From positions 122,998 through 186,997 of the forward strand of contig JAKQEQ010000192.1 in the NCBI GenBank assembly GCA_029556545.1: a stretch of DNA of 64,000 nt. Direction: 5' to 3'. The translations under genes were made by a program, and so were the position numbers. The DNA comes from Candidatus Hydrogenedentota bacterium (GTDB lineage Bacteria; Hydrogenedentota; Hydrogenedentia; Hydrogenedentales; JAGMZX01). The notes beneath the pieces were generated by a model that had not been told where the DNA came from, did not search any database, and worked only from the letters and a program-made list of their open reading frames with translations. This document shows, piece after piece, positions 1 to 64,000 of the stretch (positions within the stretch are counted from its first letter, which is position 1; each line of letters starts with the position of its first letter).

Positions 1-160
1 AGACGCCGTCGAGCCCGTCGAGGGATGCGCCGACGGCTTCCGTGCGCAGCCGGAGCTGGCGGTGACTCAGCCCGCAGTCAATGAGGATTTTCGCGCGGGG
101 CGACATCACGAGCACCGCGTTGCCGCCGCTGCCGCTGCCGAGAAGACTGAAACGAAGCAC
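1..160 (-). CDS. MBL-fold metallohydrolase, WalJ/YycJ-like (N-terminal fragment, runs off the window)
   Basis: The minus strand is open from a GTG at 160 to the window edge, giving 53 residues. The N-terminus carries LGSGSGGNAVLV followed by ILIDCGLSHRQL, the typical beginning of single-domain metallo-beta-lactamase-fold hydrolases of the YycJ/WalJ type (LGSGSSGN...LLIDAGLS). The HxHxDH zinc motif would lie beyond the edge. AGGAAAGG sits about 8 bases before the GTG and supports this start; there is no ATG in this frame. The gene diverges from rpoN. Family assignment rests on the N-terminus only. Confidence 0.68.
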   Translation of the reverse strand, partial: MLRFSLLGSGSGGNAVLVMSPRAKILIDCGLSHRQLRLRTEAVGASLDGLDGV

Positions 161-391
161 CCGGACCGCCTTTCCTGTAGTCCATTGTCGCCCCCCGCTC
201 CTGAAAGGATAGCCTGTAGCGGATGGTATCGCAAGGGAAGGCGGGGGCCCGGCCCGCCGCGCCTCCGCGCCCGTATCGCATAGCGCCTGGGACTCAAGCT
301 TGCGCGATATTCTGATAGGTCGTATGGGACCTATATGACTTATTTCGTCGCACGACCTGGGCCGTCTGGCTCGCCTCGGGCGCACGCTCGA

Positions 392-421
392 TTGACAGAT
401 TTGAGCCGGTCTCGTTATAAT
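392..421 (+). promoter_or_regulatory. sigma-70-type promoter of rpoN
   Basis: TTGACA (392-397) and TATAAT (416-421) are separated by 18 bases, both hexamers being perfect consensus. The -10 lies 33 bases before the rpoN ATG, leaving a leader of about 25 bases. The spacing is 1 bp longer than optimal. Confidence 0.82.
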
Positions 422-454
422 GGCATGTAAGTTGCTTGGAAGGAGCTTTTGCGC

Positions 455-1870
455 ATGATACGTATGGAGCCGAGACTGGTGCAGACCCAGCGCCAGCAAC
501 TCGTGCTGACCCAGAAGATGCAGCAGGCGATCCACATCCTGCAACTGTCGAAGGTCGAGCTTGACCAATACATCCAGCAGGAACTCGAGAGCAACCCCGT
601 CCTCGAACAGGCCCTGAAGGCGGAGGCGCCGGAACCCGCCGCCGAGGCGTCGGAAGCCGCCGCGGGCGACAACGAGGAGTCCTTTGACCTCGACGAATAC
701 CTGGACCAGTGGGGTTTGGGCCGGAAGGAAGGGGCGGATTTCAGCCGCAACGCGGACCTCGCCAGGCGCCGCGAGTTTTACCAGGACTCGATCACCAAGG
801 AAGAATCCCTCTCCGCGCACTTGCTGGCCCAACTGCGCATGGCCATCGAGGACCCGCGGGCGCTCTCCATCGGCGAGAGCATAATCGGCGACATCAATGA
901 GAAGGGCTATTTCGTCGGGAGCCTCGAGGCCATAGCCGCCGATGCACAGGCGCCCCTGGAACAGGTCGAGGAGGCGCTCCGGCTCATCCAAGGTTTCGAG
1001 CCGGCGGGCGTCGGCGCGCGCAACGTCTCCGAGTGCCTGCTGCTTCAAATCGCCGTCGAGTTCCCCGACAACGAGGAGTTGAAGACCCTCGTGAGCGAGC
1101 ATCTCGAGGCCCTTGAACGCCGCCAGATTCCCAAGATCGCCAAGGCGATGAAGATATCCCCGGAGCGCGTCGAGGAACTGTACGTCCTGCTGGCGAAGCT
1201 GAACCCCTGGCCGGGCTATGAATACACCGCGTCGCCGCCCCAGTATATCGCGCCCGACGTCGTAGTCGAGAAGAATGAGGACGAGGAGTACGAGGTCTAC
1301 CTCGTGGACGAACGGGCGCCGGGCCTCCGCATCAGCCCGGATTACAGGAAGCTCGCGCGGGACGGCGGCACGCCGAAGGAAACCCGCCAGTACGTGCGCG
1401 ACCGCGTCGAGTCCGCGCGGTGGCTTATCCGCAACATCGAACAGCGCCAGCACACCATCCTCCGCGTCGCGAAGGCCATCGTCGAGGTCCAGCGCGAATT
1501 CCTCGACAAAGGCGTCGAGTTCATCAGGCCCCTCACCCTCCAGGAAATCGCCGACAAGGTGGGCATACACGAGGCCACCGTCAGTCGAACGACGCGCGGC
1601 AAGTACATCCAGACGCCGCAGGGGCTTTTCGAACTCAAGTACTTCTTTTCCCCCGGGCTGCGCCGCGACACGGGCGAGGAACAGTCTTCGAAGAGCATCA
1701 TGTCGCACATCCGCAAGATCGTCGACACCGAAGACAAGCAACAACCCCTCAGCGACCAGAAAATCGCGGATCTCCTTAAGGCCGAGGGCCTCAACATCGC
1801 GCGCCGCACCGTCACCAAGTACCGCGAAGCGCTCCGTATTCCCGCCGCCTCGATGCGCAAGGCCTATTGA
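455..1870 (+). CDS. rpoN: RNA polymerase sigma-54 factor
   Basis: Sigma-54 directs RNA polymerase to -24/-12 promoters and needs AAA+ activators to open them. The 471-residue product has the Gln-rich region I (LVQTQRQQLVLTQKMQQAI) that contacts activators, a core-binding centre, a helix-turn-helix near residues 345-390 (LQEIADKVGIHEATVSR) and the RpoN box ARRTVTKYRE at 449-458 that reads the -24 element. Length is normal. AGGAG at 441-445 lies 9 bases before ATG 455; an in-frame TTG at 449 is too close to it. No sigma-54 activator is encoded in the window, although an NtrB-like kinase is present at 23 kb. Confidence 0.97.
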   Translation: MIRMEPRLVQTQRQQLVLTQKMQQAIHILQLSKVELDQYIQQELESNPVLEQALKAEAPEPAAEASEAAAGDNEESFDLDEYLDQWGLGRKEGADFSRNADLARRREFYQDSITKEESLSAHLLAQLRMAIEDPRALSIGESIIGDINEKGYFVGSLEAIAADAQAPLEQVEEALRLIQGFEPAGVGARNVSECLLLQIAVEFPDNEELKTLVSEHLEALERRQIPKIAKAMKISPERVEELYVLLAKLNPWPGYEYTASPPQYIAPDVVVEKNEDEEYEVYLVDERAPGLRISPDYRKLARDGGTPKETRQYVRDRVESARWLIRNIEQRQHTILRVAKAIVEVQREFLDKGVEFIRPLTLQEIADKVGIHEATVSRTTRGKYIQTPQGLFELKYFFSPGLRRDTGEEQSSKSIMSHIRKIVDTEDKQQPLSDQKIADLLKAEGLNIARRTVTKYREALRIPAASMRKAY

Positions 1871-1892
1871 CATCCTCGCTCTTTCGCATCAA

Positions 1893-1988
1893 GTTCGTAG
1901 TACACGCTTCAGTGTGTCCCAAACGCAGCCTGAAGGCTGCACTACAAACTCGCGTGTCTTCAAGACAGCCAGAAAGCTGCGCTACAAA
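1893..1988. repeat. dispersed GTTCGTAGT-type palindromic repeat (three degenerate units)
   Basis: The rpoN-glycosyltransferase gap holds units built on GTTCGTAGT plus an imperfect palindrome: CACGCTTCAGTGTG (1903-1916), then CAGCCTGAAGGCTG and CAGCCAGAAAGCTG, the last two each followed by (C/G)TAC, the reverse complement of GTAG. The same family recurs at 49451-49506. It looks like a REP-type intergenic element and carries no ORF. Confidence 0.7.
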
Positions 1989-2028
1989 CAATATGCTACA
2001 CTGGCCGCGAGGACTTGGTCCGTAAAGC

Positions 2029-3306
2029 ATGGGTGCTGTGGGCGGCATGTCGGAACAAACACTTGGCGAATCGTTGGAAGCGGCGGCGCCCGTTCCGGCG
2101 CATGGCGAGACGGACGCGCGCCTTTGCGTCGCGATGCTGGGCGCGTTTCCGCCGCAGGCGCAGGGCGTTCAGGACTATTGCCGCGAGATCGCGTTGGCGC
2201 TGGCGCGGCTTTGCGAGGTCCGTGCGCTGGGCTTCAAGCGGATGTATCCGGCGCGGGTGTTTCCGGGCGTGAAGCAAGCCATGGACCCGTCGAAAGCGCC
2301 GATGATCTCGGAGCACCTCGGCGTCGAACATCGCCTCACGTGGCATAACCCCTTCGGCTGGCTGCGCGCCGGGCTGTTCACGGAGGCGGACGTATTCCAC
2401 GCGCAATGGTGGAGCTGGCCGCTGTGGGGCGTTACCTGGACCATCGCCCGGACCATGAAGCTGCGCGGGAAGCCGGTGGTGCTGACGGTACACAACGTGC
2501 TGCCGCACGAGATGGACAAGAATTACCTGCGCGCGACCCGCTCCGTGTGCAACTTGGCGGACCGGGTGCTCGTCCACAGCGAGACGAACCGCGCGCAGTT
2601 GCTCCAATACTACCGGCTTCCAGAAGAAAAAGTCGTGCAAGTTCCGCTCGGACCGTACATGGCGGAAACCGAGAAGGTGGCAAAGGATGCCGCCTGCGCC
2701 GCGCTGGACCTGCCGCCGGACAAGCGGTACATCCTGACTTTCGGCACGATTCGACCGTACAAGGGCGTGGACGACCTGCTGCAAGCGTTATCGATGCTGA
2801 GTCCGGCGTGCGCCGACGTCCGGCTCATCGTCGCCGGCAAGCCGTGGACGGCGTGGGGGCTCTACCAGAGGGTCATTGACGCCAACGCGCTCGCGGACCG
2901 GGTACACCTCTTTCTCGACTATATCCCGGAAGACCGGCTTCGATACTTTTTCGGCGCGGCGGACTTGATTGCGCTGCCGTATCGGCATTTCGACGCGCAG
3001 AGCGGCGTGTGCGCGGTGGCGCTGCCGTATCGGAAACCAATAATCGTCTCAGAGGTGGGCGGACTGCCCGATTGGGTGGACCGCGATCCGCGCTGGACGG
3101 TACCGCCGACGGATCCGGAGGCACTCGCGCGGCGTATCGAGGACTTCTTCGCACGGGCCGACGACGAGACCGCAGCCTTCCAAGCCATCGGGGATCGCGT
3201 CCTGCGGCGCTTCGCGTGGGACGGCATCGCCGAACAGCACGTGGCGGTTTACCGGGAGTTGCACGACCGGTCCGGAAAGACCGGAAGGCATGGCCATCTC
3301 GTATAG
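2029..3306 (+). CDS. GT4-family glycosyltransferase
   Basis: A 425-residue GT-B protein. The N-terminal half has the acceptor-side Rossmann start (LCVAMLGAFPPQAQGVQDYC) and the C-terminal half the GT4 nucleotide-sugar region: ILTFGTIRPYKGVDDLLQAL, then SGVCAVALPYRKPIIVSEVGG, which matches the conserved region contacting the donor. Such enzymes transfer a sugar from an NDP-sugar to a glycan or lipid at the inner face of the membrane; donor and acceptor cannot be read from sequence. No strong ribosome site precedes ATG 2029; ATG 2047 (18 bases later) is equally possible. It is an isolated gene rather than part of a glycan cluster. Confidence 0.85.
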   Translation: MGAVGGMSEQTLGESLEAAAPVPAHGETDARLCVAMLGAFPPQAQGVQDYCREIALALARLCEVRALGFKRMYPARVFPGVKQAMDPSKAPMISEHLGVEHRLTWHNPFGWLRAGLFTEADVFHAQWWSWPLWGVTWTIARTMKLRGKPVVLTVHNVLPHEMDKNYLRATRSVCNLADRVLVHSETNRAQLLQYYRLPEEKVVQVPLGPYMAETEKVAKDAACAALDLPPDKRYILTFGTIRPYKGVDDLLQALSMLSPACADVRLIVAGKPWTAWGLYQRVIDANALADRVHLFLDYIPEDRLRYFFGAADLIALPYRHFDAQSGVCAVALPYRKPIIVSEVGGLPDWVDRDPRWTVPPTDPEALARRIEDFFARADDETAAFQAIGDRVLRRFAWDGIAEQHVAVYRELHDRSGKTGRHGHLV

Positions 3307-3413
3307 GGTTTTGCTCGGCAAGACATTTCTGGTTGTCTCGGCGAGAGGGCGTTATAATCCAAACTGAAGTACTAATCACCGGCTATGCAGCGGGGAAAAC
3401 AGGAGGCTGTGTC

Positions 3414-4718
3414 ATGGCTGGAACATTGTCGCGCAGGAGTTTCGTAAAGTCGTCGCTGGCGGCCGCGGCAGCGGCGCAGACCGTGGGCCGCCGGGTCTAC
3501 GGCGCGAACGAGCGTGCCCGGCTGGGCTTCATCGGCGTGGCGAACCGAGGCGGTCAGCTTATAACCGCCACGCGCCCGCACGAGGATGCCGAGATTGTCG
3601 CGGTGTGCGACGTGTACCGGCCCGCGATGGAGCAGTGGCGGGAGAAACTACCGGGCGCCGTGGACCTCTACGGAGATTACCGCCGCCTGCTCGAACGCGA
3701 TGACATCGACGGGGTCGTGATCGCGACGCCGGACCATTGGCACGCCCTGCAAACGGTGGACGCCTGCGACGCGGGCAAGGATGTCTTCATCGAGAAACCG
3801 CTCTCGATGACCGTGCACGAGGGACGACGCATGGTCGAGGCGGCGCGGCGAAACAAGCGCATCGTGCAGGTGGGTCTGCAGCGGCGCTCCGGCGAAATGT
3901 TCCATGAACTAGCGGAATTCCTCAAGGGCGGCAGCATCGGCAAGGTCACTGTGGCGCACTGCCATCGCATCACCAACATGACGCCGGACGGCATGGGCCG
4001 CGCCCAACCCTCGGAACCGCCCGAGGGACTCGACTGGGACATGTGGCTCGGACCGCGGGCTTACCGGCCATACCAGGACAACATCACGCCGTACAAGTTT
4101 CGCTGGTGGAAGGAGTATTCGTCGCAAATCGGGAATTGGGGCGTCCACTACTTCGACCTGATCCGCTGGCTGCTCGGCGAAGACGCGCCGGTGTCCGTCG
4201 TGGCGCTCGGCGGGCAATACGCCGTGGACGACGACCGCACCATCCCGGACACGATGCAGGCCGTCTTCGAGTTCGCGTCGGGCCGGCTGCTCGTGTTCAG
4301 CCAATATGAGGCTAACGGCGCGCCCGTGTTCGCAGTGCGCGGCGACATCGAACTGCGCGGCACGCTCGGAACGCTCTACGCCGGCGATCGCGGATACCAA
4401 GTCGTCCCCGAGCGAGGCGGACAATTCCAGGACGCCGCGCCGCGTATGGAACCCGTGAAGACGGAAGCGCGCAGCCCGAACGCAGACCTCACCGTGCTGC
4501 ACATGCGCAACTTCCTCGATTGCATCAAGTCGCGCGCGAAGCCCAACAGCGACGTCGAGGACGGCCACCGGTCTACCATTTTCTCGCATCTGGGCAATAT
4601 CGCTCTCGAAACGCGGTCCCGGATTGATTGGGACCCGAAGACGGAGCGGATCACGAACCACGAGGCCACGAACGCGCTGCTGCACTACGAGTATCGTGCG
4701 CCTTGGGAGTTGCGCTGA
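3414..4718 (+). CDS. Gfo/Idh/MocA-family oxidoreductase, Tat-exported
   Basis: A 434-residue NAD(P)-dependent oxidoreductase. The N-terminus LSRRSFVKSSLAAAAAA is a twin-arginine signal, so the folded enzyme is probably exported with its cofactor. The Rossmann start is LGFIGVANRGG, and the family motif EKPLS with the catalytic Lys follows. The C-terminal sheet domain contains W-rich loops (KFRWWKEYSSQIGNWGVHYFD) typical of the secreted Planctomycete-type branch. AGGAGG at 3401-3406 lies 7 bases before ATG 3414. A TATAAT at 3353-3358 could be the -10 element but has no well-spaced -35. Substrate unknown, probably a sugar or sugar derivative. Confidence 0.9.
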   Translation: MAGTLSRRSFVKSSLAAAAAAQTVGRRVYGANERARLGFIGVANRGGQLITATRPHEDAEIVAVCDVYRPAMEQWREKLPGAVDLYGDYRRLLERDDIDGVVIATPDHWHALQTVDACDAGKDVFIEKPLSMTVHEGRRMVEAARRNKRIVQVGLQRRSGEMFHELAEFLKGGSIGKVTVAHCHRITNMTPDGMGRAQPSEPPEGLDWDMWLGPRAYRPYQDNITPYKFRWWKEYSSQIGNWGVHYFDLIRWLLGEDAPVSVVALGGQYAVDDDRTIPDTMQAVFEFASGRLLVFSQYEANGAPVFAVRGDIELRGTLGTLYAGDRGYQVVPERGGQFQDAAPRMEPVKTEARSPNADLTVLHMRNFLDCIKSRAKPNSDVEDGHRSTIFSHLGNIALETRSRIDWDPKTERITNHEATNALLHYEYRAPWELR

Positions 4719-4781
4719 GATTGCGGTGCCGCGTGTGTGGAGTGGTTCGAGTACGAGCACGAGCACGAACAAAACGGGCGA

Positions 4782-5186
4782 TCAAAAATGGCGCTCGATA
4801 TAGGCCAAGGCGGTCTCGAGGTCGGGCAGGATTTTGGTGCAGAATTTCACCATCCAAGGCGATAGGTCGGCATAGGGCGTGGGGCTGAAGGCAACCACGA
4901 ACTTCCCGAGGTCGTGCGCGGCGTAGAATACCTCCATCGCCGTGCCGATGGACGGCTTGCTATAGTTCACGAGCAGGATGTCGGCGTCGCGCACGTCCTG
5001 CAAATCGAAATCGACAATCTCGTTCGCGCTGTCAATCTCATTGTCGCGGAAACTGCGGCGCAACGGGTCCAGCACGATGAACCGCCCCGCAAGCCGTTCC
5101 TTCGCACGCTGCCGCCACGTTTTCGATTCCACCTCCGCACAGTCCATGATCGGCCCCGACAGGTATATCGTCCGTGTGTGCTGCAT
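4782..5186 (-). CDS. nucleoside 2-deoxyribosyltransferase-like protein
   Basis: A 134-residue protein of the nucleoside deoxyribosyltransferase fold. It begins TIYLSGPI, has a central DLQDVRDADILLVNY, and GTAMEVFYAAHDLGK with the Glu that acts as nucleophile in characterised relatives. Related proteins may be N-glycosidases acting on nucleotides, so the substrate is open. ATG 5186 is preferred because GGGAAGGG lies just upstream; a start at 5216 would add ten unconserved residues. It is transcribed opposite to both neighbours. Confidence 0.72.
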   Translation of the reverse strand: MQHTRTIYLSGPIMDCAEVESKTWRQRAKERLAGRFIVLDPLRRSFRDNEIDSANEIVDFDLQDVRDADILLVNYSKPSIGTAMEVFYAAHDLGKFVVAFSPTPYADLSPWMVKFCTKILPDLETALAYIERHF

Positions 5187-5328
5187 TATAATCCCTTCCC
5201 TGAATCGCCGCCCCATTCTACCCTATCGCTCCTGCCCGCGTCATCGCGCGCGGCGCGCCCTCTGGAATGCGCCCCGCCGCTCATGGATAATGCCGGGGCA
5301 GGCGCAATCCGGCAGCAAGGAGTCCGTC

Positions 5329-6387
5329 ATGCACATTCAGGAGGAACGATTCGGCGTTATGCCCGATGGGCGCATCGCACTCTTGTATACGCTCGCGAAC
5401 GCCAACGGAGTGCGGGTACGGCTGACCAATATCGGCGGGTCCATCGTCGGGCTCGAAACGCCGGATCGCAACGGCGCGCCTGCGGATATCGTGCTCGGGT
5501 ATGACAATGCTGAGCAATATGTCGCCAACAAGCCGCACTTCGGCTGCGTCGTCGGGCGCTTCGCGAACCGGATCGCGAAGGGCCGGTTCACGCTGGACGG
5601 CGTCACGTATCAACTCGCGACGAATAACCGGGAAAATCACCTCCACGGCGGCCCGCAAGGATTCGCCAGGAAGCTGTGGAACGTGGAACCGGTCGAGGAG
5701 GTGGATGCTGTCTGCGTTCGGCTGCGTTATGTCAGTCCGGACGGCGAGGAATCGTATCCCGGGACGTTGACCTGCATCGTGACTTATCGTCTGACGGACG
5801 CGAACGAGTTGCGTATCGACTATGAAGCAACGACGGACGCGCCCACGATCGTGAACCTCACAAATCATAGCTACTTCAACCTCGCGGGACACGGCGCGGG
5901 CGACATCCTGAATCATGAACTGACCATCAACGCGGACCGGTTCACGCCGGTGGACCCTTCGTTGATTCCCACCGGGGAGGTGCGCTCTGTCGAAGGCACG
6001 CCGCTGGACTTCCGCGCGCCGAGGACCATTGGCGCGCGTATCGACGGGGACTACGAACAGCTTCGGCTGGGCCGGGGATACGACCATAACTACGTGCTGA
6101 ACGGTTCGGCGGACGGCCTGTGTTTTGCGGCGCGCGTATCCGAACCGTCGAGCGGCCGCGTGCTCGAGGCATACACCACCCAGCCCGGCGTGCAGTTGTA
6201 TACGGGCAATATGCTCGATGGTACGGAGATCGGCAAGGGCGGCAAGGCGTATCTCCGCCGATTCGGGTTCTGCCTCGAGACGCAACACTTTCCCGATTCG
6301 CCGAACCGGCCGGAATTTCCGTCGGTGGTCTTGCGGCCAGGCGAGCGATACGCGCAGACGATGGTGTTCCGATTCGATGTCTGCTGA
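5329..6387 (+). CDS. galM: aldose 1-epimerase (mutarotase)
   Basis: Interconverts alpha and beta anomers of hexoses such as glucose and galactose. The 352-residue product has the GalM landmarks: GRFANRIAKGRF, ENHLHGG with the first conserved His, TNHSYFNL with the catalytic acid His, and FCLETQHFPDSPN with the catalytic base Glu near the C-terminus. Length is normal and there is no signal peptide, so it is cytosolic. AAGGAG (5317-5322) lies 6 bases before ATG 5329. The next gene is a polysaccharide lyase, consistent with sugar catabolism. Confidence 0.95.
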   Translation: MHIQEERFGVMPDGRIALLYTLANANGVRVRLTNIGGSIVGLETPDRNGAPADIVLGYDNAEQYVANKPHFGCVVGRFANRIAKGRFTLDGVTYQLATNNRENHLHGGPQGFARKLWNVEPVEEVDAVCVRLRYVSPDGEESYPGTLTCIVTYRLTDANELRIDYEATTDAPTIVNLTNHSYFNLAGHGAGDILNHELTINADRFTPVDPSLIPTGEVRSVEGTPLDFRAPRTIGARIDGDYEQLRLGRGYDHNYVLNGSADGLCFAARVSEPSSGRVLEAYTTQPGVQLYTGNMLDGTEIGKGGKAYLRRFGFCLETQHFPDSPNRPEFPSVVLRPGERYAQTMVFRFDVC

Positions 6388-6467
6388 TGCCTCGCTCGTG
6401 TAATCACGGGCGGTTGTATAACACATTGCGTCCGGACGGCAACGCTACATACGAGAATGGAGACGAC

Positions 6468-8546
6468 ATGGTTCTTGCGCTTTGGATAAGCCTGCTTGCG
6501 CACGCGATCGGCGCAATCGAACTGCCGGCGTCATTCGCGTTGCCGGGCAACGTCTTTCTCACCGAGGCGGAAGCGGTCGCAATCCGCGCGCGATGCGCGG
6601 AGGACCCGGACGCGGCGGCTGTGCGGGAGCAATTGCTTGCCGTTGCGGACGCGCTGGTCGCTGAGTCCCTGGAGATTCCGCGCGCCGGGGGGCAATGGAC
6701 ACATTGGTACAGTTGCAGGAAGGACGGCGGTCGGCTCGAGGCGAAGTCGCCCACGCGGCATGTTTGCCGCGACTGTGGTGAGGTGCATTCGGGTTGGCCC
6801 TACGACGACGTCTACGTGACGCACCGGCACCACCACTGGCTGGGCGGCGTCGAGACGCTCGGCTGGGCGTATACCCTCGACCCGAAACCGGAATATGCGG
6901 CGCGCGTGCGGGATATCCTCCTCGAATACGCGACCTTCTACCGCGAACTCGAGCAACACGACACGCGCGGCAATGCCTCGGTACGCGGCGGGCGCTTGTT
7001 CGCGCAGACGCTCGATGAGAGCGTGGACCTGTGCCGGATCAGCCTCGGCTATGACCGCGTATATCGCGACCTGTGTTTCAGCGCCGCGGACCACGCGCGG
7101 ATCGCCGAGGGATTGCTGCGGCCGATGGTCGAGACGATTCGCCCGCACGGCGCGGGCATCTCGAACTGGCAAACGTGGCACAACGCGGGCGTGGCCTGCG
7201 CGGGATTCGTTCTCGGCGACCGCGATCTCGTCGACTGGGCCCTCAACGGCAAGCACGGCTTCTTCTTCCAGATGCACAACGGCTCCGTAGTCGAGAGTGG
7301 CATGTGGTATGAGGAATCGCCGTCGTATCATTGGTACGCGCTCCGCGCGCTGGTGTACCTGATGGAGCCCGCCACGCGGGCCGGCATCGACCTCTATGCG
7401 GATCCGATGACGCGCAAGCTCTTCACCGCGCCCATTCGCCAGCTCTTCCCCGATTTGACCTTCCCCGCGCTCCACGACAGCAACCGCGATGATATCCGCG
7501 CGCAACGCGGCCTGTACGCCGTCGCATGGGCGCGGTATCAGGACCCGCAATTCGCCGCGCTCGCGACGCCGCTCGATTCGCCGTGGGCGCTTTTCTGGGG
7601 CGGCGCGCCGCCGTACTCGGGTGGCATGGGCATCCCGCCCATGGGCTCGGATCACGGGCGAGAGGCCCGTGCCATGTGGTTTGAGACATCGAACGAGGAA
7701 AGCGAGGGCCTCGCGATTCTCCGCGACGTCAGCGGGGAAACGGCGGTGTTCGTCGATTATGGTCCGGGGTGTTCGGGCCACGTGCAGCCGGCCAAGCTCA
7801 ACCTTATCCTCTTCGCGCACGGCGACGAACGATTCGTGGACCCGGGCCGACTGCCCTACGGTAACCCGCTCCACGGCGCGTGGTACCGGCAGACGGTGGC
7901 GCATAATACGGTCGTGGTTGACGGCGTCTCGCAGCGGCAGGGGCCGGGCCGTCTCATCGCCTTCCGCGATACGCCTTCCTACGCGCTGGTCCACGCCGCC
8001 GCCGATAAGGCCTACGACGGTGTGCGGCTCGAACGCGTCGTGGTCCTGTCGCGGAACGTGATCCTCGACGTGTTCCGCTGCCAATCGGATGTCCCCCGAA
8101 CCTACGACCTTCCGCTGCATACTCGCGGCGCACTCGAGATTGCGACGGAGCCCTCACCCTCGGGGAGCGAAAACGTGCTGGGGACCGCGAACGGCTATGA
8201 ACTCATCGAGGACACGGAGCAACTCCCGCGCGACTGTCGCGAAGCCGTCGTGGCCACAACCGCGGGCCGACGCATCCACGTCCGGTGGTTTGACTCGGCG
8301 GACGTGTTCCGCGGCATCGGGCTCGGCGCGACGCCGCGCGAGAAGCTGCCCATGCTGCTGCGCCGCCAGGAGGGGAACGAAGCGGTCTTCGCCGCCGTGT
8401 ATACCTTGCTCGAGGCGGGCGAGACGCCGCCGCGTTGCAGCTTCGAGCACGGCGCGCAGCGCGTGGTCTTGCGGGCGGACGATGTGGCGCTCCGGCTCGG
8501 GCAGGAGGCCCATGTTCGGGTGTACGGCAAATCGGGACGGTCATAG
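6468..8546 (+). CDS. heparinase II/III-family polysaccharide lyase, secreted
   Basis: A 692-residue protein starting with the signal-like MVLALWISLLAHAIGA. The N-terminal alpha/alpha-toroid (about 60-370) contains GISNWQTWHNAGVACAG and GMWYEESPSYHWYAL, which match the catalytic groove of alginate/heparinase-type lyases. The C-terminal beta-sandwich (about 400-690) contains GCSGHVQPAKLNLILFAHG and WYRQTVAHNTVVVDG, typical of the heparinase II/III domain. Such enzymes cleave uronic-acid polysaccharides by beta-elimination. A palindromic repeat is inserted in frame at about residues 385-404 at the junction of the two domains. The gene ends 4 bases before queE. Substrate not predictable. Confidence 0.85.
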   Translation: MVLALWISLLAHAIGAIELPASFALPGNVFLTEAEAVAIRARCAEDPDAAAVREQLLAVADALVAESLEIPRAGGQWTHWYSCRKDGGRLEAKSPTRHVCRDCGEVHSGWPYDDVYVTHRHHHWLGGVETLGWAYTLDPKPEYAARVRDILLEYATFYRELEQHDTRGNASVRGGRLFAQTLDESVDLCRISLGYDRVYRDLCFSAADHARIAEGLLRPMVETIRPHGAGISNWQTWHNAGVACAGFVLGDRDLVDWALNGKHGFFFQMHNGSVVESGMWYEESPSYHWYALRALVYLMEPATRAGIDLYADPMTRKLFTAPIRQLFPDLTFPALHDSNRDDIRAQRGLYAVAWARYQDPQFAALATPLDSPWALFWGGAPPYSGGMGIPPMGSDHGREARAMWFETSNEESEGLAILRDVSGETAVFVDYGPGCSGHVQPAKLNLILFAHGDERFVDPGRLPYGNPLHGAWYRQTVAHNTVVVDGVSQRQGPGRLIAFRDTPSYALVHAAADKAYDGVRLERVVVLSRNVILDVFRCQSDVPRTYDLPLHTRGALEIATEPSPSGSENVLGTANGYELIEDTEQLPRDCREAVVATTAGRRIHVRWFDSADVFRGIGLGATPREKLPMLLRRQEGNEAVFAAVYTLLEAGETPPRCSFEHGAQRVVLRADDVALRLGQEAHVRVYGKSGRS
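7621..7677. repeat. palindromic repeat inserted in frame in the lyase gene (copy A)
   Basis: Two small hairpins, CATGGGC-N5-GCCCATG and CACGGGC-N4-GCCCGTG, lie inside an element that is itself roughly an inverted repeat (GTGGCATGGG ... CCCGTGCCATG). It adds the peptide GMGIPPMGSDHGREARAM between the two domains of the lyase. Related copies lie at 9538, 24091 and 39893. Confidence 0.75.
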
Positions 8547-8550
8547 GCTC

Positions 8551-9216
8551 ATGGACGCACGGGAAACTAAGACACTCCGGGTCACGGAGATTTACCGCAG
8601 TATCCAGGGCGAGAGCACGTGGGCCGGGCTGCCGTGCGTGTTTGTGCGGCTGACCGGTTGCCCGCTCCGCTGCGTCTGGTGCGACACGGAATACAGCTTC
8701 CATGGTGGCGAACGGATGGCCCTCGGCGCGATTGTCGCGGAGATCGCCGCGATGAATACTCCGCTCGTCGAGATCACCGGCGGCGAACCGCTGGCGCAAC
8801 GGGCCTGCGGCGCGCTCGCGGAACTGCTTATCGAGCACGGCCACACCGTCCTGGTCGAGACGAGCGGCGCGCTGCCCATTGACCGCCTGCCCGAGGCGGC
8901 GACCCGGATCATGGACCTGAAATGTCCCGACAGCGGCGAGTGCGAGAAGAACGACTGGGACAATATCGAGCGCCTCGCGCCGGACCGCGACGAGGTGAAG
9001 TTTGTGCTGGCAAGCCGCCGAGATTACGAGTGGGCGCGCGACGTGGTGCGTCGGTATCGTCTCGAAACGCGCTGCAAGTGCGTGCTATGCTCTCCGGTGT
9101 CCGGCGCGATCGAGCCGCACGACCTCGCGGCATGGATTCTTGAGGACCACCTCCCGGTCCGTCTTCAACTCCAACTGCACAAAATCCTTTGGGCGCCCGA
9201 CGCGAAAGGGGTGTGA
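8551..9216 (+). CDS. queE: 7-carboxy-7-deazaguanine synthase
   Basis: Radical-SAM enzyme that contracts 6-carboxy-tetrahydropterin to 7-carboxy-7-deazaguanine in queuosine/preQ0 synthesis. The 221-residue protein has SIQGES near the N-terminus, the [4Fe-4S] motif GCPLRCVWCDTEYSF (C-x3-C-x2-C) and EITGGEPL. C-terminal LQLHKILW matches the QueE end. ATG 8551 follows the lyase stop after 4 bases. The next gene is QueD-like, so the two probably act in consecutive steps; queC and queF are not in the window. Confidence 0.95.
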   Translation: MDARETKTLRVTEIYRSIQGESTWAGLPCVFVRLTGCPLRCVWCDTEYSFHGGERMALGAIVAEIAAMNTPLVEITGGEPLAQRACGALAELLIEHGHTVLVETSGALPIDRLPEAATRIMDLKCPDSGECEKNDWDNIERLAPDRDEVKFVLASRRDYEWARDVVRRYRLETRCKCVLCSPVSGAIEPHDLAAWILEDHLPVRLQLQLHKILWAPDAKGV

Positions 9217-9260
9217 GCGCCGGGACGATACACGCTGTCGGACACGTGAGACGGTCTTGA

Positions 9261-9998
9261 ATGAGAGCACATCTGATCAAAGAATTGTACGTCGAGGCGG
9301 CGCACCGTAACCCACGCGGCGGCGAAGCGCAGCGCCGGTTGCACGGGCACAGCTACCGCATCGCGATGCTGGCCCGGGGCGAACCGAGCGCCGACGTCGG
9401 CTGGGTCGTGGACTTCGCCGAGTTGAAGCGGCTGATCGCGCCCGTCGCGGCGCAACTAGACCACGCTTATCTCAATGAGATACCCGGTCTAGAGGAGGAT
9501 ACGCGCCTCCCCGCCTTGCGCGACTGGATCGAACGTAGCATGGGCATCTTGCCCATCAACCACGAGCAGGAGCCCCGTGCCGCGCGTCCCGCGTGGTTCG
9601 CGGGCGTGCGCGTGGCCATCCACGGCGACCTGGCGTTCGCGCCGAGGCGCCTGCCCGCCGACCTCATCGACGATTTGCCCGCGCGCATCGCGTTCACTTT
9701 CGAGGCCGCGCAGTCGCTGCCGCAACTGCCCGAGGGCCACCCCTGCCGCCGGATGCACGGCCACAGCTACCGCATCGAGGCCGCCGCGGAAGACCTGGAC
9801 GGCCTCGAACCGATTCTGGCCGCGCTGTATGACCGACTCGACCACCAACGTCTTAACGAAGTGCCGGGACTCGAGACCGCGACAGTCGAGCACCTGTGCG
9901 CATACCTGTGGGCGTGGATGCGCGACCGGGGCGCGCGCCCGACCGCCGTGGTCGTGCAGGAAACCCCCTCGTCGCGCTGTGTATACTACGGCGAGTAA
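9261..9998 (+). CDS. queD: tandem 6-carboxy-tetrahydropterin synthase (QueD)-like protein with two domains
   Basis: QueD converts dihydroneopterin triphosphate to 6-carboxy-tetrahydropterin, the substrate of QueE encoded next door. At 245 residues this is twice the usual length of about 120. Domain 1 (1-90) has His15, HGH (28-30) and Asp67-His68 but Gln24 where the catalytic Cys should be. Domain 2 (about 140-245) has Cys162, HGH (166-168), Asp194-His195 and Glu234 in VVVQETPSS but Gln151 in place of the first zinc His. Active sites may therefore be shared or only partly functional. The linker holds a palindromic repeat (peptide SMGILPINHEQEPRAA). The family is certain; activity is inferred. 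Confidence 0.86.
   Translation: MRAHLIKELYVEAAHRNPRGGEAQRRLHGHSYRIAMLARGEPSADVGWVVDFAELKRLIAPVAAQLDHAYLNEIPGLEEDTRLPALRDWIERSMGILPINHEQEPRAARPAWFAGVRVAIHGDLAFAPRRLPADLIDDLPARIAFTFEAAQSLPQLPEGHPCRRMHGHSYRIEAAAEDLDGLEPILAALYDRLDHQRLNEVPGLETATVEHLCAYLWAWMRDRGARPTAVVVQETPSSRCVYYGE
9538..9584. repeat. palindromic repeat inserted in frame in the queD-like gene (copy B)
   Basis: ATGGGC-N5-GCCCAT followed by a decayed second arm ending in GAGCCCCGTGCC. It lies exactly between the two QueD domains and is translated. It matches copy A (7621) in order and spacing of arms. Confidence 0.7.
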
Positions 9999-10003
9999 AC
10001 CAG

Positions 10004-10612
10004 ATGAATAAGCTCAGTCGCACCTGGTCCAGTTGGAGACACGCGCGGAAATTCGCCGTTCGGGGGCGGGGCAATGAATTCGCGTTTCCAGACCTGCTCG
10101 TGCAGGGGCACGTCGAGATCGGCTCGTACTGCCGTTTCCGCAACAATGTCGTCCTCCGCGCCGTCGGCGAAGGGAAGATTGTCATCGGCAACCGTTCCGG
10201 TTTCAGCTGGAACTGTTTGGTAGAGGCGGCGGAACTGGTGCGGATCGGTCATCGTACCGGAATCGCGGAGAACGTCGTGCTGCGCGACGTCGTCTACGAG
10301 TTCTTCGGATCGGCGGGCGGCTCCCGCGCGGTGGCGCGCCGCTCGGCGCCTATTGTCATCGGCGACAGCTGTTTCATCGGCAGCGGCTGCTACATCGGCC
10401 CCGGCGTGACCATCGGCGACAGCGCCATCGTCGCGCATCACAGCGTCGTTACGCGCGATATCGGGCCCCTTGAAATCTGGGGCGGCCGCCCGGCGCGGCG
10501 GATTTCCCACCGCACCGAGGGCGTGCCCGAGAGCGTGAAGCGGGAGGTTGAGGAGCTTATTGCGCGTTTCGGATTGCGGGAAGATCGGATGGAAGGAAGG
10601 TATGAGTACTAA
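10004..10612 (+). CDS. left-handed beta-helix (hexapeptide-repeat) acyltransferase
   Basis: A 202-residue protein with repeated hexapeptides: VEIGSYCRFRNNVVLRAV, IVIGNRSGFS, VRIGHRTGIAENV, then IVIGDSCFIGSGCYIGPG and VTIGDSAIVAHHSVVTRDI, forming the parallel beta-helix of NeuD/maltose-acetyltransferase-type enzymes. The probable catalytic His is in VAHHSVV. The C-terminal GGRPARRI is the usual end of the CoA site. Acceptor unknown; surface sugars are the common target. It starts 5 bases after queD-like stops, so co-transcription is likely although no functional link is apparent. Confidence 0.85.
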   Translation: MNKLSRTWSSWRHARKFAVRGRGNEFAFPDLLVQGHVEIGSYCRFRNNVVLRAVGEGKIVIGNRSGFSWNCLVEAAELVRIGHRTGIAENVVLRDVVYEFFGSAGGSRAVARRSAPIVIGDSCFIGSGCYIGPGVTIGDSAIVAHHSVVTRDIGPLEIWGGRPARRISHRTEGVPESVKREVEELIARFGLREDRMEGRYEY

Positions 10613-10650
10613 GAGGCTAGAGGCTAGGGATGAGGGGCTGGTCTAGGAAG
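10613..10650. repeat. short GGCTAGA tandem mini-repeat
   Basis: AGAGGCTAGAGGCTAGGG follows the acyltransferase stop directly. A near copy, AGAGGCTAGAGGCTGG, lies after larB (41123-41138). Both are in gaps of about 40-50 bases between co-directional genes. Confidence 0.6.
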
Positions 10651-10662
10651 GTAGTGTAGCTG

Positions 10663-11382
10663 ATGAAGCCGAAGGCGATTACGTTCGATTTTTGGAGGAC
10701 GCTATTCCGCGACAGCGACGGCGAGTTGCGGAACGAGTTGCGGGTCCGTGCGTTTATGGACGCCTCAGGCGCGCCGGAGGACGCGGTGCGGCGCGCGTTC
10801 GAGGTCTGGCCGGCCGAGTTCGCCCGCGTACACATGGAAGAACAGCGCACGCTCACGCCGCATGACGCGGTGCGCATGGTCTGCGAGACCCTCGACGTAC
10901 GCCTCGCCCAGGAGGCCGCGGACACGGTGGCGCGCGCGTTCTCGGAGGCAATCCTCGAATACCCCGCGGTCCCGATTGACGGCGCGCTCGAGGCGGTGCG
11001 CGCCGCCGCCGCGCGCGTGCCCGTGGCGGTCATCTCCGACACGGCCATCAGCACGGGGCGTTGCCTGCGGCAATTGCTCAAACGCTTCGATTTCGCAACG
11101 TCCTTTGCGACGACGACCTTTTCCGACGAGGTGGGCGTGTCGAAGCCGCAGCGGGCAATGTTCGAGCGGACGGCCTCCGCCCTTGGCGTCGAACCCGCGG
11201 CGTTGTTGCACATTGGCGACCTCGAGCCCACGGACGTTGTCGGTGTTCACGGAGTCGGCGGCACGGCGGGCCTGTTCACGGCCGACAACGCGCGCTTCCT
11301 CGGCAACACGCAGGCGGAGTACACGTTCACGACTTGGGGCGAGTTCATCGACCGATTGCCGGAATTGGTACAGACCGGGTGA
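10663..11382 (+). CDS. HAD-superfamily hydrolase
   Basis: A 239-residue haloacid-dehalogenase-fold phosphatase. Motif I is FDFWRTLF, so the second Asp of DxD is Trp, as in the known DFWxTL subgroup. Motif II is VISDT, motif III Lys lies in VGVSKPQRAMFE, and motif IV is HIGDLEPTDV. A helical cap sits between motifs I and II. AGGAAGG lies about 11 bases before the ATG. Its 3' end overlaps the convergent metallophosphatase gene by 38 bases. Substrate unknown. Confidence 0.88.
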   Translation: MKPKAITFDFWRTLFRDSDGELRNELRVRAFMDASGAPEDAVRRAFEVWPAEFARVHMEEQRTLTPHDAVRMVCETLDVRLAQEAADTVARAFSEAILEYPAVPIDGALEAVRAAAARVPVAVISDTAISTGRCLRQLLKRFDFATSFATTTFSDEVGVSKPQRAMFERTASALGVEPAALLHIGDLEPTDVVGVHGVGGTAGLFTADNARFLGNTQAEYTFTTWGEFIDRLPELVQTG

Positions 11383-11992
11383 ACGCCCGGCGCGGCTCGC
11401 TGTCAAGATCAATCACCGTATAGCACGCGTCGTCATCCCCGACGGCGCCGCACAACGGCCCCGGTCCCACGAACAGCGTGCCGTCCACCAGCCGCGAGAA
11501 CGGCGCCGGCGAGCCGCCGCAAACGATGACGTCCGCAGGGGCCATCTCGCGCTGACGGCGCAGGCGCTCGAGCGGCGTCGTCGCGTCAATCCGATCGGTC
11601 ACACGCGAAATCGAGCCGTGGCACACCACAATCCCGAAGCCGTCCACTGTCATCGTGTGCATGTGCGGGAGCCGCGCGAGGAATTCGACCGTGTCGCGCG
11701 GCAGGCTGTCGTGCAGCCGCTGCAACGTCTCAAAGGTCTCTTCGCCGAGCTTGCGCAGCAGCAATGTCCGCCGCGATGGACGCCGCGCCCGCGCTACCTG
11801 GCGGTCGTGCAGCCCCTGCACCAGCACCACGCCGCGCTCACGCAGCGAACGCAGCGCCGCGTCACCGCCCACCTCGCCCACAACGTTTCCCGTCTGCACC
11901 ACAGTGAGAATGCCCGCGTCCTCGATGTCCACGAGTGCAGCCTCGAGCGCGGCAAAGTTGCCCGCGACGTCGCCCAGCGCGGCGAGAATCAC
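11345..11992 (-). CDS. degenerate calcineurin-like metallophosphatase (probable pseudoenzyme)
   Basis: The 215-residue protein aligns along its length with YfcE/ApaH-type phosphodiesterases but has lost metal ligands: SDIHGN is GDVAGN (His to Ala), GD is GN in QTGNVVGEVGG, GNHD is GLHD, and GHTH is GGSP in VIVCGGSPAPFSRLVDG. The His of VCHGS and the first Asp remain. It probably cannot bind two metals, so a binding or regulatory role is inferred. GTG 11992 is chosen because AGGGAGG lies 8 bases upstream; the frame stays open to 12766 but the extra region is not protein-like and overlaps the HU promoter. Confidence 0.75.
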   Translation of the reverse strand: MILAALGDVAGNFAALEAALVDIEDAGILTVVQTGNVVGEVGGDAALRSLRERGVVLVQGLHDRQVARARRPSRRTLLLRKLGEETFETLQRLHDSLPRDTVEFLARLPHMHTMTVDGFGIVVCHGSISRVTDRIDATTPLERLRRQREMAPADVIVCGGSPAPFSRLVDGTLFVGPGPLCGAVGDDDACYTVIDLDSEPRRAFTRSVPIPAIGR

Positions 11993-12155
11993 GCTGTCAA
12001 CCTCCCTGATCCGCGATAGCTTCAAAGGCCCCCTGCGGGGCCCGAAGGCACTATAGCCACTTGCCGAAAAGGATTCAACGTGCCTTGCAACCCATTGCAA
12101 CACAAGCACATACAGGCCCATCCGCAGGGGGGGGCCGATGTCGCGCGCGGATTCT

Positions 12156-12211
12156 CCTTGAAAATCAAGGCGATTTGTGACATCACCTTCGGATCGCCCT
12201 TGAAAATAAGG
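12156..12211. promoter_or_regulatory. pair of CCTTGAAAATCAAGG-type palindromes upstream of the HU promoter (candidate operator)
   Basis: CCTTGA-AAA-TCAAGG (12156-12170) is a perfect 6-bp inverted repeat. A second, imperfect copy, CCTTGAAAATAAGG (12198-12211), ends one base before the -35 hexamer. Their starts are 42 bp apart, four helical turns, which suits a dimeric regulator binding one face of the DNA. The role is inferred from symmetry and position. Confidence 0.5.
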
Positions 12212-12212
12212 C

Positions 12213-12241
12213 TTGACAAAACGCTCTTTAGGCGCTATCAA
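12213..12241 (+). promoter_or_regulatory. sigma-70-type promoter of the HU gene
   Basis: TTGACA (12213-12218), 17 bases, TATCAA (12236-12241). The predicted leader is about 125 bases, long for a bacterial mRNA. Confidence 0.72.
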
Positions 12242-12373
12242 ACTACTGATGACGGGGTGCGATCGCAAGGGACGCATCGAGACAACCCGTGTCAGGAAGG
12301 GGCCGTGCGGGGCGGCTCTTGGAAGAACAGGAACCCGCGTGAACAGATTGTTACGCAAGAGGAGGGTAGGACT

Positions 12374-12685
12374 ATGGCAGTAAAGAAGGCGAAACCGGGC
12401 GACAAGGCGCTGACCAAGGCGCAGATCATCAACGCGCTGGCCGGCGAGACCGGGCTGAGCAAGAAGGATGTCGGCGCCGTCCTGGGCGTACTGACGGACT
12501 TGGCCTATGCGCAGGCGGTCGTCGGCTTCACGATTCCCGGCATCGGCAAGCTTGTGATCGTCAACCGCAAGCCCCGGCTCGGCCGCAATCCGGCCACGGG
12601 CGAGCAGATCAAGATTCCGGCGAAGAAGGTGCTGAAGTTCCGCATCGCCAAGCAGGCGAAGGACGCCATCGCGCCGAAGAAGTAG
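12374..12685 (+). CDS. HU/IHF-family DNA-binding protein
   Basis: A 103-residue nucleoid protein. After a basic N-terminal extension (MAVKKAKPGDKA) it has the HU body: LTKAQIINALAGETGLSKKDV, GFTIPGIGKLVIVNR for the strand before the arm, then GRNPATGEQIKIPAKKVLKFR, the DNA-wrapping arm with the conserved RNPxTG and the Pro that wedges into the minor groove. ATG 12374 follows GGAGGG. The gene is monocistronic, with its own promoter and a strong terminator. Confidence 0.95.
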   Translation: MAVKKAKPGDKALTKAQIINALAGETGLSKKDVGAVLGVLTDLAYAQAVVGFTIPGIGKLVIVNRKPRLGRNPATGEQIKIPAKKVLKFRIAKQAKDAIAPKK

Positions 12686-12703
12686 ACTCGCGAACATACG
12701 CGG

Positions 12704-12745
12704 AACAGCCCGGGCAAGCCCCCGCCAGCCCGGGCTGTTTCGTTT
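12704..12745 (+). terminator. Rho-independent terminator of the HU gene
   Basis: AACAGCCCGGGC (12704-12715) pairs perfectly with GCCCGGGCTGTT (12728-12739), a 12-bp stem with a 12-base loop, followed by TCGTTT. Confidence 0.85.
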
Positions 12746-12836
12746 CTCGGGTCTCCGCTCCAGCATCGGCGTCGCGCGGCATTGCGCGCGTATGCGGTGG
12801 GAAAATGCGGTGGTAGCCGCGACGGTCGGGCGCTCC

Positions 12837-15800
12837 TCATCCCGCGCCCGGCGCGAGTCCGTCCTCCGTGTCCGACGTCCGGTGATATAGACCGCCCGGC
12901 GTGTTGTAGAACTGAATCAGACGGAGTAATTCGCTGAGGTTGATGACCCAATCTCGCGGATTGTAGTCGGTGTCGTGCGGCTCGCAGACACGACCGCCGC
13001 TTCCTGGTGTATACCCGTCTTCCGTGCCGTCGCCACAAGAGAGCTCGCCGACATTGAAGAACTGGATGACGCGCAATAATTCCGTGAGGGAGATGTTCCA
13101 ATCGCCGTTGATGTCGGCGCTCTGTTGACCGCTTTCCGGGCGCTCATAGACGTGCAGCGAGGCTCGGGCGGAGCGCTCGCTGGCAATACCATCGCTGAGC
13201 ATACAGTCATAATCACCGGTGTCCTCGAGGAAGACGGGATCAATCACCAAGCGGACGTCGCGGGCATCTTCAATAGAGACGCCGTCCTTACGCCATTGAA
13301 ACGCCAAGGGCCCGCTACCGCCACGCGCGGCCACTTCGAATTCCGCACGCATGCCGGTATACAATGCGAGGCTGCGAGGCTGGCGCGTGATGACTATGTC
13401 ACATTCATCCAAGATTGTGACGATCCGCACAGCGAAGGCAACGTTACCGGCGGCGTCGGCAACCGAATAGGTTACTTCATGAACTCCGGGTGCTCCGCTT
13501 TGCGGCGCGCCCGACAGTTCAATCCAGGCGCTCAGGTCGCCGTCGCAGGCGTCGTACGCGGTGGCGCCCGCTTCTTCGTACACGGTGTTGCAGGATAACA
13601 CCAGGGTGGTGTCGCCCAGCAGCGTAATCTCCGGCGCCTCGGTGTCCACGACCCGAACCATGCGCGTGACATGCGCGGTGTTGCGAGCCGCGTCGCGCAC
13701 GGAGTAGGTGATCAGGTAATCGCCGGAAGCGGCGGTGTCCACAGTGCCGGTCACTTCCACAGCCGCGGACAAGTCCCCGTTGCAGATGTCCCACGCCGTC
13801 ACGCCCGGGTCTGAAAAGGCGTCGCCACATGCGATATCAATTGCACCATCACCCAGCAGCGTAACCACCGGCGCTTCGTTGTCGACGACCCAGACTATGC
13901 GTGTTGTCTGCACGCGATTACCCTCCGCGTCCTGCACGGCATAGCTAATCGGATAGTTACCGGGAACCGCGGTGTTTATGCCGCCGGTTACCTCGATAGC
14001 CGCGGACAAGTCCCCGGTACAGGCGTCCCACGCGGTCGCGCCCGGATCCGAGAAGATGCCCCCACACGCGATGTTGAGCGTTGTGTCGCCCAGAAGCGTG
14101 ATCTCCGGCGCTTCAGTATCCACGACGCGAACCGTGCGTGCGGCCTGTACGCGGTTGCCCGCTGCGTCCTGTACGGCGTAGACCACCGGATAGTCGCCGG
14201 GAACCGCGGTGTTCACGCTGCCGGTCACCTCGATGGCCCCGGACAAATCCCCGGCGCAGGCGTCCAGTGCGGTCGCTCCGGGATCGGTGAACGTGCCGCC
14301 ACACGGGACGAACAACAGATTCGCCCCCAACAGGTTGAGCACGGGCGCTTCCGTATCTGCTACGAGCACTGTCCGTGTAATTTGCGTCGCATTGCCCGCT
14401 TCATCTTCGACGCGGTAGATGCGCAGGTATGGACCCGGCAACGCCGAATTCACCAAGCCCTCGATGACAATCGCGCCGCTGATGTCGCCGTCACAAGCGT
14501 CCATGGCCTGCGCGCCCGGGTCAACGAACGCCGCGCCGCAGGAAACCACGAGCGGGTCAGGCCCGATCAACAATAAGTTGGGCGGTGACATGTCACGCAC
14601 AACCACGGTGCGAACGACTGTCGCGCTATTCCCGGCTCGGTCGCGCGCGGTATAGGTAAGTGCGTACTCGCCGGGGATCGCCGGGGACACCGTTCCCGAA
14701 ATCACCACGGTGGCGCTCACGTCGCCATCCACGGCGTCCCAAGCGCTCGCGCCCGGCTCCACATATACGCCGCCGCATTCGACGAACAACGGGTTGTCAC
14801 CGTTGACCGTGATTACCGGCGAAACGACATCGGGAGCCGTGCTCACAGTCAATACCACGACGGAGGACTCCAAGGTCACCGGACTGGCGGACGGCCCCCC
14901 GGTGACGCGCGCCTGATAGAAACCGGCATCACTCAACTGCAACGGCCCGATGCTAAGATCCGAGTCTGTGGCGCCTGGAATCTCCGTCATTGCGGCGGCG
15001 GTAGCCCCCCGATACCAACGGTACGCGGGGAGTACCTCGCCGCCGATTACCCGCACCGAGAACGTGTGGCTTTCGCCTTCCACTTTGTCCGCCCCCTCGG
15101 GATAACCCAGGAATTGAAATCCCGCCGCCGCCACCGCAAGCCGCGCCGGCTGCGCTGCGCGCATCCACGTATCATCACAGACATACAAGCTGTATAGCCC
15201 GCTATCCGAAGGCACCGCGTAAGGAAACGCCAATAGGGGCGATGTGCCAACGCCATTGGAAGCCCCTGTGGCTTCGTTCACTCGCTTCCAGTCGTAACCG
15301 ACGGGGCCGCCGTCGCCGCCCGCGATGACCGCATCGAATACCGCGGCCTCGCCCGCGGTGACGCTCAGGCCGACAGGCGGCGTGACGATTTCGAGTGGCG
15401 GTTTGACAACACCCTTCGCCAGCAGCCAGTTCTGGCGGTTGCGCCCCGCCGCGTCATAGGCCGCAAGATTGCTCGCACCCGCGCCGCTGATGTTTCCTGA
15501 GGCGCCGAGCCAATTGGGTTTTGTCGCCCCCGGCGCGTCGCCGTAAGAAGAATAACGGGAGGCGACAAAATTGGCATTCACCGTGTTGCGCAATACGCTC
15601 TTGACCGTACCGGCGATGAACCCCGGAATTTCGCCGCTGCTTACTCCCACTTCGATGAAGATTTCACCAAGCGTGATGAGAAGACCCCGGATATACTGCA
15701 CCGAGGCCGCGTCGCCGAGAGTCATGTAGGCGGCTACCAGGTCTTGCAGCGACTCGCCGAACGCCGGGTCGCTCTTGTTGATCTCGTCAATGATGTTCAC

Positions 15801-16223
15801 CGTCACAAAGAGGATTACAAGCGTCAGGTCTGGCCGGACTTTCCCCCGGTTCGCGGTGAAGGCCGCCCGTATCTCCGTGACCCGGCCTTCAGGAATCCCG
15901 CCCAGCACCAGCGACGCGGGTTCGCCCGACAAGACCGCCCCCAGCAGTTCGACATGATCGTCATCATCGATCCCGTTCTGCGAGTTATCTTCGTTCGCAA
16001 ACGCGGGTGTTGGATCGGCGGTATTTTCCTGACGGTACCGCTGAAGCCACTGCGGATAGTCCTCCCCGAGGTTGTTGTCAAGTCCCCAGAATAGATAGTC
16101 GATGTCGAACTGTATCGCGCCTGACACGGGATCCGCCACGCATTGGCCCGGAGCACTTCCGGACCATCCTGCGAGCGCGAAGCCTGGCAGTAAACACATA
16201 GCCAGCCGGTATTTCGTTGTCAT
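12837..16223 (-). CDS. large secreted protein: Ig-like domains, six DUF5011-type repeats and C-terminal ELLR module
   Basis: About 1128 residues. MTTKYRLAMCLLPGFALAG looks like a signal peptide; earlier in-frame ATGs (16316, 16415) exist, so the start is uncertain. After a unique N-terminal region (about 20-270) come two Ig-like domains, six tandem repeats of about 75 residues of the pattern PEITLLGDTTL..CGG..DPGATAWDAC.GD (DUF5011/HYR-like adhesion repeats), a third Ig-like domain, and a C-terminal duplicated module (DINGDWNISLTELLRVIQF and later INLSELLRLIQFYN). The first half of the module has a canonical EF-hand loop, DINGDWNISLTE. The architecture suggests a surface or extracellular binding protein; no catalytic domain was recognised. 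Divergent from the GH9 genes. Confidence 0.8.
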   Translation of the reverse strand: MTTKYRLAMCLLPGFALAGWSGSAPGQCVADPVSGAIQFDIDYLFWGLDNNLGEDYPQWLQRYRQENTADPTPAFANEDNSQNGIDDDDHVELLGAVLSGEPASLVLGGIPEGRVTEIRAAFTANRGKVRPDLTLVILFVTVNIIDEINKSDPAFGESLQDLVAAYMTLGDAASVQYIRGLLITLGEIFIEVGVSSGEIPGFIAGTVKSVLRNTVNANFVASRYSSYGDAPGATKPNWLGASGNISGAGASNLAAYDAAGRNRQNWLLAKGVVKPPLEIVTPPVGLSVTAGEAAVFDAVIAGGDGGPVGYDWKRVNEATGASNGVGTSPLLAFPYAVPSDSGLYSLYVCDDTWMRAAQPARLAVAAAGFQFLGYPEGADKVEGESHTFSVRVIGGEVLPAYRWYRGATAAAMTEIPGATDSDLSIGPLQLSDAGFYQARVTGGPSASPVTLESSVVVLTVSTAPDVVSPVITVNGDNPLFVECGGVYVEPGASAWDAVDGDVSATVVISGTVSPAIPGEYALTYTARDRAGNSATVVRTVVVRDMSPPNLLLIGPDPLVVSCGAAFVDPGAQAMDACDGDISGAIVIEGLVNSALPGPYLRIYRVEDEAGNATQITRTVLVADTEAPVLNLLGANLLFVPCGGTFTDPGATALDACAGDLSGAIEVTGSVNTAVPGDYPVVYAVQDAAGNRVQAARTVRVVDTEAPEITLLGDTTLNIACGGIFSDPGATAWDACTGDLSAAIEVTGGINTAVPGNYPISYAVQDAEGNRVQTTRIVWVVDNEAPVVTLLGDGAIDIACGDAFSDPGVTAWDICNGDLSAAVEVTGTVDTAASGDYLITYSVRDAARNTAHVTRMVRVVDTEAPEITLLGDTTLVLSCNTVYEEAGATAYDACDGDLSAWIELSGAPQSGAPGVHEVTYSVADAAGNVAFAVRIVTILDECDIVITRQPRSLALYTGMRAEFEVAARGGSGPLAFQWRKDGVSIEDARDVRLVIDPVFLEDTGDYDCMLSDGIASERSARASLHVYERPESGQQSADINGDWNISLTELLRVIQFFNVGELSCGDGTEDGYTPGSGGRVCEPHDTDYNPRDWVINLSELLRLIQFYNTPGGLYHRTSDTEDGLAPGAG

Positions 16224-16575
16224 TGTTCGTAATGTACCACAGGTGGAGACTACAACAACAAGAATAGTCCAGGCGGCCAGAATATGTCCGGCCTTGCCGG
16301 CGATAAGTAATTTCATACCCGATCCGGCCCGTCTAATCGTGCGCACTCCGGACAACTTCCAGATAAGAAGCCCCGCACTGACCGCAACTGTCTCAGTTCC
16401 CAGCAAGAGCACCAATCAGTGGGCCGCGGAAACGTTTTCCAAGGCCGTGCGCTCGCAGTCAACTTCGATACCCCTTGGCCATACTTCGTTGGAGCAAATG
16501 TTCCTTGTATCGCGCGTGATGGGCTGTATATGCTTGCGTTCTTCGAGATGATCGGTGAACAGGGAGCGCAGTGTC
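16224..16575. other. 352-bp divergent intergenic region
   Basis: Separates the divergently transcribed Ig-repeat protein and the GH9 genes, so it must hold promoters for both. No convincing -35/-10 pair, operator or repeat could be picked by eye. Confidence 0.5.
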
Positions 16576-18717
16576 ATGAAACGAGCCGGCGTGATTCTCC
16601 TTTTGTTGGCGGGACTGGCGGGATCCGACACCATCGGGCAGGAAACGGCGGATTTCGCCGCGCCCGCCGCGGAAGACACGATTCCGGAGAGCCTGCCGCT
16701 GTTGCCGATGGGCGGGTTCGACCACGTGGCGCCCGATGCGACGCACCCCACGGGTTGGGCTGTTGAACCCGGCGGCGACGGCGAGTGGGCGCAGGACACC
16801 GAGACCAAGCTCACCGGACCGGGCGCGTTGAAGGTCGTGTCGCGTTCCGGCAAGCTGAACGTTTCCTCGGAGATTATCGAGGTAAGCGATGAGTTGCGTG
16901 CCGTTTCCGGTGGTGTCATGGCGAAGGGCGAGGGCACGACGACGGCGCTGCTTCGTTGGCGCAACGCGGACGGCGTGGTGCGCGAGGACCCGTTGCGGGC
17001 GGGCGCGCCGGGCGCGAATGGCTGGCATCGCTTTTCGCTATCCGAGTCCGAGCCGCCGGAGAACGCGGACCGCTTCGCGCTGGTCCTGATTACGGAGGCG
17101 CGGGACGGCGAAGCGGCGTGGTGGGACGGCGCGCAGCTTTACGGCGAATACGAGCGCGTTCCCAAGGTGGGCGTCTATTACAATCAGGTGGGCTACGAGT
17201 CGCAAGGCCCCAAGTGTTTCACGGCCTACAGCAACTTCGCGCCGGCGTCGGCCACGTTTGAAATCCGCTCGGATACGGGCGAGTCGGTCTACGGCGGCTC
17301 GCTCGGAAGCGCGGAAAAGATAACCGACATCAATGGACGCGACTGGGATTACTATTACCTGCGCGGCGAGTTTACGGATTTCGAACGCGGCGGCGCGTAT
17401 CGTATTCGCGTGACGCTGGACGGACACAGCGCGGAATCCGACGTCTTTGATATCGCCAAGGACCTGCTCTGGGACAAAGTCCTGCCTGTCGCTTTGAACC
17501 ACTTCACTTATCAGCGGTCTGGCGTCGAAATCCCGAACTTCCAGGCCGCGGCCCACCTCGATGACGCGGTGGACCCGGAAACGAAGGAGGCGCTGCCGTT
17601 ATCGGGCGGCTGGTACGACAACGGGCTGGGCGCGAAACTGACGAATCCCTATGTGCTTTGGAAACTCGCTCAGGCCTACGACGCGGCGGCGTGGCGCTTC
17701 GATGCGCTCGACACGAACCGCGACGGCGTCAACGACATACTCGGGGAGTTGGTCTGGGGCGCGGATTACGTGAAGCGACTCCTGAGTCACGAAACGACGG
17801 CGTACCAGGGCGTGCAGGCGACACCCGATTACAGCGGACCCTTCGGGCGCGACACGGACAATGCGCCCGGCACGGCCGACGATCGGCACGCGGAACACAC
17901 GGACGATACCGCCCTTCACTTAGCCGGTCTGGCCTGCCTTGCGCGCTACGTCAAGGACAGACAGCCGTATGTGGACACCGTCGCCAAAGCCCTTGATCGC
18001 GACCTAGCGGCGGGCTGGCGGGGCCCGGGGCAATTCGCCGCGGCCATGAATCTGTATCTCGCCACGCGGGAGGATCGTTTTGGCGAACGCGCGCAGGAGT
18101 TGTTTCCCGGTGTGGACCTCGAGTTTGTCGACAGCATCAACGCGCACGACGACGAATTCGGCAGTTTCAGCACCATCGAGATCGGCATGAAATTCACGAC
18201 GCAGGCCGACGCGCTCCTGCGGCTGGCAGACAATCCGTTCGGCGTGTGCACGTACGGCCCGCCGAACAAGCCCGTTTTTTTCAGCGGCCCTGACGGAAAG
18301 GACGGCGCGGCGGACGGCAATACCCAATATGTCCTTCAGGCGGCGGAGTTTATGGCGCGGACGTATCGGTTCGCGCCGAAACCCGAGTATTTACGCTTTA
18401 TTCACAATCAATTGAACTGGCTGCTTGGCGACAACCCCTTCGGCCTCTGCCTGGTCGAGGGGCTCGGCCACGAACGCGCGCCCGCGTATCATGACCTGCG
18501 CGTGTTCACCGGGACGCGGCGCGGCGCCATGCCGGGCGCGATTGCAAAAGGTATCGGCCCGAAAGGCCCCGGCGACGACCGCCCGTATTTCGACCTGCGC
18601 GACGTGGACCTGCCCGAATCGCGCACGAACGCCTGCGACATCCGCAATAACGCGCTCATGGTAAGCACGATCGCGCATCTGAAACGATTCCGATTCGCCG
18701 CCATGCCGCCGCGATGA
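16576..18717 (+). CDS. GH9-family protein lacking both catalytic residues (probable inactive paralogue)
   Basis: A 713-residue secreted protein: signal peptide (MKRAGVILLLLAGLAGS), a beta-sandwich carbohydrate-binding-like region (about 40-195), the CelD-type Ig-like domain (VGVYYNQVGYESQGPK onward) and a GH9 (alpha/alpha)6 barrel (about 300-710). In GH9 cellulases the DAGD motif supplies the base and a C-terminal NE(V/C) the acid Glu. Here the motifs read DNGL (348-351) and NAC with Ala686, so both are lost. It may bind cellulose or beta-glucan without hydrolysing it. ATG 16576 is preferred over 16555 because AGGGAG lies 9 bases upstream. The neighbouring paralogue is intact. Confidence 0.85.
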   Translation: MKRAGVILLLLAGLAGSDTIGQETADFAAPAAEDTIPESLPLLPMGGFDHVAPDATHPTGWAVEPGGDGEWAQDTETKLTGPGALKVVSRSGKLNVSSEIIEVSDELRAVSGGVMAKGEGTTTALLRWRNADGVVREDPLRAGAPGANGWHRFSLSESEPPENADRFALVLITEARDGEAAWWDGAQLYGEYERVPKVGVYYNQVGYESQGPKCFTAYSNFAPASATFEIRSDTGESVYGGSLGSAEKITDINGRDWDYYYLRGEFTDFERGGAYRIRVTLDGHSAESDVFDIAKDLLWDKVLPVALNHFTYQRSGVEIPNFQAAAHLDDAVDPETKEALPLSGGWYDNGLGAKLTNPYVLWKLAQAYDAAAWRFDALDTNRDGVNDILGELVWGADYVKRLLSHETTAYQGVQATPDYSGPFGRDTDNAPGTADDRHAEHTDDTALHLAGLACLARYVKDRQPYVDTVAKALDRDLAAGWRGPGQFAAAMNLYLATREDRFGERAQELFPGVDLEFVDSINAHDDEFGSFSTIEIGMKFTTQADALLRLADNPFGVCTYGPPNKPVFFSGPDGKDGAADGNTQYVLQAAEFMARTYRFAPKPEYLRFIHNQLNWLLGDNPFGLCLVEGLGHERAPAYHDLRVFTGTRRGAMPGAIAKGIGPKGPGDDRPYFDLRDVDLPESRTNACDIRNNALMVSTIAHLKRFRFAAMPPR

Positions 18718-18811
18718 GAGTACGGGCGGATCGGGGACAGGCACGTCTCCCCCGCGCCACGCGGGGTCGATTGTGCCAGTCCCCCGGGTTTTCGGACAAA
18801 GGAGGCCAGCC

Positions 18812-21800
18812 GTGAAGACGCCCCGCATCATGCTGACCACAGGAATCCTCTGCGCGATCGCGGCGGGTGCGTCGGATCCCAAACTGAAGTGGGAGTATCA
18901 GGCGCTGTCCAATCTCTACGCGCCGCCCCTTGTCGCCGACATGCATCACGCGCCCGGCCTCGAAACAATTATCGCCGACAGCGAGGCGAAAACGCTCCGC
19001 TGCATTGACGCGCGGGGCGAACAACTCTGGGAACAACGCGCGGGTTGGACGAAACGGCTTATCTCCGCCCCGGCGTTGAGTTCCTTCGTTGAAGGCGCGC
19101 CGCGCCTCCTTGTCGTCGGCAATGCAGACGGGTCATTGACGTGTCTGCGCGCCGGGGACGGCCTCGTGCTGTGGCGCAAGCCGGTCGGCGCGGTCGAGTG
19201 GGGCGGCGCGCTCTGGGCGGACATAACCGGCGACGGCGTCGAGGAAATCATCTACGGCACGAAATATGACGGTGTGCTAGCGATCGACCGGGACGGCGAG
19301 TTGCTGTGGCGGTATCGGGGAGAGGAGGACACCGCCCTGGAAGTGCAATGTCCGCTCGCCGCGGCGGATATCGACGGCGACGGGCGCGCCGAGATTCTCG
19401 GTTGCGCGAAGGAAGGCCCGTTTTGTCTTACCGCGGACGGCACATTGCGTTGGCGACAGACGACGGCGTTCGACTTCGTGAGCGGGCCGGTCGTTACGGC
19501 CCTCGAGGGCGACGGCGCGCATTCGCTGATCGCCGCATCGCGCGATGACAATACGCTCTGGTGCTTTGACGCCGCCACGGGCGAAGAGCGCTGGCGCGCC
19601 GCGCTGTTCGCGTCGGTGGACACGACCACCGGTTCGTCGATTGCCGTGGGCGATATTGACCGCAACCTCTACGACCCGCCCGCGCTTCGCAAGGCCTTCG
19701 CGGCGAAGGAAATCGTCATCGGCGACATGCAGGGCACCCTGTACGCATTCGAGGCGTCGGGGCTCCTGCGCTGGACCTTTACCACCGCCATGCCGGGCAC
19801 GATCGCGCCAACACTGGGCGACGTGGACGGCGACGGCGCGGTCGAGGTGCTGGCCGCCGCGGCGGACCACGCGCTCTATTGCCTGAACAGTCGCGGCGAG
19901 CCGAAGTGGCGGTTTCGCACGAATCTGCGCCTGATCCACTCGGCCACCATCGCCGACGTGAATGCGGACGGCAAGACGGAGGTTCTGGTCTGCGGCGGCG
20001 ACCACAGTCTGCGCTGCCTCACGCTGGACGGCGCCCACGAGCCGTATCTCCTGCCGTGGCCCGCGCGTCGTGGCGACGCACAGCAGACCGCCGCCGTCTT
20101 GCCGGCGGACGAACCGCCGCCGCCGCGCGCCCGGAAGGCCGTGCGCGCATTGCCGCTTCGAGGCGACTTTGAACACCCGAAGGAGCACCGGGGCGCCCCC
20201 ATCGGTTGGCGTATCGAGTCGCCTACTACGACGGCCGACGCGTCTTGGGAACTGGACGGGAGGCACGCGCGCGAAGGCGCGAGCGCGCTGAAAGCCGCGG
20301 GTCCCGTGACGATTGCCTCGGGCGCGATAACCGTGGACCCGCGCATGCGTGGCGCGCGAATCGAGGTGTTCTCCCACGGCGCGGGGGCGCGCGCGCCGCG
20401 TCTGCGTTTCCTCGGCGCTTCAGGATTGATTGACGAAGTCGTCCTCGAAGCGCACCCCGAAGATGACGGTTGGACCCGGTGGTTGCACTCCACGGATCAG
20501 CAACCCTGCTTCGCGTTGCGTCACGGTCGGACGCGCTGGGCGCAACTCGTCCTTGAAAACGCCGAGGGCGAGGTCTGGTGGGACGCGGCACGTCTCGAAG
20601 GGGTGTTCTTCGAGCCGCCGGAGCTTATGGTGCTCGTGAACCAAGTCGGATACGACGTCGGCGCGCCAAAGGCGTTCGTGGTACAGGCGAATTGGGCCGC
20701 GGAGAAGGCTGAGTACGTCGTGCTCGAGGGCGACGAAGAGATCCGGCGCGGCGCGCTCGAATACCGGGGCCGTATCGTGGGCGCGCATGAAAGCGACTGG
20801 GGTTACGAGTACTGGCACGGCGTCTTTACGGACTTCGAGGCGCCGGGCGTTTATCGCATTCTCGCGCAATTGGACGACGCGACGGCCGTTTCTTACGAGT
20901 TCGAGATTGGCGACCGCCTGTTATGGGAACGCACCGCGCGCCCGGCGTACCGATTCTTCTATTACCAACGGTGCGGCGCGGACGTGCCCGGCTTCCACAA
21001 GGCGTGCCACCTCGACGACGCGGCGAGCCCCGACGGGAAGACGCAGTGCGAGTGCTGGGGCGGCTGGCACGACGCGGGCGATTACAACACGTACCACAAC
21101 GCCCCGTATGTGCTCGGGCTGCTGCACGTCTACGCGGGGTGTCCCGAAGCATTCGACGCATGGGACGAGGACGGCAACGGGCGCGCGGACCTGCTCGATG
21201 AAATCCTTTGGGGCGGCGACCGCGCGCGACGCATGATTGCGCCAGACGGCTCCGCGCGCGGGACGGTCACCTCGGGTTACGGCTACTGGGGACCGCCGGA
21301 AATGGAGACAGACAACATCCCCGGCACGGGCGACGAACGCCACATGTCGCGGGAGGACGGAGCTGACCCAAGCCACCACCAAGCGGCGCTCGCGCGTATT
21401 GCCGCGATCTTGGCGGAAGATGTGGCGGGACCGGCGGGCGGCGCGCCCCGCGAGGCGTGGGTCGAGACTGCGGCGCGCAGTTTCGAATGGTCCCTCGCTC
21501 AGGGGCGGCGCGGCCCGTTTCAACTGAGCGCCGCGCTCGATCTGCTCGCCGCGACGGGCGACCAACGGTACGCCGAGATTGCGCGGGAGACCATGCGCGG
21601 CCTTGACAGCGGCAATCCCGGCCCGGGCGATATCCACGCGGCCCACGTCTCGTATACGCTCATCGAGGCCGTGCGCCGTTACGACGCCGCCTTCGGCGTG
21701 GACCACGCCGCCGCGCTTCGCGCCGCCCTGGTTGCGAAGGCAAACGCCTTACTGCCGCTGGCGGACAACCCCTTCGGCGTGTGTGCGTTCGGCACGCCGG

Positions 21801-22234
21801 ACAACCCGAACTTCTTCAACACGCCCGCCGAGGCGACCCAGTGGCGCGTGGGCACGAACAGCCACCTGCTCGGCGCGGCGGCCGTCGCGCTCATGGCCTA
21901 CCGCCACGAACCGGACCCGCGCTATCTCCGCTTCGCCTACGACCAGATCAACTGGGTCCTCGGCATGAACCCGTTCAACACCAGCCTCATGGAAGGCTGC
22001 GGCGACGCCTTCCCGCCCACGTACCACCATCGATACACCTTCGCCGGCGTGCCGCGCGGCGCGGTCCCGGGCAGCGTCATCAACGGAATCACCTATCGCG
22101 GCGGCGGCGACGACCGGCCCTCCCTCGACCTTTCCGGCGTCGATATCCCCGCCTTCGAGTCGAACGAGTGCTGGCTACCCCACAACGTCAACTATCTGGT
22201 CGTGTTGACCCACCTGCCCCGCGAAACGGGATGA
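18812..22234 (+). CDS. GH9 glycoside hydrolase fused to an N-terminal beta-propeller
   Basis: An 1140-residue secreted enzyme. GTG 18812 follows AAGGAGG by 6 bases and starts a signal peptide (MKTPRIMLTTGILCAIAAG). Residues about 25-415 are PQQ/FG-GAP-type propeller blades (ADIDGDGRAEILG, GDVDGDGAVEVLAA, ADVNADGKTEVLVCG) with Ca-binding-like DxDGDG loops. A beta-sandwich (about 440-605), the CelD-type Ig domain (LVNQVGYDVGAPK) and the GH9 barrel follow. The catalytic DAGD is present (754-757) and Glu1119 lies in SNECWL, so the enzyme should be active on beta-1,4-glucans or related glycans. It lies 94 bases after its degenerate paralogue. Confidence 0.9.
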   Translation: MKTPRIMLTTGILCAIAAGASDPKLKWEYQALSNLYAPPLVADMHHAPGLETIIADSEAKTLRCIDARGEQLWEQRAGWTKRLISAPALSSFVEGAPRLLVVGNADGSLTCLRAGDGLVLWRKPVGAVEWGGALWADITGDGVEEIIYGTKYDGVLAIDRDGELLWRYRGEEDTALEVQCPLAAADIDGDGRAEILGCAKEGPFCLTADGTLRWRQTTAFDFVSGPVVTALEGDGAHSLIAASRDDNTLWCFDAATGEERWRAALFASVDTTTGSSIAVGDIDRNLYDPPALRKAFAAKEIVIGDMQGTLYAFEASGLLRWTFTTAMPGTIAPTLGDVDGDGAVEVLAAAADHALYCLNSRGEPKWRFRTNLRLIHSATIADVNADGKTEVLVCGGDHSLRCLTLDGAHEPYLLPWPARRGDAQQTAAVLPADEPPPPRARKAVRALPLRGDFEHPKEHRGAPIGWRIESPTTTADASWELDGRHAREGASALKAAGPVTIASGAITVDPRMRGARIEVFSHGAGARAPRLRFLGASGLIDEVVLEAHPEDDGWTRWLHSTDQQPCFALRHGRTRWAQLVLENAEGEVWWDAARLEGVFFEPPELMVLVNQVGYDVGAPKAFVVQANWAAEKAEYVVLEGDEEIRRGALEYRGRIVGAHESDWGYEYWHGVFTDFEAPGVYRILAQLDDATAVSYEFEIGDRLLWERTARPAYRFFYYQRCGADVPGFHKACHLDDAASPDGKTQCECWGGWHDAGDYNTYHNAPYVLGLLHVYAGCPEAFDAWDEDGNGRADLLDEILWGGDRARRMIAPDGSARGTVTSGYGYWGPPEMETDNIPGTGDERHMSREDGADPSHHQAALARIAAILAEDVAGPAGGAPREAWVETAARSFEWSLAQGRRGPFQLSAALDLLAATGDQRYAEIARETMRGLDSGNPGPGDIHAAHVSYTLIEAVRRYDAAFGVDHAAALRAALVAKANALLPLADNPFGVCAFGTPDNPNFFNTPAEATQWRVGTNSHLLGAAAVALMAYRHEPDPRYLRFAYDQINWVLGMNPFNTSLMEGCGDAFPPTYHHRYTFAGVPRGAVPGSVINGITYRGGGDDRPSLDLSGVDIPAFESNECWLPHNVNYLVVLTHLPRETG

Positions 22235-22284
22235 GGCCGTCGGCTGCCTCGAAGTCTGAGCCGTGCTGCTTTGCGCCCGAGGGG

Positions 22285-22659
22285 TCACCGTCTCGGAAAG
22301 TACTTCACGTTCGGCAGGGCCTTGAAGTGCGCGTCGAGGGTCCACACGGTCGCTTCGTACGCCTGGGCCGTGGCGAGAACGATACTGTCGGCCATGGGCA
22401 GCGCGTATTCGAGGCTGAGCCGGGAGGCCGCCATGGCGAGTTCGGAAGTGAGTTCCACGACCGTACCGCGATGCATGGCCGCAGCGGCCCGAAGGGCGTA
22501 GTCCGCGTCCCGTTCACGCAGGACAACCTTGAACACTTCATACACCACCACCGTCGGGACCACGAGCGCGGTCGCATCCTTCAGTGCGGGCAAGAACCGA
22601 TCGGCGCCCGACTCGTCGGCGAAATAGGCCAACCAGGCGGAGGAGTCCACGAGATTCAC
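22285..22659 (-). CDS. vapC: PIN-domain ribonuclease toxin (VapC-like)
   Basis: A 124-residue PIN domain with the four acidic positions expected of Mg-dependent RNases: Asp in NLVDSSAWLAYF, Glu in VVVYEVFKV, Asp in MADSIVLATA and Asp in VWTLDAHF. VapC toxins cleave tRNA or rRNA when unneutralised. Its start overlaps the antitoxin stop by 4 bases, indicating translational coupling. Confidence 0.9.
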   Translation of the reverse strand: MNLVDSSAWLAYFADESGADRFLPALKDATALVVPTVVVYEVFKVVLRERDADYALRAAAAMHRGTVVELTSELAMAASRLSLEYALPMADSIVLATAQAYEATVWTLDAHFKALPNVKYFPRR

Positions 22660-22862
22660 ACCCGATCCTCCTCGCGATCTAGGCGCGTGTTGATCCCTTT
22701 CAGGAAACCGCGCAGTTTTCGGATATCGCGTTCGGGAACCAGTTCGATGCGCCCCTCGTGCGCAAAGACCTGTATCTTCTGCCCCGGTTGGATACCGAGT
22801 AACTTGCGAACGGTACGCGGGATCACGATCTGGTATTTCGGCGATACGGTAACAGCCTGCAT
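22656..22862 (-). CDS. vapB: AbrB/MazE-type antitoxin
   Basis: A 68-residue swapped-hairpin DNA-binding protein: AVTVSPKYQIVIPRTVRKLLGI followed by GQKIQVF and ELVPERD. It should bind the toxin and repress its own promoter. ATG 22862 has GGAGG about 7 bases upstream; an earlier ATG at 22883 lacks this. Confidence 0.9.
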   Translation of the reverse strand: MQAVTVSPKYQIVIPRTVRKLLGIQPGQKIQVFAHEGRIELVPERDIRKLRGFLKGINTRLDREEDRV

Positions 22863-23025
22863 TTCGATACCTCCATCGATCATCTGGCGTATTACGATGT
22901 CAGAATCGATAGACTCTTGTCAAACGTAGCGCCATCGACAAGAAACCGCGTTCATTCCGCGGAGATTCTTCATGAATAGACTTGGGATGAGGCGACGGAT
23001 TCGCGGGGCGTACCACCACGTTGGG

Positions 23026-24066
23026 TTACAGCGGGATGCGCAGTTCGAAGCGGGCGCCGCCTTCGTCGCGGTTCGCGAAAGAGGCGGTCCCGTTGTGCGC
23101 GGCGATAATGCGCTGGACGATCGCGAGGCCGAGGCCCGTGCCGCCTGTCTTCCGTGAAAAGAAGGGAGCGAAGGGGTCCTCGCCGGGCTGCAGCTTGAGG
23201 CCCGGGCCATTGTCCTCGACGATGAAGGCCATGACGGCCCCGTCCACGACGGCGCTCACGCGGACTTCTCCGTTCGGCTGCAGCACGTCGATGGCGTTGC
23301 CGATGATGTTCGCCAGAGCCTGCGACAACTTGACGGGGTCGCCACGGAACGCGGGTAATTGGTCCGGACACGCGACGCGGACATTGGCCGCCTTTGCCTG
23401 CGCGGCGGGCTGGGTGAGTTGGAGGGCGCGGTCCACGATCTCTCTGACGTTGCACGCGGTGGGTTCGAGGTCGAAGGGCCTGGCGAAGCCCAGGAACTGG
23501 CGGATGACCCGTTCAAGGTTACCGGCTTCCTGCACGATGCGCACCGCCGTCGCATGGTCGCGTCCTCCCTCCTCGAGCCGGCGCACGAGCAGTTCGGCCA
23601 TGCCCGCGATGACGCTGAGCGGGTTGCGAAGTTCGTGGACGACCCCCGCCGTGAGTTCGCCGACCTCCGCTAACTGCCGGTTCAGGGAAGCGATGTGTTC
23701 GAGGCGCCGCACTTCGGTCAGGTCGACAAATAGCAGAATGGTTCCCTTGCGTTCGACTTCCCCGCCCAGCGGCGACGCGCTCAACCCGATGACCTTGCGC
23801 TCGCCGTCCGCCGTGGTGATGTGCAGTTCGCGCCGGGTGATGGGCGCGTCGCCTTCCGCGATTTCGCGCAGGACCTCGCCGAGCGGTTCGAGGCCGTTAT
23901 CCGTCACGAGCCGCTCGCCGACGCGGAGGCGCGTGGGCGGCACGTGCAATTGGCCGCACGCGGCCGGGTTCGCAATCAGGATGATTCCGTCGTCATCAAC
24001 GGCGAGCACGCCGCTGCTCAGGCTCTCAATCACCTGAAGATACGGGTTTGCCGCGCCTTGAGTCAT
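23026..24066 (-). CDS. PAS-domain sensor histidine kinase (NtrB/AtoS-like)
   Basis: A 346-residue soluble kinase without membrane segments. A PAS domain (about 8-125, YLQVIESLSSGVLAVDDDG) precedes the HisKA dimerisation helix with the phosphorylated His in AGVVHELRNPLSVIAGM. The HATPase domain has the N box (NIIGNAIDVL), G1 (VEDNGPGL) and G2 (GGTGLGLAIV). Cytosolic kinases of this type usually phosphorylate sigma-54 activators, which fits rpoN in the window, but no response regulator is adjacent. Signal unknown. Confidence 0.92.
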   Translation of the reverse strand: MTQGAANPYLQVIESLSSGVLAVDDDGIILIANPAACGQLHVPPTRLRVGERLVTDNGLEPLGEVLREIAEGDAPITRRELHITTADGERKVIGLSASPLGGEVERKGTILLFVDLTEVRRLEHIASLNRQLAEVGELTAGVVHELRNPLSVIAGMAELLVRRLEEGGRDHATAVRIVQEAGNLERVIRQFLGFARPFDLEPTACNVREIVDRALQLTQPAAQAKAANVRVACPDQLPAFRGDPVKLSQALANIIGNAIDVLQPNGEVRVSAVVDGAVMAFIVEDNGPGLKLQPGEDPFAPFFSRKTGGTGLGLAIVQRIIAAHNGTASFANRDEGGARFELRIPL

Positions 24067-24090
24067 GGTCGTATATCACCCGGTTCCACC

Positions 24091-24146
24091 GTGGCACGGG
24101 CATCCCGCCCGTGACTCTCAATCATGGGCACGACGCGCGCGCCACG
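24091..24146. repeat. palindromic repeat in an intergenic gap (copy C)
   Basis: GTGGCACGGGCATCCCGCCC continues into GTG to form CACGGGC-N5-GCCCGTG, followed by a decayed second arm (CATGGGCACGACGCGCGCGC). It lies between the kinase and rsmA genes and is the only non-coding copy seen. Confidence 0.75.
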
Positions 24147-24153
24147 ACATATC

Positions 24154-25071
24154 TTAACATAGTCGCGCTTGCAGCGCGGACGTTATTCGTCTGAACTCGT
24201 CCAGGTCAAGGGTCTGCGGACGGCGGCCATGATCGATGCCGGCCTCCTCCATCGCCGCGAGCACGTCCTCCCGGGCAAGCCCGAAGAGGCGCGCATTGCC
24301 GAGGGCGTTGCGCAGGGTCTTGCGGCGCTGCGTAAAGGCGGCGCGCACGACCTTGAGCACGTTCTCGTCCTGCTTAATGGTTTGCCGATCACGCTGACGA
24401 CATCGAAACCGCACGATGCAACTGTCCACCTTCGGGCGCGGCGCGAAACACGTGCGCGGCACCTGATGCACGATGTCGACCTCGGCATGGATGCGCGACG
24501 CGACGCCGAGCACGCCGTAGTCTTCCGCGCCGACAGGCGCCACGAGGCGGCTGCCGACTTCGGCCTGAACCATGACCACGAGGCGCGCGAAGAACACCGG
24601 CGATTCGAGGAAATGGAACAAGAGCGGCGTCGTGATGTAGTAAGGAAGGTTTGCTACCAGCTTGAACCGCTCCCCGCCGGGAAGGAACTCGTCGATCAGG
24701 GCCTTGAGATCGTGATTTAGCACATCGCCGCGAAAGAGGCGCACGTGCGGCATCGCGCCGAACTGGTCTTCGAGACACGGCATGAACGTGGGGTCGATCT
24801 CGATGGCGAGCACCCGGCCCGCCCGCTCGGCGAGCAGCGTCGTCAGCGCGCCTAGTCCCGCGCCCACTTCGATCACATCGTCCTCGGGCGACAGTGCCGC
24901 CGTATCGACCATGATGCGGTTGATGTTGCCGTCGAGCAGGAGGTTCTGGCCAAGCGCCTTCTTGAAACGAATCCCATAACGGCGGCACTTCTCACGCAGA
25001 GGCGCGGCCCCCGGCGGCGTCCCCTGCCCGCCGTTCCGGCGCGCCTGATTTCGTGCGTTCTCGTGCCTCAT
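24154..25071 (-). CDS. rsmA: 16S rRNA (adenine1518/1519-N6)-dimethyltransferase
   Basis: KsgA/RsmA dimethylates two adenines in the helix 45 loop of 16S rRNA. The 305-residue product has KKALGQNLLLDGNI, the SAM motif VIEVGAGLGALTTLL, IEIDPTF and the catalytic NLPYYITTPLL. The N-terminus is about 30 residues longer than usual and basic; ATG 25071 is taken because residues before it are not protein-like, but the true start may be further in. It lies 19 bases downstream of a lipoprotein gene on the same strand. Confidence 0.94.
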   Translation of the reverse strand: MRHENARNQARRNGGQGTPPGAAPLREKCRRYGIRFKKALGQNLLLDGNINRIMVDTAALSPEDDVIEVGAGLGALTTLLAERAGRVLAIEIDPTFMPCLEDQFGAMPHVRLFRGDVLNHDLKALIDEFLPGGERFKLVANLPYYITTPLLFHFLESPVFFARLVVMVQAEVGSRLVAPVGAEDYGVLGVASRIHAEVDIVHQVPRTCFAPRPKVDSCIVRFRCRQRDRQTIKQDENVLKVVRAAFTQRRKTLRNALGNARLFGLAREDVLAAMEEAGIDHGRRPQTLDLDEFRRITSALQARLC

Positions 25072-25090
25072 AGTGCGAAGGCCGGGTGTC

Positions 25091-25735
25091 TTACGGCGAC
25101 GAGAATTGCACCGCGATGTCGACGTCATTCGGGGCGCTAAAACGATGTTCGAACGACTGGGTCTCAAGCGCTTGGGTGAGGACCGCGTTCCTCGGGGGCA
25201 GCGTGACGGGGATATAGATGATCAGGCTCGACGGCGCGTCCACGTCCGCGTTCGAGTACGGCGTCCCCAGCGTGTATCCGCCCGTCGGAAAAGTGCATTG
25301 GCCCTTAAACACCCATTCCACGTCCTCGGGCGACGACTTCGTAATCGTTCCGCTCAGTTCGAACGAACCGGAGACGGTATAAAGCAGTTCATCATCGATG
25401 CGCGCCACGGTAACCGATGCCAGTTCCGCAGTCGCCAGTTGTTCCGCCGTCGGGAACGCCAGCGAACCGTGTCCCGGTTGCGCTTGGGCCGCCGCCGCGG
25501 ACGCCTGTGCCGCCGCGGGTGACGGCGGGTTGGACGGAGCGACGGCCAATTCCTGCATCTCCGGCGCAACCGGTGCGGGAACGGCGGGTGGTTCTTCCGC
25601 GGCAGGCGCGACTGGCGCAGGCACAACCGGCGCGGGGGTGGCGGGCGCCTGGCGGGGTTCCGAAGGAACACATCCCGCATACGTCAAGAGCGCAAGCGGC
25701 ATGACGATGTACAGGGCGCAAATCCAAACACGCAT
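25091..25735 (-). CDS. lipoprotein of unknown function
   Basis: 214 residues. A signal peptide ends in the lipobox-like LTYAGC, so the Cys is probably lipidated. A low-complexity Ala/Pro/Val-rich linker (about 25-90) precedes a small domain with SVTVARIDDELLYTVSGSFEL and TLGTPYSNADVDAPSSLIIY, predicted beta-rich. No family recognised. Start at ATG 25735, with MRVWICALYIVMPLALL as the hydrophobic segment. Confidence 0.7.
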   Translation of the reverse strand: MRVWICALYIVMPLALLTYAGCVPSEPRQAPATPAPVVPAPVAPAAEEPPAVPAPVAPEMQELAVAPSNPPSPAAAQASAAAAQAQPGHGSLAFPTAEQLATAELASVTVARIDDELLYTVSGSFELSGTITKSSPEDVEWVFKGQCTFPTGGYTLGTPYSNADVDAPSSLIIYIPVTLPPRNAVLTQALETQSFEHRFSAPNDVDIAVQFSSP

Positions 25736-25931
25736 GGCGGCATTTCTCCTGGGCGCGAAGCCGGAAGTATATGGAGGCGGCCTTCTATCCGTCCCCAAGA
25801 ACTAACACACGGGCGGGGTCGCCCGGCGCGATCAGCATGATACCAACCACTCATGGCACGAATCCATTCCCGTCTGCCGCCATTTGACGGTTTTCCCCGC
25901 GCCCGCTATGATCGCGCATAAAGGGAAGGTT

Positions 25932-27572
25932 ATGCCGCACGTCATCATCGAACAACCGGGCGTCCCCCCCATGACGGTGCCACTCCGCAAGGAAGAGACG
26001 CGCTTCGGGCGCGCCGAGGACAGCGACGTGGTCCTCGTGGCGGACGAAGTGTCGCGGCATCACGCGAAGATTTGCCTCCAGGGCGATCGGACACTGCTGG
26101 TGGACCTCAGGAGCCTTAACGGCACCTACGTGAATCGGCAGCGCATCGTCGAGCGGGTGCTGGCGCATATGGATGAACTCTGGTTCGGCAGCAAGTGCCG
26201 CCTCGTCTTCCGAGACGATACGCGCCGCGAACACGCCGCAGCGGCGAAGCCGCAAGAAGAATCGCGGCTCGCGCGCAGTATGAACGAGATTCGCGCCGAG
26301 ATGGATCGGGTGGGCAACAGCATGACCATGATTGGCACCCGCACCCCCGTCCAGGTCCGGGAAAAGACGGTCGCCGTGCCACAACTCAGTTCGGAAGAGG
26401 TTGTGAAGATGGGGCGGGCGTATCGGCGCCTATCCGCGCTGCATCGCGCCAGCCAGGTGATGGCCTCGAATTTCGAATTGAACGCCCGCCTCTCCAGCCT
26501 GCTCGATATCGCCCTGGACGTCATGGACGCCGAGCGGGGATTTCTGATGCTGCGCGAGGAAGGCACGACGAATCTGATCGTAAAGGTCGCCCGCGGCATG
26601 GGGCGCGACCTCGAGGCAAGTTCGCCGAGCATGGGCGTCGCGGGACGCGCGGCCATCGACGGCGAGCCGGTGCTCATGGCCGATCGATCGAAGGATCGGG
26701 AATTCGGCATGCGCGAGAGCATCATCCGCAACCAGATTCGCGCCGCGATGGCCGTGCCGCTCGCCATCCACGACCGGGTCATCGGATCGATCTACGTGGA
26801 CACGACCAAGGCGTCGTCGGCCTTCGGCGAAGAAGACCTTGAACTATTCCAGTCGCTCGCGAACCAGTCGGCGCTCGCCATTGACAATGTGCGCCTTCAC
26901 CAACAGGTCGTCGAGGAAGAGAAGAAACGGGACAACCTCGGACGCTTCCTCTCCCCCGCCATTGTCGAGCAGATTATCAGCGAGGAAAGCCGGCTTGAAT
27001 TGGGCGGGCGCAAGCAGCGGGTCACGACCATGTTCTGCGACATCCGCGGTTCGAGCAAGATCGCCGAGCAATTGCAGCCGCAGCAGCTTATCGAGCTGTT
27101 GAACGAGCATTTCACGGCCATGACCGCGATCATCTTCGGTTACCACGGCACCCTGGACAAGTACATCGGCGACGAACTCATGGCGGTCTTCGGATCGCCC
27201 CTGTGCGCGCCGGACGACGCCATGCGCGCCGTGCGCGCCGCCCTCGCCATACTGCAGCGCAACGCGGAACTGAACGAGCAGCGGCGGCAGGAGGGACGCA
27301 CGACCTTGGACCTCGGGATTGGCATCGAGACGGGAGAAGTCATCGTGGGTTACGTCGGCTCGCCGCAGCGCATGGAGTTCACGGTCGTCGGCGATCGCGT
27401 CAACACGGCGAAGCGCTTCTGCGACATGGCCGGCCCCGGGACGGTCGTCGTGGGGCAGGAACTCTGGGATGAAATCAAGGACCGCGTCGCGTCGCAGCCC
27501 ATTGGCGCGGTGATGTTGAAGGGCAAGGCGCAGCCCGTCAATGCCCACGAGATTATCGCTCTGAAGGAATGA
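25932..27572 (+). CDS. FHA-GAF class III adenylate/guanylate cyclase
   Basis: A 546-residue soluble signalling enzyme. FHA domain (about 20-95): RFGRAEDSDVVL, SRHHAKI and LRSLNGTYVN, the phosphothreonine-binding signature. GAF domain (about 175-330): LLDIALDVMDAERGFLML. A coiled segment (VVEEEKKRDNLGRFLSP) leads to the cyclase domain with metal Asp in MFCDIRGSS and YIGDELMAVFG, and GIGIETGEVIVGYVGS near the substrate site. It should form cAMP or cGMP in response to a GAF ligand and a phosphorylated partner. ATG 25932 follows GGGAAGG. Convergent with the next gene. Confidence 0.92.
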   Translation: MPHVIIEQPGVPPMTVPLRKEETRFGRAEDSDVVLVADEVSRHHAKICLQGDRTLLVDLRSLNGTYVNRQRIVERVLAHMDELWFGSKCRLVFRDDTRREHAAAAKPQEESRLARSMNEIRAEMDRVGNSMTMIGTRTPVQVREKTVAVPQLSSEEVVKMGRAYRRLSALHRASQVMASNFELNARLSSLLDIALDVMDAERGFLMLREEGTTNLIVKVARGMGRDLEASSPSMGVAGRAAIDGEPVLMADRSKDREFGMRESIIRNQIRAAMAVPLAIHDRVIGSIYVDTTKASSAFGEEDLELFQSLANQSALAIDNVRLHQQVVEEEKKRDNLGRFLSPAIVEQIISEESRLELGGRKQRVTTMFCDIRGSSKIAEQLQPQQLIELLNEHFTAMTAIIFGYHGTLDKYIGDELMAVFGSPLCAPDDAMRAVRAALAILQRNAELNEQRRQEGRTTLDLGIGIETGEVIVGYVGSPQRMEFTVVGDRVNTAKRFCDMAGPGTVVVGQELWDEIKDRVASQPIGAVMLKGKAQPVNAHEIIALKE

Positions 27573-27588
27573 TCGACTGACATGCGCC

Positions 27589-28164
27589 TTACGACTTGCC
27601 GGCGAGAAAGGTCAGCCACAACACCACCGCCGTGAACCCCAACCCCGCCAGGAGAATAACCGCCTGCCAACCGTAACGCTGGAGAAGACCGATATCCTCC
27701 GCCGCGACGCCCCCCCCTGCCCCATCGTTCAAACCCGACTCGCCGGGGCGCGCGATCGGGACGTCCGCCGCGTCCGGGGCAAAGCGCGCTTCGACTTGGG
27801 CCGCCATCTCTCGCGCCCGTTGCGCCAGTTCCACCTCCTCGGTCCGCACGTAGAATTCGCCGGCCTCGTTCCGCACCCGCTGGAAGCCGGCCTCGCGGGC
27901 TTCCCGCTCGTGCCGTTCCTCCCGTCGATGGCGCAGTTCGAGGCGATAGTCCTTGACCTTGCTTTTCAACGTGCGCCTGACTGGCGGCGTCTCAATCCAG
28001 GGGGCATCCACCGTAACCGTTACCTGTTCGCCCGCCTCCTGGTAGGTCCCGTGGACGACTTCGCCGTCATCGAAGGTAATAACGTACGTCTTCACGTCGT
28101 CATCCCGCGGCGGGGCGTCCTGCCCCAAAGCAAGACAGAGGCATGTGATCATCAAGGCAATCAT
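27589..28164 (-). CDS. membrane-anchored hypothetical protein
   Basis: 191 residues: signal peptide (MIALMITCLCLALG), a beta-strand-rich N-terminal part (VITFDDGEVVHGTYQEAG), a charged Arg/Glu-rich helical stretch (about 75-125) and a C-terminal membrane helix (WQAVILLAGLGFTAVVLWLT). No family recognised. The bulk should lie in the periplasm. Confidence 0.65.
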   Translation of the reverse strand: MIALMITCLCLALGQDAPPRDDDVKTYVITFDDGEVVHGTYQEAGEQVTVTVDAPWIETPPVRRTLKSKVKDYRLELRHRREERHEREAREAGFQRVRNEAGEFYVRTEEVELAQRAREMAAQVEARFAPDAADVPIARPGESGLNDGAGGGVAAEDIGLLQRYGWQAVILLAGLGFTAVVLWLTFLAGKS

Positions 28165-28265
28165 GGAAGCAGTATACGGGGCGCCCTCGGATCAGGGCAA
28201 GGAGCCCGGCCTCTTCGTATTCGTACACGGCCTGATCGCCTTGAAACTCCCGCGCCCTCGGGAGT

Positions 28266-29273
28266 ATGAATGCCTGCATGAAGAACTTCCTCGGCGGATA
28301 CAGCGGTCTCGTACTTGTCTCATCCCTGCTTACCGCGGCGGGCTGCGCGACGCCCGGCGATGGACGCCCGGACGCCGCAGAGCCGGGAAAGTTCCCGTCC
28401 GTGACTTTTCACGGGGAAGCAAGCACTTTGGGCGCCACCGTGCGCCGGTTGGGCGAGGAATGCGGCGGCGGTCTTGTGCTGATGAACGGCCTCGAAGAAC
28501 GTCCGGTAGGACCGGTCAAGTTGCATCGCAACGACTACGAGTTCCTCGTGCGGCGCTTGACGCAGGAAACGGGCCTTGTTGCTCATGCGACGGCGTATTA
28601 CTACTTCCTGCATCCTCCCGAATACGAGGTGTTGCGGAGCATTAACGTCGAGGGTGTGCTGGCGCCGCGCTACGCCGAGCCACGGACAAGCATTTCGTTC
28701 GGCAACGGAACGCGGTTGTACAACGTGTTTGGCGTGCTTAGTCGAAACCTCGGGATCACCGTCGTGGCGGACAACGTGGTCGCTGAAACCCCGTGCGGCG
28801 AATTCTTCCTGACGGACGCGCCGCTTCCGGCGGTCCTCAACGCGATCCTCCAGTCGGCCCGGCTGAGTCCGCAGGCGTTCGCCATCGAAAGCACGGACGA
28901 GTACATTTTCATCCGCTCGATGGCGAACAGGAACCCGAGCGGCGCCTTGTTGAACGCGGAAGCGCTCACGCCTGATCAACAACAACTTCTCGCGAGGCGC
29001 GTATACGTCGAGCTTCCGCGACAACCCGACACCGCCGAGCAGGTCCTTGTGTATCAAGCCGCGCTGACGCTCGAGGCCACGCTGCCGGCGCTGAGCGCCC
29101 AATTGGGTTGCCCGGTCCGCGTCGCGCCGGGGCTGGAAGACCTGCCGGTCAATTTCGCCGTCATGACCCATGTGCGGGTGGCCACGGTAATGGACCTGAT
29201 CGTCCGGCAGTGGCCCATCGCGGAATTCGGATACGAAGTCGTCGGTACCGAGATACGCATCCGGCGGCGGTGA
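28266..29273 (+). CDS. lipoprotein with three tandem secretin N/T-domain (STN)-like modules
   Basis: 335 residues. The signal peptide ends in LLTAAGCATPG, a lipobox. The rest reads as three copies of the STN fold: VTFHGEASTLGATVRRL ending YYYFLHP, FGNGTRLYNVFGVLSRNLGI ending DEYIFIR, and LTLEATLPALSAQLGC ending TEIRIRRR. STN modules occur at the periplasmic end of secretins and FecA-type receptors and contact inner-membrane partners; no outer-membrane barrel follows here. ATG 28278 could also be the start. It converges on the ExbB/TonB pair, a suggestive neighbourhood. Confidence 0.68.
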   Translation: MNACMKNFLGGYSGLVLVSSLLTAAGCATPGDGRPDAAEPGKFPSVTFHGEASTLGATVRRLGEECGGGLVLMNGLEERPVGPVKLHRNDYEFLVRRLTQETGLVAHATAYYYFLHPPEYEVLRSINVEGVLAPRYAEPRTSISFGNGTRLYNVFGVLSRNLGITVVADNVVAETPCGEFFLTDAPLPAVLNAILQSARLSPQAFAIESTDEYIFIRSMANRNPSGALLNAEALTPDQQQLLARRVYVELPRQPDTAEQVLVYQAALTLEATLPALSAQLGCPVRVAPGLEDLPVNFAVMTHVRVATVMDLIVRQWPIAEFGYEVVGTEIRIRRR

Positions 29274-29285
29274 GGTGGCCCGCCC

Positions 29286-29909
29286 TCACTGGGCGTTCTT
29301 GCGCGCATGCAGCCGGACGATGAACTCGGTAGCCCTGTCTTGCATTTCACTCGCGAGGTCTTCCACGCGCTTCGCGTACAGGCTGTGGAAGGCGAGCGCC
29401 GGAATTGCGATGCAAAGTCCGGCGACGGTCGTAACCAACGCCTGCGAGATGCCCGCGGACAGTACGTTCGGGTCGCCCAAACCCGCCGCGCTGATCGCGT
29501 CGAAAACCCGCACCATGCCCAGCACCGTCCCGAGCAGCCCGAACAAGGGGCTGACGGCCGCGACGATTTCGAGCACCGTGAGACCGCGATCGAGATAGGC
29601 CGCCTGGATGCGGCCGATGGCGTGCATGCGCTCGACGGCCTGATGGTAGTCGAGGTCCTGGGTGCGCAGGGTCTCAAGAATGATACGCGCCAACGGACCA
29701 TCGTGGCGCCGGCAAACCCGCGTCACCTCGCCGGGCGGCGCGCCGCCCACGTACTCGTCGATGGCGCGCAGGATGCGCCCGTCCAGCACCCGCCGACGCC
29801 GCAGAGCGATCGCGCGCTCGATGATGATGGTCCCGGCGGCCACCGAGCACGCGGCCAACGGCAGCATCGTCCAGCCGCCTTGTTGCAGGAGAGCAAAGGT
29901 CTCGAACAT
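29286..29909 (-). CDS. MotA/TolQ/ExbB proton-channel family protein
   Basis: A 207-residue inner-membrane protein. An N-terminal helix (GGWTMLPLAACSVAAGTIIIERAIAL) is followed by a cytoplasmic loop and two helices, VAAVSPLFGLLGTVLGMVRVF (the family signature) and ALVTTVAGLCIAIPALAFHS. ExbB-type proteins form the pentameric stator of TonB/Tol systems. It lies 9 bases downstream of a TonB-like gene; ExbD, normally required, is absent from the window. Confidence 0.9.
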   Translation of the reverse strand: MFETFALLQQGGWTMLPLAACSVAAGTIIIERAIALRRRRVLDGRILRAIDEYVGGAPPGEVTRVCRRHDGPLARIILETLRTQDLDYHQAVERMHAIGRIQAAYLDRGLTVLEIVAAVSPLFGLLGTVLGMVRVFDAISAAGLGDPNVLSAGISQALVTTVAGLCIAIPALAFHSLYAKRVEDLASEMQDRATEFIVRLHARKNAQ

Positions 29910-29918
29910 GCAGGTCCC

Positions 29919-30851
29919 TTATTGCCACTGAAACGTGCAGTGGATGACCAGGTTCTCATCCCGGTACTCGGGCGGGACGCGGAACGGGAACGGCTTGAAC
30001 GACCCCGCCCGCAAGATGGATTCCCGGCACAACGCCGCGTAAATGCGACTCGTCGGTTCGCCGACCACGACCGCCGAGACGATACGTCCGTCCGGCGCGA
30101 TCGCGAGCTCGACTTCCGCCACGGCGCGTGTCGATCCCGAGTAGCGCGTCAACATGATCGTGATCCAACTGCGTCGAATCAAGGGCTTGATATGATGCAG
30201 GTAGTAAGCGGCCACGTCGTCCCGAAGCGCCTCAAAGCTCGTGAAGCCGCGCTCGAGGACCCGCCCGTCGACTCGCCCGCGACCTCGTTGCGGCGCATCC
30301 GCCAACGGTGGCGGCACCTGCGCAAGCACCCGCCGCTCTTCCGCACGCCCCGCGTCATCCGCGTCCGCATCTGGCCGTTCCGGCGCCGGTGCGTCCAAGA
30401 GGCCTTCGATTTCCGCGTCCGCGGCTCGACGCGTTTTCTGCGCATCCTTGGGGCGCGGCGTGTCTCGGTGCTCCTCGATCCCGGCTGTCGGCGGCGCTTC
30501 CCGTGGAGGCGCGGGCACTGCGGGCAACGAAACAAGGTCGGCTTGTTCGTCCAGCCGGGGCCCCGGCTCGGTCCCGTCGTGCTGTACGGCGTCCGCAGCG
30601 ACGGCATCACGGTCGGATAGTAGGTTTGTCTCCTCGACAGGCCGGTGCGCTTCGACGGTCGCTTCGACGACCTGCGGCGGCGACGGAGGCGGCTCGGGCG
30701 CGCGCGGCGGCTCGGTTTGGATCCGCACCACCAGCGGCGTGTCGTAAACCCGTGCGCGCGCGGCCTGCTGTTGCCAGGGAACGAGCAGCACGGCCAGATT
30801 AACGCAGAGGGAGGCCACGGCGGACAGGGCCAGGCGTTGTCGGTAGCGCAT
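29919..30851 (-). CDS. TonB-like energy transducer
   Basis: 310 residues with one N-terminal membrane helix (LALSAVASLCVNLAVLLVPW), a long Pro/Glu/Ala-rich periplasm-spanning region (about 45-200) and a TonB C-terminal domain (EVELAIAPDGRIVSAVVVGE onward). It should carry proton-motive energy from ExbB to outer-membrane receptors. No TonB-dependent receptor is encoded nearby. First gene of a two-gene unit with ExbB. Confidence 0.85.
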   Translation of the reverse strand: MRYRQRLALSAVASLCVNLAVLLVPWQQQAARARVYDTPLVVRIQTEPPRAPEPPPSPPQVVEATVEAHRPVEETNLLSDRDAVAADAVQHDGTEPGPRLDEQADLVSLPAVPAPPREAPPTAGIEEHRDTPRPKDAQKTRRAADAEIEGLLDAPAPERPDADADDAGRAEERRVLAQVPPPLADAPQRGRGRVDGRVLERGFTSFEALRDDVAAYYLHHIKPLIRRSWITIMLTRYSGSTRAVAEVELAIAPDGRIVSAVVVGEPTSRIYAALCRESILRAGSFKPFPFRVPPEYRDENLVIHCTFQWQ

Positions 30852-30946
30852 GACGATAGTCTCTCGGCGCGATACCGATCATAGCAAAACCGGAGTGGAG
30901 CGGGCATGAAAAGCGCGGCAAAGACGACCGATTCGCGATGCGACGC

Positions 30947-30975
30947 TTGTCAGACCGTCAGTCATCGTTTATAAT
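30947..30975 (+). promoter_or_regulatory. sigma-70-type promoter
   Basis: TTGTCA (30947-30952), 17 bases, TATAAT (30970-30975), about 70 bases before the gene at 31044. Confidence 0.7.
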
Positions 30976-31043
30976 GACGACTTACTTGCGCGCGTTGCGC
31001 AAAGCGGGTCGAGGGGCCTCGAGCGGATAGAGGGCTGTGCTGG

Positions 31044-32879
31044 ATGCGTCATGGCGCGAGTTTGTTGGTGTCCCTGGAAGGGATGAGCCGCGCGGCGTTT
31101 CGGATCGCGAACGAACTGGTCGGGAACAGCAAGTCGGGGCTTACAACACGTTTTCTTTCGAAGAAACTCGATATCCCGGAAGAGGAAGTCGAGTATCTGC
31201 TTGACGTCAATCACCGGCTGCTTTACGTAGACCTGACCAAGGTCAAACTGGTCTCCGAGGGACACACCGCGGTTCGGCGGATCAGCGAAGGGCTCGAGAA
31301 TCGCGGCGACGTCCCCGCACTCATCCGCAGAATCAAGGGACTGGACGCCCATGATTTTCGCCGCATCGAGGAACTGCTCGACCTGCATGAACCCGTCGCG
31401 AAGAAAACCGCGGCGGAAGAGTTGCTCCAGCGGGTCTATCAGCATCCGGATTCGATTGTCGCCTACGTGGCGTCTCGCGGATTCTCGCAGACGGCCCGCG
31501 AACTCTTCGACATCGTATGGCAATCGAAGGACGGGCTCATGCCCGTGGCGAAGTTGCGCGCGGCGCACGGGGCCGCCGAATTCGATATCGAGCAGGCATT
31601 GTGGGAGCTATTCCGGGGGTTCGCACTCTTCGAGATGTTCCGCTTCGATGCGGAGGACCGGCTCGTACGGGTAGCGGGACTGCTCGCGGAGATTCGCCAG
31701 TACCGCGAAGCCGCGGCGCGCAAAGGCACGAAGAAGACTAAACCAAAACCCGTTCGCACAACCCCGGCGCGGTTCCAGGGACAACAACTGGGACTTTCCG
31801 ACGCGATTTGCCAGCTCGTGGCCGCCCTTGGCGCGCGACCCGCTCGGCTACGGGGCGACGGCGACATGTTCCGCGAGGACCGGCGGCGTCTCGAGGAGAT
31901 CGTCGCGGAGGACGCGGATCCGTCGCTGAACACGTGTCTCTGGGCGGCGCAAGGTGTGGGGTGGCTCGTGCGCGTGGATGATACGCTCCGCGCGGGGGAA
32001 CTCGATTCGCTGCTGGCGCTCGACCGCGTCAGCCGGCACCGCATCCTGTACGAGTGGTTCGTATCCCAAGGCGACGAAGCGGTTTCCCGCAAACTGCTGG
32101 CCGAGTCGATCGAGGACGTGCGCGTCGGAGCGTGGTACGACGCGGTGGAATTTGTGCAATGCGCCACGCAGTCCAGCGAGGAAAGCGCCCAGCCCGTGCT
32201 GCGCCAGAAGGGCGCGCTATGGCAGTACATGAGCCCGAGCGTTTCCGGCCACTGGGAGAGCCGCCTTGCGCGATCCCTCGAAGAGACCTTCTACTGGCTC
32301 GGCATCGTGGACCGCGCCGAGGACGGCGGTTCGAGCCTCTTCCGTATCACGGAACTCGGCGAACTGCTGATCACCAACCGCGACCCGGCGTGTCTGCAAA
32401 GCGCTTTTCCCGCGCGCAAGTGCGAATTCGTCGTGCAGCCGAACTTCGAGATTGTCGTGCCCACGGAGGAGATGGACCCGCTCCTCACCGTCCCGTTGGA
32501 TCAGTTTGCGACCCGCCTGAGTACGGGGCAGGCCACGGTTTATCAGGTCACCAAGGATTCCTTCACGCAGGCGATTCAGGAGGGCCACGACGGGGACGCC
32601 TTCGTCAACTTTCTCATGCGCTACAATCGGGCCGGAAAGCTGCCGCTGAATGTGACGACTACGCTCGAGGACTGGCGCGGGGCTATGAAGCGGGTCAAAC
32701 TGCGCACACTGCACGTGCTCGAATCGGACGATCCGCTGGTCATCGCCGAACTGATGCACCGCCGCCGCCTGCGCAAGTACTTCGCCGAACCGGACCCGAA
32801 AAAGATACTCGCCTACACCGGCATTTCGCGCGCGGACTTGTCTAAGGAACTCGAAAAGGACGGCTTCATCGTTGAGTAG
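31044..32879 (+). CDS. helicase C-terminal-domain-like protein without a motor
   Basis: 611 residues, no signal peptide. The C-terminal third (about 450-590: CEFVVQPNFEIVVPTEEMDP, then LSTGQATVYQVTKDSFTQAI) resembles the helicase-associated domain found at the C-terminus of XPB/Ssl2-like proteins and in stand-alone actinobacterial proteins. No Walker A or DEAD box is present, so no ATPase is expected. The N-terminal half is helical, winged-helix-like (RAAFRIANELVGNSKSGLTT). A DNA-binding or repair-scaffold role is inferred. ATG 31044 is used; ATG 31083 (residue 14) is an alternative. Confidence 0.68.
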   Translation: MRHGASLLVSLEGMSRAAFRIANELVGNSKSGLTTRFLSKKLDIPEEEVEYLLDVNHRLLYVDLTKVKLVSEGHTAVRRISEGLENRGDVPALIRRIKGLDAHDFRRIEELLDLHEPVAKKTAAEELLQRVYQHPDSIVAYVASRGFSQTARELFDIVWQSKDGLMPVAKLRAAHGAAEFDIEQALWELFRGFALFEMFRFDAEDRLVRVAGLLAEIRQYREAAARKGTKKTKPKPVRTTPARFQGQQLGLSDAICQLVAALGARPARLRGDGDMFREDRRRLEEIVAEDADPSLNTCLWAAQGVGWLVRVDDTLRAGELDSLLALDRVSRHRILYEWFVSQGDEAVSRKLLAESIEDVRVGAWYDAVEFVQCATQSSEESAQPVLRQKGALWQYMSPSVSGHWESRLARSLEETFYWLGIVDRAEDGGSSLFRITELGELLITNRDPACLQSAFPARKCEFVVQPNFEIVVPTEEMDPLLTVPLDQFATRLSTGQATVYQVTKDSFTQAIQEGHDGDAFVNFLMRYNRAGKLPLNVTTTLEDWRGAMKRVKLRTLHVLESDDPLVIAELMHRRRLRKYFAEPDPKKILAYTGISRADLSKELEKDGFIVE

Positions 32880-33008
32880 CGGCGTGCAGCATCGGGGACT
32901 TTCGCCGGCGCCTGATCGATAGTCTCGGGAATAAACGGAGGCCGGGCGCTTGTTTGAATTCGTGCCGCGGAAACCGCACTTCCGGGGGAACGGGCGCCTG
33001 GAACCTCC

Positions 33009-34244
33009 ATGAACGCGATTCGTCCAAGACTGCTTATTCTGGGTACGGGCTTCGCATCGTTCAGTCTCGTCAAGGCCATTGACGTGGATTCGTACGAGGT
33101 GATCATCGTGAGCCCGCGCAATCACTTCTTGTTCACACCGCTGCTGCCGAGCACGACAGTGGGCACCATCGAGTTTCGGAGCATTATCGAGCCGATCCGC
33201 ACCGCGCGCCGGAACATCCGCTTCCATCAGGCCCGGTGCGTCCGGCTGGACCTCGAAAACAACATTGCTCATTGCGAAGGCTTTTTTCGCAACACGCCCT
33301 TTCAACTCGAATACGACCTCCTCGTAATCGGGGTGGGCATGGTCAGCAACACCTTCGGCGTGCCCGGCGTTGATCAACACGCCTTCTTCATGAAGGAGTT
33401 GGCCGACGCGCGGGCGATCCGGCAGCGGATTATCGAGTGCTTCGAGCGCGCGAGCAAACCGAAACGCGACCTGGATGAAGTGCGCATGCTGCTGCATTTC
33501 GTTGTGGTCGGCGGCGGACCGACAGGCGTCGAATTCGCCGCGGAAATGCACGATTTTGCGCGGCAGGATCTATCGCGCTGGTTTCCGGACCTCATGCCAT
33601 ATGTGAAGATCACGCTACTCGAAGCGCGCAACGACATTCTCTCCGCGTTCGACGTCAAGCTCAGCAAGTACGCGCTGCGCCATTTCCGCCGTGGAGGCGT
33701 GCATGTGCGCACCGGCTGTCAGGTGGCGGAAGTCCAGGAGAACGCCGTGGTCCTCAACACCGGCGAGAATACGCCCTGCGGCCTCGTCGTGTGGTCCACG
33801 GGGATCGCCGCCAACGACCTGGTGCGTTCGATCGATGTGCCCAAGGGGCCTTTGCAGCGACTGGTCACGGACCGGGACTTCCTCGTCGTGGGCACAAGAA
33901 ACGTTTATGCCATCGGCGATTGCTCAATACTGGCCGACCAGGACCTGCCGGCGACGGCGCAAGTGGCCCAGCAGCAAGGGAAACACCTCGCCAAGCACTT
34001 GAATCGGAAGGCCCGCCGCATGCCAACGAAGCCGTTTCGTTACCGGCACATGGGCATGCTGGCGTACATCGGCGAGTATCGCGCGCTGGCGGACTTGAAG
34101 AACGTGAAGGGGCGCGGCTTCACGGCGTGGCTCTTCTGGAGATCCGCTTACGTGACCAAGCTCATCAGCATGCGCAACAAGATACTCGTGGCGCAGAATT
34201 GGCTGACCACCTTTATCTTCGGACGGGACATCAGCCGATTCTAA
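33009..34244 (+). CDS. ndh: type II NADH dehydrogenase (NDH-2-like FAD oxidoreductase)
   Basis: Transfers electrons from NADH to quinone without pumping protons. The 411-residue protein has two dinucleotide folds: LLILGTGFASFSLVKAI for FAD and VVGGGPTGVEFAAEM for NADH. NHFLFTPLLPSTTVGTIE is the NDH-2 signature, and VYAIGDCS closes the FAD site. The C-terminus (GFTAWLFWRSAYVTKLISMRN) is the amphipathic membrane-binding segment. ATG 33009 follows no strong ribosome site. rraA follows after 16 bases. Confidence 0.93.
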   Translation: MNAIRPRLLILGTGFASFSLVKAIDVDSYEVIIVSPRNHFLFTPLLPSTTVGTIEFRSIIEPIRTARRNIRFHQARCVRLDLENNIAHCEGFFRNTPFQLEYDLLVIGVGMVSNTFGVPGVDQHAFFMKELADARAIRQRIIECFERASKPKRDLDEVRMLLHFVVVGGGPTGVEFAAEMHDFARQDLSRWFPDLMPYVKITLLEARNDILSAFDVKLSKYALRHFRRGGVHVRTGCQVAEVQENAVVLNTGENTPCGLVVWSTGIAANDLVRSIDVPKGPLQRLVTDRDFLVVGTRNVYAIGDCSILADQDLPATAQVAQQQGKHLAKHLNRKARRMPTKPFRYRHMGMLAYIGEYRALADLKNVKGRGFTAWLFWRSAYVTKLISMRNKILVAQNWLTTFIFGRDISRF

Positions 34245-34260
34245 AGCGGGAGGACGCAAC

Positions 34261-34740
34261 ATGAATTTCGCGACCGCCGATCTTTGTGACCAATTCGAGG
34301 ACCGCGTGCGCGTCGTCGAGGGGCCGTTGCGCGACTTCGGCGGCCGCCCGTCATTTCACGGACGGATCGAGACCGTCAAGACCTTCGAGGACAACAGCCT
34401 GGTCCGCGCATGCCTCGACGAGTCGGGACAGGGCAGAGTGCTGGTTGTCGACGGCGGCGGATCCCTGCGGCGCGCGCTGCTGGGCGACCAACTCGCCGCT
34501 CTCGCGTTCGAGCATGATTGGAGCGGCCTCGTGATCAACGGCTGTATTCGCGATGCGGCCGCCATTGCGCAAATTGATCTCGGCGTGAAGGCGCTGGCCA
34601 CGCACCCGAGGAAGACGCTCAAACAAGGTTTCGGCGAGCGTGGCGTATCGGTCCGCTTCGGGAACGTGGATTTTGTCCCCGGCCACTACCTCTACGCCGA
34701 TCAAGACGGCGTCGTGATCGCGGAGACCGCGCTCCTGTAA
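34261..34740 (+). CDS. rraA: RraA-family protein
   Basis: 159 residues matching RraA along its length: TADLCDQFEDRVRVVEGPLRDFGG, the anion-pocket loop GDQLAALAF, then GLVINGCIRDAA and YADQDGVVIAE. Members either bind and inhibit RNase E (RraA proper) or act as 4-hydroxy-4-methyl-2-oxoglutarate/oxaloacetate aldolases; the short length suits RraA proper, but the conserved GD and RD residues are shared, so the function is undecided. GGGAGG lies 9 bases before the ATG. Probably co-transcribed with ndh. Confidence 0.9.
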   Translation: MNFATADLCDQFEDRVRVVEGPLRDFGGRPSFHGRIETVKTFEDNSLVRACLDESGQGRVLVVDGGGSLRRALLGDQLAALAFEHDWSGLVINGCIRDAAAIAQIDLGVKALATHPRKTLKQGFGERGVSVRFGNVDFVPGHYLYADQDGVVIAETALL

Positions 34741-34899
34741 TCAGGACACCGCTTAACATGAAGACGGGGAATGTTTGGCCGGTCCCGAGGGTTTCTCCCA
34801 TTGATTCCGCTGCGTGCGGGCCAAAGCCAGGGGCGGCTGCGCCACAACGAACACAGCGGACAACGTAACCGGGCGGAAACCCACAGGAGTATGACAGAT

Positions 34900-35643
34900 A
34901 TGCAAAACACACGCAGAGAGTTCTTGAGGTTGGCGGGGATGCCGGTCGCCGCAGCGGCGACCATGGCCGGCGGCGTATCGATCTTCTCGGGCGCGGCGCA
35001 AGCGCAGGAGTCGGCTGACGGGCTGGGCGCGTTGACGGAACACACGCTGCCGCCGCTGCCGTATGACTACAACGCGCTCGAGCCATACATCGACGAGCAA
35101 ACGATGCGCATTCACCACGACAAGCATCACGCGGCGTATGTGAAGGGACTAAACACGGCCGAGGCCGCGCTGGCGAAGGCGCGCGCCGGGGGCGACTACG
35201 CGCAGATCGAGTATTGGTCGAAGAAGTGCGCATTCAACGGCGGCGGCCACTACTTGCACTCGATGTTCTGGGCCGCAATGGGGCCGGCGGGCAAAGGAGG
35301 CGGCGGTCAACCGACGGGTAAGCTGGCCGACCTGATCACGCGGGATTTCGGCGGCTTCGACGCCTTCAAAGCGCAGTTCTCGGCGGCGGCGACGGGCGTC
35401 GAGGGCAGCGGCTGGGGCCTCCTGCATTATCGCCCGGAGGACGGGCGCCTGATCATCCTGCAAGCGGAGAATCAGCACAAACTCTCGCCTTGGGGCAGCA
35501 TTCCCGTGCTCGGGATCGACGTGTGGGAGCACGCGTACTACCTCAAGTATCAGAATAACCGCGCCGAATATGTCTCCCAGTGGTGGAACGTCGTAAACTG
35601 GGAGCAGGTGGCGAAGAACGTCGCTATGCATCAAGGTGCGTAA
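34900..35643 (+). CDS. Fe/Mn superoxide dismutase with a Tat signal
   Basis: 247 residues. The N-terminus TRREFLRLAGMPVAAAATMAG is a twin-arginine signal, unusual for this normally cytosolic family. The mature part has all metal ligands: His in MRIHHDKHHAAYV, His in GGGHYLHSMFW, and Asp and His in LGIDVWEHAYYLKY. GSGWGLLHY and the spacing around GAM-like residues do not settle Fe versus Mn. ATG 34900 is preferred over 34891 because AGGAG (34885-34889) lies 10 bases upstream. The enzyme should act in the periplasm. Confidence 0.92.
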   Translation: MQNTRREFLRLAGMPVAAAATMAGGVSIFSGAAQAQESADGLGALTEHTLPPLPYDYNALEPYIDEQTMRIHHDKHHAAYVKGLNTAEAALAKARAGGDYAQIEYWSKKCAFNGGGHYLHSMFWAAMGPAGKGGGGQPTGKLADLITRDFGGFDAFKAQFSAAATGVEGSGWGLLHYRPEDGRLIILQAENQHKLSPWGSIPVLGIDVWEHAYYLKYQNNRAEYVSQWWNVVNWEQVAKNVAMHQGA

Positions 35644-35783
35644 GAAATTCGCCGGTCATCGCGGACGCGGCACGCGACCGTGAGAGTCGGGATTCAAGGA
35701 AGAAACACTACGGCGAGGGTCCGTCTCCTCCGGACACGCGACCCTCGTTTCCATGTCGCACGCGACACAACAACGCAACGGGT

Positions 35784-36143
35784 TCAAAACAACGTCTGCT
35801 GCATGTCGTCGGGCGTGGGCTCTTTCCGCTTTTCGACCCGCTGTCTTGCGGCCTTCTTGGGAGCGGGATCGGCGGGCAGGACGCTTTCTTCCGGCGCGAC
35901 TGTCGCCGCGACCGACGGAACGGACCGCTTCGTTCGGCGGCGCGGGGTCTCAGGGGCCGTGTTCGCTTGACTGCGGGCGACATTCTCGATGTCTTCTTGC
36001 AGTATCTTGCGCGTCGTGCGCCAGGACTTGCCGAACTTGAACCCGCGCAGGCGCTTCTGCCGGAACATGTAACGCACGGTAAGCGGGCTGACATGGAGGA
36101 TCTGCGCGACGTCCTCGACAGTCAGCATGTTTTCCAGGTCCAT
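35784..36143 (-). CDS. helix-turn-helix (MerR/excisionase-type) DNA-binding protein
   Basis: 119 residues. The N-terminal part is an excisionase-like winged helix: MLTVEDVAQILHVSPLTVRY then RQKRLRGFKFGKSWRTTR. The C-terminal half is a disordered Arg/Pro/Lys-rich tail ending PTPDDMQQTLF. GGAGGGAGG precedes ATG 36143. Target unknown; no mobile element is adjacent, so it is more likely a general regulator than a real excisionase. Confidence 0.8.
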   Translation of the reverse strand: MDLENMLTVEDVAQILHVSPLTVRYMFRQKRLRGFKFGKSWRTTRKILQEDIENVARSQANTAPETPRRRTKRSVPSVAATVAPEESVLPADPAPKKAARQRVEKRKEPTPDDMQQTLF

Positions 36144-36351
36144 TGCGGCCTCCCTCCTCCTCTGCGGCCCGCGCCGCGCCAACCACGCGCCCTCATGGTA
36201 CAAAAACCGCCGCAAGCATACAAGCACGACCCCAAGCAACCGAATTCAAGCCCGCGGCGTGATACACAAGGCGTCGCGGCAACCTTCATTTGCGCCGGTT
36301 GTTTCCGCCGACTACAATGCGGCCTGGAATCCTCAAGCGGGCACTTTCGGG

Positions 36352-37239
36352 ATGGCGCATCCAACATTATCCGAGATTTACCGGCAACGGCGGCTTGCCC
36401 TTTCTTTCGAGCTGTTTCCGCCGAAGACGGAAGAGGGCCTCAACAATCTGTTCCAGCACCTGAAGGAACTGACGGGTTGCGGGCCCGCCTACATCACGTG
36501 TACCTACGGCGCGGGCGGATCGACCCGTGACCGCACGTTGCAGGTGCTTACCCGCGTGATGGAGGAGTATCCGGCGCTGCCCGTGGCCTCGCACCTCACT
36601 TGCGTCGGCGCGTCACACGAGGACTTGCGCGGCTACCTTCGCCACGCCCGCGATATCGGCATCGCTTACATTGTCGCCCTGCGCGGCGACCCGCCCCGGG
36701 GCGACAAGACGTTTCGGCCCCATCCCGACGGGCTGCAGCATGCAATCGAACTCGTATCGCTCATCCGAGACGAGTTCCCGGGCTTCGGCGTCGCGGTGGC
36801 GGGCTACCCGGAGATGCACCCGGCGTCGCCGAGCCGCGCTGCCGATATGGAGCACCTCAAACGGAAGGTCGATGCCGGGGCGGACGCGGTCATCACGCAG
36901 CTTTTTTACGACAACGACGACTTCTATCGGTTTCGCGACCGGTGCGCGCAAGAGGGCATCCACGTGCCGATTGTGCCAGGCATCCTGCCGGTCACGAGTC
37001 TTGCGCAGATTAAGCGAATCGCAGCGCTCTGCGGGGCGAGCCTTACGCCCAAACTCATGGAGCGGCTCGAAGCGCACCCCGACGAAGAGGGGCAATTCCT
37101 GGTGGGGCTGTATCACGCCGCCCGTCAGGTCGACGAGCTTGTCGAGCACGGCGTACCGGGTGTGCATTTTTACGTGTTGAACAAGTCCCGGGCCGCGGCG
37201 TTCATCTGCCGAGCCTTGACCCTGTCCAATCGCGGATGA
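36352..37239 (+). CDS. metF: methylenetetrahydrofolate reductase
   Basis: Reduces 5,10-methylene-THF to 5-methyl-THF for methionine synthesis. The 295-residue TIM-barrel flavoprotein has LSFELFPPKTEEG (catalytic Glu), ITCTYGAGGSTRD, HLTCVG, ALRGDPP and TQLFYDN, all MetF landmarks, at normal bacterial length. The ORF is open upstream to 36127, but the conserved start is at ATG 36352. The next gene follows after 10 bases. Confidence 0.95.
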   Translation: MAHPTLSEIYRQRRLALSFELFPPKTEEGLNNLFQHLKELTGCGPAYITCTYGAGGSTRDRTLQVLTRVMEEYPALPVASHLTCVGASHEDLRGYLRHARDIGIAYIVALRGDPPRGDKTFRPHPDGLQHAIELVSLIRDEFPGFGVAVAGYPEMHPASPSRAADMEHLKRKVDAGADAVITQLFYDNDDFYRFRDRCAQEGIHVPIVPGILPVTSLAQIKRIAALCGASLTPKLMERLEAHPDEEGQFLVGLYHAARQVDELVEHGVPGVHFYVLNKSRAAAFICRALTLSNRG

Positions 37240-37249
37240 GGAATCGTGT

Positions 37250-39145
37250 ATGACCACCTGGTTCGATCCGATGCGCTGCCAGATTCCCATCGAGGCGGCG
37301 GAGATCCTTGCCGCCTGTCCCGGGTATCTCCGGGCGTCTGACGTCCATGAATTGGTGGACTTGGCTTGTCGCGATGCCACAGATGGTTGGCACGACACGG
37401 CTTACGATATTCCCGGCGTGGGCCGCGTCGTCGAGGCGCGGGTCTGCCGCGTGCGCAACGGGGTCGCGGCGAACTACCTCGAACCATACATGCGACGCCG
37501 GGATCCGGATTGCATGTTCATCGCCGATAAGAGCCCCACGGACAAGCCGCGCTTCGACGAGCGCTTTGGGGCCGACTTCGAGCAAGTCCGGGAGGAAACG
37601 TTTGCCTGGCTGAAGACGCAGGAACTGGCGGTCTTCTTCTTTGTGGCGGGCGCGCCCGGCAAGGGTGTGGATTCGATGGTGGTCGCGCCCGCGAATGCGG
37701 GATTCTTCGCCTTTGGACTTTCTCTGCTTCAGGGTATCCTCGACGAACCGCCGGAAGACTTCTGCCCGAAGTCCGTCATTTATGTGGCGCCACCTTTCCG
37801 ACACACGCATTTCGCGGGACGGCAAGTGGTCGTCCACAACCGCAAGCGGGGGCTGCACGAACTGTTCAGCTACAATCTCTACCCCGGCCCGAGCGCGAAA
37901 AAGGGCGTGTACGGCGTGTTGATCCATCTGGGTGAAGAGGAGGAGTGGGTAACCGCCCACTGTTCCACGGTTCGCGTGATGACGCCCTACGATAATCAGG
38001 TCACGATAATGCACGAGGGCGCGAGCGGGGGCGGCAAGAGCGAAATGCTCGAGCATGTTCACCGGGAACCCGACGGGCGGCTCGTGCTCGGCGTCAACAC
38101 GGTCACCGGCGAGACGCGGCACGTGGTACTGCCGCGCGCGTGCGAACTGCGTCCGGTTACGGACGACATGGCGCTGTGCCACCCCTCGCTGGATCGCGGG
38201 GACGGCAAGCTCGCACTCATGGACGCGGAGGACGCCTGGTTTGTTCGCACAAACCACATCACCCGTTACGGCACCGACCCCCACCTTGAAGCGGTCACTA
38301 TTCACGCGACGCAGCCGTTGCTTTTCCTCAACATCGACGCGGCGCCCGGCGGCACAGCGCTGATTTGGGAACACATCGAGGACAAGCCGGGGCAGCGCTG
38401 CCCGAATCCGCGCGTCGTGCTGCCGCGCGAAGCGGTGCCCCATGTGGTCAACGGTCCCGTCCGCGTCGATATCCGCAGTTTCGGCGTGCGCACGCCGCCG
38501 TGCACGGCGTCCGCGCCATCCTACGGTATTATCGGGCTGTTCCACGTTCTGCCGCCGGCCCTGGCGTGGCTCTGGCGCCTGGTCGCACCGCGGGGGCACG
38601 ACAACCCCAGCATCGTCGAGTCGGAAGGCATGACCTCCGAGGGCGTCGGGTCCTACTGGCCCTTCGCGACGGGCCGTCGCGTACACCAGGCAAACCTGCT
38701 GCTCGAACAGATTCTCCACACACCCGAGGTACGTTACATCCTGTGCCCGAACCAGTACATCGGCGCGTGGCGCGTCGGGTTCATGCCGCAATGGATCGCC
38801 CGCGAATATCTCGCTCGCCGCGGCGGCGCCTGGTTCGCTCCGCGACAGGTACTTCCCGCCCGGTGTCCGCTTCTGGGATATGCGCTCGACACCATCATGG
38901 TCGAGGGGCAAACCCTGGACCACTGGCTGCTGCGCGTGGAAACTCAGCCCGAGGTCGGGTTTGCCGCCTACGACCAGGGCGCGGCAATGCTGACCGCCTT
39001 TTTCCACGATCAACTTCGCGCGTACCTGGAACCGGACCTCTTGCCGCTTGGAAAACGGATCATCGACTGTTGTCTTGCGGGCGGAGCGCTTGACGATTAT
39101 CTCGGGCTTGTGACCGCGAAGCCGCTGGTCGAAGACCGCGACTGA
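37250..39145 (+). CDS. DUF4914-like P-loop protein
   Basis: A 631-residue soluble protein resembling the uncharacterised DUF4914 family. A central IMHEGASGGGKSEMLEHVHR is a Walker-A-type loop like those of PEP carboxykinase and HprK. Other conserved-looking blocks are FFFVAGAPGKGVDSMVVAPAN, NIDAAPGGTALIWEHIED and ESEGMTSEGVGSYWPFATGR. The PEPCK-like loop suggests a nucleotide-dependent kinase or carboxykinase, but no activity is established. It begins 10 bases after metF, so the two are probably co-transcribed. Confidence 0.7.
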   Translation: MTTWFDPMRCQIPIEAAEILAACPGYLRASDVHELVDLACRDATDGWHDTAYDIPGVGRVVEARVCRVRNGVAANYLEPYMRRRDPDCMFIADKSPTDKPRFDERFGADFEQVREETFAWLKTQELAVFFFVAGAPGKGVDSMVVAPANAGFFAFGLSLLQGILDEPPEDFCPKSVIYVAPPFRHTHFAGRQVVVHNRKRGLHELFSYNLYPGPSAKKGVYGVLIHLGEEEEWVTAHCSTVRVMTPYDNQVTIMHEGASGGGKSEMLEHVHREPDGRLVLGVNTVTGETRHVVLPRACELRPVTDDMALCHPSLDRGDGKLALMDAEDAWFVRTNHITRYGTDPHLEAVTIHATQPLLFLNIDAAPGGTALIWEHIEDKPGQRCPNPRVVLPREAVPHVVNGPVRVDIRSFGVRTPPCTASAPSYGIIGLFHVLPPALAWLWRLVAPRGHDNPSIVESEGMTSEGVGSYWPFATGRRVHQANLLLEQILHTPEVRYILCPNQYIGAWRVGFMPQWIAREYLARRGGAWFAPRQVLPARCPLLGYALDTIMVEGQTLDHWLLRVETQPEVGFAAYDQGAAMLTAFFHDQLRAYLEPDLLPLGKRIIDCCLAGGALDDYLGLVTAKPLVEDRD

Positions 39146-39256
39146 ATTCTCGCGGGACCGCCGCGCGTCGCGGTTCGTTTCCTTGAATCGCCGCCGGCGG
39201 CGAGCCTATGCTTGCCGCGATCGCGTCGTTTCTCCCCGCAAGGAATACTGCACCCG

Positions 39257-40219
39257 ATGGATGTTCCCGAATTTCTGGCGGAGAAGGCGTCGAAAACCGA
39301 ACAGGCGCTCGATGCCTATCTGAACACGTGGCGCGACGCGCCGGTACGGCTGGTCGAGGCGGTGCGCTACAGCCTCTTCGCGGGCGGCAAGCGGTTGCGG
39401 CCCGCCCTCGCGCTCGGGGCCGCGGACCTTATCGCCGGGGATGACGCCGCAGCCCTGCCTGCGGCGTGCGCCATCGAGATGATCCACACCTATTCGCTCA
39501 TCCACGACGACCTCCCCGCGATGGACGACGACGACCTGCGGCGGGGACGGCCCACGTCGCACAAGGTCTTCGGCGAGGCCACGGCCATCCTCGCGGGCGA
39601 CGCGCTCGTCACCATGGCGTTCGATGTACTGGCCCGGACCGGCAACGTCGACGTCGTCCGCGAAGTGGCGCAGGCGGCGGGCGTGGCGGGCATGGTGGGC
39701 GGCCAACACCTCGACATGGAGGCCGAGGGCCGCGCCCTGACCCTCGAGGAACTGCGGCGCATCCACGCCTTCAAGACCGGCGCGTTGATTCGCGTGTCCA
39801 TGCGCGCCGGGGCGATGCTCGCTTATGGCGCGGGCGGCCCGTGCTCTCTCTCCCCGAGGGAGAGGGCTGGGGTGAGGGTTGAAGGGAGCGGAGCCAATCA
39901 CGGGCAAGATGCCCGTGCCACGCGGGGACACGAAGATCGGATCGAGGCGCTTACCCGCTATGGCGAGGCCATCGGTCTTGCCTTCCAAATCATGGACGAC
40001 ATCCTGGACGTCGTCGGAGACGAGCGCGCGCTGGGCAAGCGTGTCGGCGCGGACGCGGGCCATCGTAAGGCCACTTACCCGGCGCTGGTCGGCCTCGAAC
40101 GGGCACGCGAACTCGCCGTGGAAGCGCGCGACGCCGCGATCGCGGCCTTGGCGGGTTTCGGCCCCGAGGCGGACGCGTTTCGCGCGCTGGCACGTTATAT
40201 CATCGAGCGGGACCGCTGA
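39257..40219 (+). CDS. ispA: polyprenyl (farnesyl/geranylgeranyl) diphosphate synthase
   Basis: Condenses isopentenyl diphosphate with allylic diphosphates to make C15-C20 isoprenoids. The 320-residue protein has LFAGGKRLRP, the first Asp-rich motif HDDLPAMDDDDLRRG, the KT pair in HAFKTGALI, and the second motif FQIMDDILDV. Residues about 196-226 are an extra loop translated from two intergenic-type repeats (peptides SLSPRERAGVRV and NHGQDARAT) placed between helices where normal enzymes are short. Chain length cannot be set with confidence. Confidence 0.93.
   Translation: MDVPEFLAEKASKTEQALDAYLNTWRDAPVRLVEAVRYSLFAGGKRLRPALALGAADLIAGDDAAALPAACAIEMIHTYSLIHDDLPAMDDDDLRRGRPTSHKVFGEATAILAGDALVTMAFDVLARTGNVDVVREVAQAAGVAGMVGGQHLDMEAEGRALTLEELRRIHAFKTGALIRVSMRAGAMLAYGAGGPCSLSPRERAGVRVEGSGANHGQDARATRGHEDRIEALTRYGEAIGLAFQIMDDILDVVGDERALGKRVGADAGHRKATYPALVGLERARELAVEARDAAIAALAGFGPEADAFRALARYIIERDR
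39844..39923. repeat. two intergenic-type repeats inserted in frame in ispA (includes copy D)
   Basis: First a REP-like block, CTCTCTCCCCGAGGGAGAGG with GCTGGGGTGAGGG (39844-39880); then the palindrome CACGGGC-N5-GCCCGTG (about 39899-39917), matching copies A-C. Together they add about 30 codons without breaking the frame. Confidence 0.78.
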
Positions 40220-40275
40220 CGGCCGGGTGACGCGCCCGCATGGTTTCGCGTAGGATACGTCGGTTCATGGCCACG

Positions 40276-40298
40276 CGCTTCGCTCGACGGGCGAAGCG
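40276..40298. repeat. small hairpin upstream of larB
   Basis: CGCTTCGC (40276-40283) pairs perfectly with GCGAAGCG (40291-40298) around a 7-base loop. There is no T-run, so it is not an obvious terminator of ispA. Confidence 0.4.
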
Positions 40299-40363
40299 GA
40301 CACAAGAGACGGATGCGTGGTCGCAGCGATGGCGGGTAGAATCGACGGAGGGAGCCGGCGTAT

Positions 40364-41131
40364 ATGGATATTGGAAAGCTGAAGACGCTTCTTGGCGAGG
40401 TGGCTTCGGGCGCGGTCACAATCGAGCAGGCGCTCGAGCGGCTGCGCAACCTGCCCTACGAGGACCTCGGCTTCGCCAAGGTCGACCATCATCGGCCCTT
40501 GCGCAAGGGCTACCCCGAGACGATCTTCTGCGCTGGCAAGACGCCGGAACAGGTGGTCGGCATCGTGCGCGGGATGCGCGACCACGGCAGCAACGTGCTC
40601 GGGACGCGGTGCTCGCCGGAGGTGGTGGCGGCGGTGCTTGGGGCTTTCCCCGAGGCGGTGCATCACGAGGCCGCGCGCGCGTTCACGATCACGGTCGAGC
40701 CGCCCGAGCCGCTCGATGGCTACATCGCGATTGTCTGCGCGGGCACGAGCGACATCCCCGTGGCGGAAGAGGCGGCGGTCACGTGTGCGGCCCTCGGCAA
40801 CCCGGTCGAGCGTGTTTACGACGTGGGTGTAGCGGGGATTCACCGCTTGTTCGGCCAACGCGAGAAATTGGACGGCGCGCACGTGGTTATCGTCTGCGCG
40901 GGTATGGAAGGCGCGCTCCCGAGTGTTATCGGGGGGCTCGTCGAGCATCCGATTATCGCGGTGCCGACCAGCATCGGGTACGGCACGGCGTTCGGCGGCG
41001 TGTCCGCGTTGCTGGGCATGTTGAACTCGTGCGCCACCGGCCTCACAGTCGTGAACATCGACAACGGCTTTGGCGCGGCGGTTGCCGCCTCGGCCATCAA
41101 CCGGCTGGTCTCGAAGACGGCCAGAGGCTAG
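40364..41131 (+). CDS. larB: nickel-pincer cofactor biosynthesis protein LarB
   Basis: LarB carboxylates nicotinic acid adenine dinucleotide, the first step to the nickel-pincer nucleotide of lactate racemase-type enzymes. The 255-residue protein is AIR-carboxylase-like: LPYEDLGFAKVDHHRPLRKG near the N-terminus, CAGTSDIPVAEEAAVTC, CAGMEGALPSVIGGLV and PTSIGYGTAFGGVSALLGML. Length and motifs fit LarB. larC follows; larE and a LarA-type racemase are not in the window. Confidence 0.94.
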   Translation: MDIGKLKTLLGEVASGAVTIEQALERLRNLPYEDLGFAKVDHHRPLRKGYPETIFCAGKTPEQVVGIVRGMRDHGSNVLGTRCSPEVVAAVLGAFPEAVHHEAARAFTITVEPPEPLDGYIAIVCAGTSDIPVAEEAAVTCAALGNPVERVYDVGVAGIHRLFGQREKLDGAHVVIVCAGMEGALPSVIGGLVEHPIIAVPTSIGYGTAFGGVSALLGMLNSCATGLTVVNIDNGFGAAVAASAINRLVSKTARG

Positions 41132-41169
41132 AGGCTGGAGGCCAGGGAGGACGGGTTAGGGAGCAGGTT

Positions 41170-42369
41170 ATGCGGATTGCATATTTCGATTGTTTCAGCG
41201 GTATTAGCGGCGACATGACGGTCGGCGCATTGATTGACGCGGGCGTGGATTTCGACGCGGTCCGGGCGGGGCTCGCGTCGCTCGGGGTGGAGGGATTCGG
41301 CGTCACGGCGGAAAAGGTGAAGAAGAAAGGCATCCAGGCAACGCAGTTCCAAGTGCATATCGATGACAGCGCGCGGCAGCCGCACCGGCATCTGCGTCAT
41401 GTGATCGAGATTATCGAGCGCGGCGCGTTGCCGGCAGTCGTCAAGACCGCCGCCATCGAGACGTTCCGTCTGCTTGCCGAGGCGGAGGCGGAGGTACACG
41501 GCTCGACGCCGGAAAAGGTGCACTTTCACGAGGTTGGGGCTGTGGACTCGATTGTCGATATCGTCGCCGCGCACCATGCGTTGCACTTGCTCGCGGTCGA
41601 CGATGTCGTCGTGTCACCGCTGCACGTGGGCTCTGGGACAGTCCGCTGCGCCCACGGCCTGATGCCCGTACCCGCGCCCGCGACGGCGCTCCTGCTGCGC
41701 GGCAAGCCGACCTACGGCGGCCCTATCGAGGCGGAACTGGTGACGCCGACCGGCGCCGCGCTCGTCGCGCAATGCGCGAAGCGGGTCGGTCCCGCGCCGG
41801 CGATGACGGTGAGCGCCGTCGGCTATGGGGCGGGCACGCGCGACCTGCCGGACTTGCCCAACGTGCTGCGTGTGATGATCGGCGACGCGGCGGACGCGAC
41901 GCCGGACACCGAGACCGTCTCTGTTATCGAGGCGAATATCGACGACATGATCGGCGAGTTGTATCCGCCGTTGATCGACGCGCTACTCGAAGCGGGGGCG
42001 CGCGACTCTTTCGTCACGCCGGTTCTCGGCAAGAAGGGCCGGCCCGCGCATTGCGTGACGGTCCTTTGCGAAGAGCCGCGTGTTTCCGATATGGTGCGCG
42101 TGCTGTTCGCGCACTCGACGACATTGGGCGTGCGCGTGCGCGGCGAGCGGCGCTTCGTGTTGGCGCGGGAGTGGCGCGACGTCGAGACGCCGTGGGGCGC
42201 CGTGCGGATCAAAGTGGGTCTGCTGGATGGGCGGGTCCACGTCGCCGCGCCGGAGTTCGAGGATTGCCGCATTGCGGCGGAACGGTCGGGTGTGCCGGTC
42301 CGCCGGGTGTACGAGGCCGCGCTGGCCGCGGCGGAGCCGTTGCGGGAGGAGCAGACAAGGCATGAGTAA
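41170..42369 (+). CDS. larC: nickel insertion protein LarC
   Basis: LarC inserts nickel into the pincer cofactor using CTP. The 399-residue product begins IAYFDCFSGISGDMTVGAL and has HFHEVGAVDSIVDIV and ANIDDMIGELYPPLIDALL, both typical. In some Lactobacilli larC is split and joined by frameshifting; here it is one frame. ATG 41170 follows GGAGCAGG-like sequence. It overlaps coaD by 8 bases. Confidence 0.94.
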   Translation: MRIAYFDCFSGISGDMTVGALIDAGVDFDAVRAGLASLGVEGFGVTAEKVKKKGIQATQFQVHIDDSARQPHRHLRHVIEIIERGALPAVVKTAAIETFRLLAEAEAEVHGSTPEKVHFHEVGAVDSIVDIVAAHHALHLLAVDDVVVSPLHVGSGTVRCAHGLMPVPAPATALLLRGKPTYGGPIEAELVTPTGAALVAQCAKRVGPAPAMTVSAVGYGAGTRDLPDLPNVLRVMIGDAADATPDTETVSVIEANIDDMIGELYPPLIDALLEAGARDSFVTPVLGKKGRPAHCVTVLCEEPRVSDMVRVLFAHSTTLGVRVRGERRFVLAREWRDVETPWGAVRIKVGLLDGRVHVAAPEFEDCRIAAERSGVPVRRVYEAALAAAEPLREEQTRHE

Positions 42370-42859
42370 GCGAATTGCGTTGTATCCGGGGAGTTTCGAT
42401 CCGCCCACGCGCGGGCATCTCGATTTGATCGAGCGCGCGGGCCGCATGTTCGATCAGGTGATTGTGGCGGTGGCGGCGAACATCCGCAAGGCGGGCCTGT
42501 TCACGGTCGAGGAGCGGCTTGAAATGCTGCGTGACATGGTGCGGGATATGCCCGACGTGACGGTGACCCAGTTCGACACGCTAAGCGTCGAATTCGCGCG
42601 CAAGCACGGCGCCATCGCCATTATCCGCGGGCTGCGGGTCATGTCCGACTTCGAGTATGAGCTTACCCTCGCCATCAACAACCGCAAGCTGAACCCCGAG
42701 GTGGACACCGTCTGCCTGATGCCCAGCGAACCGTATGTGTTCCTGAGTTCGTCGATGGTGAAGGAAATCGCTAGTTTCGGCGGCGATCTCGGTTGCAGCG
42801 TTGCGCCGGAAGTCGAGGCGCGGCTACGGGAGAAGCTGCGTCAAGCTCGCTTGGAGTAG
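42362..42859 (+). CDS. coaD: phosphopantetheine adenylyltransferase
   Basis: Penultimate step of coenzyme A synthesis: 4'-phosphopantetheine plus ATP to dephospho-CoA. The 165-residue protein has ALYPGSFDPPTRGHLDLIER with the (T/H)xGH nucleotidyltransferase motif (here TRGH), IIRGLRVMSDFEYE and YVFLSSSMVKEIASFGG (ISSS-like ATP site). Overlap with larC implies translational coupling. Confidence 0.96.
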   Translation: MSKRIALYPGSFDPPTRGHLDLIERAGRMFDQVIVAVAANIRKAGLFTVEERLEMLRDMVRDMPDVTVTQFDTLSVEFARKHGAIAIIRGLRVMSDFEYELTLAINNRKLNPEVDTVCLMPSEPYVFLSSSMVKEIASFGGDLGCSVAPEVEARLREKLRQARLE

Positions 42860-42946
42860 CAGCGGCGGTTGGTGTGTCGCCGTTGTCCTGTTAATCTGGT
42901 CTTGTGGACGCCGCAAGGCGTCCGTGTTTCATGAAAGGGAACCGTC

Positions 42947-43981
42947 ATGGGGACTACGTTGAAGGTGGGAATTATCGGGTGCGGCGCGATCGCGCAAAAG
43001 CTGCATGTGCCGGATATCCACACGTGCGGTCTGGGGGAACTTGTCGCGTTTTGTGACGTGCTGCCGGCAAAGGCGCGGGCGCTCGCCGAGCAATACGGAA
43101 CCAACGCCAAGGTCTACGCGGACTATCGCGAATTGTTGCGCGACAAGCGGGTCGAGGCCGTCGTCGTCGCGCTGCCGAACGTGCTGCACGGTCCAGTGAC
43201 CATCGCTGCGGCGAAAGCGGGCAAACACGTGCAAGTCGAGAAACCCATGGCCACGAGCCTGGAAGAAGCCCAGCGCATGATCGACGCGGCGAAGCGCGCG
43301 GGCACAAAACTCATGGTCAACCAGAGCCAGCGGTTGTTCCCCGAGCATCGCAAGGCGAAGGAAGTGCTGGACAGCGGGATTCTCGGCAAGATTCTGCATG
43401 TCAGCGCCATGTTCGGCCACGCCGGTCCCGAACATTGGAGCCCGACGGGCAAGTGGTTCTTCCGCAAGAAGGACGCGCGGTTCGGCGCAATGGCGGACCT
43501 CGGCGTGCACAAGGCGGATCTCGTGCGGTTCCTCACGGGGAAAGAGGTGGCGGAGATCAGCGCCTTCCACGACCGCATCGAAAAGAAGAACAGCGACGTC
43601 GAGGACAACTTCGTGTCGTGCCTCAAGTTCGCCGATGGCACGCTGGGCACCTTGAGCGCATCCTGGACCGTGAAGGGGTCTTCCGCCGAATACACGTTCC
43701 TGCACTGCGTCAACGGGACCTTGCGCGTCAGCGTGGTCCCCGGCAAGCCGGTCATCGCGAACCTCGTGAATCCCCGCTGCGAGATCGTGTTCGATCCGCC
43801 GCCGCCCATCGAAAGATACCCCGGTTCCTGGGGCATCGACGCCGGCGGCGCGTTCGTGCGCGCCATGCTCGGTCTCGAAAAGCCCTATTGCACGGGCGAG
43901 GAAGGGATGAAGGCCCTCGCCATCATTCTGGCGGCGGAGAAGGCGTCGCTGACGGGCCGACGCGTGCGCGTGTCGTATTAG
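42947..43981 (+). CDS. Gfo/Idh/MocA-family oxidoreductase, cytosolic
   Basis: 344 residues, no signal peptide. Rossmann motif VGIIGCGAIAQKLHVPDI, catalytic EKPMATS, and a C-terminal domain containing GAMADLGVHKADLVRFL. NAD(P)-dependent oxidation or reduction of a sugar or inositol-like substrate is expected. ATG 42947 follows GAAAGGGA. The three Gfo/Idh proteins of the window are divergent paralogues. The ISAs1-type element lies 82 bases downstream. Confidence 0.9.
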   Translation: MGTTLKVGIIGCGAIAQKLHVPDIHTCGLGELVAFCDVLPAKARALAEQYGTNAKVYADYRELLRDKRVEAVVVALPNVLHGPVTIAAAKAGKHVQVEKPMATSLEEAQRMIDAAKRAGTKLMVNQSQRLFPEHRKAKEVLDSGILGKILHVSAMFGHAGPEHWSPTGKWFFRKKDARFGAMADLGVHKADLVRFLTGKEVAEISAFHDRIEKKNSDVEDNFVSCLKFADGTLGTLSASWTVKGSSAEYTFLHCVNGTLRVSVVPGKPVIANLVNPRCEIVFDPPPPIERYPGSWGIDAGGAFVRAMLGLEKPYCTGEEGMKALAIILAAEKASLTGRRVRVSY

Positions 43982-44053
43982 GCGCGGCAGCGAAGGGACG
44001 TTCCTCATATCGCCGGACCTAGTCTCGTTTCCGTGCGCCTGTCCAGAGGTGGG

Positions 44054-44063
44054 CGCGAAGGGC
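44054..44063. repeat. 10-bp target-site duplication, left copy
   Basis: CGCGAAGGGC directly abuts the left terminal inverted repeat and is repeated exactly at 45397-45406. Confidence 0.9.
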
Positions 44064-45396
44064 CAGGGCAATCGCACTTAATTCTCGCTGGCGGTAGTTC
44101 TTACCGCCTCTAACGGTCCCCGCTTTTCCCTTATGAAACGCCCGGCATTCGAGGTATCTTCAGTATGATTAGTTTGATATTTATCTGTGACACATATATC
44201 ATCTCTCCCAGGAACCCAACCACAAGGAGAGGTACAATGAACGAGAAGAACGAGAAGGAGTGTCCCGTGTTTCTGGACTGCTTCGGACGCATCAAGGATC
44301 CCCGATTGGACCGCCAGAAAAAGCACAAGCTCATCGACATCATCGCCATGGCCGTGTGCGCCACCATCGCCGGCGCCGACGGGTGGGTCGCCATCGCCCT
44401 GTATGCCAAATCCAAAGAGGCCTGGCTGCGCACCTTCCTTGAACTCCCGAACGGCATCCCCTCCCACGACACCTTTGGGCGCGTGTTCAGCCTGCTCGAC
44501 CCCCAAGCCTTTCAAGACGCCTTTCGCGAGTGGGTGGGTGTTATCCAAGGCAAGATCAAAGGAATCGTCGCCATTGACGGGAAGACGGCCCGCGGCTCCC
44601 ATGACCGCGCCAACGGCAAGCAAGCCATTCACATCGTCAGCGCCTGGGCCGTGGAAAACGGCGTCTCGCTAGGACAAGTCAAAGTGGACGACAAATCCAA
44701 CGAGATCACCGCCATCCCGGAACTCCTAAGCCTGCTGGACCTCAAGGGCTGTCTCGTCACCATCGACGCCATGGGCTGCCAGCGCGACATCGCCCAGCAA
44801 ATCGTGGAGGCCGGCGGCGACTACCTGCTTGCCGTGAAGGGCAATCAAGAAACCTTGGCCGAGGACGTGGAGCAAGAGTTCAAGCATGCCCAGGCCGAGG
44901 GCTTCGCTCACATGGACCACCTGTACCGCGAGACGGTCGAGAAGGGCCACGGCCGCATCGAGAAACGCCAGTACTGGTATACCCGCGATATCCAGGGACT
45001 GGGAACGCTCGAACGCTGGCCCAAGCTCAACGGCATGGTCATGTGCCGGGCAACGCGAACCGAGAAAGGGGACACCACCGTGGAAGACCGCTACTTCATC
45101 ACCAGCGCCGACCATGACGACGTGGCCCTGATCGCCGACGCCGTCCGTGCCCACTGGCACATCGAGAATGGGCTGCACTGGGTCCTCGACGTGGCGTTCG
45201 GCGAGGACCAGTCGCGCATACGCTCCGGCTACGCCGCCGAGAACATCGCCGCCATACGCAAGATCGCCAACAACACCCTCAAACAATGCATATCGAGAAA
45301 GGGCGGCATTAAAGCCAAGCGTCTACAGGCCGGCTGGGATGACCGCTTCATGAAGGAAATCCTGCTGGCGCTATGACTTTTAGTGCGATTGCCCTG
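44064..45396. mobile_element. intact ISAs1-family insertion sequence (1333 bp)
   Basis: Terminal inverted repeats: left CAGGGCAATCGCACTTAA (from 44064) and, on the complement, right CAGGGCAATCGCACTAAAA (ending at 45396), identical over 15 bp. Perfect 10-bp direct repeats flank the element, the expected size for ISAs1. One intact transposase lies inside. All parts intact suggests a recent insertion. Confidence 0.93.
44237..45376 (+). CDS. ISAs1-family DDE transposase
   Basis: 379 residues, full length. N-terminal FGRIKDPRLDRQKKHKLIDI and GIPSHDTFGRVFSLLDP are family signatures. Catalytic acids: Asp in IVAIDGKTARGS, Asp in LVTIDAMGCQRDIA and Glu in HWHIENGLHWVLDVAFGED. AAGGAGAGG precedes ATG 44237. 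No disruption seen. Confidence 0.95.
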   Translation: MNEKNEKECPVFLDCFGRIKDPRLDRQKKHKLIDIIAMAVCATIAGADGWVAIALYAKSKEAWLRTFLELPNGIPSHDTFGRVFSLLDPQAFQDAFREWVGVIQGKIKGIVAIDGKTARGSHDRANGKQAIHIVSAWAVENGVSLGQVKVDDKSNEITAIPELLSLLDLKGCLVTIDAMGCQRDIAQQIVEAGGDYLLAVKGNQETLAEDVEQEFKHAQAEGFAHMDHLYRETVEKGHGRIEKRQYWYTRDIQGLGTLERWPKLNGMVMCRATRTEKGDTTVEDRYFITSADHDDVALIADAVRAHWHIENGLHWVLDVAFGEDQSRIRSGYAAENIAAIRKIANNTLKQCISRKGGIKAKRLQAGWDDRFMKEILLAL

Positions 45397-45406
45397 CGCG
45401 AAGGGC
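45397..45406. repeat. 10-bp target-site duplication, right copy
   Basis: CGCGAAGGGC, identical to 44054-44063. It runs into a hairpin GGGCTGGG-TTTTG-CCCGGCCC (45403-45423), probably a terminator-like stem after the Gfo/Idh gene beside which the element landed. Confidence 0.88.
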
Positions 45407-45528
45407 TGGGTTTTGCCCGGCCCAAGGCGACTTTCTGGTAGAATAGAGGGGAATCTTCGGGAAGGACGATTCCGAGAGACGGGCATCATTCCGTCGCATG
45501 TCCCGAGCCACAACCAAGAAGCGAGACG

Positions 45529-48231
45529 ATGAAAAGACTACTACCGCGCTTGCGCCTTATCCCCGCGACGTTGATCGTGCTGATCGTCTTCGGGGCGGCC
45601 GACGTCTTCGCCGCCGAGCACGGTACGGGGTTCGTGTTGCCGCCGCCGGACGATCCGTTCTGGCAGATGAAGACGGAGCCGCGGTCGTATGCGAAGGGCG
45701 CGTTTCCGGCGGTATACGACTGGCGCGCGCTGGGCGGCGTCACCCCGGTGAAGGACCAGGGAAGCTGCGGAAGTTGCTGGGCCTTCGCGACGGTGGGGGT
45801 CTTCGAGTGCGCCATCAAGATCAAGGACGGCGTGACGGTCGACCTGTCGGAGCAGAACCTGCTCGGGTGCAACGATCTGGGCTGGGGCTGCAGCGGGGCG
45901 CTCTGGGCGCACGACTGGCACAAGGACCGGCCGAACAAATGCGGCACAGTCGGCGCCATCCTTGAGGCGGACCTGCCCTACACAGGCAACGACTCGTATT
46001 GCACCTGCGGCCACACGCCGGCGTATCTCCTTGACGACTGGGGCTGGGTAAACGGGCTCACGCCGAGCGTCGAGGATATCAAGGCCGCAATCATGACCTA
46101 CGGTCCGGTCGGCGTGTCGCTTGTCAGCGATGTACTGGGCAGCGGCACGGGCGTGGTCGGGAATTGCGGGACCTACGACGTCTGGTCGATTGACCATGCC
46201 GTCGTGCTGGTCGGCTGGGACGACACGAAGGGCGCGAACGGCGCATGGATTCTGCGGAACTCGTGGGGCGCGAGTTGGGGCAACAACGGCTATTGCTACA
46301 TCGAGTATGACTGCGGCTGGGTTGGGTTCGCCGCGAACTACGTCGTATATGGCAGCCCCACCGATGACCTGACGGTGGAGCCGCGCTATCGCGTGGACTT
46401 CACGGGCGAAGTCGGTGGCCCCTTCACACCCGCTGAGTTCACATATACCCTCGAAAACGTCGGGACCACGCCGCTTACCTGGCAGTCGAGTGCACCGCTG
46501 TGGATCGCCCTGGCGCCCGCTTCCGGAACGTTGGCCGGCGGCGCAACCCAGGCCGTGACGGCAAGCGTCCGGGTCGCGGACGCAACGCTGGGGCAACACA
46601 GCGCTAATATCGTCTTTACCCATGTCGAGACCGGCGAGGAATTCCCGCGTTCCGTCGGTTTGACGGTCAGCGCCCCGGTGATCTATCGCTTTGATTTGAG
46701 TTCCGATCCCGGCTGGGGACGCACGGGTGACTGGACGTTCGGGCGTCCGACCGGCGGCGGCAGCAACAACAAGGACCCGAATGCGGGCTATACGGGACTC
46801 AACGTATTCGGGAACAACCTTAACGGCGATTATGCGAACAGCATCCCCGAGTACTATCTCACGGCGGGACCGTTCGACTTTCAGCATTACACCAACGTCC
46901 AATTGCGCTTCATGCGACGGCTCGGCGTCGAGAGCGCCTCTTACGACCACGCCAAGGTGCAGGCGCGATCGCTGAGCGGGACATGGCAGAACGTCTGGCA
47001 GCATACCGGCGGCGATCTTGCCGACACCGCGTGGCAGGAGTGCCGATACAGTATCGCGAGCATCGCCGACCGCAGTGCGGCGGTCTATGTCCGCTGGGTC
47101 ATGGGCCCGACCGACAGCAGCGTCACGTTCCCCGGTTGGAATATCGACGATATCGAATTCTACGGCATACCGCTGAGTTCCGAGGGCGAGGGCGAAGGTG
47201 AGGGCGAACCGCCGCAGCGCTGGACGCTCACCCTGGACACCGCCGGGACCGGCTCGGGCACGGCGGCCCGTGTGCCGGATCAAGCGCTTTACGATGACGG
47301 ACAACGCGTCGATCTTGCCGTCGAGGCGGCGCCGGACAGCGTATTTGCCGGTTGGTCCGGCCCGAACGGCGACCAGGTGCTTTACGGCCACATCACAAAG
47401 ACCTACTTTATCATGATGGACAGCGATAAGCACGTCACCGCAGTGTTTAATCTGCCAGACCCCGGCGAAGGCGAAGGCGAAGGCGAAGGCGAGGGAGAGG
47501 GTGAAGGCGAAGGCGAAGGCGAAGGGGAAGGTGAAGGAGAGGGCGAAGGTGAAGGTGAAGGTGAAGGCGAGGGCGAGGGAGAAGGAGAGGGAGAAGGTGA
47601 GGGAGAGGGAGAAGGTGAGGGAGAGGGAGAAGGAGAGGGAGAGGGTGAAGGTGAAGGTGAAGGCGAGGGCGAGGGAGAAGGAGAGGGAGAAGGTGAGGGA
47701 GAGGGAGAAGGAGAGGGCGAGGGAGAGGGTGAAGGAGAGGGAGAAGGTGAGGGAGAGGGAGAAGGTGAGGGAGAGGGCGAGGGTGAAGGGGAAGGCGAGG
47801 GCGAGGGTGAGGGTGAGGGTGAGGGCGAGGGTGAGGGTGAGGGTGAGGGCGAAGGCGAGGGCGAAGGCGAGGGAGAAGGAGAGGGAGAGGGAGAAGGTGA
47901 GGGCGAACCATCTGTCGCGGTGCATTCCGCTGATCAGAACGGCGATTGCCGTATCGACCTCATGGAATTACTGCGGGTGATTCAATTCTACAATTCGGGT
48001 GGTCTCCATTGCGCCGTTGCCCGGCACGATACGGAAGACGGCTACATGCCGGGTCAGGGCGAAAACCATGCCTGCGCACCCCACGCCAGCGACTACTACG
48101 GCGGCTCCGACTGGCGCATCGACCTCACCGAATTGCTGCGGCTGATCCAGTTCTACAACGCCGGCGGCTGCCACGCCTGCCCGGGCGACGGCACTGAGGA
48201 CGGATTCTGTGTCGGGCCGCCGGGCGGTTAG
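45529..48231 (+). CDS. secreted papain-family (C1) protease with GE linker and C-terminal ELLR module
   Basis: 900 residues. Signal peptide MKRLLPRLRLIPATLIVLIV; C1 domain (about 55-280) with QGSCGSCWAF (Cys83), His223 in SIDHAVVLVGW and Asn244 in RNSWGASWG, so a complete catalytic triad. The usual long inhibitory propeptide is absent. A beta-sandwich with LWIALAPASGTLAGG (about 280-380), a jelly-roll-like domain (about 385-545), an InlB-type repeat (GWSGPNG, SDKHVTAVF), 74 uninterrupted Gly-Glu dipeptides (646-793) and a duplicated ELLR module (DQNGDCRIDLMELLRVIQFY) follow. An extracellular, possibly surface-attached protease. It ends 4 bases inside the convergent Gfo/Idh gene. Confidence 0.9.
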   Translation: MKRLLPRLRLIPATLIVLIVFGAADVFAAEHGTGFVLPPPDDPFWQMKTEPRSYAKGAFPAVYDWRALGGVTPVKDQGSCGSCWAFATVGVFECAIKIKDGVTVDLSEQNLLGCNDLGWGCSGALWAHDWHKDRPNKCGTVGAILEADLPYTGNDSYCTCGHTPAYLLDDWGWVNGLTPSVEDIKAAIMTYGPVGVSLVSDVLGSGTGVVGNCGTYDVWSIDHAVVLVGWDDTKGANGAWILRNSWGASWGNNGYCYIEYDCGWVGFAANYVVYGSPTDDLTVEPRYRVDFTGEVGGPFTPAEFTYTLENVGTTPLTWQSSAPLWIALAPASGTLAGGATQAVTASVRVADATLGQHSANIVFTHVETGEEFPRSVGLTVSAPVIYRFDLSSDPGWGRTGDWTFGRPTGGGSNNKDPNAGYTGLNVFGNNLNGDYANSIPEYYLTAGPFDFQHYTNVQLRFMRRLGVESASYDHAKVQARSLSGTWQNVWQHTGGDLADTAWQECRYSIASIADRSAAVYVRWVMGPTDSSVTFPGWNIDDIEFYGIPLSSEGEGEGEGEPPQRWTLTLDTAGTGSGTAARVPDQALYDDGQRVDLAVEAAPDSVFAGWSGPNGDQVLYGHITKTYFIMMDSDKHVTAVFNLPDPGEGEGEGEGEGEGEGEGEGEGEGEGEGEGEGEGEGEGEGEGEGEGEGEGEGEGEGEGEGEGEGEGEGEGEGEGEGEGEGEGEGEGEGEGEGEGEGEGEGEGEGEGEGEGEGEGEGEGEGEGEGEGEGEGEGEGEGEGEGEGEGEGEGEPSVAVHSADQNGDCRIDLMELLRVIQFYNSGGLHCAVARHDTEDGYMPGQGENHACAPHASDYYGGSDWRIDLTELLRLIQFYNAGGCHACPGDGTEDGFCVGPPGG
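47464..47907. repeat. 74-unit Gly-Glu (GGN GAR) hexanucleotide array
   Basis: Pure alternation of Gly and Glu codons with changing third bases. A block starting at 47548 recurs at 47644 for about 68 bases, so part of the array grew by a 96-bp (32-residue) duplication. Confidence 0.92.
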
Positions 48232-49409
48232 AAGGTCCTGACCTCGACGGCCGCGCCGCCGCGCTCGGCGGAGAGGTAGGCGCTGTAGATGGTGGAGATG
48301 GTGTCCGCCGCGAGGCGGCTGTCGCTCTCGACGGGATCGCCGTAGGCCACCGTGCGATAGAATGCCTCGATTTCCTGGGGATAGCCGGTGAACCAATCCT
48401 CATCCGGCGGCATGTTGGTCCAGCCCTGCTTCTGCTCGATCTTCTCGACGGTGTAAACGTCGGCGAAATTCTCGTTCCGGGGATTGTAGACCTGCATGGC
48501 CGTGTTCGGGTTGATGTTGCAGACGACGCGGTGGTTGTTCGCGGCGACTTCGATCCAATTGTGAATGCCACCGAGGATGATGTCCGAAGCGAACACCGTC
48601 GCCAGCGTGCCATCCTCGAAGGTGACGTGCATCATCGAGAAGTCGTCGATGTCGTAGTAGTTCGAGCGGATGTGGCCCTCATCGCGGAAGCCGGGCATGC
48701 GCGTGAGCGCCGCCGTGCGCCCGGTCACGGTGCGCGGGCGGATGGGCCGCCCGTCGCGCGCGCGGCCCTCGACGCGCTTGAGGTACAGCGCCGCCGAGAG
48801 CGGGTGGCAGCCCTTCCCGATCATCACGCCGCCGCCGGAATACTTCCAATAGGCGTAGGTCGGATTGTGCGAACCGGAGTGGGCCTCTTCGCCGTGAATC
48901 CAGAGGATTTGCGCGCCGGTCTTCTCGATGATGTCGCGTTCGCGCTGGATGGCGGGCGCATAGACCCAGTTCTCGGCGTAGAGTATGCAACCCTTGCTGC
49001 GGCGCTCGGTTTCGAGCATGCGCTCGACGCTAGCCAACCCGTGCGTCAGCGCGTCTTGCTTCGGGAAGGTGTCGCCGTGGAAGGCGTCCGTGCCGTCGCC
49101 GCAGTATCCCGTTAACGGCTTCTCGACGATAACGCACTTGTCCCGTTCAAGCGCGGCGACGGCCACCTCCTCGTGTCCCGCCACCAAGACGCAGCAATGG
49201 ACCACGCCCACGTCCGCGATCAGCGCATCGAGGGAATCGTAGTTGCGAATACCGCGTTTCGCCGCGTATTGCGCCGCCTGTTCCCGGTCCAGCGCGTACA
49301 CGCCCGCGACCTCGACGTTCACGCCGTGGACTTTGCGAATCGCTTCGTAGTGGAAGCCCGCGGAAAAACCCGCGCCGACGATCCCGGCGCGGACAGTTTT
49401 CTTCTGCAT
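48228..49409 (-). CDS. Gfo/Idh/MocA-family oxidoreductase
   Basis: 393 residues. RAGIVGAGFSAGFHYEAI is the NAD-binding start and VIVEKPLTGY holds the catalytic Lys. The C-terminal domain has GGGVMIGKGCHPLSAALYLK and HIRSNYYDIDDFSMMHVTFED. No signal peptide, so cytosolic, unlike the paralogue at 3414. Located between a secreted protease and a sulfatase; with the sulfatase it is probably part of a glycan-use gene group on the minus strand. Confidence 0.9.
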   Translation of the reverse strand: MQKKTVRAGIVGAGFSAGFHYEAIRKVHGVNVEVAGVYALDREQAAQYAAKRGIRNYDSLDALIADVGVVHCCVLVAGHEEVAVAALERDKCVIVEKPLTGYCGDGTDAFHGDTFPKQDALTHGLASVERMLETERRSKGCILYAENWVYAPAIQRERDIIEKTGAQILWIHGEEAHSGSHNPTYAYWKYSGGGVMIGKGCHPLSAALYLKRVEGRARDGRPIRPRTVTGRTAALTRMPGFRDEGHIRSNYYDIDDFSMMHVTFEDGTLATVFASDIILGGIHNWIEVAANNHRVVCNINPNTAMQVYNPRNENFADVYTVEKIEQKQGWTNMPPDEDWFTGYPQEIEAFYRTVAYGDPVESDSRLAADTISTIYSAYLSAERGGAAVEVRTF

Positions 49410-49450
49410 CTATGATCTCCCGCAACGCGCCCCATGCACGCCATAGTTCA

Positions 49451-49506
49451 GTTCGTAGTGCAGGCTTTAGCCTGCCTCTCCGTTCGTAGTCCAGACTTAC
49501 GCCTAT
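49451..49506. repeat. GTTCGTAGT-type repeat, two units
   Basis: GTTCGTAGTGCAGGCTTTAG continues CCTGC (49451-49475), a palindrome CAGGCTTTAGCCTG behind the 9-base tag; a second unit, GTTCGTAGTCCAGACTTACG, follows at 49482. The second unit supplies the TAG stop of the sulfatase gene. Related to 1893-1988. Confidence 0.72.
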
Positions 49507-51197
49507 TGCTTGATAACATCCACGTAGTGGACCCCCGTGTACCGACTTCCCTGCTGCAAGAACGCCTCGAGGCGCGCGTCGCCCGCCGGCAGCGCCATCC
49601 CCGCGAACTCGCAGGACTCCTCGCCGCCGTGCAACGGTATACCGAGCGCGACGTCGCCCAGCCGGAAGAGCGCCCCGGCCGCTTGCTCGACCGCGGGGAA
49701 CCGCAATCGCACGGTGTACGTTCCCGCGGCGGCCACACGCACCTCCCAGTGGCCGACGTCATGCGCGCCCCAGCCTTCCGCGCCGCGCCAGTCCTGGCGC
49801 GTCAACACCACGGGGTTCTCGTGGGGCGTGCCGAGCAGGATGCGCGGCGGCGCATACCCGCGGGTGGCGCTCACGTCGGCGAACCAGGTCTCGTAGGCCG
49901 CGCGCATCTGCGCGACCCGCTCGGGCTGATCCGCCGCGATATCTCGCTCCTCGGCGGGATCGCGATCCAAGTCGTAGAGTTCCTTGCCGTCAACGAGCTT
50001 ATAGCGCTGGTTGAGCACGGCGCACTGGCGAAACGGCTCGGGCGCGTCGCCGCGATGCCACTGGAAGAACAAATTCCGGTCCGGCCAATCCGGGGTTTCC
50101 TCGCGCAGTAGCGGCAGGAGGTTCAGGCCGTCAACTTGCACGCCTTCCATCGGGTCGATGCCGCATGCGGCCAGCAACGTGGGGAAAACGTCGATGTGCG
50201 CGGCGACACGGTCGATGTCGCGGCCCGCCGCCGCCACGCCCGGCCAGCGCAGGAAGAACGGCACGCGGATGCCGCCTTCGTAAACGCTGCCCTTCCACCC
50301 GCGCAACCCCGCGTTGAACCGGTCCGCATCCTCGGCGGGCGTGCCGCCGTTGTCTGTCATGAAGATGACGATGGTGTCGCGTTCGATGTCCAGGCGCGCG
50401 AGCGTATCGAGCACGCGCCCCACGTTCTCGTCGATATTCGCGATCATGCCGTAGACCTTCGCGGCCCCTTCGCTGACGTCCGCCGCGCGATAGGGCGCGA
50501 CGTGGCGGTCGTCGATCTGCAGCGGCACGTGCGGCGCGTTCGTCGACAGATAGGCGAAGAACGGGCGGTCGCGGTTCGACTCGATGAACGCGATGGCCGC
50601 ATTCGTGAAGATATCGGTGCAATATCCCTCGTGTTTCTCATCGCGGCCGTTGTGCGAGAGCACCGGGTCGAAATAGCTGTTGCCCGGCGGGTCGCTGGGC
50701 TGGCCGACGCCGCCGCCGCGATGCACGAGCGCCTCCTGGAAGCCTTGGTCCATCGCGCGCATCGGGTGATTGTCGCCGAGATGCCACTTGCCGAAGATGC
50801 CGGTGCGGTAGCCGCCCCGCGACAACGCCTCCGCGAGCGTCACCTCGTCCGCGTGCATCATCGAGCGGCCCGCATAGGTGTCCACGACGCCCGTGCGGTA
50901 ATTGTAACGGCCCGTCATCAGACTCGCCCGCGTCGGCGAACACACGGGACACACGTGGAACCGCGTGAACCGCGTGCTCTCCGCGTGCAATCGGTCCAGG
51001 TGTGGCGTTTTCAGGACGGGGTTGCCGTGGCAGCCGAGGTCACCATAGCCCTGATCGTCCGTGATGATGAGCACAACGTTCGGTAGACGCGGCGCGGAGG
51101 GCTCCTGCCCCATTGCGCCGCGAGGCCCAGCCAACAGGGCGCCCGCGGTCATGGCGCTTGCCGCCCCGAGAAACGTGCGTCGCGTTTGCAGGCACAT
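49503..51197 (-). CDS. type I sulfatase, Tat-exported
   Basis: Hydrolyses sulfate esters, typically of sulfated glycans. 564 residues: twin-arginine signal (QTRRTFLGAASAM), LIITDDQGYGDLG with metal-binding Asp, CSPTRASLMTGR where Cys86 would become formylglycine, GKWHLGDN and MTDNGGTP. Residues after about 465 form an extra beta-sandwich (RAEGWGAHDVGHWEVRVAAA) like those on arylsulfatases of this group. The modifying enzyme is not in the window. The stop codon lies in a dispersed repeat, so the C-terminus may have been altered. Confidence 0.93.
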   Translation of the reverse strand: MCLQTRRTFLGAASAMTAGALLAGPRGAMGQEPSAPRLPNVVLIITDDQGYGDLGCHGNPVLKTPHLDRLHAESTRFTRFHVCPVCSPTRASLMTGRYNYRTGVVDTYAGRSMMHADEVTLAEALSRGGYRTGIFGKWHLGDNHPMRAMDQGFQEALVHRGGGVGQPSDPPGNSYFDPVLSHNGRDEKHEGYCTDIFTNAAIAFIESNRDRPFFAYLSTNAPHVPLQIDDRHVAPYRAADVSEGAAKVYGMIANIDENVGRVLDTLARLDIERDTIVIFMTDNGGTPAEDADRFNAGLRGWKGSVYEGGIRVPFFLRWPGVAAAGRDIDRVAAHIDVFPTLLAACGIDPMEGVQVDGLNLLPLLREETPDWPDRNLFFQWHRGDAPEPFRQCAVLNQRYKLVDGKELYDLDRDPAEERDIAADQPERVAQMRAAYETWFADVSATRGYAPPRILLGTPHENPVVLTRQDWRGAEGWGAHDVGHWEVRVAAAGTYTVRLRFPAVEQAAGALFRLGDVALGIPLHGGEESCEFAGMALPAGDARLEAFLQQGSRYTGVHYVDVIKQ

Positions 51198-51261
51198 GTG
51201 GATTCCCTCCCCGCCCCGCCCGCGCTTCTCGCGCTGATACGAGGCGCTCCTTGCGATTCCG

Positions 51262-52044
51262 CTATTCGAGCCGCCACTTCACTTCCGGTACGCCGATGGC
51301 GTTGTATTCCCGATAGAACACAAGTTGCCCCGGATCGGAGATTTCGATCTCCCCGATGGCCGTATGATACCGCATCGTGTACCATCGCGCCCGCGCCCGT
51401 ATCGGTTGTTTGCCCGGCGCCAAACCAATCGTTCCGCTCGCCCCCGCCTCGAACGACGCCAGAGGAACCGTCGTCGCGCCGACGTCGCCTATCCACACGT
51501 CCAGCACCCCGTCCGTTTCATTCCGCGTTGCGATTTTCACGCCTTGCGGGTCGCCGAAAACGCCGTCTACCGCCGAGGGCCGCGTCGCCGTTCGCGTGGG
51601 CGCCCCCGCCGCCATGAACGCGACGTAGTAGTATGCGCCGCCGGCCGCGAGCGCCAACACCAGAATCGCCAGGACGACCGGCACGGCCTTCCGTTTCCTG
51701 GCCAGGGTCGCTTTCGCGCGCGGTGCGGCGGGCGCCGATGCCGGCGCTGGAGTCGTCTGCCGTTTTGGCGCGGGCGCGGCCGGCTGCGCTCGTTGCATCA
51801 GTTGCGCCCGAAGCTGGTTCCCCCGCGGGTCCCCATAGACCCTGGACAACATCTTGCACAATTCCACCGCCGCCGCCGTATGGCCCGCCGCCGCGAGACA
51901 CATGGCGCGCGCGTAAAGCACTTCCGTGTTCCCCGGCATGTCCCGCGCGAGGTCGTCCAGAATCTTCAGCGCCTCCGCGTACCGCTTCGCCTGATACAAC
52001 TGACCCGCCTGCTGAAACTGCTGCTTCGCGTTCCCGTTGCTCAT
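51262..52044 (-). CDS. TPR-containing membrane protein
   Basis: 260 residues. N-terminal TPR-like helices (QAGQLYQAKRYAEALKILDD, EVLYARAMCLAAAGHTAAAV), an Ala/Pro/Lys-rich linker, one membrane helix (VPVVLAILVLALAAGGAYYY) and a C-terminal periplasmic beta domain (VLDVWIGDVGATTVPLASF). TPRs would face the cytoplasm. ATG 52044 has GGGAGAAAG upstream. No family known for the C-terminal part. Confidence 0.72.
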   Translation of the reverse strand: MSNGNAKQQFQQAGQLYQAKRYAEALKILDDLARDMPGNTEVLYARAMCLAAAGHTAAAVELCKMLSRVYGDPRGNQLRAQLMQRAQPAAPAPKRQTTPAPASAPAAPRAKATLARKRKAVPVVLAILVLALAAGGAYYYVAFMAAGAPTRTATRPSAVDGVFGDPQGVKIATRNETDGVLDVWIGDVGATTVPLASFEAGASGTIGLAPGKQPIRARARWYTMRYHTAIGEIEISDPGQLVFYREYNAIGVPEVKWRLE

Positions 52045-52478
52045 CGGCTTTCTCCCGCCTCGCCAGCTGAACTCATGATACGGCCCCCGCGCGATGATTT
52101 CCAGCACGCGCCGACCGCGCCTGTCCCCGATCTCCGCATATTCCTTCCCGATCGCTGGAAAGCCGACCTCGAGTCCTGAGCCAAACCCCGGGCGTCTACC
52201 CCCAGGAAACCACCCTGTACTTCACCGGACGCTTACGCATATGTCGCTCTTACTTCCGGCAGCGGAGGATTGCCTGGTAGTAGCGAATCAGAACATCGAG
52301 TGCGCTCATTGGAGGGTCATTCGTGCGTAAGCTCTTGTAGTAGCCGCGCAGGTACTGACCTGAACCTTCTGCCCAAGAAAGGCATCCTCGCTGCGTTCGT
52401 CTCCTCGTCTTGATGTCGTCCGCCCGGGACTCTAAACTTGGTCTGAGATCATGGAAGACCAGAGAAGGAGTAGCGCAG
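52045..52478. other. 434-bp intergenic region with no recognised gene
   Basis: Separates two divergent genes. The frames inside it (for example 52250-52600 on the minus strand) have no recognisable domains. No promoter pair stands out by eye. Confidence 0.45.
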
Positions 52479-54011
52479 ATGTGTTGCCATGACATGAGCC
52501 GGAGAACGTTCTTGGGCACGGCCGCAATAGGCGCTGGCATGGGACTGAGCAGCGCGGTATGGGCGCAGACGGCGGATATGCCGGATTGGCCCGCAGACAT
52601 GTGGGATGCTGCACGCCCCTACAAGAAGCCCACGCAGACACTACGCATCCAGGCGGTGCTCATGTATCGGGTGCCTGTTCCGCGTGAGAGGACCTCCTGG
52701 AAATCGTGGGGAGATGTGCAGACCCATGAAGCGGCCGATGAAGAGGCCAAACGCATTGCGGAGGAGTTGACACAGATCGCGGCACAGGCCGCCTTCCCGA
52801 TGGAAGTCCTGCCGGTCCACAAGGTACTCACGCCGGAGGAGGCTCGGACGGACCACGAACCACGGGCCGACGTGACGATTGTGTATCCCGCCACAGGGGG
52901 TGGGGATACGCTGCGCGCCTGCCTGCCCGAGAAGGGCGGGCTCGTCTTTGTGCGCCATCGTTCGGGCTCCGTCTACTATTGGTACGAGGCCCTCAGCGTG
53001 AAGTATCTGCGTCCCTCCGGGACCGCCGAAAGCCCAGACGGCGAGGGGCTGCCCATCTCGGCGGATGACGTAGTGGTGGACGACCTGGACGACCTTGCAT
53101 GGCGGCTGCACGCGTTGGCGGCCGTCAAGAACACCGTGGGCACGCGAATCGTGGCCGTTGGGGGACCGTGGGGCAAGTACGCGCCGGAAGCGCCGCAGGT
53201 CGCCAAGGACCGCTATGGACTCGAGATCATCGATGTCAGCTATCAAAGCATCGAACCGCGAATAAAGGCACTGCTGAACAATGCTCAGTGCATGAAACTC
53301 GCCGAAAGATGGACCGATGCCTGCCTCAAGCTACCTGGAACCACCCTGGCGACGGAGCGCGAGTACGTGGTCAACGCCTTCATGCTCTACGGTCTTTTCA
53401 AGGATCTCATGCGCGAGAACGATGCCACCACGTTCACCATCAAGGATTGCATGGCAACCATCATGCCCATGTCCAACACGACGGCCTGCCTCACCCTAGG
53501 CCTGCTCAACGACGAAGGTCTGCTGGCGTTTTGCGAATCCGACTTCGTAATTATCCCTGCGGGCATTCTGCTGCATCACGTCGCGGGCAAACCGGTGTTC
53601 CTGCACAATTCGACCTTCCCGCACAAGGGCATCGTGACCTGCGCGCATTGCAGTTCTCCAAGGCGCTTCAATGGCGACCGCTACGAACCCACGCTGATCA
53701 CCACCCACTACGAATCTGAATTCGGAGCCGCACCAAAGGTGGACGTTCCCCCCGGACAGGACGTTACGTTTATCGATCCCGAATACGCCACCGGCCGGTG
53801 GGTCGGTATGCGCGGCGTTGTCGTAGACAACCCCAACCTCGCCATTTGCCGGTCCCAACAGGACGTGCGCATCCGGGGCGACTGGCGCAAGCTACTCAAT
53901 GAGGTCCGCGATTCCCACTGGGTCATGGTCTACGGCGACTACCTCAAAGAGGCCGGCTATGCGGCCCGCCGCATGGGTATCACCTGGGATAGCCTCGAAA
54001 TGGAAACCTGA
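52479..54011 (+). CDS. Tat-exported protein resembling L-fucose/L-arabinose isomerases
   Basis: 510 residues. MSRRTFLGTAAIGAGMG is a twin-arginine signal. The rest resembles the FucI/AraA fold: a Rossmann-like N-terminal part (RIVAVGGPWGKYAP), a central domain (FTIKDCMATIMPMSNTTACL) and a C-terminal domain with GIVTCAHCSSPRRFNG and LAICRSQQDVRIRGDWRKLL. An acidic metal ligand is visible in LLAFCESDFVIIP. Cytosolic sugar isomerases are normally not exported, so the role is open. ATG 52479 follows AAGGAG by about 10 bases. Confidence 0.65.
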   Translation: MCCHDMSRRTFLGTAAIGAGMGLSSAVWAQTADMPDWPADMWDAARPYKKPTQTLRIQAVLMYRVPVPRERTSWKSWGDVQTHEAADEEAKRIAEELTQIAAQAAFPMEVLPVHKVLTPEEARTDHEPRADVTIVYPATGGGDTLRACLPEKGGLVFVRHRSGSVYYWYEALSVKYLRPSGTAESPDGEGLPISADDVVVDDLDDLAWRLHALAAVKNTVGTRIVAVGGPWGKYAPEAPQVAKDRYGLEIIDVSYQSIEPRIKALLNNAQCMKLAERWTDACLKLPGTTLATEREYVVNAFMLYGLFKDLMRENDATTFTIKDCMATIMPMSNTTACLTLGLLNDEGLLAFCESDFVIIPAGILLHHVAGKPVFLHNSTFPHKGIVTCAHCSSPRRFNGDRYEPTLITTHYESEFGAAPKVDVPPGQDVTFIDPEYATGRWVGMRGVVVDNPNLAICRSQQDVRIRGDWRKLLNEVRDSHWVMVYGDYLKEAGYAARRMGITWDSLEMET

Positions 54012-54293
54012 CAAACTTGCATGCATGAAGTCCGGCGGATTCCGCCGGAACAAGGCTTCTCCGGAATCTGATGCCGTCTCTCGGGTGCCGACTCAATACA
54101 TCGGCCTGCTGCCAACAAAGTCTCGCGAGGGATAAGAGCACATGGCGCATGTCGTACAGAGAAGGTCAATCGGGAGGACAACCGGATCAGCACCGGGAAA
54201 AGATCGGGTGTGTAACCGGGATTCCGAAAAGACTGATCTTCTCGTTCTGATTGCGATTAGGATGCGCTTACGGCCTGCTAAGCTAATGAATAG
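54012..54293. other. intergenic region, nothing recognised
   Basis: Between the isomerase-like gene and the hairpin beside tRNA-Pro. GTCCGGCGGATTCCGCCGGA forms a hairpin near 54030-54050, a possible terminator without a T-run. Confidence 0.4.
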
Positions 54294-54327
54294 GCGCCAG
54301 AGACTATGTCGCGTAAGTCTCTGGCGC
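54294..54327 (-). terminator. hairpin downstream of tRNA-Pro
   Basis: GCGCCAGAGACT (54294-54305) pairs perfectly with AGTCTCTGGCGC (54316-54327) around a 10-base loop, 14 bases after the tRNA 3' end. No strong U-run follows on the minus strand, so it may be a terminator or a processing signal. Confidence 0.55.
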
Positions 54328-54341
54328 ACATTGCTTTATAA

Positions 54342-54420
54342 TGGTCGGGGTGAGAGGATTTGAACCTCCGACCTCTTGGTCCCGAACCAAGCGCGCTAAA
54401 CCGGGCTGCGCTACACCCCG
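54342..54420 (-). tRNA. tRNA-Pro (anticodon CGG), CCA encoded
   Basis: Complete cloverleaf on the minus strand: acceptor CGGGGTG/CACCCCG, D arm GCGC...GCGC, anticodon stem CTTGG/CCAAG around loop TTCGGGA (anticodon CGG, reading CCG), T loop TTCAAAT, discriminator A and genomic CCA (54342-54344). 76 bases plus CCA. Confidence 0.96.
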
Positions 54421-54435
54421 ACGTGAAGAAACTTA

Positions 54436-54465
54436 ATGGTACCGCATTTTGACTGAGCGTATCAA
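54436..54465 (-). promoter_or_regulatory. sigma-70-type promoter of tRNA-Pro
   Basis: On the minus strand TTGATA (54460-54465), 18 bases, TACCAT (54436-54441), ending 16 bases before the tRNA 5' end. The IS4-type left end begins about 7 bases beyond the -35. Confidence 0.55.
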
Positions 54466-54817
54466 GTAACCCAGTGATCCCCAGTTTCTGATGCAGGCAA
54501 TAAACAAAGGCCGTACGTGACCTGTTTCCGGTTAGAATGGCCTCAAGCTGCAAAATTGAGGTCAACCGGGAGGAAGAATTCATGTACGACCCAAGTAAGA
54601 TTTTGGCATGGACTTTCTCGCATGTCCAGGGGATGCGCCTGAGCCGATGCAAGACCTTGGCGGCGGTCGTGAGCGCGGCGCTGTTGATGCAAGGGGTCGG
54701 GGTGTTGGCGCTGGGACGGGCCATGTCAGGCGAAATCGCCGCAAAACACGGCATAAAGCGTGTGTGGCGCTTCTTGCGCAACGGTCGATTTGAGACGGAA
54801 ATTGACCTGCCCCCGTT

Positions 54818-55744
54818 TTATGTACCAACTTGAATGAGAGTATTTGCCTTGGTTTCGGGTCGTGGCTCCGGGGTGCAGGCATTGTCGGAACGGAGGGAGG
54901 CCGTAGGCCGACCGGAGTTCCGACAATGCGCGGCGAATTCCGCCGGGGTCCTGTAGTTCAAACTGCTGTGCGGTCGTTCTTCATTGTACTCGTTGCGCCA
55001 GGCTTCCACCACCGTCTGGGCATGGCGGCCATCGATGAAGACGTGCATGTTCAGGCACTCGTCTCGGAACTTGTCGTTGAAACTCTCGATGAACGGGTTC
55101 TCCCACGGGCTTCCGGGGGTGATGTAGAGGGTCTTCGCGTGATGCTCCGCCAGCCAAGTCTGAAGCGCCTTGGCGATGAGTTCGGGACCGTTGTCGGAAC
55201 GAATGTACTCGGGCCGGCCATATAGCATGAAAAGCCATTCCAGGGATGCAATCACTTTCGCGGCCCCGATGGAACGGTCCACACGGATGTGCAGGCACTC
55301 ACGCGTATACTCATCCACGATGCACAACATCCGAAGCTTGCCGCCCCGTTCGGTGCGGTCCTCGATGAAGTCGTAGCTCCACACGTGGTTGGGGTGCTCG
55401 GCCCGCACCGGAAGCTCGGGCGACGGGCCACACCCGCGTTTTCGCTTGGTTTTCCGCTTGCGCTGCAATCCTTCTTCCTTCCAAAGCCGGTGAACCCGTT
55501 TCTTGTTCACCCGCCAGCCTTCGCGCCGCAACAGAGCCAACATCCTCCGAAACCCGTATCGTTTGTGCTTCGTAGCCAACGCCCGCAGACGCTGGCGTAA
55601 CGCGTCCTCTCCGGGTCGTACGCGACGCTCGTACCGAACCGTCATCCGCGGCGCGTCGAGTACCTCACACGCCCGCCGTTCACTGCACACACCCCGCTGC
55701 ACCAGGCCCTTGACCACGGCCCGCTGCGCAGCGGGGCCTACCAC
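54818..55744 (-). CDS. IS3-family transposase OrfB (rve integrase domain)
   Basis: 308 residues as drawn from the frameshift point. An N-terminal HTH_21-type region (KHKRYGFRRMLALLRREGWRV) precedes the integrase core with the DDE triad: Asp in VWSYDFIEDRTERGG, Asp in YIRSDNGPELIA and Glu in NPFIESFNDKFRDECL. Expressed mainly as an OrfAB fusion by -1 slippage on AAAAAAG (55744-55750). Confidence 0.94.
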   Translation of the reverse strand: MVGPAAQRAVVKGLVQRGVCSERRACEVLDAPRMTVRYERRVRPGEDALRQRLRALATKHKRYGFRRMLALLRREGWRVNKKRVHRLWKEEGLQRKRKTKRKRGCGPSPELPVRAEHPNHVWSYDFIEDRTERGGKLRMLCIVDEYTRECLHIRVDRSIGAAKVIASLEWLFMLYGRPEYIRSDNGPELIAKALQTWLAEHHAKTLYITPGSPWENPFIESFNDKFRDECLNMHVFIDGRHAQTVVEAWRNEYNEERPHSSLNYRTPAEFAAHCRNSGRPTASLRSDNACTPEPRPETKANTLIQVGT

Positions 55745-56004
55745 TTTTTTGAGTTGACTTCCTTCAGAATCTGGATGTCCACCGCCTGCGCCGCCACGAC
55801 CGCCCGCAACCGCCGGTTCTCCTCCTCCAGTTGCTTAAGCCGGCGCAGTTCTGCGAGGTCCATCCCGCCATACAGACTCCGCCACCGGTACACCGACTGC
55901 TCCGATACTCCGTACTCACGGCAGACCTCTGCAACGGCTTTGCCGCCATCCACCTCCTGCAGAATCCGAATGATCTGCTCTTCCTTGAATCGCTTGCCCT
56001 TCAT
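55738..56004 (-). CDS. IS3-family transposase OrfA (HTH_Tnp_1)
   Basis: 88 residues: helix-turn-helix (RFKEEQIIRILQEVDGGKAV, then YGVSEQSVYRWRSLYGGM) and a C-terminal leucine-zipper-like coil (LKQLEEENRRLRAVV). Its end overlaps OrfB at the slippery sequence. It binds the terminal repeats. Confidence 0.94.
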   Translation of the reverse strand: MKGKRFKEEQIIRILQEVDGGKAVAEVCREYGVSEQSVYRWRSLYGGMDLAELRRLKQLEEENRRLRAVVAAQAVDIQILKEVNSKKW

Positions 56005-56961
56005 GAGAGACTCCTCCTAAGCTCAGAAGCTTACGGTTTCTCTCATTCAATCTGGTACAACTTTCGGGGGACAGGCCAAAATGCTATTTGCAGCGCTGTT
56101 CCATGCGCTACGTCCACCGACCAGACGGACGATCATTTTGGTGGATTGGACGGATCGCGACCCGTTCCAACAACTCGTGTTTTCGCTGCCGCACGATGGT
56201 CGAGCGCTGCCTTTCCTGGGGAGCACGATGCGAAAAGGAACTTCCGAAGACGAGACCAAGGGGCGCATGATTGCGGCGGAAACCCAGGCGATGGACATGC
56301 TGGAGCGCCTATGTCCGACGGAAGTCCGTCCCGTAATCATCGCCGACCGTGGGTTCGGCCATCCCCGCCGGCTTAAGGGAATTCAGAAGAGGGGATGGTA
56401 CTTCGTGCAGCGATTTTCCTGTATTCATCAGGTGTCCGCGGAGCAGCACATGGGCACGCTCAAGGAACTGGGGATAGGGCGCGGATGGCGCGCGAGAGAC
56501 TGGGGGTGGGGGACGATGGATGAACAGGAGTTCGGTCCGATTCGACTGATCACGGTGTTTGAGCGCGAGGCCGAAGAGGCCTGGTATCTCGTTACCAATC
56601 TTGAGGTTAGCCCCCCGCGGAAATCGTCCGTCTTCACAAACGTCGCATGTGGACCGAAGCTATGTTCCGGGATCTGAAGAACCGCGACTGGGGGCTGGGG
56701 CTCGACTGTGTCCGGCTCTCCGAACCCGAACGCCATGACCGTCACTTCGCCATTCTTGCTCTGGCGTATATCCTGCTGTGCGCTTTTGGGGCTGCCGCCA
56801 AAACCTTCAACATCGCCCAGACACTGAAAGCCAAGACCCGGGCCGACCGTGTCCTCAATCTCGCACGAATCGGGAATTACTTCTTACAACTATATCGATA
56901 TCCTCTCAAAGAAGCTTGGGCCGCTCTCGCCGCTCTACCTACATGAAACTGGGGAGCACCA

Positions 56962-57330
56962 AGGGGAGGAACGGCAATTGCAGGACATGCGAGGCTATCA
57001 TGGCGCGACTACCCATATCCGGTCCCGTCGGGACCGCGCGGTCAGCGGCACTACTCATTCATACGCGAAGCGTGTACACTATGTGCGTGGACGCGGAGAG
57101 GACCACGCGTTCGCGGACCTTTCGGGATCGGGCGGCGCGCTCCGCCGTCTTCCGTCGCGTCGCGCGCTCTTACGCGGTGGGCCGGACCGCAACGTCTGGC
57201 GGATACACTGGTGCTTTGCGCGGTCGCAAGCGATTCCAGTTGGTCTTTCCCAGCGGTCCTTGTCAAGTATCCGAGGGTCGGCTGGACCGCGCGGCAGGGT
57301 TTGGCGGTTCCCGATGAAGGACGCATCCAA
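56962..57330. other. 369-bp gap after the IS nest
   Basis: Holds no recognisable gene. Reading frames here give low-complexity Arg-rich translations. Likely the upstream region of the methyltransferase, possibly truncated by the insertion. Confidence 0.5.
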
Positions 57331-58332
57331 GTGAGGAAGACCAGAGTGGGCGTGATCGATCAACTGAATAACGCGGCGTCCTCGGTTGCCGAACCCGTAG
57401 ACGCACCCAGCGGCGAGAAGCCTCGAAGCCCGGTACCATCGCTTCGTCATGTGTCACCCCGGTCGATATATGATTTTGAGACCGCGCAACCCGTGTACTC
57501 GGCGTTCGGCGTGCCCACGCGTGTTGTGCGCATTTACGAATGCCCGGAGTCGGGCGTGCGCTTCAGAATGCCGCCATCGAGGGAAGAGTCGGCGCTACTT
57601 CATGCCAAACACTATCAGGACTTCTGCGGCGCGGGCTCGCCGGACTACGAAGCCGCCAATCGTGAAAGACTGGCGGAACGCGTGAAATACCTACAGGCCT
57701 TCCGTCCACAGGGCCGCGTCTTGGATGTGGGCTGTTCCACGGGGCTGATGATGTCCGAACTTACCCGGGCTGGTTTCGAAGCGTTTGGCTGTGACGTGTC
57801 AAGTGAAGCCTGCGCGGTGGTCCGTGAACAGTTCGGCGCCGAGCGTGTATGCCATGGCGACACAAAGGACGCGCGCGGGCGATTCGGGGAATCTGCTTTC
57901 GACATTATAACACTTATGGATGTGATCGAGCATTTTCATGATGCCGCGGGCGGACTGCGCGACATTCACTCGCTGTTGAAGCCCGGTGGACTTGTGTTCT
58001 TGCGCACCCCTTCCCTTTCATCGCCTTTCTTTCGCTTGGCGGATTGGAGCTATCGGTTGACCCTGGGCCGCTATACCCGCGCCGTACAGACCATTTATCA
58101 CGCGGAACACATATACTTCTTCAGCGAGAAAGGATTGCGCATGTTGCTCGAGGAATCGGGACTCTCGATGGTCAGCATGCGTCCCGACCCGCTGAGCTGG
58201 CGTGTATTTCGTGTGTGCGAGTTAGTGCACGGGCCTTTGGTCAATGCGACGCTCGCATTGGTATACTTTGTATCTCGAGCAATGGGGGGCGGACACGGCA
58301 TAAACATTATCGCACAACGCTGTGAACAGTAG
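57331..58332 (+). CDS. SAM-dependent methyltransferase (class I)
   Basis: 333 residues from GTG 57331, which has GAAGGA about 8 bases upstream; the frame is open to 57211 but that part is not protein-like. SAM site VLDVGCSTGLMMSELTRAGF (motif I), then DIITLMDVIEHFHDA and LLKPGGLVFLRTPS, the Methyltransf_23-type pattern. The N-terminal region (VVRIYECPESGVRFRMP) resembles the short segment that precedes such domains in sugar- or lipid-modifying enzymes. Substrate unknown. Confidence 0.88.
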   Translation: MRKTRVGVIDQLNNAASSVAEPVDAPSGEKPRSPVPSLRHVSPRSIYDFETAQPVYSAFGVPTRVVRIYECPESGVRFRMPPSREESALLHAKHYQDFCGAGSPDYEAANRERLAERVKYLQAFRPQGRVLDVGCSTGLMMSELTRAGFEAFGCDVSSEACAVVREQFGAERVCHGDTKDARGRFGESAFDIITLMDVIEHFHDAAGGLRDIHSLLKPGGLVFLRTPSLSSPFFRLADWSYRLTLGRYTRAVQTIYHAEHIYFFSEKGLRMLLEESGLSMVSMRPDPLSWRVFRVCELVHGPLVNATLALVYFVSRAMGGGHGINIIAQRCEQ

Positions 58333-58593
58333 ACCGACGAGGTTTTCGACGAGTTCGCCCCTTGCTGGCGGGCCGCGAGGTGTGTCAAGTAGTTCGATTG
58401 CGCCGTGGCGTGGTCGCGAAGGAATCGGGGTCTCGATATCGCGTCCAGGGGCGAATCGTCTTTGATATGATGCGGGCGACGCACTTTGCGGTTCGGACGG
58501 GTGCGAGGTTTGACCCGTTGACGCCGTGGGCGGGGGGACGCTGTTCGTTCGCGCGCTTCGATGGTAGGCTGGGCGTGTAAGAGGGAAATGGCC

Positions 58594-60675
58594 ATGCATA
58601 AAAGGACTCTCCGGCCGTGGGTCGCGCGGCATGGTGTCTTCTGCGGCGTCATGCTCCTGTGCGCGGTCGGCGGCGCGGTGTTTCTCTACGGATACACAGA
58701 CGTCCTGTGCGGCGAGAAGCGATTCCCCTATTGTTTGTCGCCCGCGGTCTTGTGGGCGTCGGGACGGGGGTTGTGGGCTCCGGACGGGATATACCCGCCG
58801 CTACACGGGTTCGTAACGCAGGAGCAGCCGTCCGTTGACGCCGAAGCGGTTCGGAACATCGGAACTGCGCCTCTCACGGATTTCCACGCCTGCCATCAGT
58901 ATCTGCTGTACCTGGTCGGGGCGGCGTGGCGCGTGTTCGGGATTTCCTGGGGCGTGTTCAGGCTGGTGTTGCTCCTGTTCTTCTGCGCGACGGCCGCGGC
59001 GCTGTACGGCGTCTTTCGCCTGGGGATGAACCGTTGGGTCAGCGCGATGGCGACGCTGCTCTGCATGTTTTCGCCGGGCATGCTCGCCGCACTCTTCAAC
59101 CTGCGCGACTACAGCCGCGCCTTCTTCGCCTTCGCCGCTATCGCGCTGCTCGGCTTGATGGTCAAACACGGCGTGACGCGATCGCGAGTGCTCGGGGGCG
59201 CGGCGCTGCTCGGGCTGGTGGTCGGCTTGGGGTTGGGATTCCGCCAAGACATCCTCACCTGCATCCCGCCGGCGCTCTTCGTGATGCTGTGTCTCGCACC
59301 GTCCGTCGCCCCGCTGCGTTACTATTGGCGCGTGGCGGCGGTCGCGCTGTTCTTCTGCGTAATTGTCTTGTCTTCTTTTCCGATCCTGGTCGCGATCCGG
59401 CAATTCGGCCCGACTACGTCGCACCACATCATTGGCGGTTTCGCGGTGGGCCTCGAAGACCACCTGGGCGTCGGCCGGGCGTCGTATCAGCACCTTGCCC
59501 TCTGCGACGACCGCTACATCCACGCGACGACGTCGAGTTACGCGCGTCGCGCGCTCGATGCAAGCGAGCCCGTAGCGTTTCTCAGCCCCGAAGCCGCCAA
59601 GGTGGGCGACCGATACGTGCTGGCGATGGCGGCCGCGTTCCCGGCGGACATGCTGGCGCGGGGCTACGCGGGCGTGCTGCGCATCTTGCGCGGCCCGGGC
59701 CAGGACGGATATCCAAGCCTGCTTCACGACCCGATGTCACGGACGGTCTGGCGCATCGAGCGGATGCTTGGCGCGGGCGGCGGCGCGGTGCTGTGCGGGC
59801 TGGCGGGCATTGCGCTGGTGCTGCTCGGCCTGAGCAATACGCGCCACGCTTGGGCGGTGCTTATTTGCGTGCTGTACTTCTGCAGCTACATTTCCTTGCA
59901 GTTTCAGTTGCGGCACTGCTTTCATCTCTTCTTCATTCCGCTTTGGCTGGCCGGCTATGCCGTGAACCGCGCTCACGACGGCGTTCGATCGCTTTGCGAG
60001 GAGAGCAGGCGGGGGACTCTTCGGTCAAACCTCGAAACCGCCCGGTCCGCATGGCGCGCTCCCGCCAAGCGGCTGGCAACATTCGCCGGATGTGCCGTTG
60101 CCCTCGTCGTTGTTCCCTTTAGCGGGGCGCGCGCAGTTCAGGACGCGCGGGTCGCGCGCATGAACCAAGAACTTTCCGTCGCGTCGTTGGAAGAACTTGT
60201 GACCGAGCTTGTCATCGAGGACCGGAGGGCGCTGGTGCGTCCGATAGTCCCGGTCACGGACATGAATCTGATGCAGGACCCGGACGAGGTTCCCGATTGG
60301 CTGTTTCACGACGCCTACCTGGTTGCCGTATTCGATGCGTCGCAAAGGGCGCGGTCGCTTCGCGTGCGGTACGATCAGGACGAGGGAGGCAACGAATTCA
60401 CGACTTCACTCGTCATAGGGCCGACGGGGAACGATCCCTCGCGGGAGACGCGGGTGTTCTTCCCGGTGTACGAAACGTTGGGCGCCCGGAAGAAGGGGAG
60501 CATGGGAGGCTGGATTCGTTTTGCCGGGATCGAAATGCGCCAGGCGGACCTAGGGTCGTTCCGGGGGTTGTACCGCGTCGCGGAGGCGCGGCGGTTCCCG
60601 CTCTGGCTCGAGTGGTGCGTCCCGGGCGACCCGGACCGATTCATCCCGCATCAAGCAGTCTGTACGCGCCCGTAG
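58594..60675 (+). CDS. polytopic membrane protein, GT-C-like
   Basis: 693 residues with about ten membrane helices in the first 460 (for example GVFCGVMLLCAVGGAVFLYG, ILTCIPPALFVMLCLAPSV), a further helix near 505-525 and a C-terminal non-membrane domain (about 525-693). LRDYSRAFFAFAAIALLG and the periplasmic loop near the N-terminus suit a GT-C glycosyltransferase (polyprenyl-phosphate-sugar dependent), but the catalytic acidic motif is not clear. AGAGGG lies 8 bases before ATG 58594. It follows the methyltransferase in the same direction after about 260 bases. Confidence 0.68.
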   Translation: MHKRTLRPWVARHGVFCGVMLLCAVGGAVFLYGYTDVLCGEKRFPYCLSPAVLWASGRGLWAPDGIYPPLHGFVTQEQPSVDAEAVRNIGTAPLTDFHACHQYLLYLVGAAWRVFGISWGVFRLVLLLFFCATAAALYGVFRLGMNRWVSAMATLLCMFSPGMLAALFNLRDYSRAFFAFAAIALLGLMVKHGVTRSRVLGGAALLGLVVGLGLGFRQDILTCIPPALFVMLCLAPSVAPLRYYWRVAAVALFFCVIVLSSFPILVAIRQFGPTTSHHIIGGFAVGLEDHLGVGRASYQHLALCDDRYIHATTSSYARRALDASEPVAFLSPEAAKVGDRYVLAMAAAFPADMLARGYAGVLRILRGPGQDGYPSLLHDPMSRTVWRIERMLGAGGGAVLCGLAGIALVLLGLSNTRHAWAVLICVLYFCSYISLQFQLRHCFHLFFIPLWLAGYAVNRAHDGVRSLCEESRRGTLRSNLETARSAWRAPAKRLATFAGCAVALVVVPFSGARAVQDARVARMNQELSVASLEELVTELVIEDRRALVRPIVPVTDMNLMQDPDEVPDWLFHDAYLVAVFDASQRARSLRVRYDQDEGGNEFTTSLVIGPTGNDPSRETRVFFPVYETLGARKKGSMGGWIRFAGIEMRQADLGSFRGLYRVAEARRFPLWLEWCVPGDPDRFIPHQAVCTRP

Positions 60676-60715
60676 CACCCATGTCCGCTTCCAGACAGTC
60701 TCGCCCGAAGCCCAT

Positions 60716-61522
60716 TCAGCGATTCCGGTCCGGCGCTGCGTCACCTTCACCGCGCGGCAACGCAAGAGTGAACCAGATAAGAAAGATGAACAGCGTGTAG
60801 ATCGTGATGTTCTCCCAGAGCGGGAACGAATACCGCGTGTTGAGCGCCTCGGACCAGGAACTGCCGATGTGCGCGCCCGACGCGTGGGCGGCGGCCTTCA
60901 TTTCGGCGTAGAGGAATTCCCACGTAATAAGGAAATAGGCGGCTATGCCGGTAAGCGTCACCCAGAAAAGATAAGGCCAAAGGATCGCGCGACGTGCCGG
61001 GCGCGGCGCGACGCCCGTCCACCGGGACGAGAAGGCATCCGCAACAAGAAGCAGCCCGTGCCACGTATTGCCGAGGATGAATCCAGCGGCGGCGATGATG
61101 GCAACCTTCTCGTGGATTTCCGTCCATTCCCATGTGCCGATAACCGCGCCGCGCGCGTCCGGGAAGACCGCGACCAGGACGATCCCCGTGCAGCCCATCA
61201 GCAGGAACAGCGTGCCGACGCGCGCGCCCCACTTGGTGAACACGGCGAAGCGGCGATGAATGTAGAACGCGAGCGGCATCGCCGCGCATCCCCAGAACGT
61301 CATCGCGATCGAGAAGATCCACCACCAGCGCGGGTTGTGTTTGCCCTCGAAGCTGCCCAGGAAACTGAAGGTATGGGTCATGATCGAGTAGTGGTGATCC
61401 TTCGGGTAGCTGAGCCACGCAATGAATATCAGCCCCCAGAAACCTAGCGACACAACCGTGACGTACCGCTTCAGTTCTCCCGCCCGAAAGTCGCCCCCGC
61501 CATATCGGATCAACGCGCGCAT
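60716..61522 (-). CDS. DUF998-like membrane protein
   Basis: 268 residues with about seven membrane helices. YSIMTHTFSFLGSFEG, LVAVFPDARG and IHEKVAIIAAAGF follow the DUF998 pattern (S..HT.S.LG, VFP, H). Function unknown. It has no close operon partner. Confidence 0.62.
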   Translation of the reverse strand: MRALIRYGGGDFRAGELKRYVTVVSLGFWGLIFIAWLSYPKDHHYSIMTHTFSFLGSFEGKHNPRWWWIFSIAMTFWGCAAMPLAFYIHRRFAVFTKWGARVGTLFLLMGCTGIVLVAVFPDARGAVIGTWEWTEIHEKVAIIAAAGFILGNTWHGLLLVADAFSSRWTGVAPRPARRAILWPYLFWVTLTGIAAYFLITWEFLYAEMKAAAHASGAHIGSSWSEALNTRYSFPLWENITIYTLFIFLIWFTLALPRGEGDAAPDRNR

Positions 61523-61628
61523 TGCCGCCTCCCGCTTTTAAAAAAGCCGCCCGGATTCTATCGAAGGCGCGCACTTTCGCGCACCCCGCGGCGCAGGGCC
61601 GCGTGGAACTGCGCGGGACGCCGCGGTG

Positions 61629-62978
61629 TCAGTAGACCAATCGGCGAAAGTCCCGGACGGTGTGGAACGTGATGAGGTTGCCGTCGTGCGCGTTGACGGC
61701 GCGCGCGTCGCCCGACCGCGACACCACGTGCAGGTCATCGCCGTCGATTGTCATGGACGCGTAATGGCGGCCTTGGCCCGGGTTGCCGGAATCCGCGACG
61801 CGGCACGCGAAGCACCAGTCCACGCAATTCCTGGAGAAATGCAGCACGAGCCGATGCCGCTCGTTGTTCGGCAGGCTATAGCGGTTTTCCGGCAGCCGAT
61901 CCGGGCGGGTCATCGAGTCGGTCGACTGGCTCGACAGCAGCCAGAAAAGCTTCGTTGGTTCGTCGTACAGGATGTGAAACTTCATGTGCCCGCCGGGACA
62001 CGGCACGTAGAGCATGGGCTCGCCGGACGGGGCACGTTCGAGCGACACCGTGATGTTGCCATCGTCGGCTTCGACTGCCTTGGCGATGGCGGCGAGATTG
62101 CTTGACCCCGTGTGGGCGCGCATCCAGAGGTGGAATGTCCGACCGTTTGGGTCATACCAGACGTGGTCCGGGTCGGTGAACTGGACAATGTTCGTCTCAA
62201 GCCAACCGATGGGGGCCATGCTCCTGAGACCATTGAGCAACGCGGTGAAGCCGTAGCGGAAGAACGGCACGCCGATGAGCCGCGGCGTTCCGGCCTGCTC
62301 GACGGCCTGGTTGAAGGTCAATTCGTTTGAGAAGGTCCATGCGATCCGTTGTGTAAGGTCCGCGGTGACGTCGGCGGACAAGACCACGGGCGCCAGCACG
62401 CTGACCGGCCACTGCTTGAATTCCGGATCGGTCTTGCGCTCCATCACGAGATATACGCGCCCGCGCGTGTAATGCACGTTGCACGGCGCTTGGTGCCATG
62501 ACTGTTTCTTTGTGAGCCAATGCGGCCCGGACCACGTGGCCCCCTCGTCGTCTGATCGCATTACGCCGAGGTCGCCTCGGTGACCAATCACGTAAACCGA
62601 TTTGCCCGCCGTGACGGGCCGGGCGTGAATCAGCGGCATGTCCGACCGATGGCTCCACGTACGGCCCCGGTCGTCGCTCGTGTAGATTTGCCCGCGCCAA
62701 GGTTTCTTCCCGTCCATGCGAATGCCGGGCAGTTCCTCTAACCCCGGGCCGCCTTGGTCCATGGTGGCGACCAAGCGTCCGCTCGGCAGGCGCGCGATGC
62801 CCGGGCTGTAGGCGTACACCCGCGTCGGATCCGGCGATTCATAGATGACCACGGCCTTGTTCGCTAGCAGCGGCAGCGGCTGCGTCCGCGGTGTATCCAG
62901 AGGATCGGAGTCCGCGGAACCCATCATCGACAGCCCGGTCCCGGCGAGTATGGTGTGCAGGAATGAACGTCTTCGCAT
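61629..62978 (-). CDS. BNR-repeat (sialidase-like) protein, secreted
   Basis: 449 residues. MRRRSFLHTILAGTGLSM is a Tat-like signal. Asp-boxes TSDDRGRTW and SDDEGATW mark BNR blades, and ARLPSGRLVATMDQGGPG is the usual sialidase-type first blade. The Arg triad of true sialidases cannot be assigned by eye, so it may be a non-sialidase six-bladed propeller hydrolase. Divergent from the edge gene. Confidence 0.75.
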   Translation of the reverse strand: MRRRSFLHTILAGTGLSMMGSADSDPLDTPRTQPLPLLANKAVVIYESPDPTRVYAYSPGIARLPSGRLVATMDQGGPGLEELPGIRMDGKKPWRGQIYTSDDRGRTWSHRSDMPLIHARPVTAGKSVYVIGHRGDLGVMRSDDEGATWSGPHWLTKKQSWHQAPCNVHYTRGRVYLVMERKTDPEFKQWPVSVLAPVVLSADVTADLTQRIAWTFSNELTFNQAVEQAGTPRLIGVPFFRYGFTALLNGLRSMAPIGWLETNIVQFTDPDHVWYDPNGRTFHLWMRAHTGSSNLAAIAKAVEADDGNITVSLERAPSGEPMLYVPCPGGHMKFHILYDEPTKLFWLLSSQSTDSMTRPDRLPENRYSLPNNERHRLVLHFSRNCVDWCFACRVADSGNPGQGRHYASMTIDGDDLHVVSRSGDARAVNAHDGNLITFHTVRDFRRLVY

Positions 62979-63232
62979 ACGTCTGTGCTCCCTCTTGGGA
63001 TATGATTGTGCGCATCAATCACCTGCTTCTTTCAAGCGCGTCGCCGACGGCTTGTTCTCTTCGCTGTCGCGGGCGTTGCGCACGGTCCGCGCCGCCGCGG
63101 ACGCAACCGCACAAGCGACGCTGTCCCGGCAGGGATCGCGGCAGGTGTGGTAGGATTATTCCCGGGGGCCCGGGGTGTTCTTCAGGAGGTGCGGGGCATT
63201 CGGGGGGACGGGACACCAACGGGAGTGCCGCA

Positions 63233-64000
<768 letters not shown>

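Follow-up and report, generated by a model that had tools for sequence, protein, structure and literature searches.

Type I dockerins (PF00404), cellulosomal and non-cellulosomal, are modules of 60-70 residues made of two tandem loop-helix repeats with an EF-type Ca loop and near-identical helices, and they usually sit at the C-terminus of secreted proteins. The symmetry of the dockerin helices underlies a dual binding mode (PMC8063739). A cellulosome adaptor scaffoldin joins a cohesin and a dockerin in one protein. A non-cellulosomal cohesin/dockerin complex, the 'planctosome', was proposed for freshwater Planctomycetes, where it would keep peptidases, P-domain proteins, and TSP repeats on the surface (PMC6461901). 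PEP-CTERM/exosortase systems and the CTD of T9SS likewise use one C-terminal tag for many secreted proteins per genome.

The module described here, from a Hydrogenedentota genome, has the same tandem repeats, EF-type loop, near-identical helices, and usual C-terminal place as type I dockerins. However, it is ~95 residues long, it carries its own signature (ELLRxIQFYN, TEDGY.PG, PHxSDY..DW), and PF00404 does not detect its copies in the window, that is, in the whole 64,000-nt stretch of DNA that was analysed. The planctosome is the nearest published idea, and the proteins tagged here likewise include P-domain, C25, M14, and papain proteins. Its dockerins are canonical. In the present genome, by contrast, most of the tagging falls to a new module, found on ~100 proteins, and the cohesins are separate small proteins. 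A cohesin that ends in the module (SP-cohesin-module) has the one-cohesin architecture of an adaptor scaffoldin, but Pfam does not class its second docking domain as a dockerin. Unlike the PEP-CTERM and T9SS tags, the module also occurs at N-terminal and internal positions, and no exosortase match was found in the module's own genome. On balance, the whole is probably best explained by a putative dockerin-like docking tag specific to Hydrogenedentota.

One module in three secreted proteins

The three copies in the window are one homologous module (Table 1). The first-pass annotation had reported the same module on three proteins, and this is borne out: the copies could be located, their alignment has 46 invariant columns, and identity to copy 1 is 55-56%. 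A perfect EF-hand loop is present in two copies, as had been claimed; the first loop of copy 3 reads DTSEPFGG and is not a perfect EF-hand loop. Copy 1 stops 2 residues short of the stop of its host, which has six Bact_surface_Ig-like repeats and an Ig_3 domain (Pfam). The protease domain of host protein 2 matches Peptidase_C1 (E 1e-38). Host protein 3 is cut short because the window ends where its contig ends, inside a GEGE run.

Table 1. Features of the window (positions within it) and related loci in Hydrogenedentota genomes
Feature	Position or locus	Strand	Remarks
Host protein 1	12837..16223	-	Likely start M65, signal peptide
Module copy 1	12846..13127	-	C-terminus of Ig-repeat protein (ORF 12837-16415); loop DINGDWNISLTE
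Host protein 2	45529..48231	+	Signal peptide, papain-family protease, InlB-type repeat, GE linker, module
(Gly-Glu)74 linker ahead of module copy 2	47464..47907	+	
Module copy 2	47914..48228	+	C-terminal in papain-family protease; loop DQNGDCRIDLME; model pLDDT 91.8
Host protein 3, edge ORF	63233..63998	+	Likely start, signal peptide VKYGVFVKLFLLVILLLGLSGPALA, module, GE linker; incomplete, contig ends
Module copy 3	63308..63589	+	Immediately behind signal peptide; first loop degenerate
GE-rich linker behind module copy 3	63620..63997	+	Reaches contig end
SP-cohesin-module in dock2/cohesin operon	G000, G001, G006, G013, G019, G025, G015, G021, G020, G050		
ORFs with split module	L184:9319-11475, L185:3218-5359, L192:730-2745		
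Trypsin-like protease	L251:5523-8123, L252:5730-8231, L257:5663-8182, L259:7742-10255, L258:1-1821		
Single-cohesin membrane proteins	L284:5589-6752, L281:733-2013, L282:3201-4409, L285:3030-4169		
Small short-tail dockerin proteins	L268:3982-4449, L267:3602-4126, L266:2749-3246, L273:8521-9018		And neighbours

Gly-Glu repeat DNA breaks metagenome assembly, and the contig of the window ends in such a run (63620-64000). Many other ORFs with the module are truncated at contig ends in Gly-Glu runs, and tagged proteins are consequently under-assembled. The Pfam model TrAA12 (PF22807) was rejected as a domain of tagged proteins. It passes its cut-off on the Gly-Glu run alone, for example at 47464-47907, which is a low-complexity artefact that may mislabel proteins with Gly-Glu linkers.

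Anatomy and fold of the module

Each half of the module consists of a Ca loop, a helix with the pattern E-L-L-R-x-I-Q-F-Y/F-N, and a hairpin with T-E-D-G-Y/F-x-P-G. Anatomy was counted over 230 distinct modules. An EF loop of 12 residues forms loop 1, with D-x-[DNS]-x-[DNS]...E in 97%. Loop 2 has 13-15 residues and keeps only D...D/N...E; in contrast to a type I dockerin, it has no DxNxD, so that the loops are not canonical in both repeats. A further difference from type I dockerins is the hairpin that follows each helix with a probable disulfide. Cysteines C34 and C51 are both present in 226 modules and both absent in 4, and never occur singly; for C85 and C95, 180 modules have the pair, 47 lack it, and 3 have one cysteine only. 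Such joint retention or loss suggests two disulfides per module. Helix 1 and helix 2 of the same module are 79% identical, about as similar as the same helix is across modules (78%), while the loop positions of the two halves diverge (14%). By analogy with dockerins, this symmetry may give the module a dual binding mode as well.

An AlphaFold2 model of copy 2, made with 70 natural sequences, reached pLDDT 91.8 and pTM 0.83. It places helices at residues 16-27 and 71-83 and hairpin strands at 31-33/44-46 and 86-88/98-100. Every chain listed by VIA-align 2 was a dockerin, with weak Z scores of 2.4-3.9 over 55-68 residues, and the best rows of Foldseek were also dockerins at a non-significant E of about 1. 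A shared dockerin fold is a reasonable reading of the model, not proof, given the low Z.

Does the sequence place the module in a known family? PF00404 gave no match to the window module even at E 0.1, and it matched 8 of 70 module members at E <= 0.1 (best 1.1e-4). Comparison of the module with the phylum's own dockerins by hhalign yielded a probability of 3% and an E of 0.015 with one loop aligned, from alignments shallow in diversity. By these tests, the module appears not to be a member of Dockerin_1. EF-hand_6 matched 65 of the 70 members at E <= 0.1, with the window copy at 17.2 bits, below the cut-off of 25. EF-hand membership (PF13405 and relatives) is not indicated, as the curated score is missed and the model has no helix before the loop. 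Matches to FolE and YaaA in NCBIfam were due to chance, and a PDB profile search brought up no dockerin, its matches (E 0.11 at best) being to unrelated chains or, by chance, to EF-hands. The module is new in that neither Pfam nor NCBIfam models it and no relative of solved structure turned up by sequence; a literature search found no mention of a dockerin-like tag in Hydrogenedentota.

The module works like a dockerin as far as its context shows, but it is not recognised as one in the dockerin sequence comparisons made. The earlier reading of it as a divergent type I dockerin therefore stands in part. Its internal duplication, its one canonical Ca loop, dockerins as the only structural neighbours listed, and the fact that a real dockerin takes its C-terminal place in a cohesin operon (below) agree with that reading. 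The missed Dockerin_1 matches of the window copies, the non-significant profile comparison, the non-canonical second loop, and the added hairpin and probable disulfide in each half do not.

Distribution, position, and cargo

An HMM built from the three window copies, a search that the first-pass annotation had proposed, gave 111 matches in the module's own genome (6.1 Mb), most with E 1e-35 to 1e-53, and detected the module in 28 of 40 relatives. The number in the own genome is far beyond chance. Across Hydrogenedentota, the module was found in 41 of 68 genomes: in every genome of families f1, f2, and f5-f11, in 2 of 6 in f3, and in 2 of 25 in f4. A scan of 84,980 species gave at least 417 confirmed stretches, the best 80 of which lie in records named Hydrogenedentota, Hydrogenedentes, Hydrogenedens, or 'uncultured bacterium'; weaker matches may exist in other phyla.

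The own genome has 105 distinct tagged ORFs. In 90 of them the module ends no more than 12 residues from the end of the frame (22 of these 90 begin at the edge of an analysed stretch), and in two more it is nearly C-terminal. Eight ORFs start with the module right behind a signal peptide, one more nearly does so, and four carry it internally. A signal-peptide heuristic was positive for 62 of 77 tagged ORFs compared with 7 of 41 large ORFs of the window, 2 of the 7 being themselves tagged. Pfam detected a P-domain in 7 of 63 tagged proteins. Other cargo includes InlB-type repeats, Ig, PKD, beta-helix, CHRD, LRR, and FG-GAP domains, peptidases C25 and M14, and papain-type proteases.

The C-terminal place of ~90 of 105 copies is what would be expected of a sorting signal that is cleaved or processed by a secretion or attachment machine, like the T9SS CTD or PEP-CTERM. 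A cleaved signal is hard to reconcile, however, with a tag that can stand at either end or inside of a protein. Furthermore, no exosortase (EpsH) match was found in G000, G001, or the four genomes of family f6, no SprA match was found in the own genome in a search run without a positive control, and the module has no transmembrane or Arg-rich tail. A processed sorting signal is thus improbable. Of the lineage-specific sorting or docking tag that had been suggested earlier, the docking half comes close to the present reading, while sorting of the PEP-CTERM or T9SS type is disfavoured.

In three ORFs, the module is split by an insert of ~50-75 residues (Table 1). The low-copy families f10 and f11 retain a conserved secreted protease of the trypsin-like type (~840 aa) that carries the module at its C-terminus; it may be an old core client of the module.

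Relation to cohesins and canonical dockerins

Where the module is abundant (19-126 copies per genome), canonical dockerins number 0-8. Dockerin-rich genomes, with ten or more canonical dockerins, are free of the module: G018 has 64 dockerins, G033 47, G039 25, G065 20, G063 15, G064 11, and G067 10. In these genomes the dockerin ends 14-21 residues before the stop (8 proteins). This mutual exclusion is suggestive only and confounded by descent, because all dockerin-rich genomes belong to family f4. A bolder proposal is that a phylum-specific, disulfide-braced, dockerin-like fold with its own receptor specificity has replaced canonical dockerins as the general tag for surface docking in Hydrogenedentota, which would give a docked exoproteome of ~100 tagged proteins per genome, and that SP-cohesin-module proteins act as adaptors between the old and the new code. 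This proposal is tentative, with somewhat less than an even chance of being right.

The first-pass annotation recognised no cohesin. This holds within the window, but the genome has 4 Pfam cohesins above the cut-off and 3 weaker ones, and one of its cohesins is fused to the module itself. A conserved operon (dock2) encodes two dockerin proteins, one small and one larger, the latter secreted and with TSP3-like repeats. It also holds genes for two to four secreted cohesins, of which most have a C-terminal membrane segment. Ten genomes, from families f1, f6, f9, and f11, have one operon cohesin with the module at its end (Table 1). In the module-free G065, the C-terminal domain of an operon cohesin is instead a canonical dockerin (Cohesin E 3e-6, Dockerin_1 E 4e-7). 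Set beside the module-tagged cohesins, this indicates that module and dockerin can fill the same slot; G065 is the only genome behind this swap, and its cohesin with the dockerin stands third in the operon, not first. The operon itself was rejected as the module's own locus because it is also present in the module-free G053 and G065.

Family f10 has 1-6 modules per genome and keeps the module on a cohesin fusion or a single protease. The fusion is a secreted cohesin-like protein of 265-296 aa in the five genomes examined for it; hhalign relates these fusions to the operon cohesins at 96.6%, and Pfam detects only that of G038. The retention bears on a further reading, in which modules bind one another in a Ca2+-dependent manner and so gather the tagged proteins into an extracellular matrix, with no separate receptor. 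The paired, near-identical helices, the large number of tagged proteins in a genome, and the failure to find a receptor that co-occurs with the module would all fit such self-association. What the low-copy f10 genomes keep suits a docking pair better, and self-association is the least probable of the readings considered.

Observations on cohesin numbers go against docking via cohesins. A cohesin is present in 35 of 41 genomes with the module and in 19 of 27 without it, and the Pfam cohesin number does not scale with the module number. In G009, 39 modules stand against a single Pfam cohesin, which belongs to a module-tagged protein, and canonical dockerins are absent. The cohesin co-occurrence that the first-pass annotation had suggested looking for was therefore not borne out, and the idea that each module genome has a matching cohesin was dropped. 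The lack of scaling and the case of G009 would suit a surface anchor that binds a wall or outer-envelope component (glycan, lipopolysaccharide, or S-layer) directly, like SLH or peptidoglycan-binding modules, and that needs no cohesin. Secreted proteins of unrelated function share one conserved tag, for the most part at a terminus beyond a long linker, and this would suit it too. Such an anchor is nevertheless unlikely: the module trades places with a canonical dockerin on the operon cohesin in G065, its symmetric halves and its EF loop speak for protein docking, and no similarity to known wall-binding families was found.

How might a dockerin-like docking tag work? Loop 1 probably makes docking dependent on Ca2+. 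Outside the cell, where conditions are oxidising and Ca is present, the near-identical pair of helices would form a symmetric face, as in dual-mode dockerins, and this face would bind one shared surface receptor. Docked in this way, proteases, P-domain proteins, Ig/PKD adhesins, and beta-helix proteins would stay on the cell or close to it, with flexible Gly-Glu linkers giving reach. The usual cohesins need not be the receptor, given G009. That a dockerin fills the module's slot on an operon cohesin in G065 makes membrane-anchored cohesins the first receptor candidates. One guess is that the receptor is such a cohesin, for example a neighbour of the SP-cohesin-module gene. If the receptor is a cohesin, the SP-cohesin-module protein could be an adaptor between canonical dockerins and the receptor of the module.

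Most secreted Ig, protease, and beta-helix proteins of these uncultured bacteria have no assigned location, and a shared docking tag would indicate which of them work together at the surface or near it. Such a tag would also be a reliable marker for their annotation. It would further offer a new candidate docking pair for protein assembly, possibly orthogonal to cellulosomal cohesin-dockerin pairs, and the module/dockerin swap in the operon offers a direct handle on finding the partner.

Single-cohesin proteins of ~350-460 aa with a C-terminal membrane segment recur in most families of the phylum (Table 1) and are candidate receptors for either kind of tag. The small secreted dockerin proteins beside the cohesin operon share a conserved short tail, about RYLF.LT..APP.PA.
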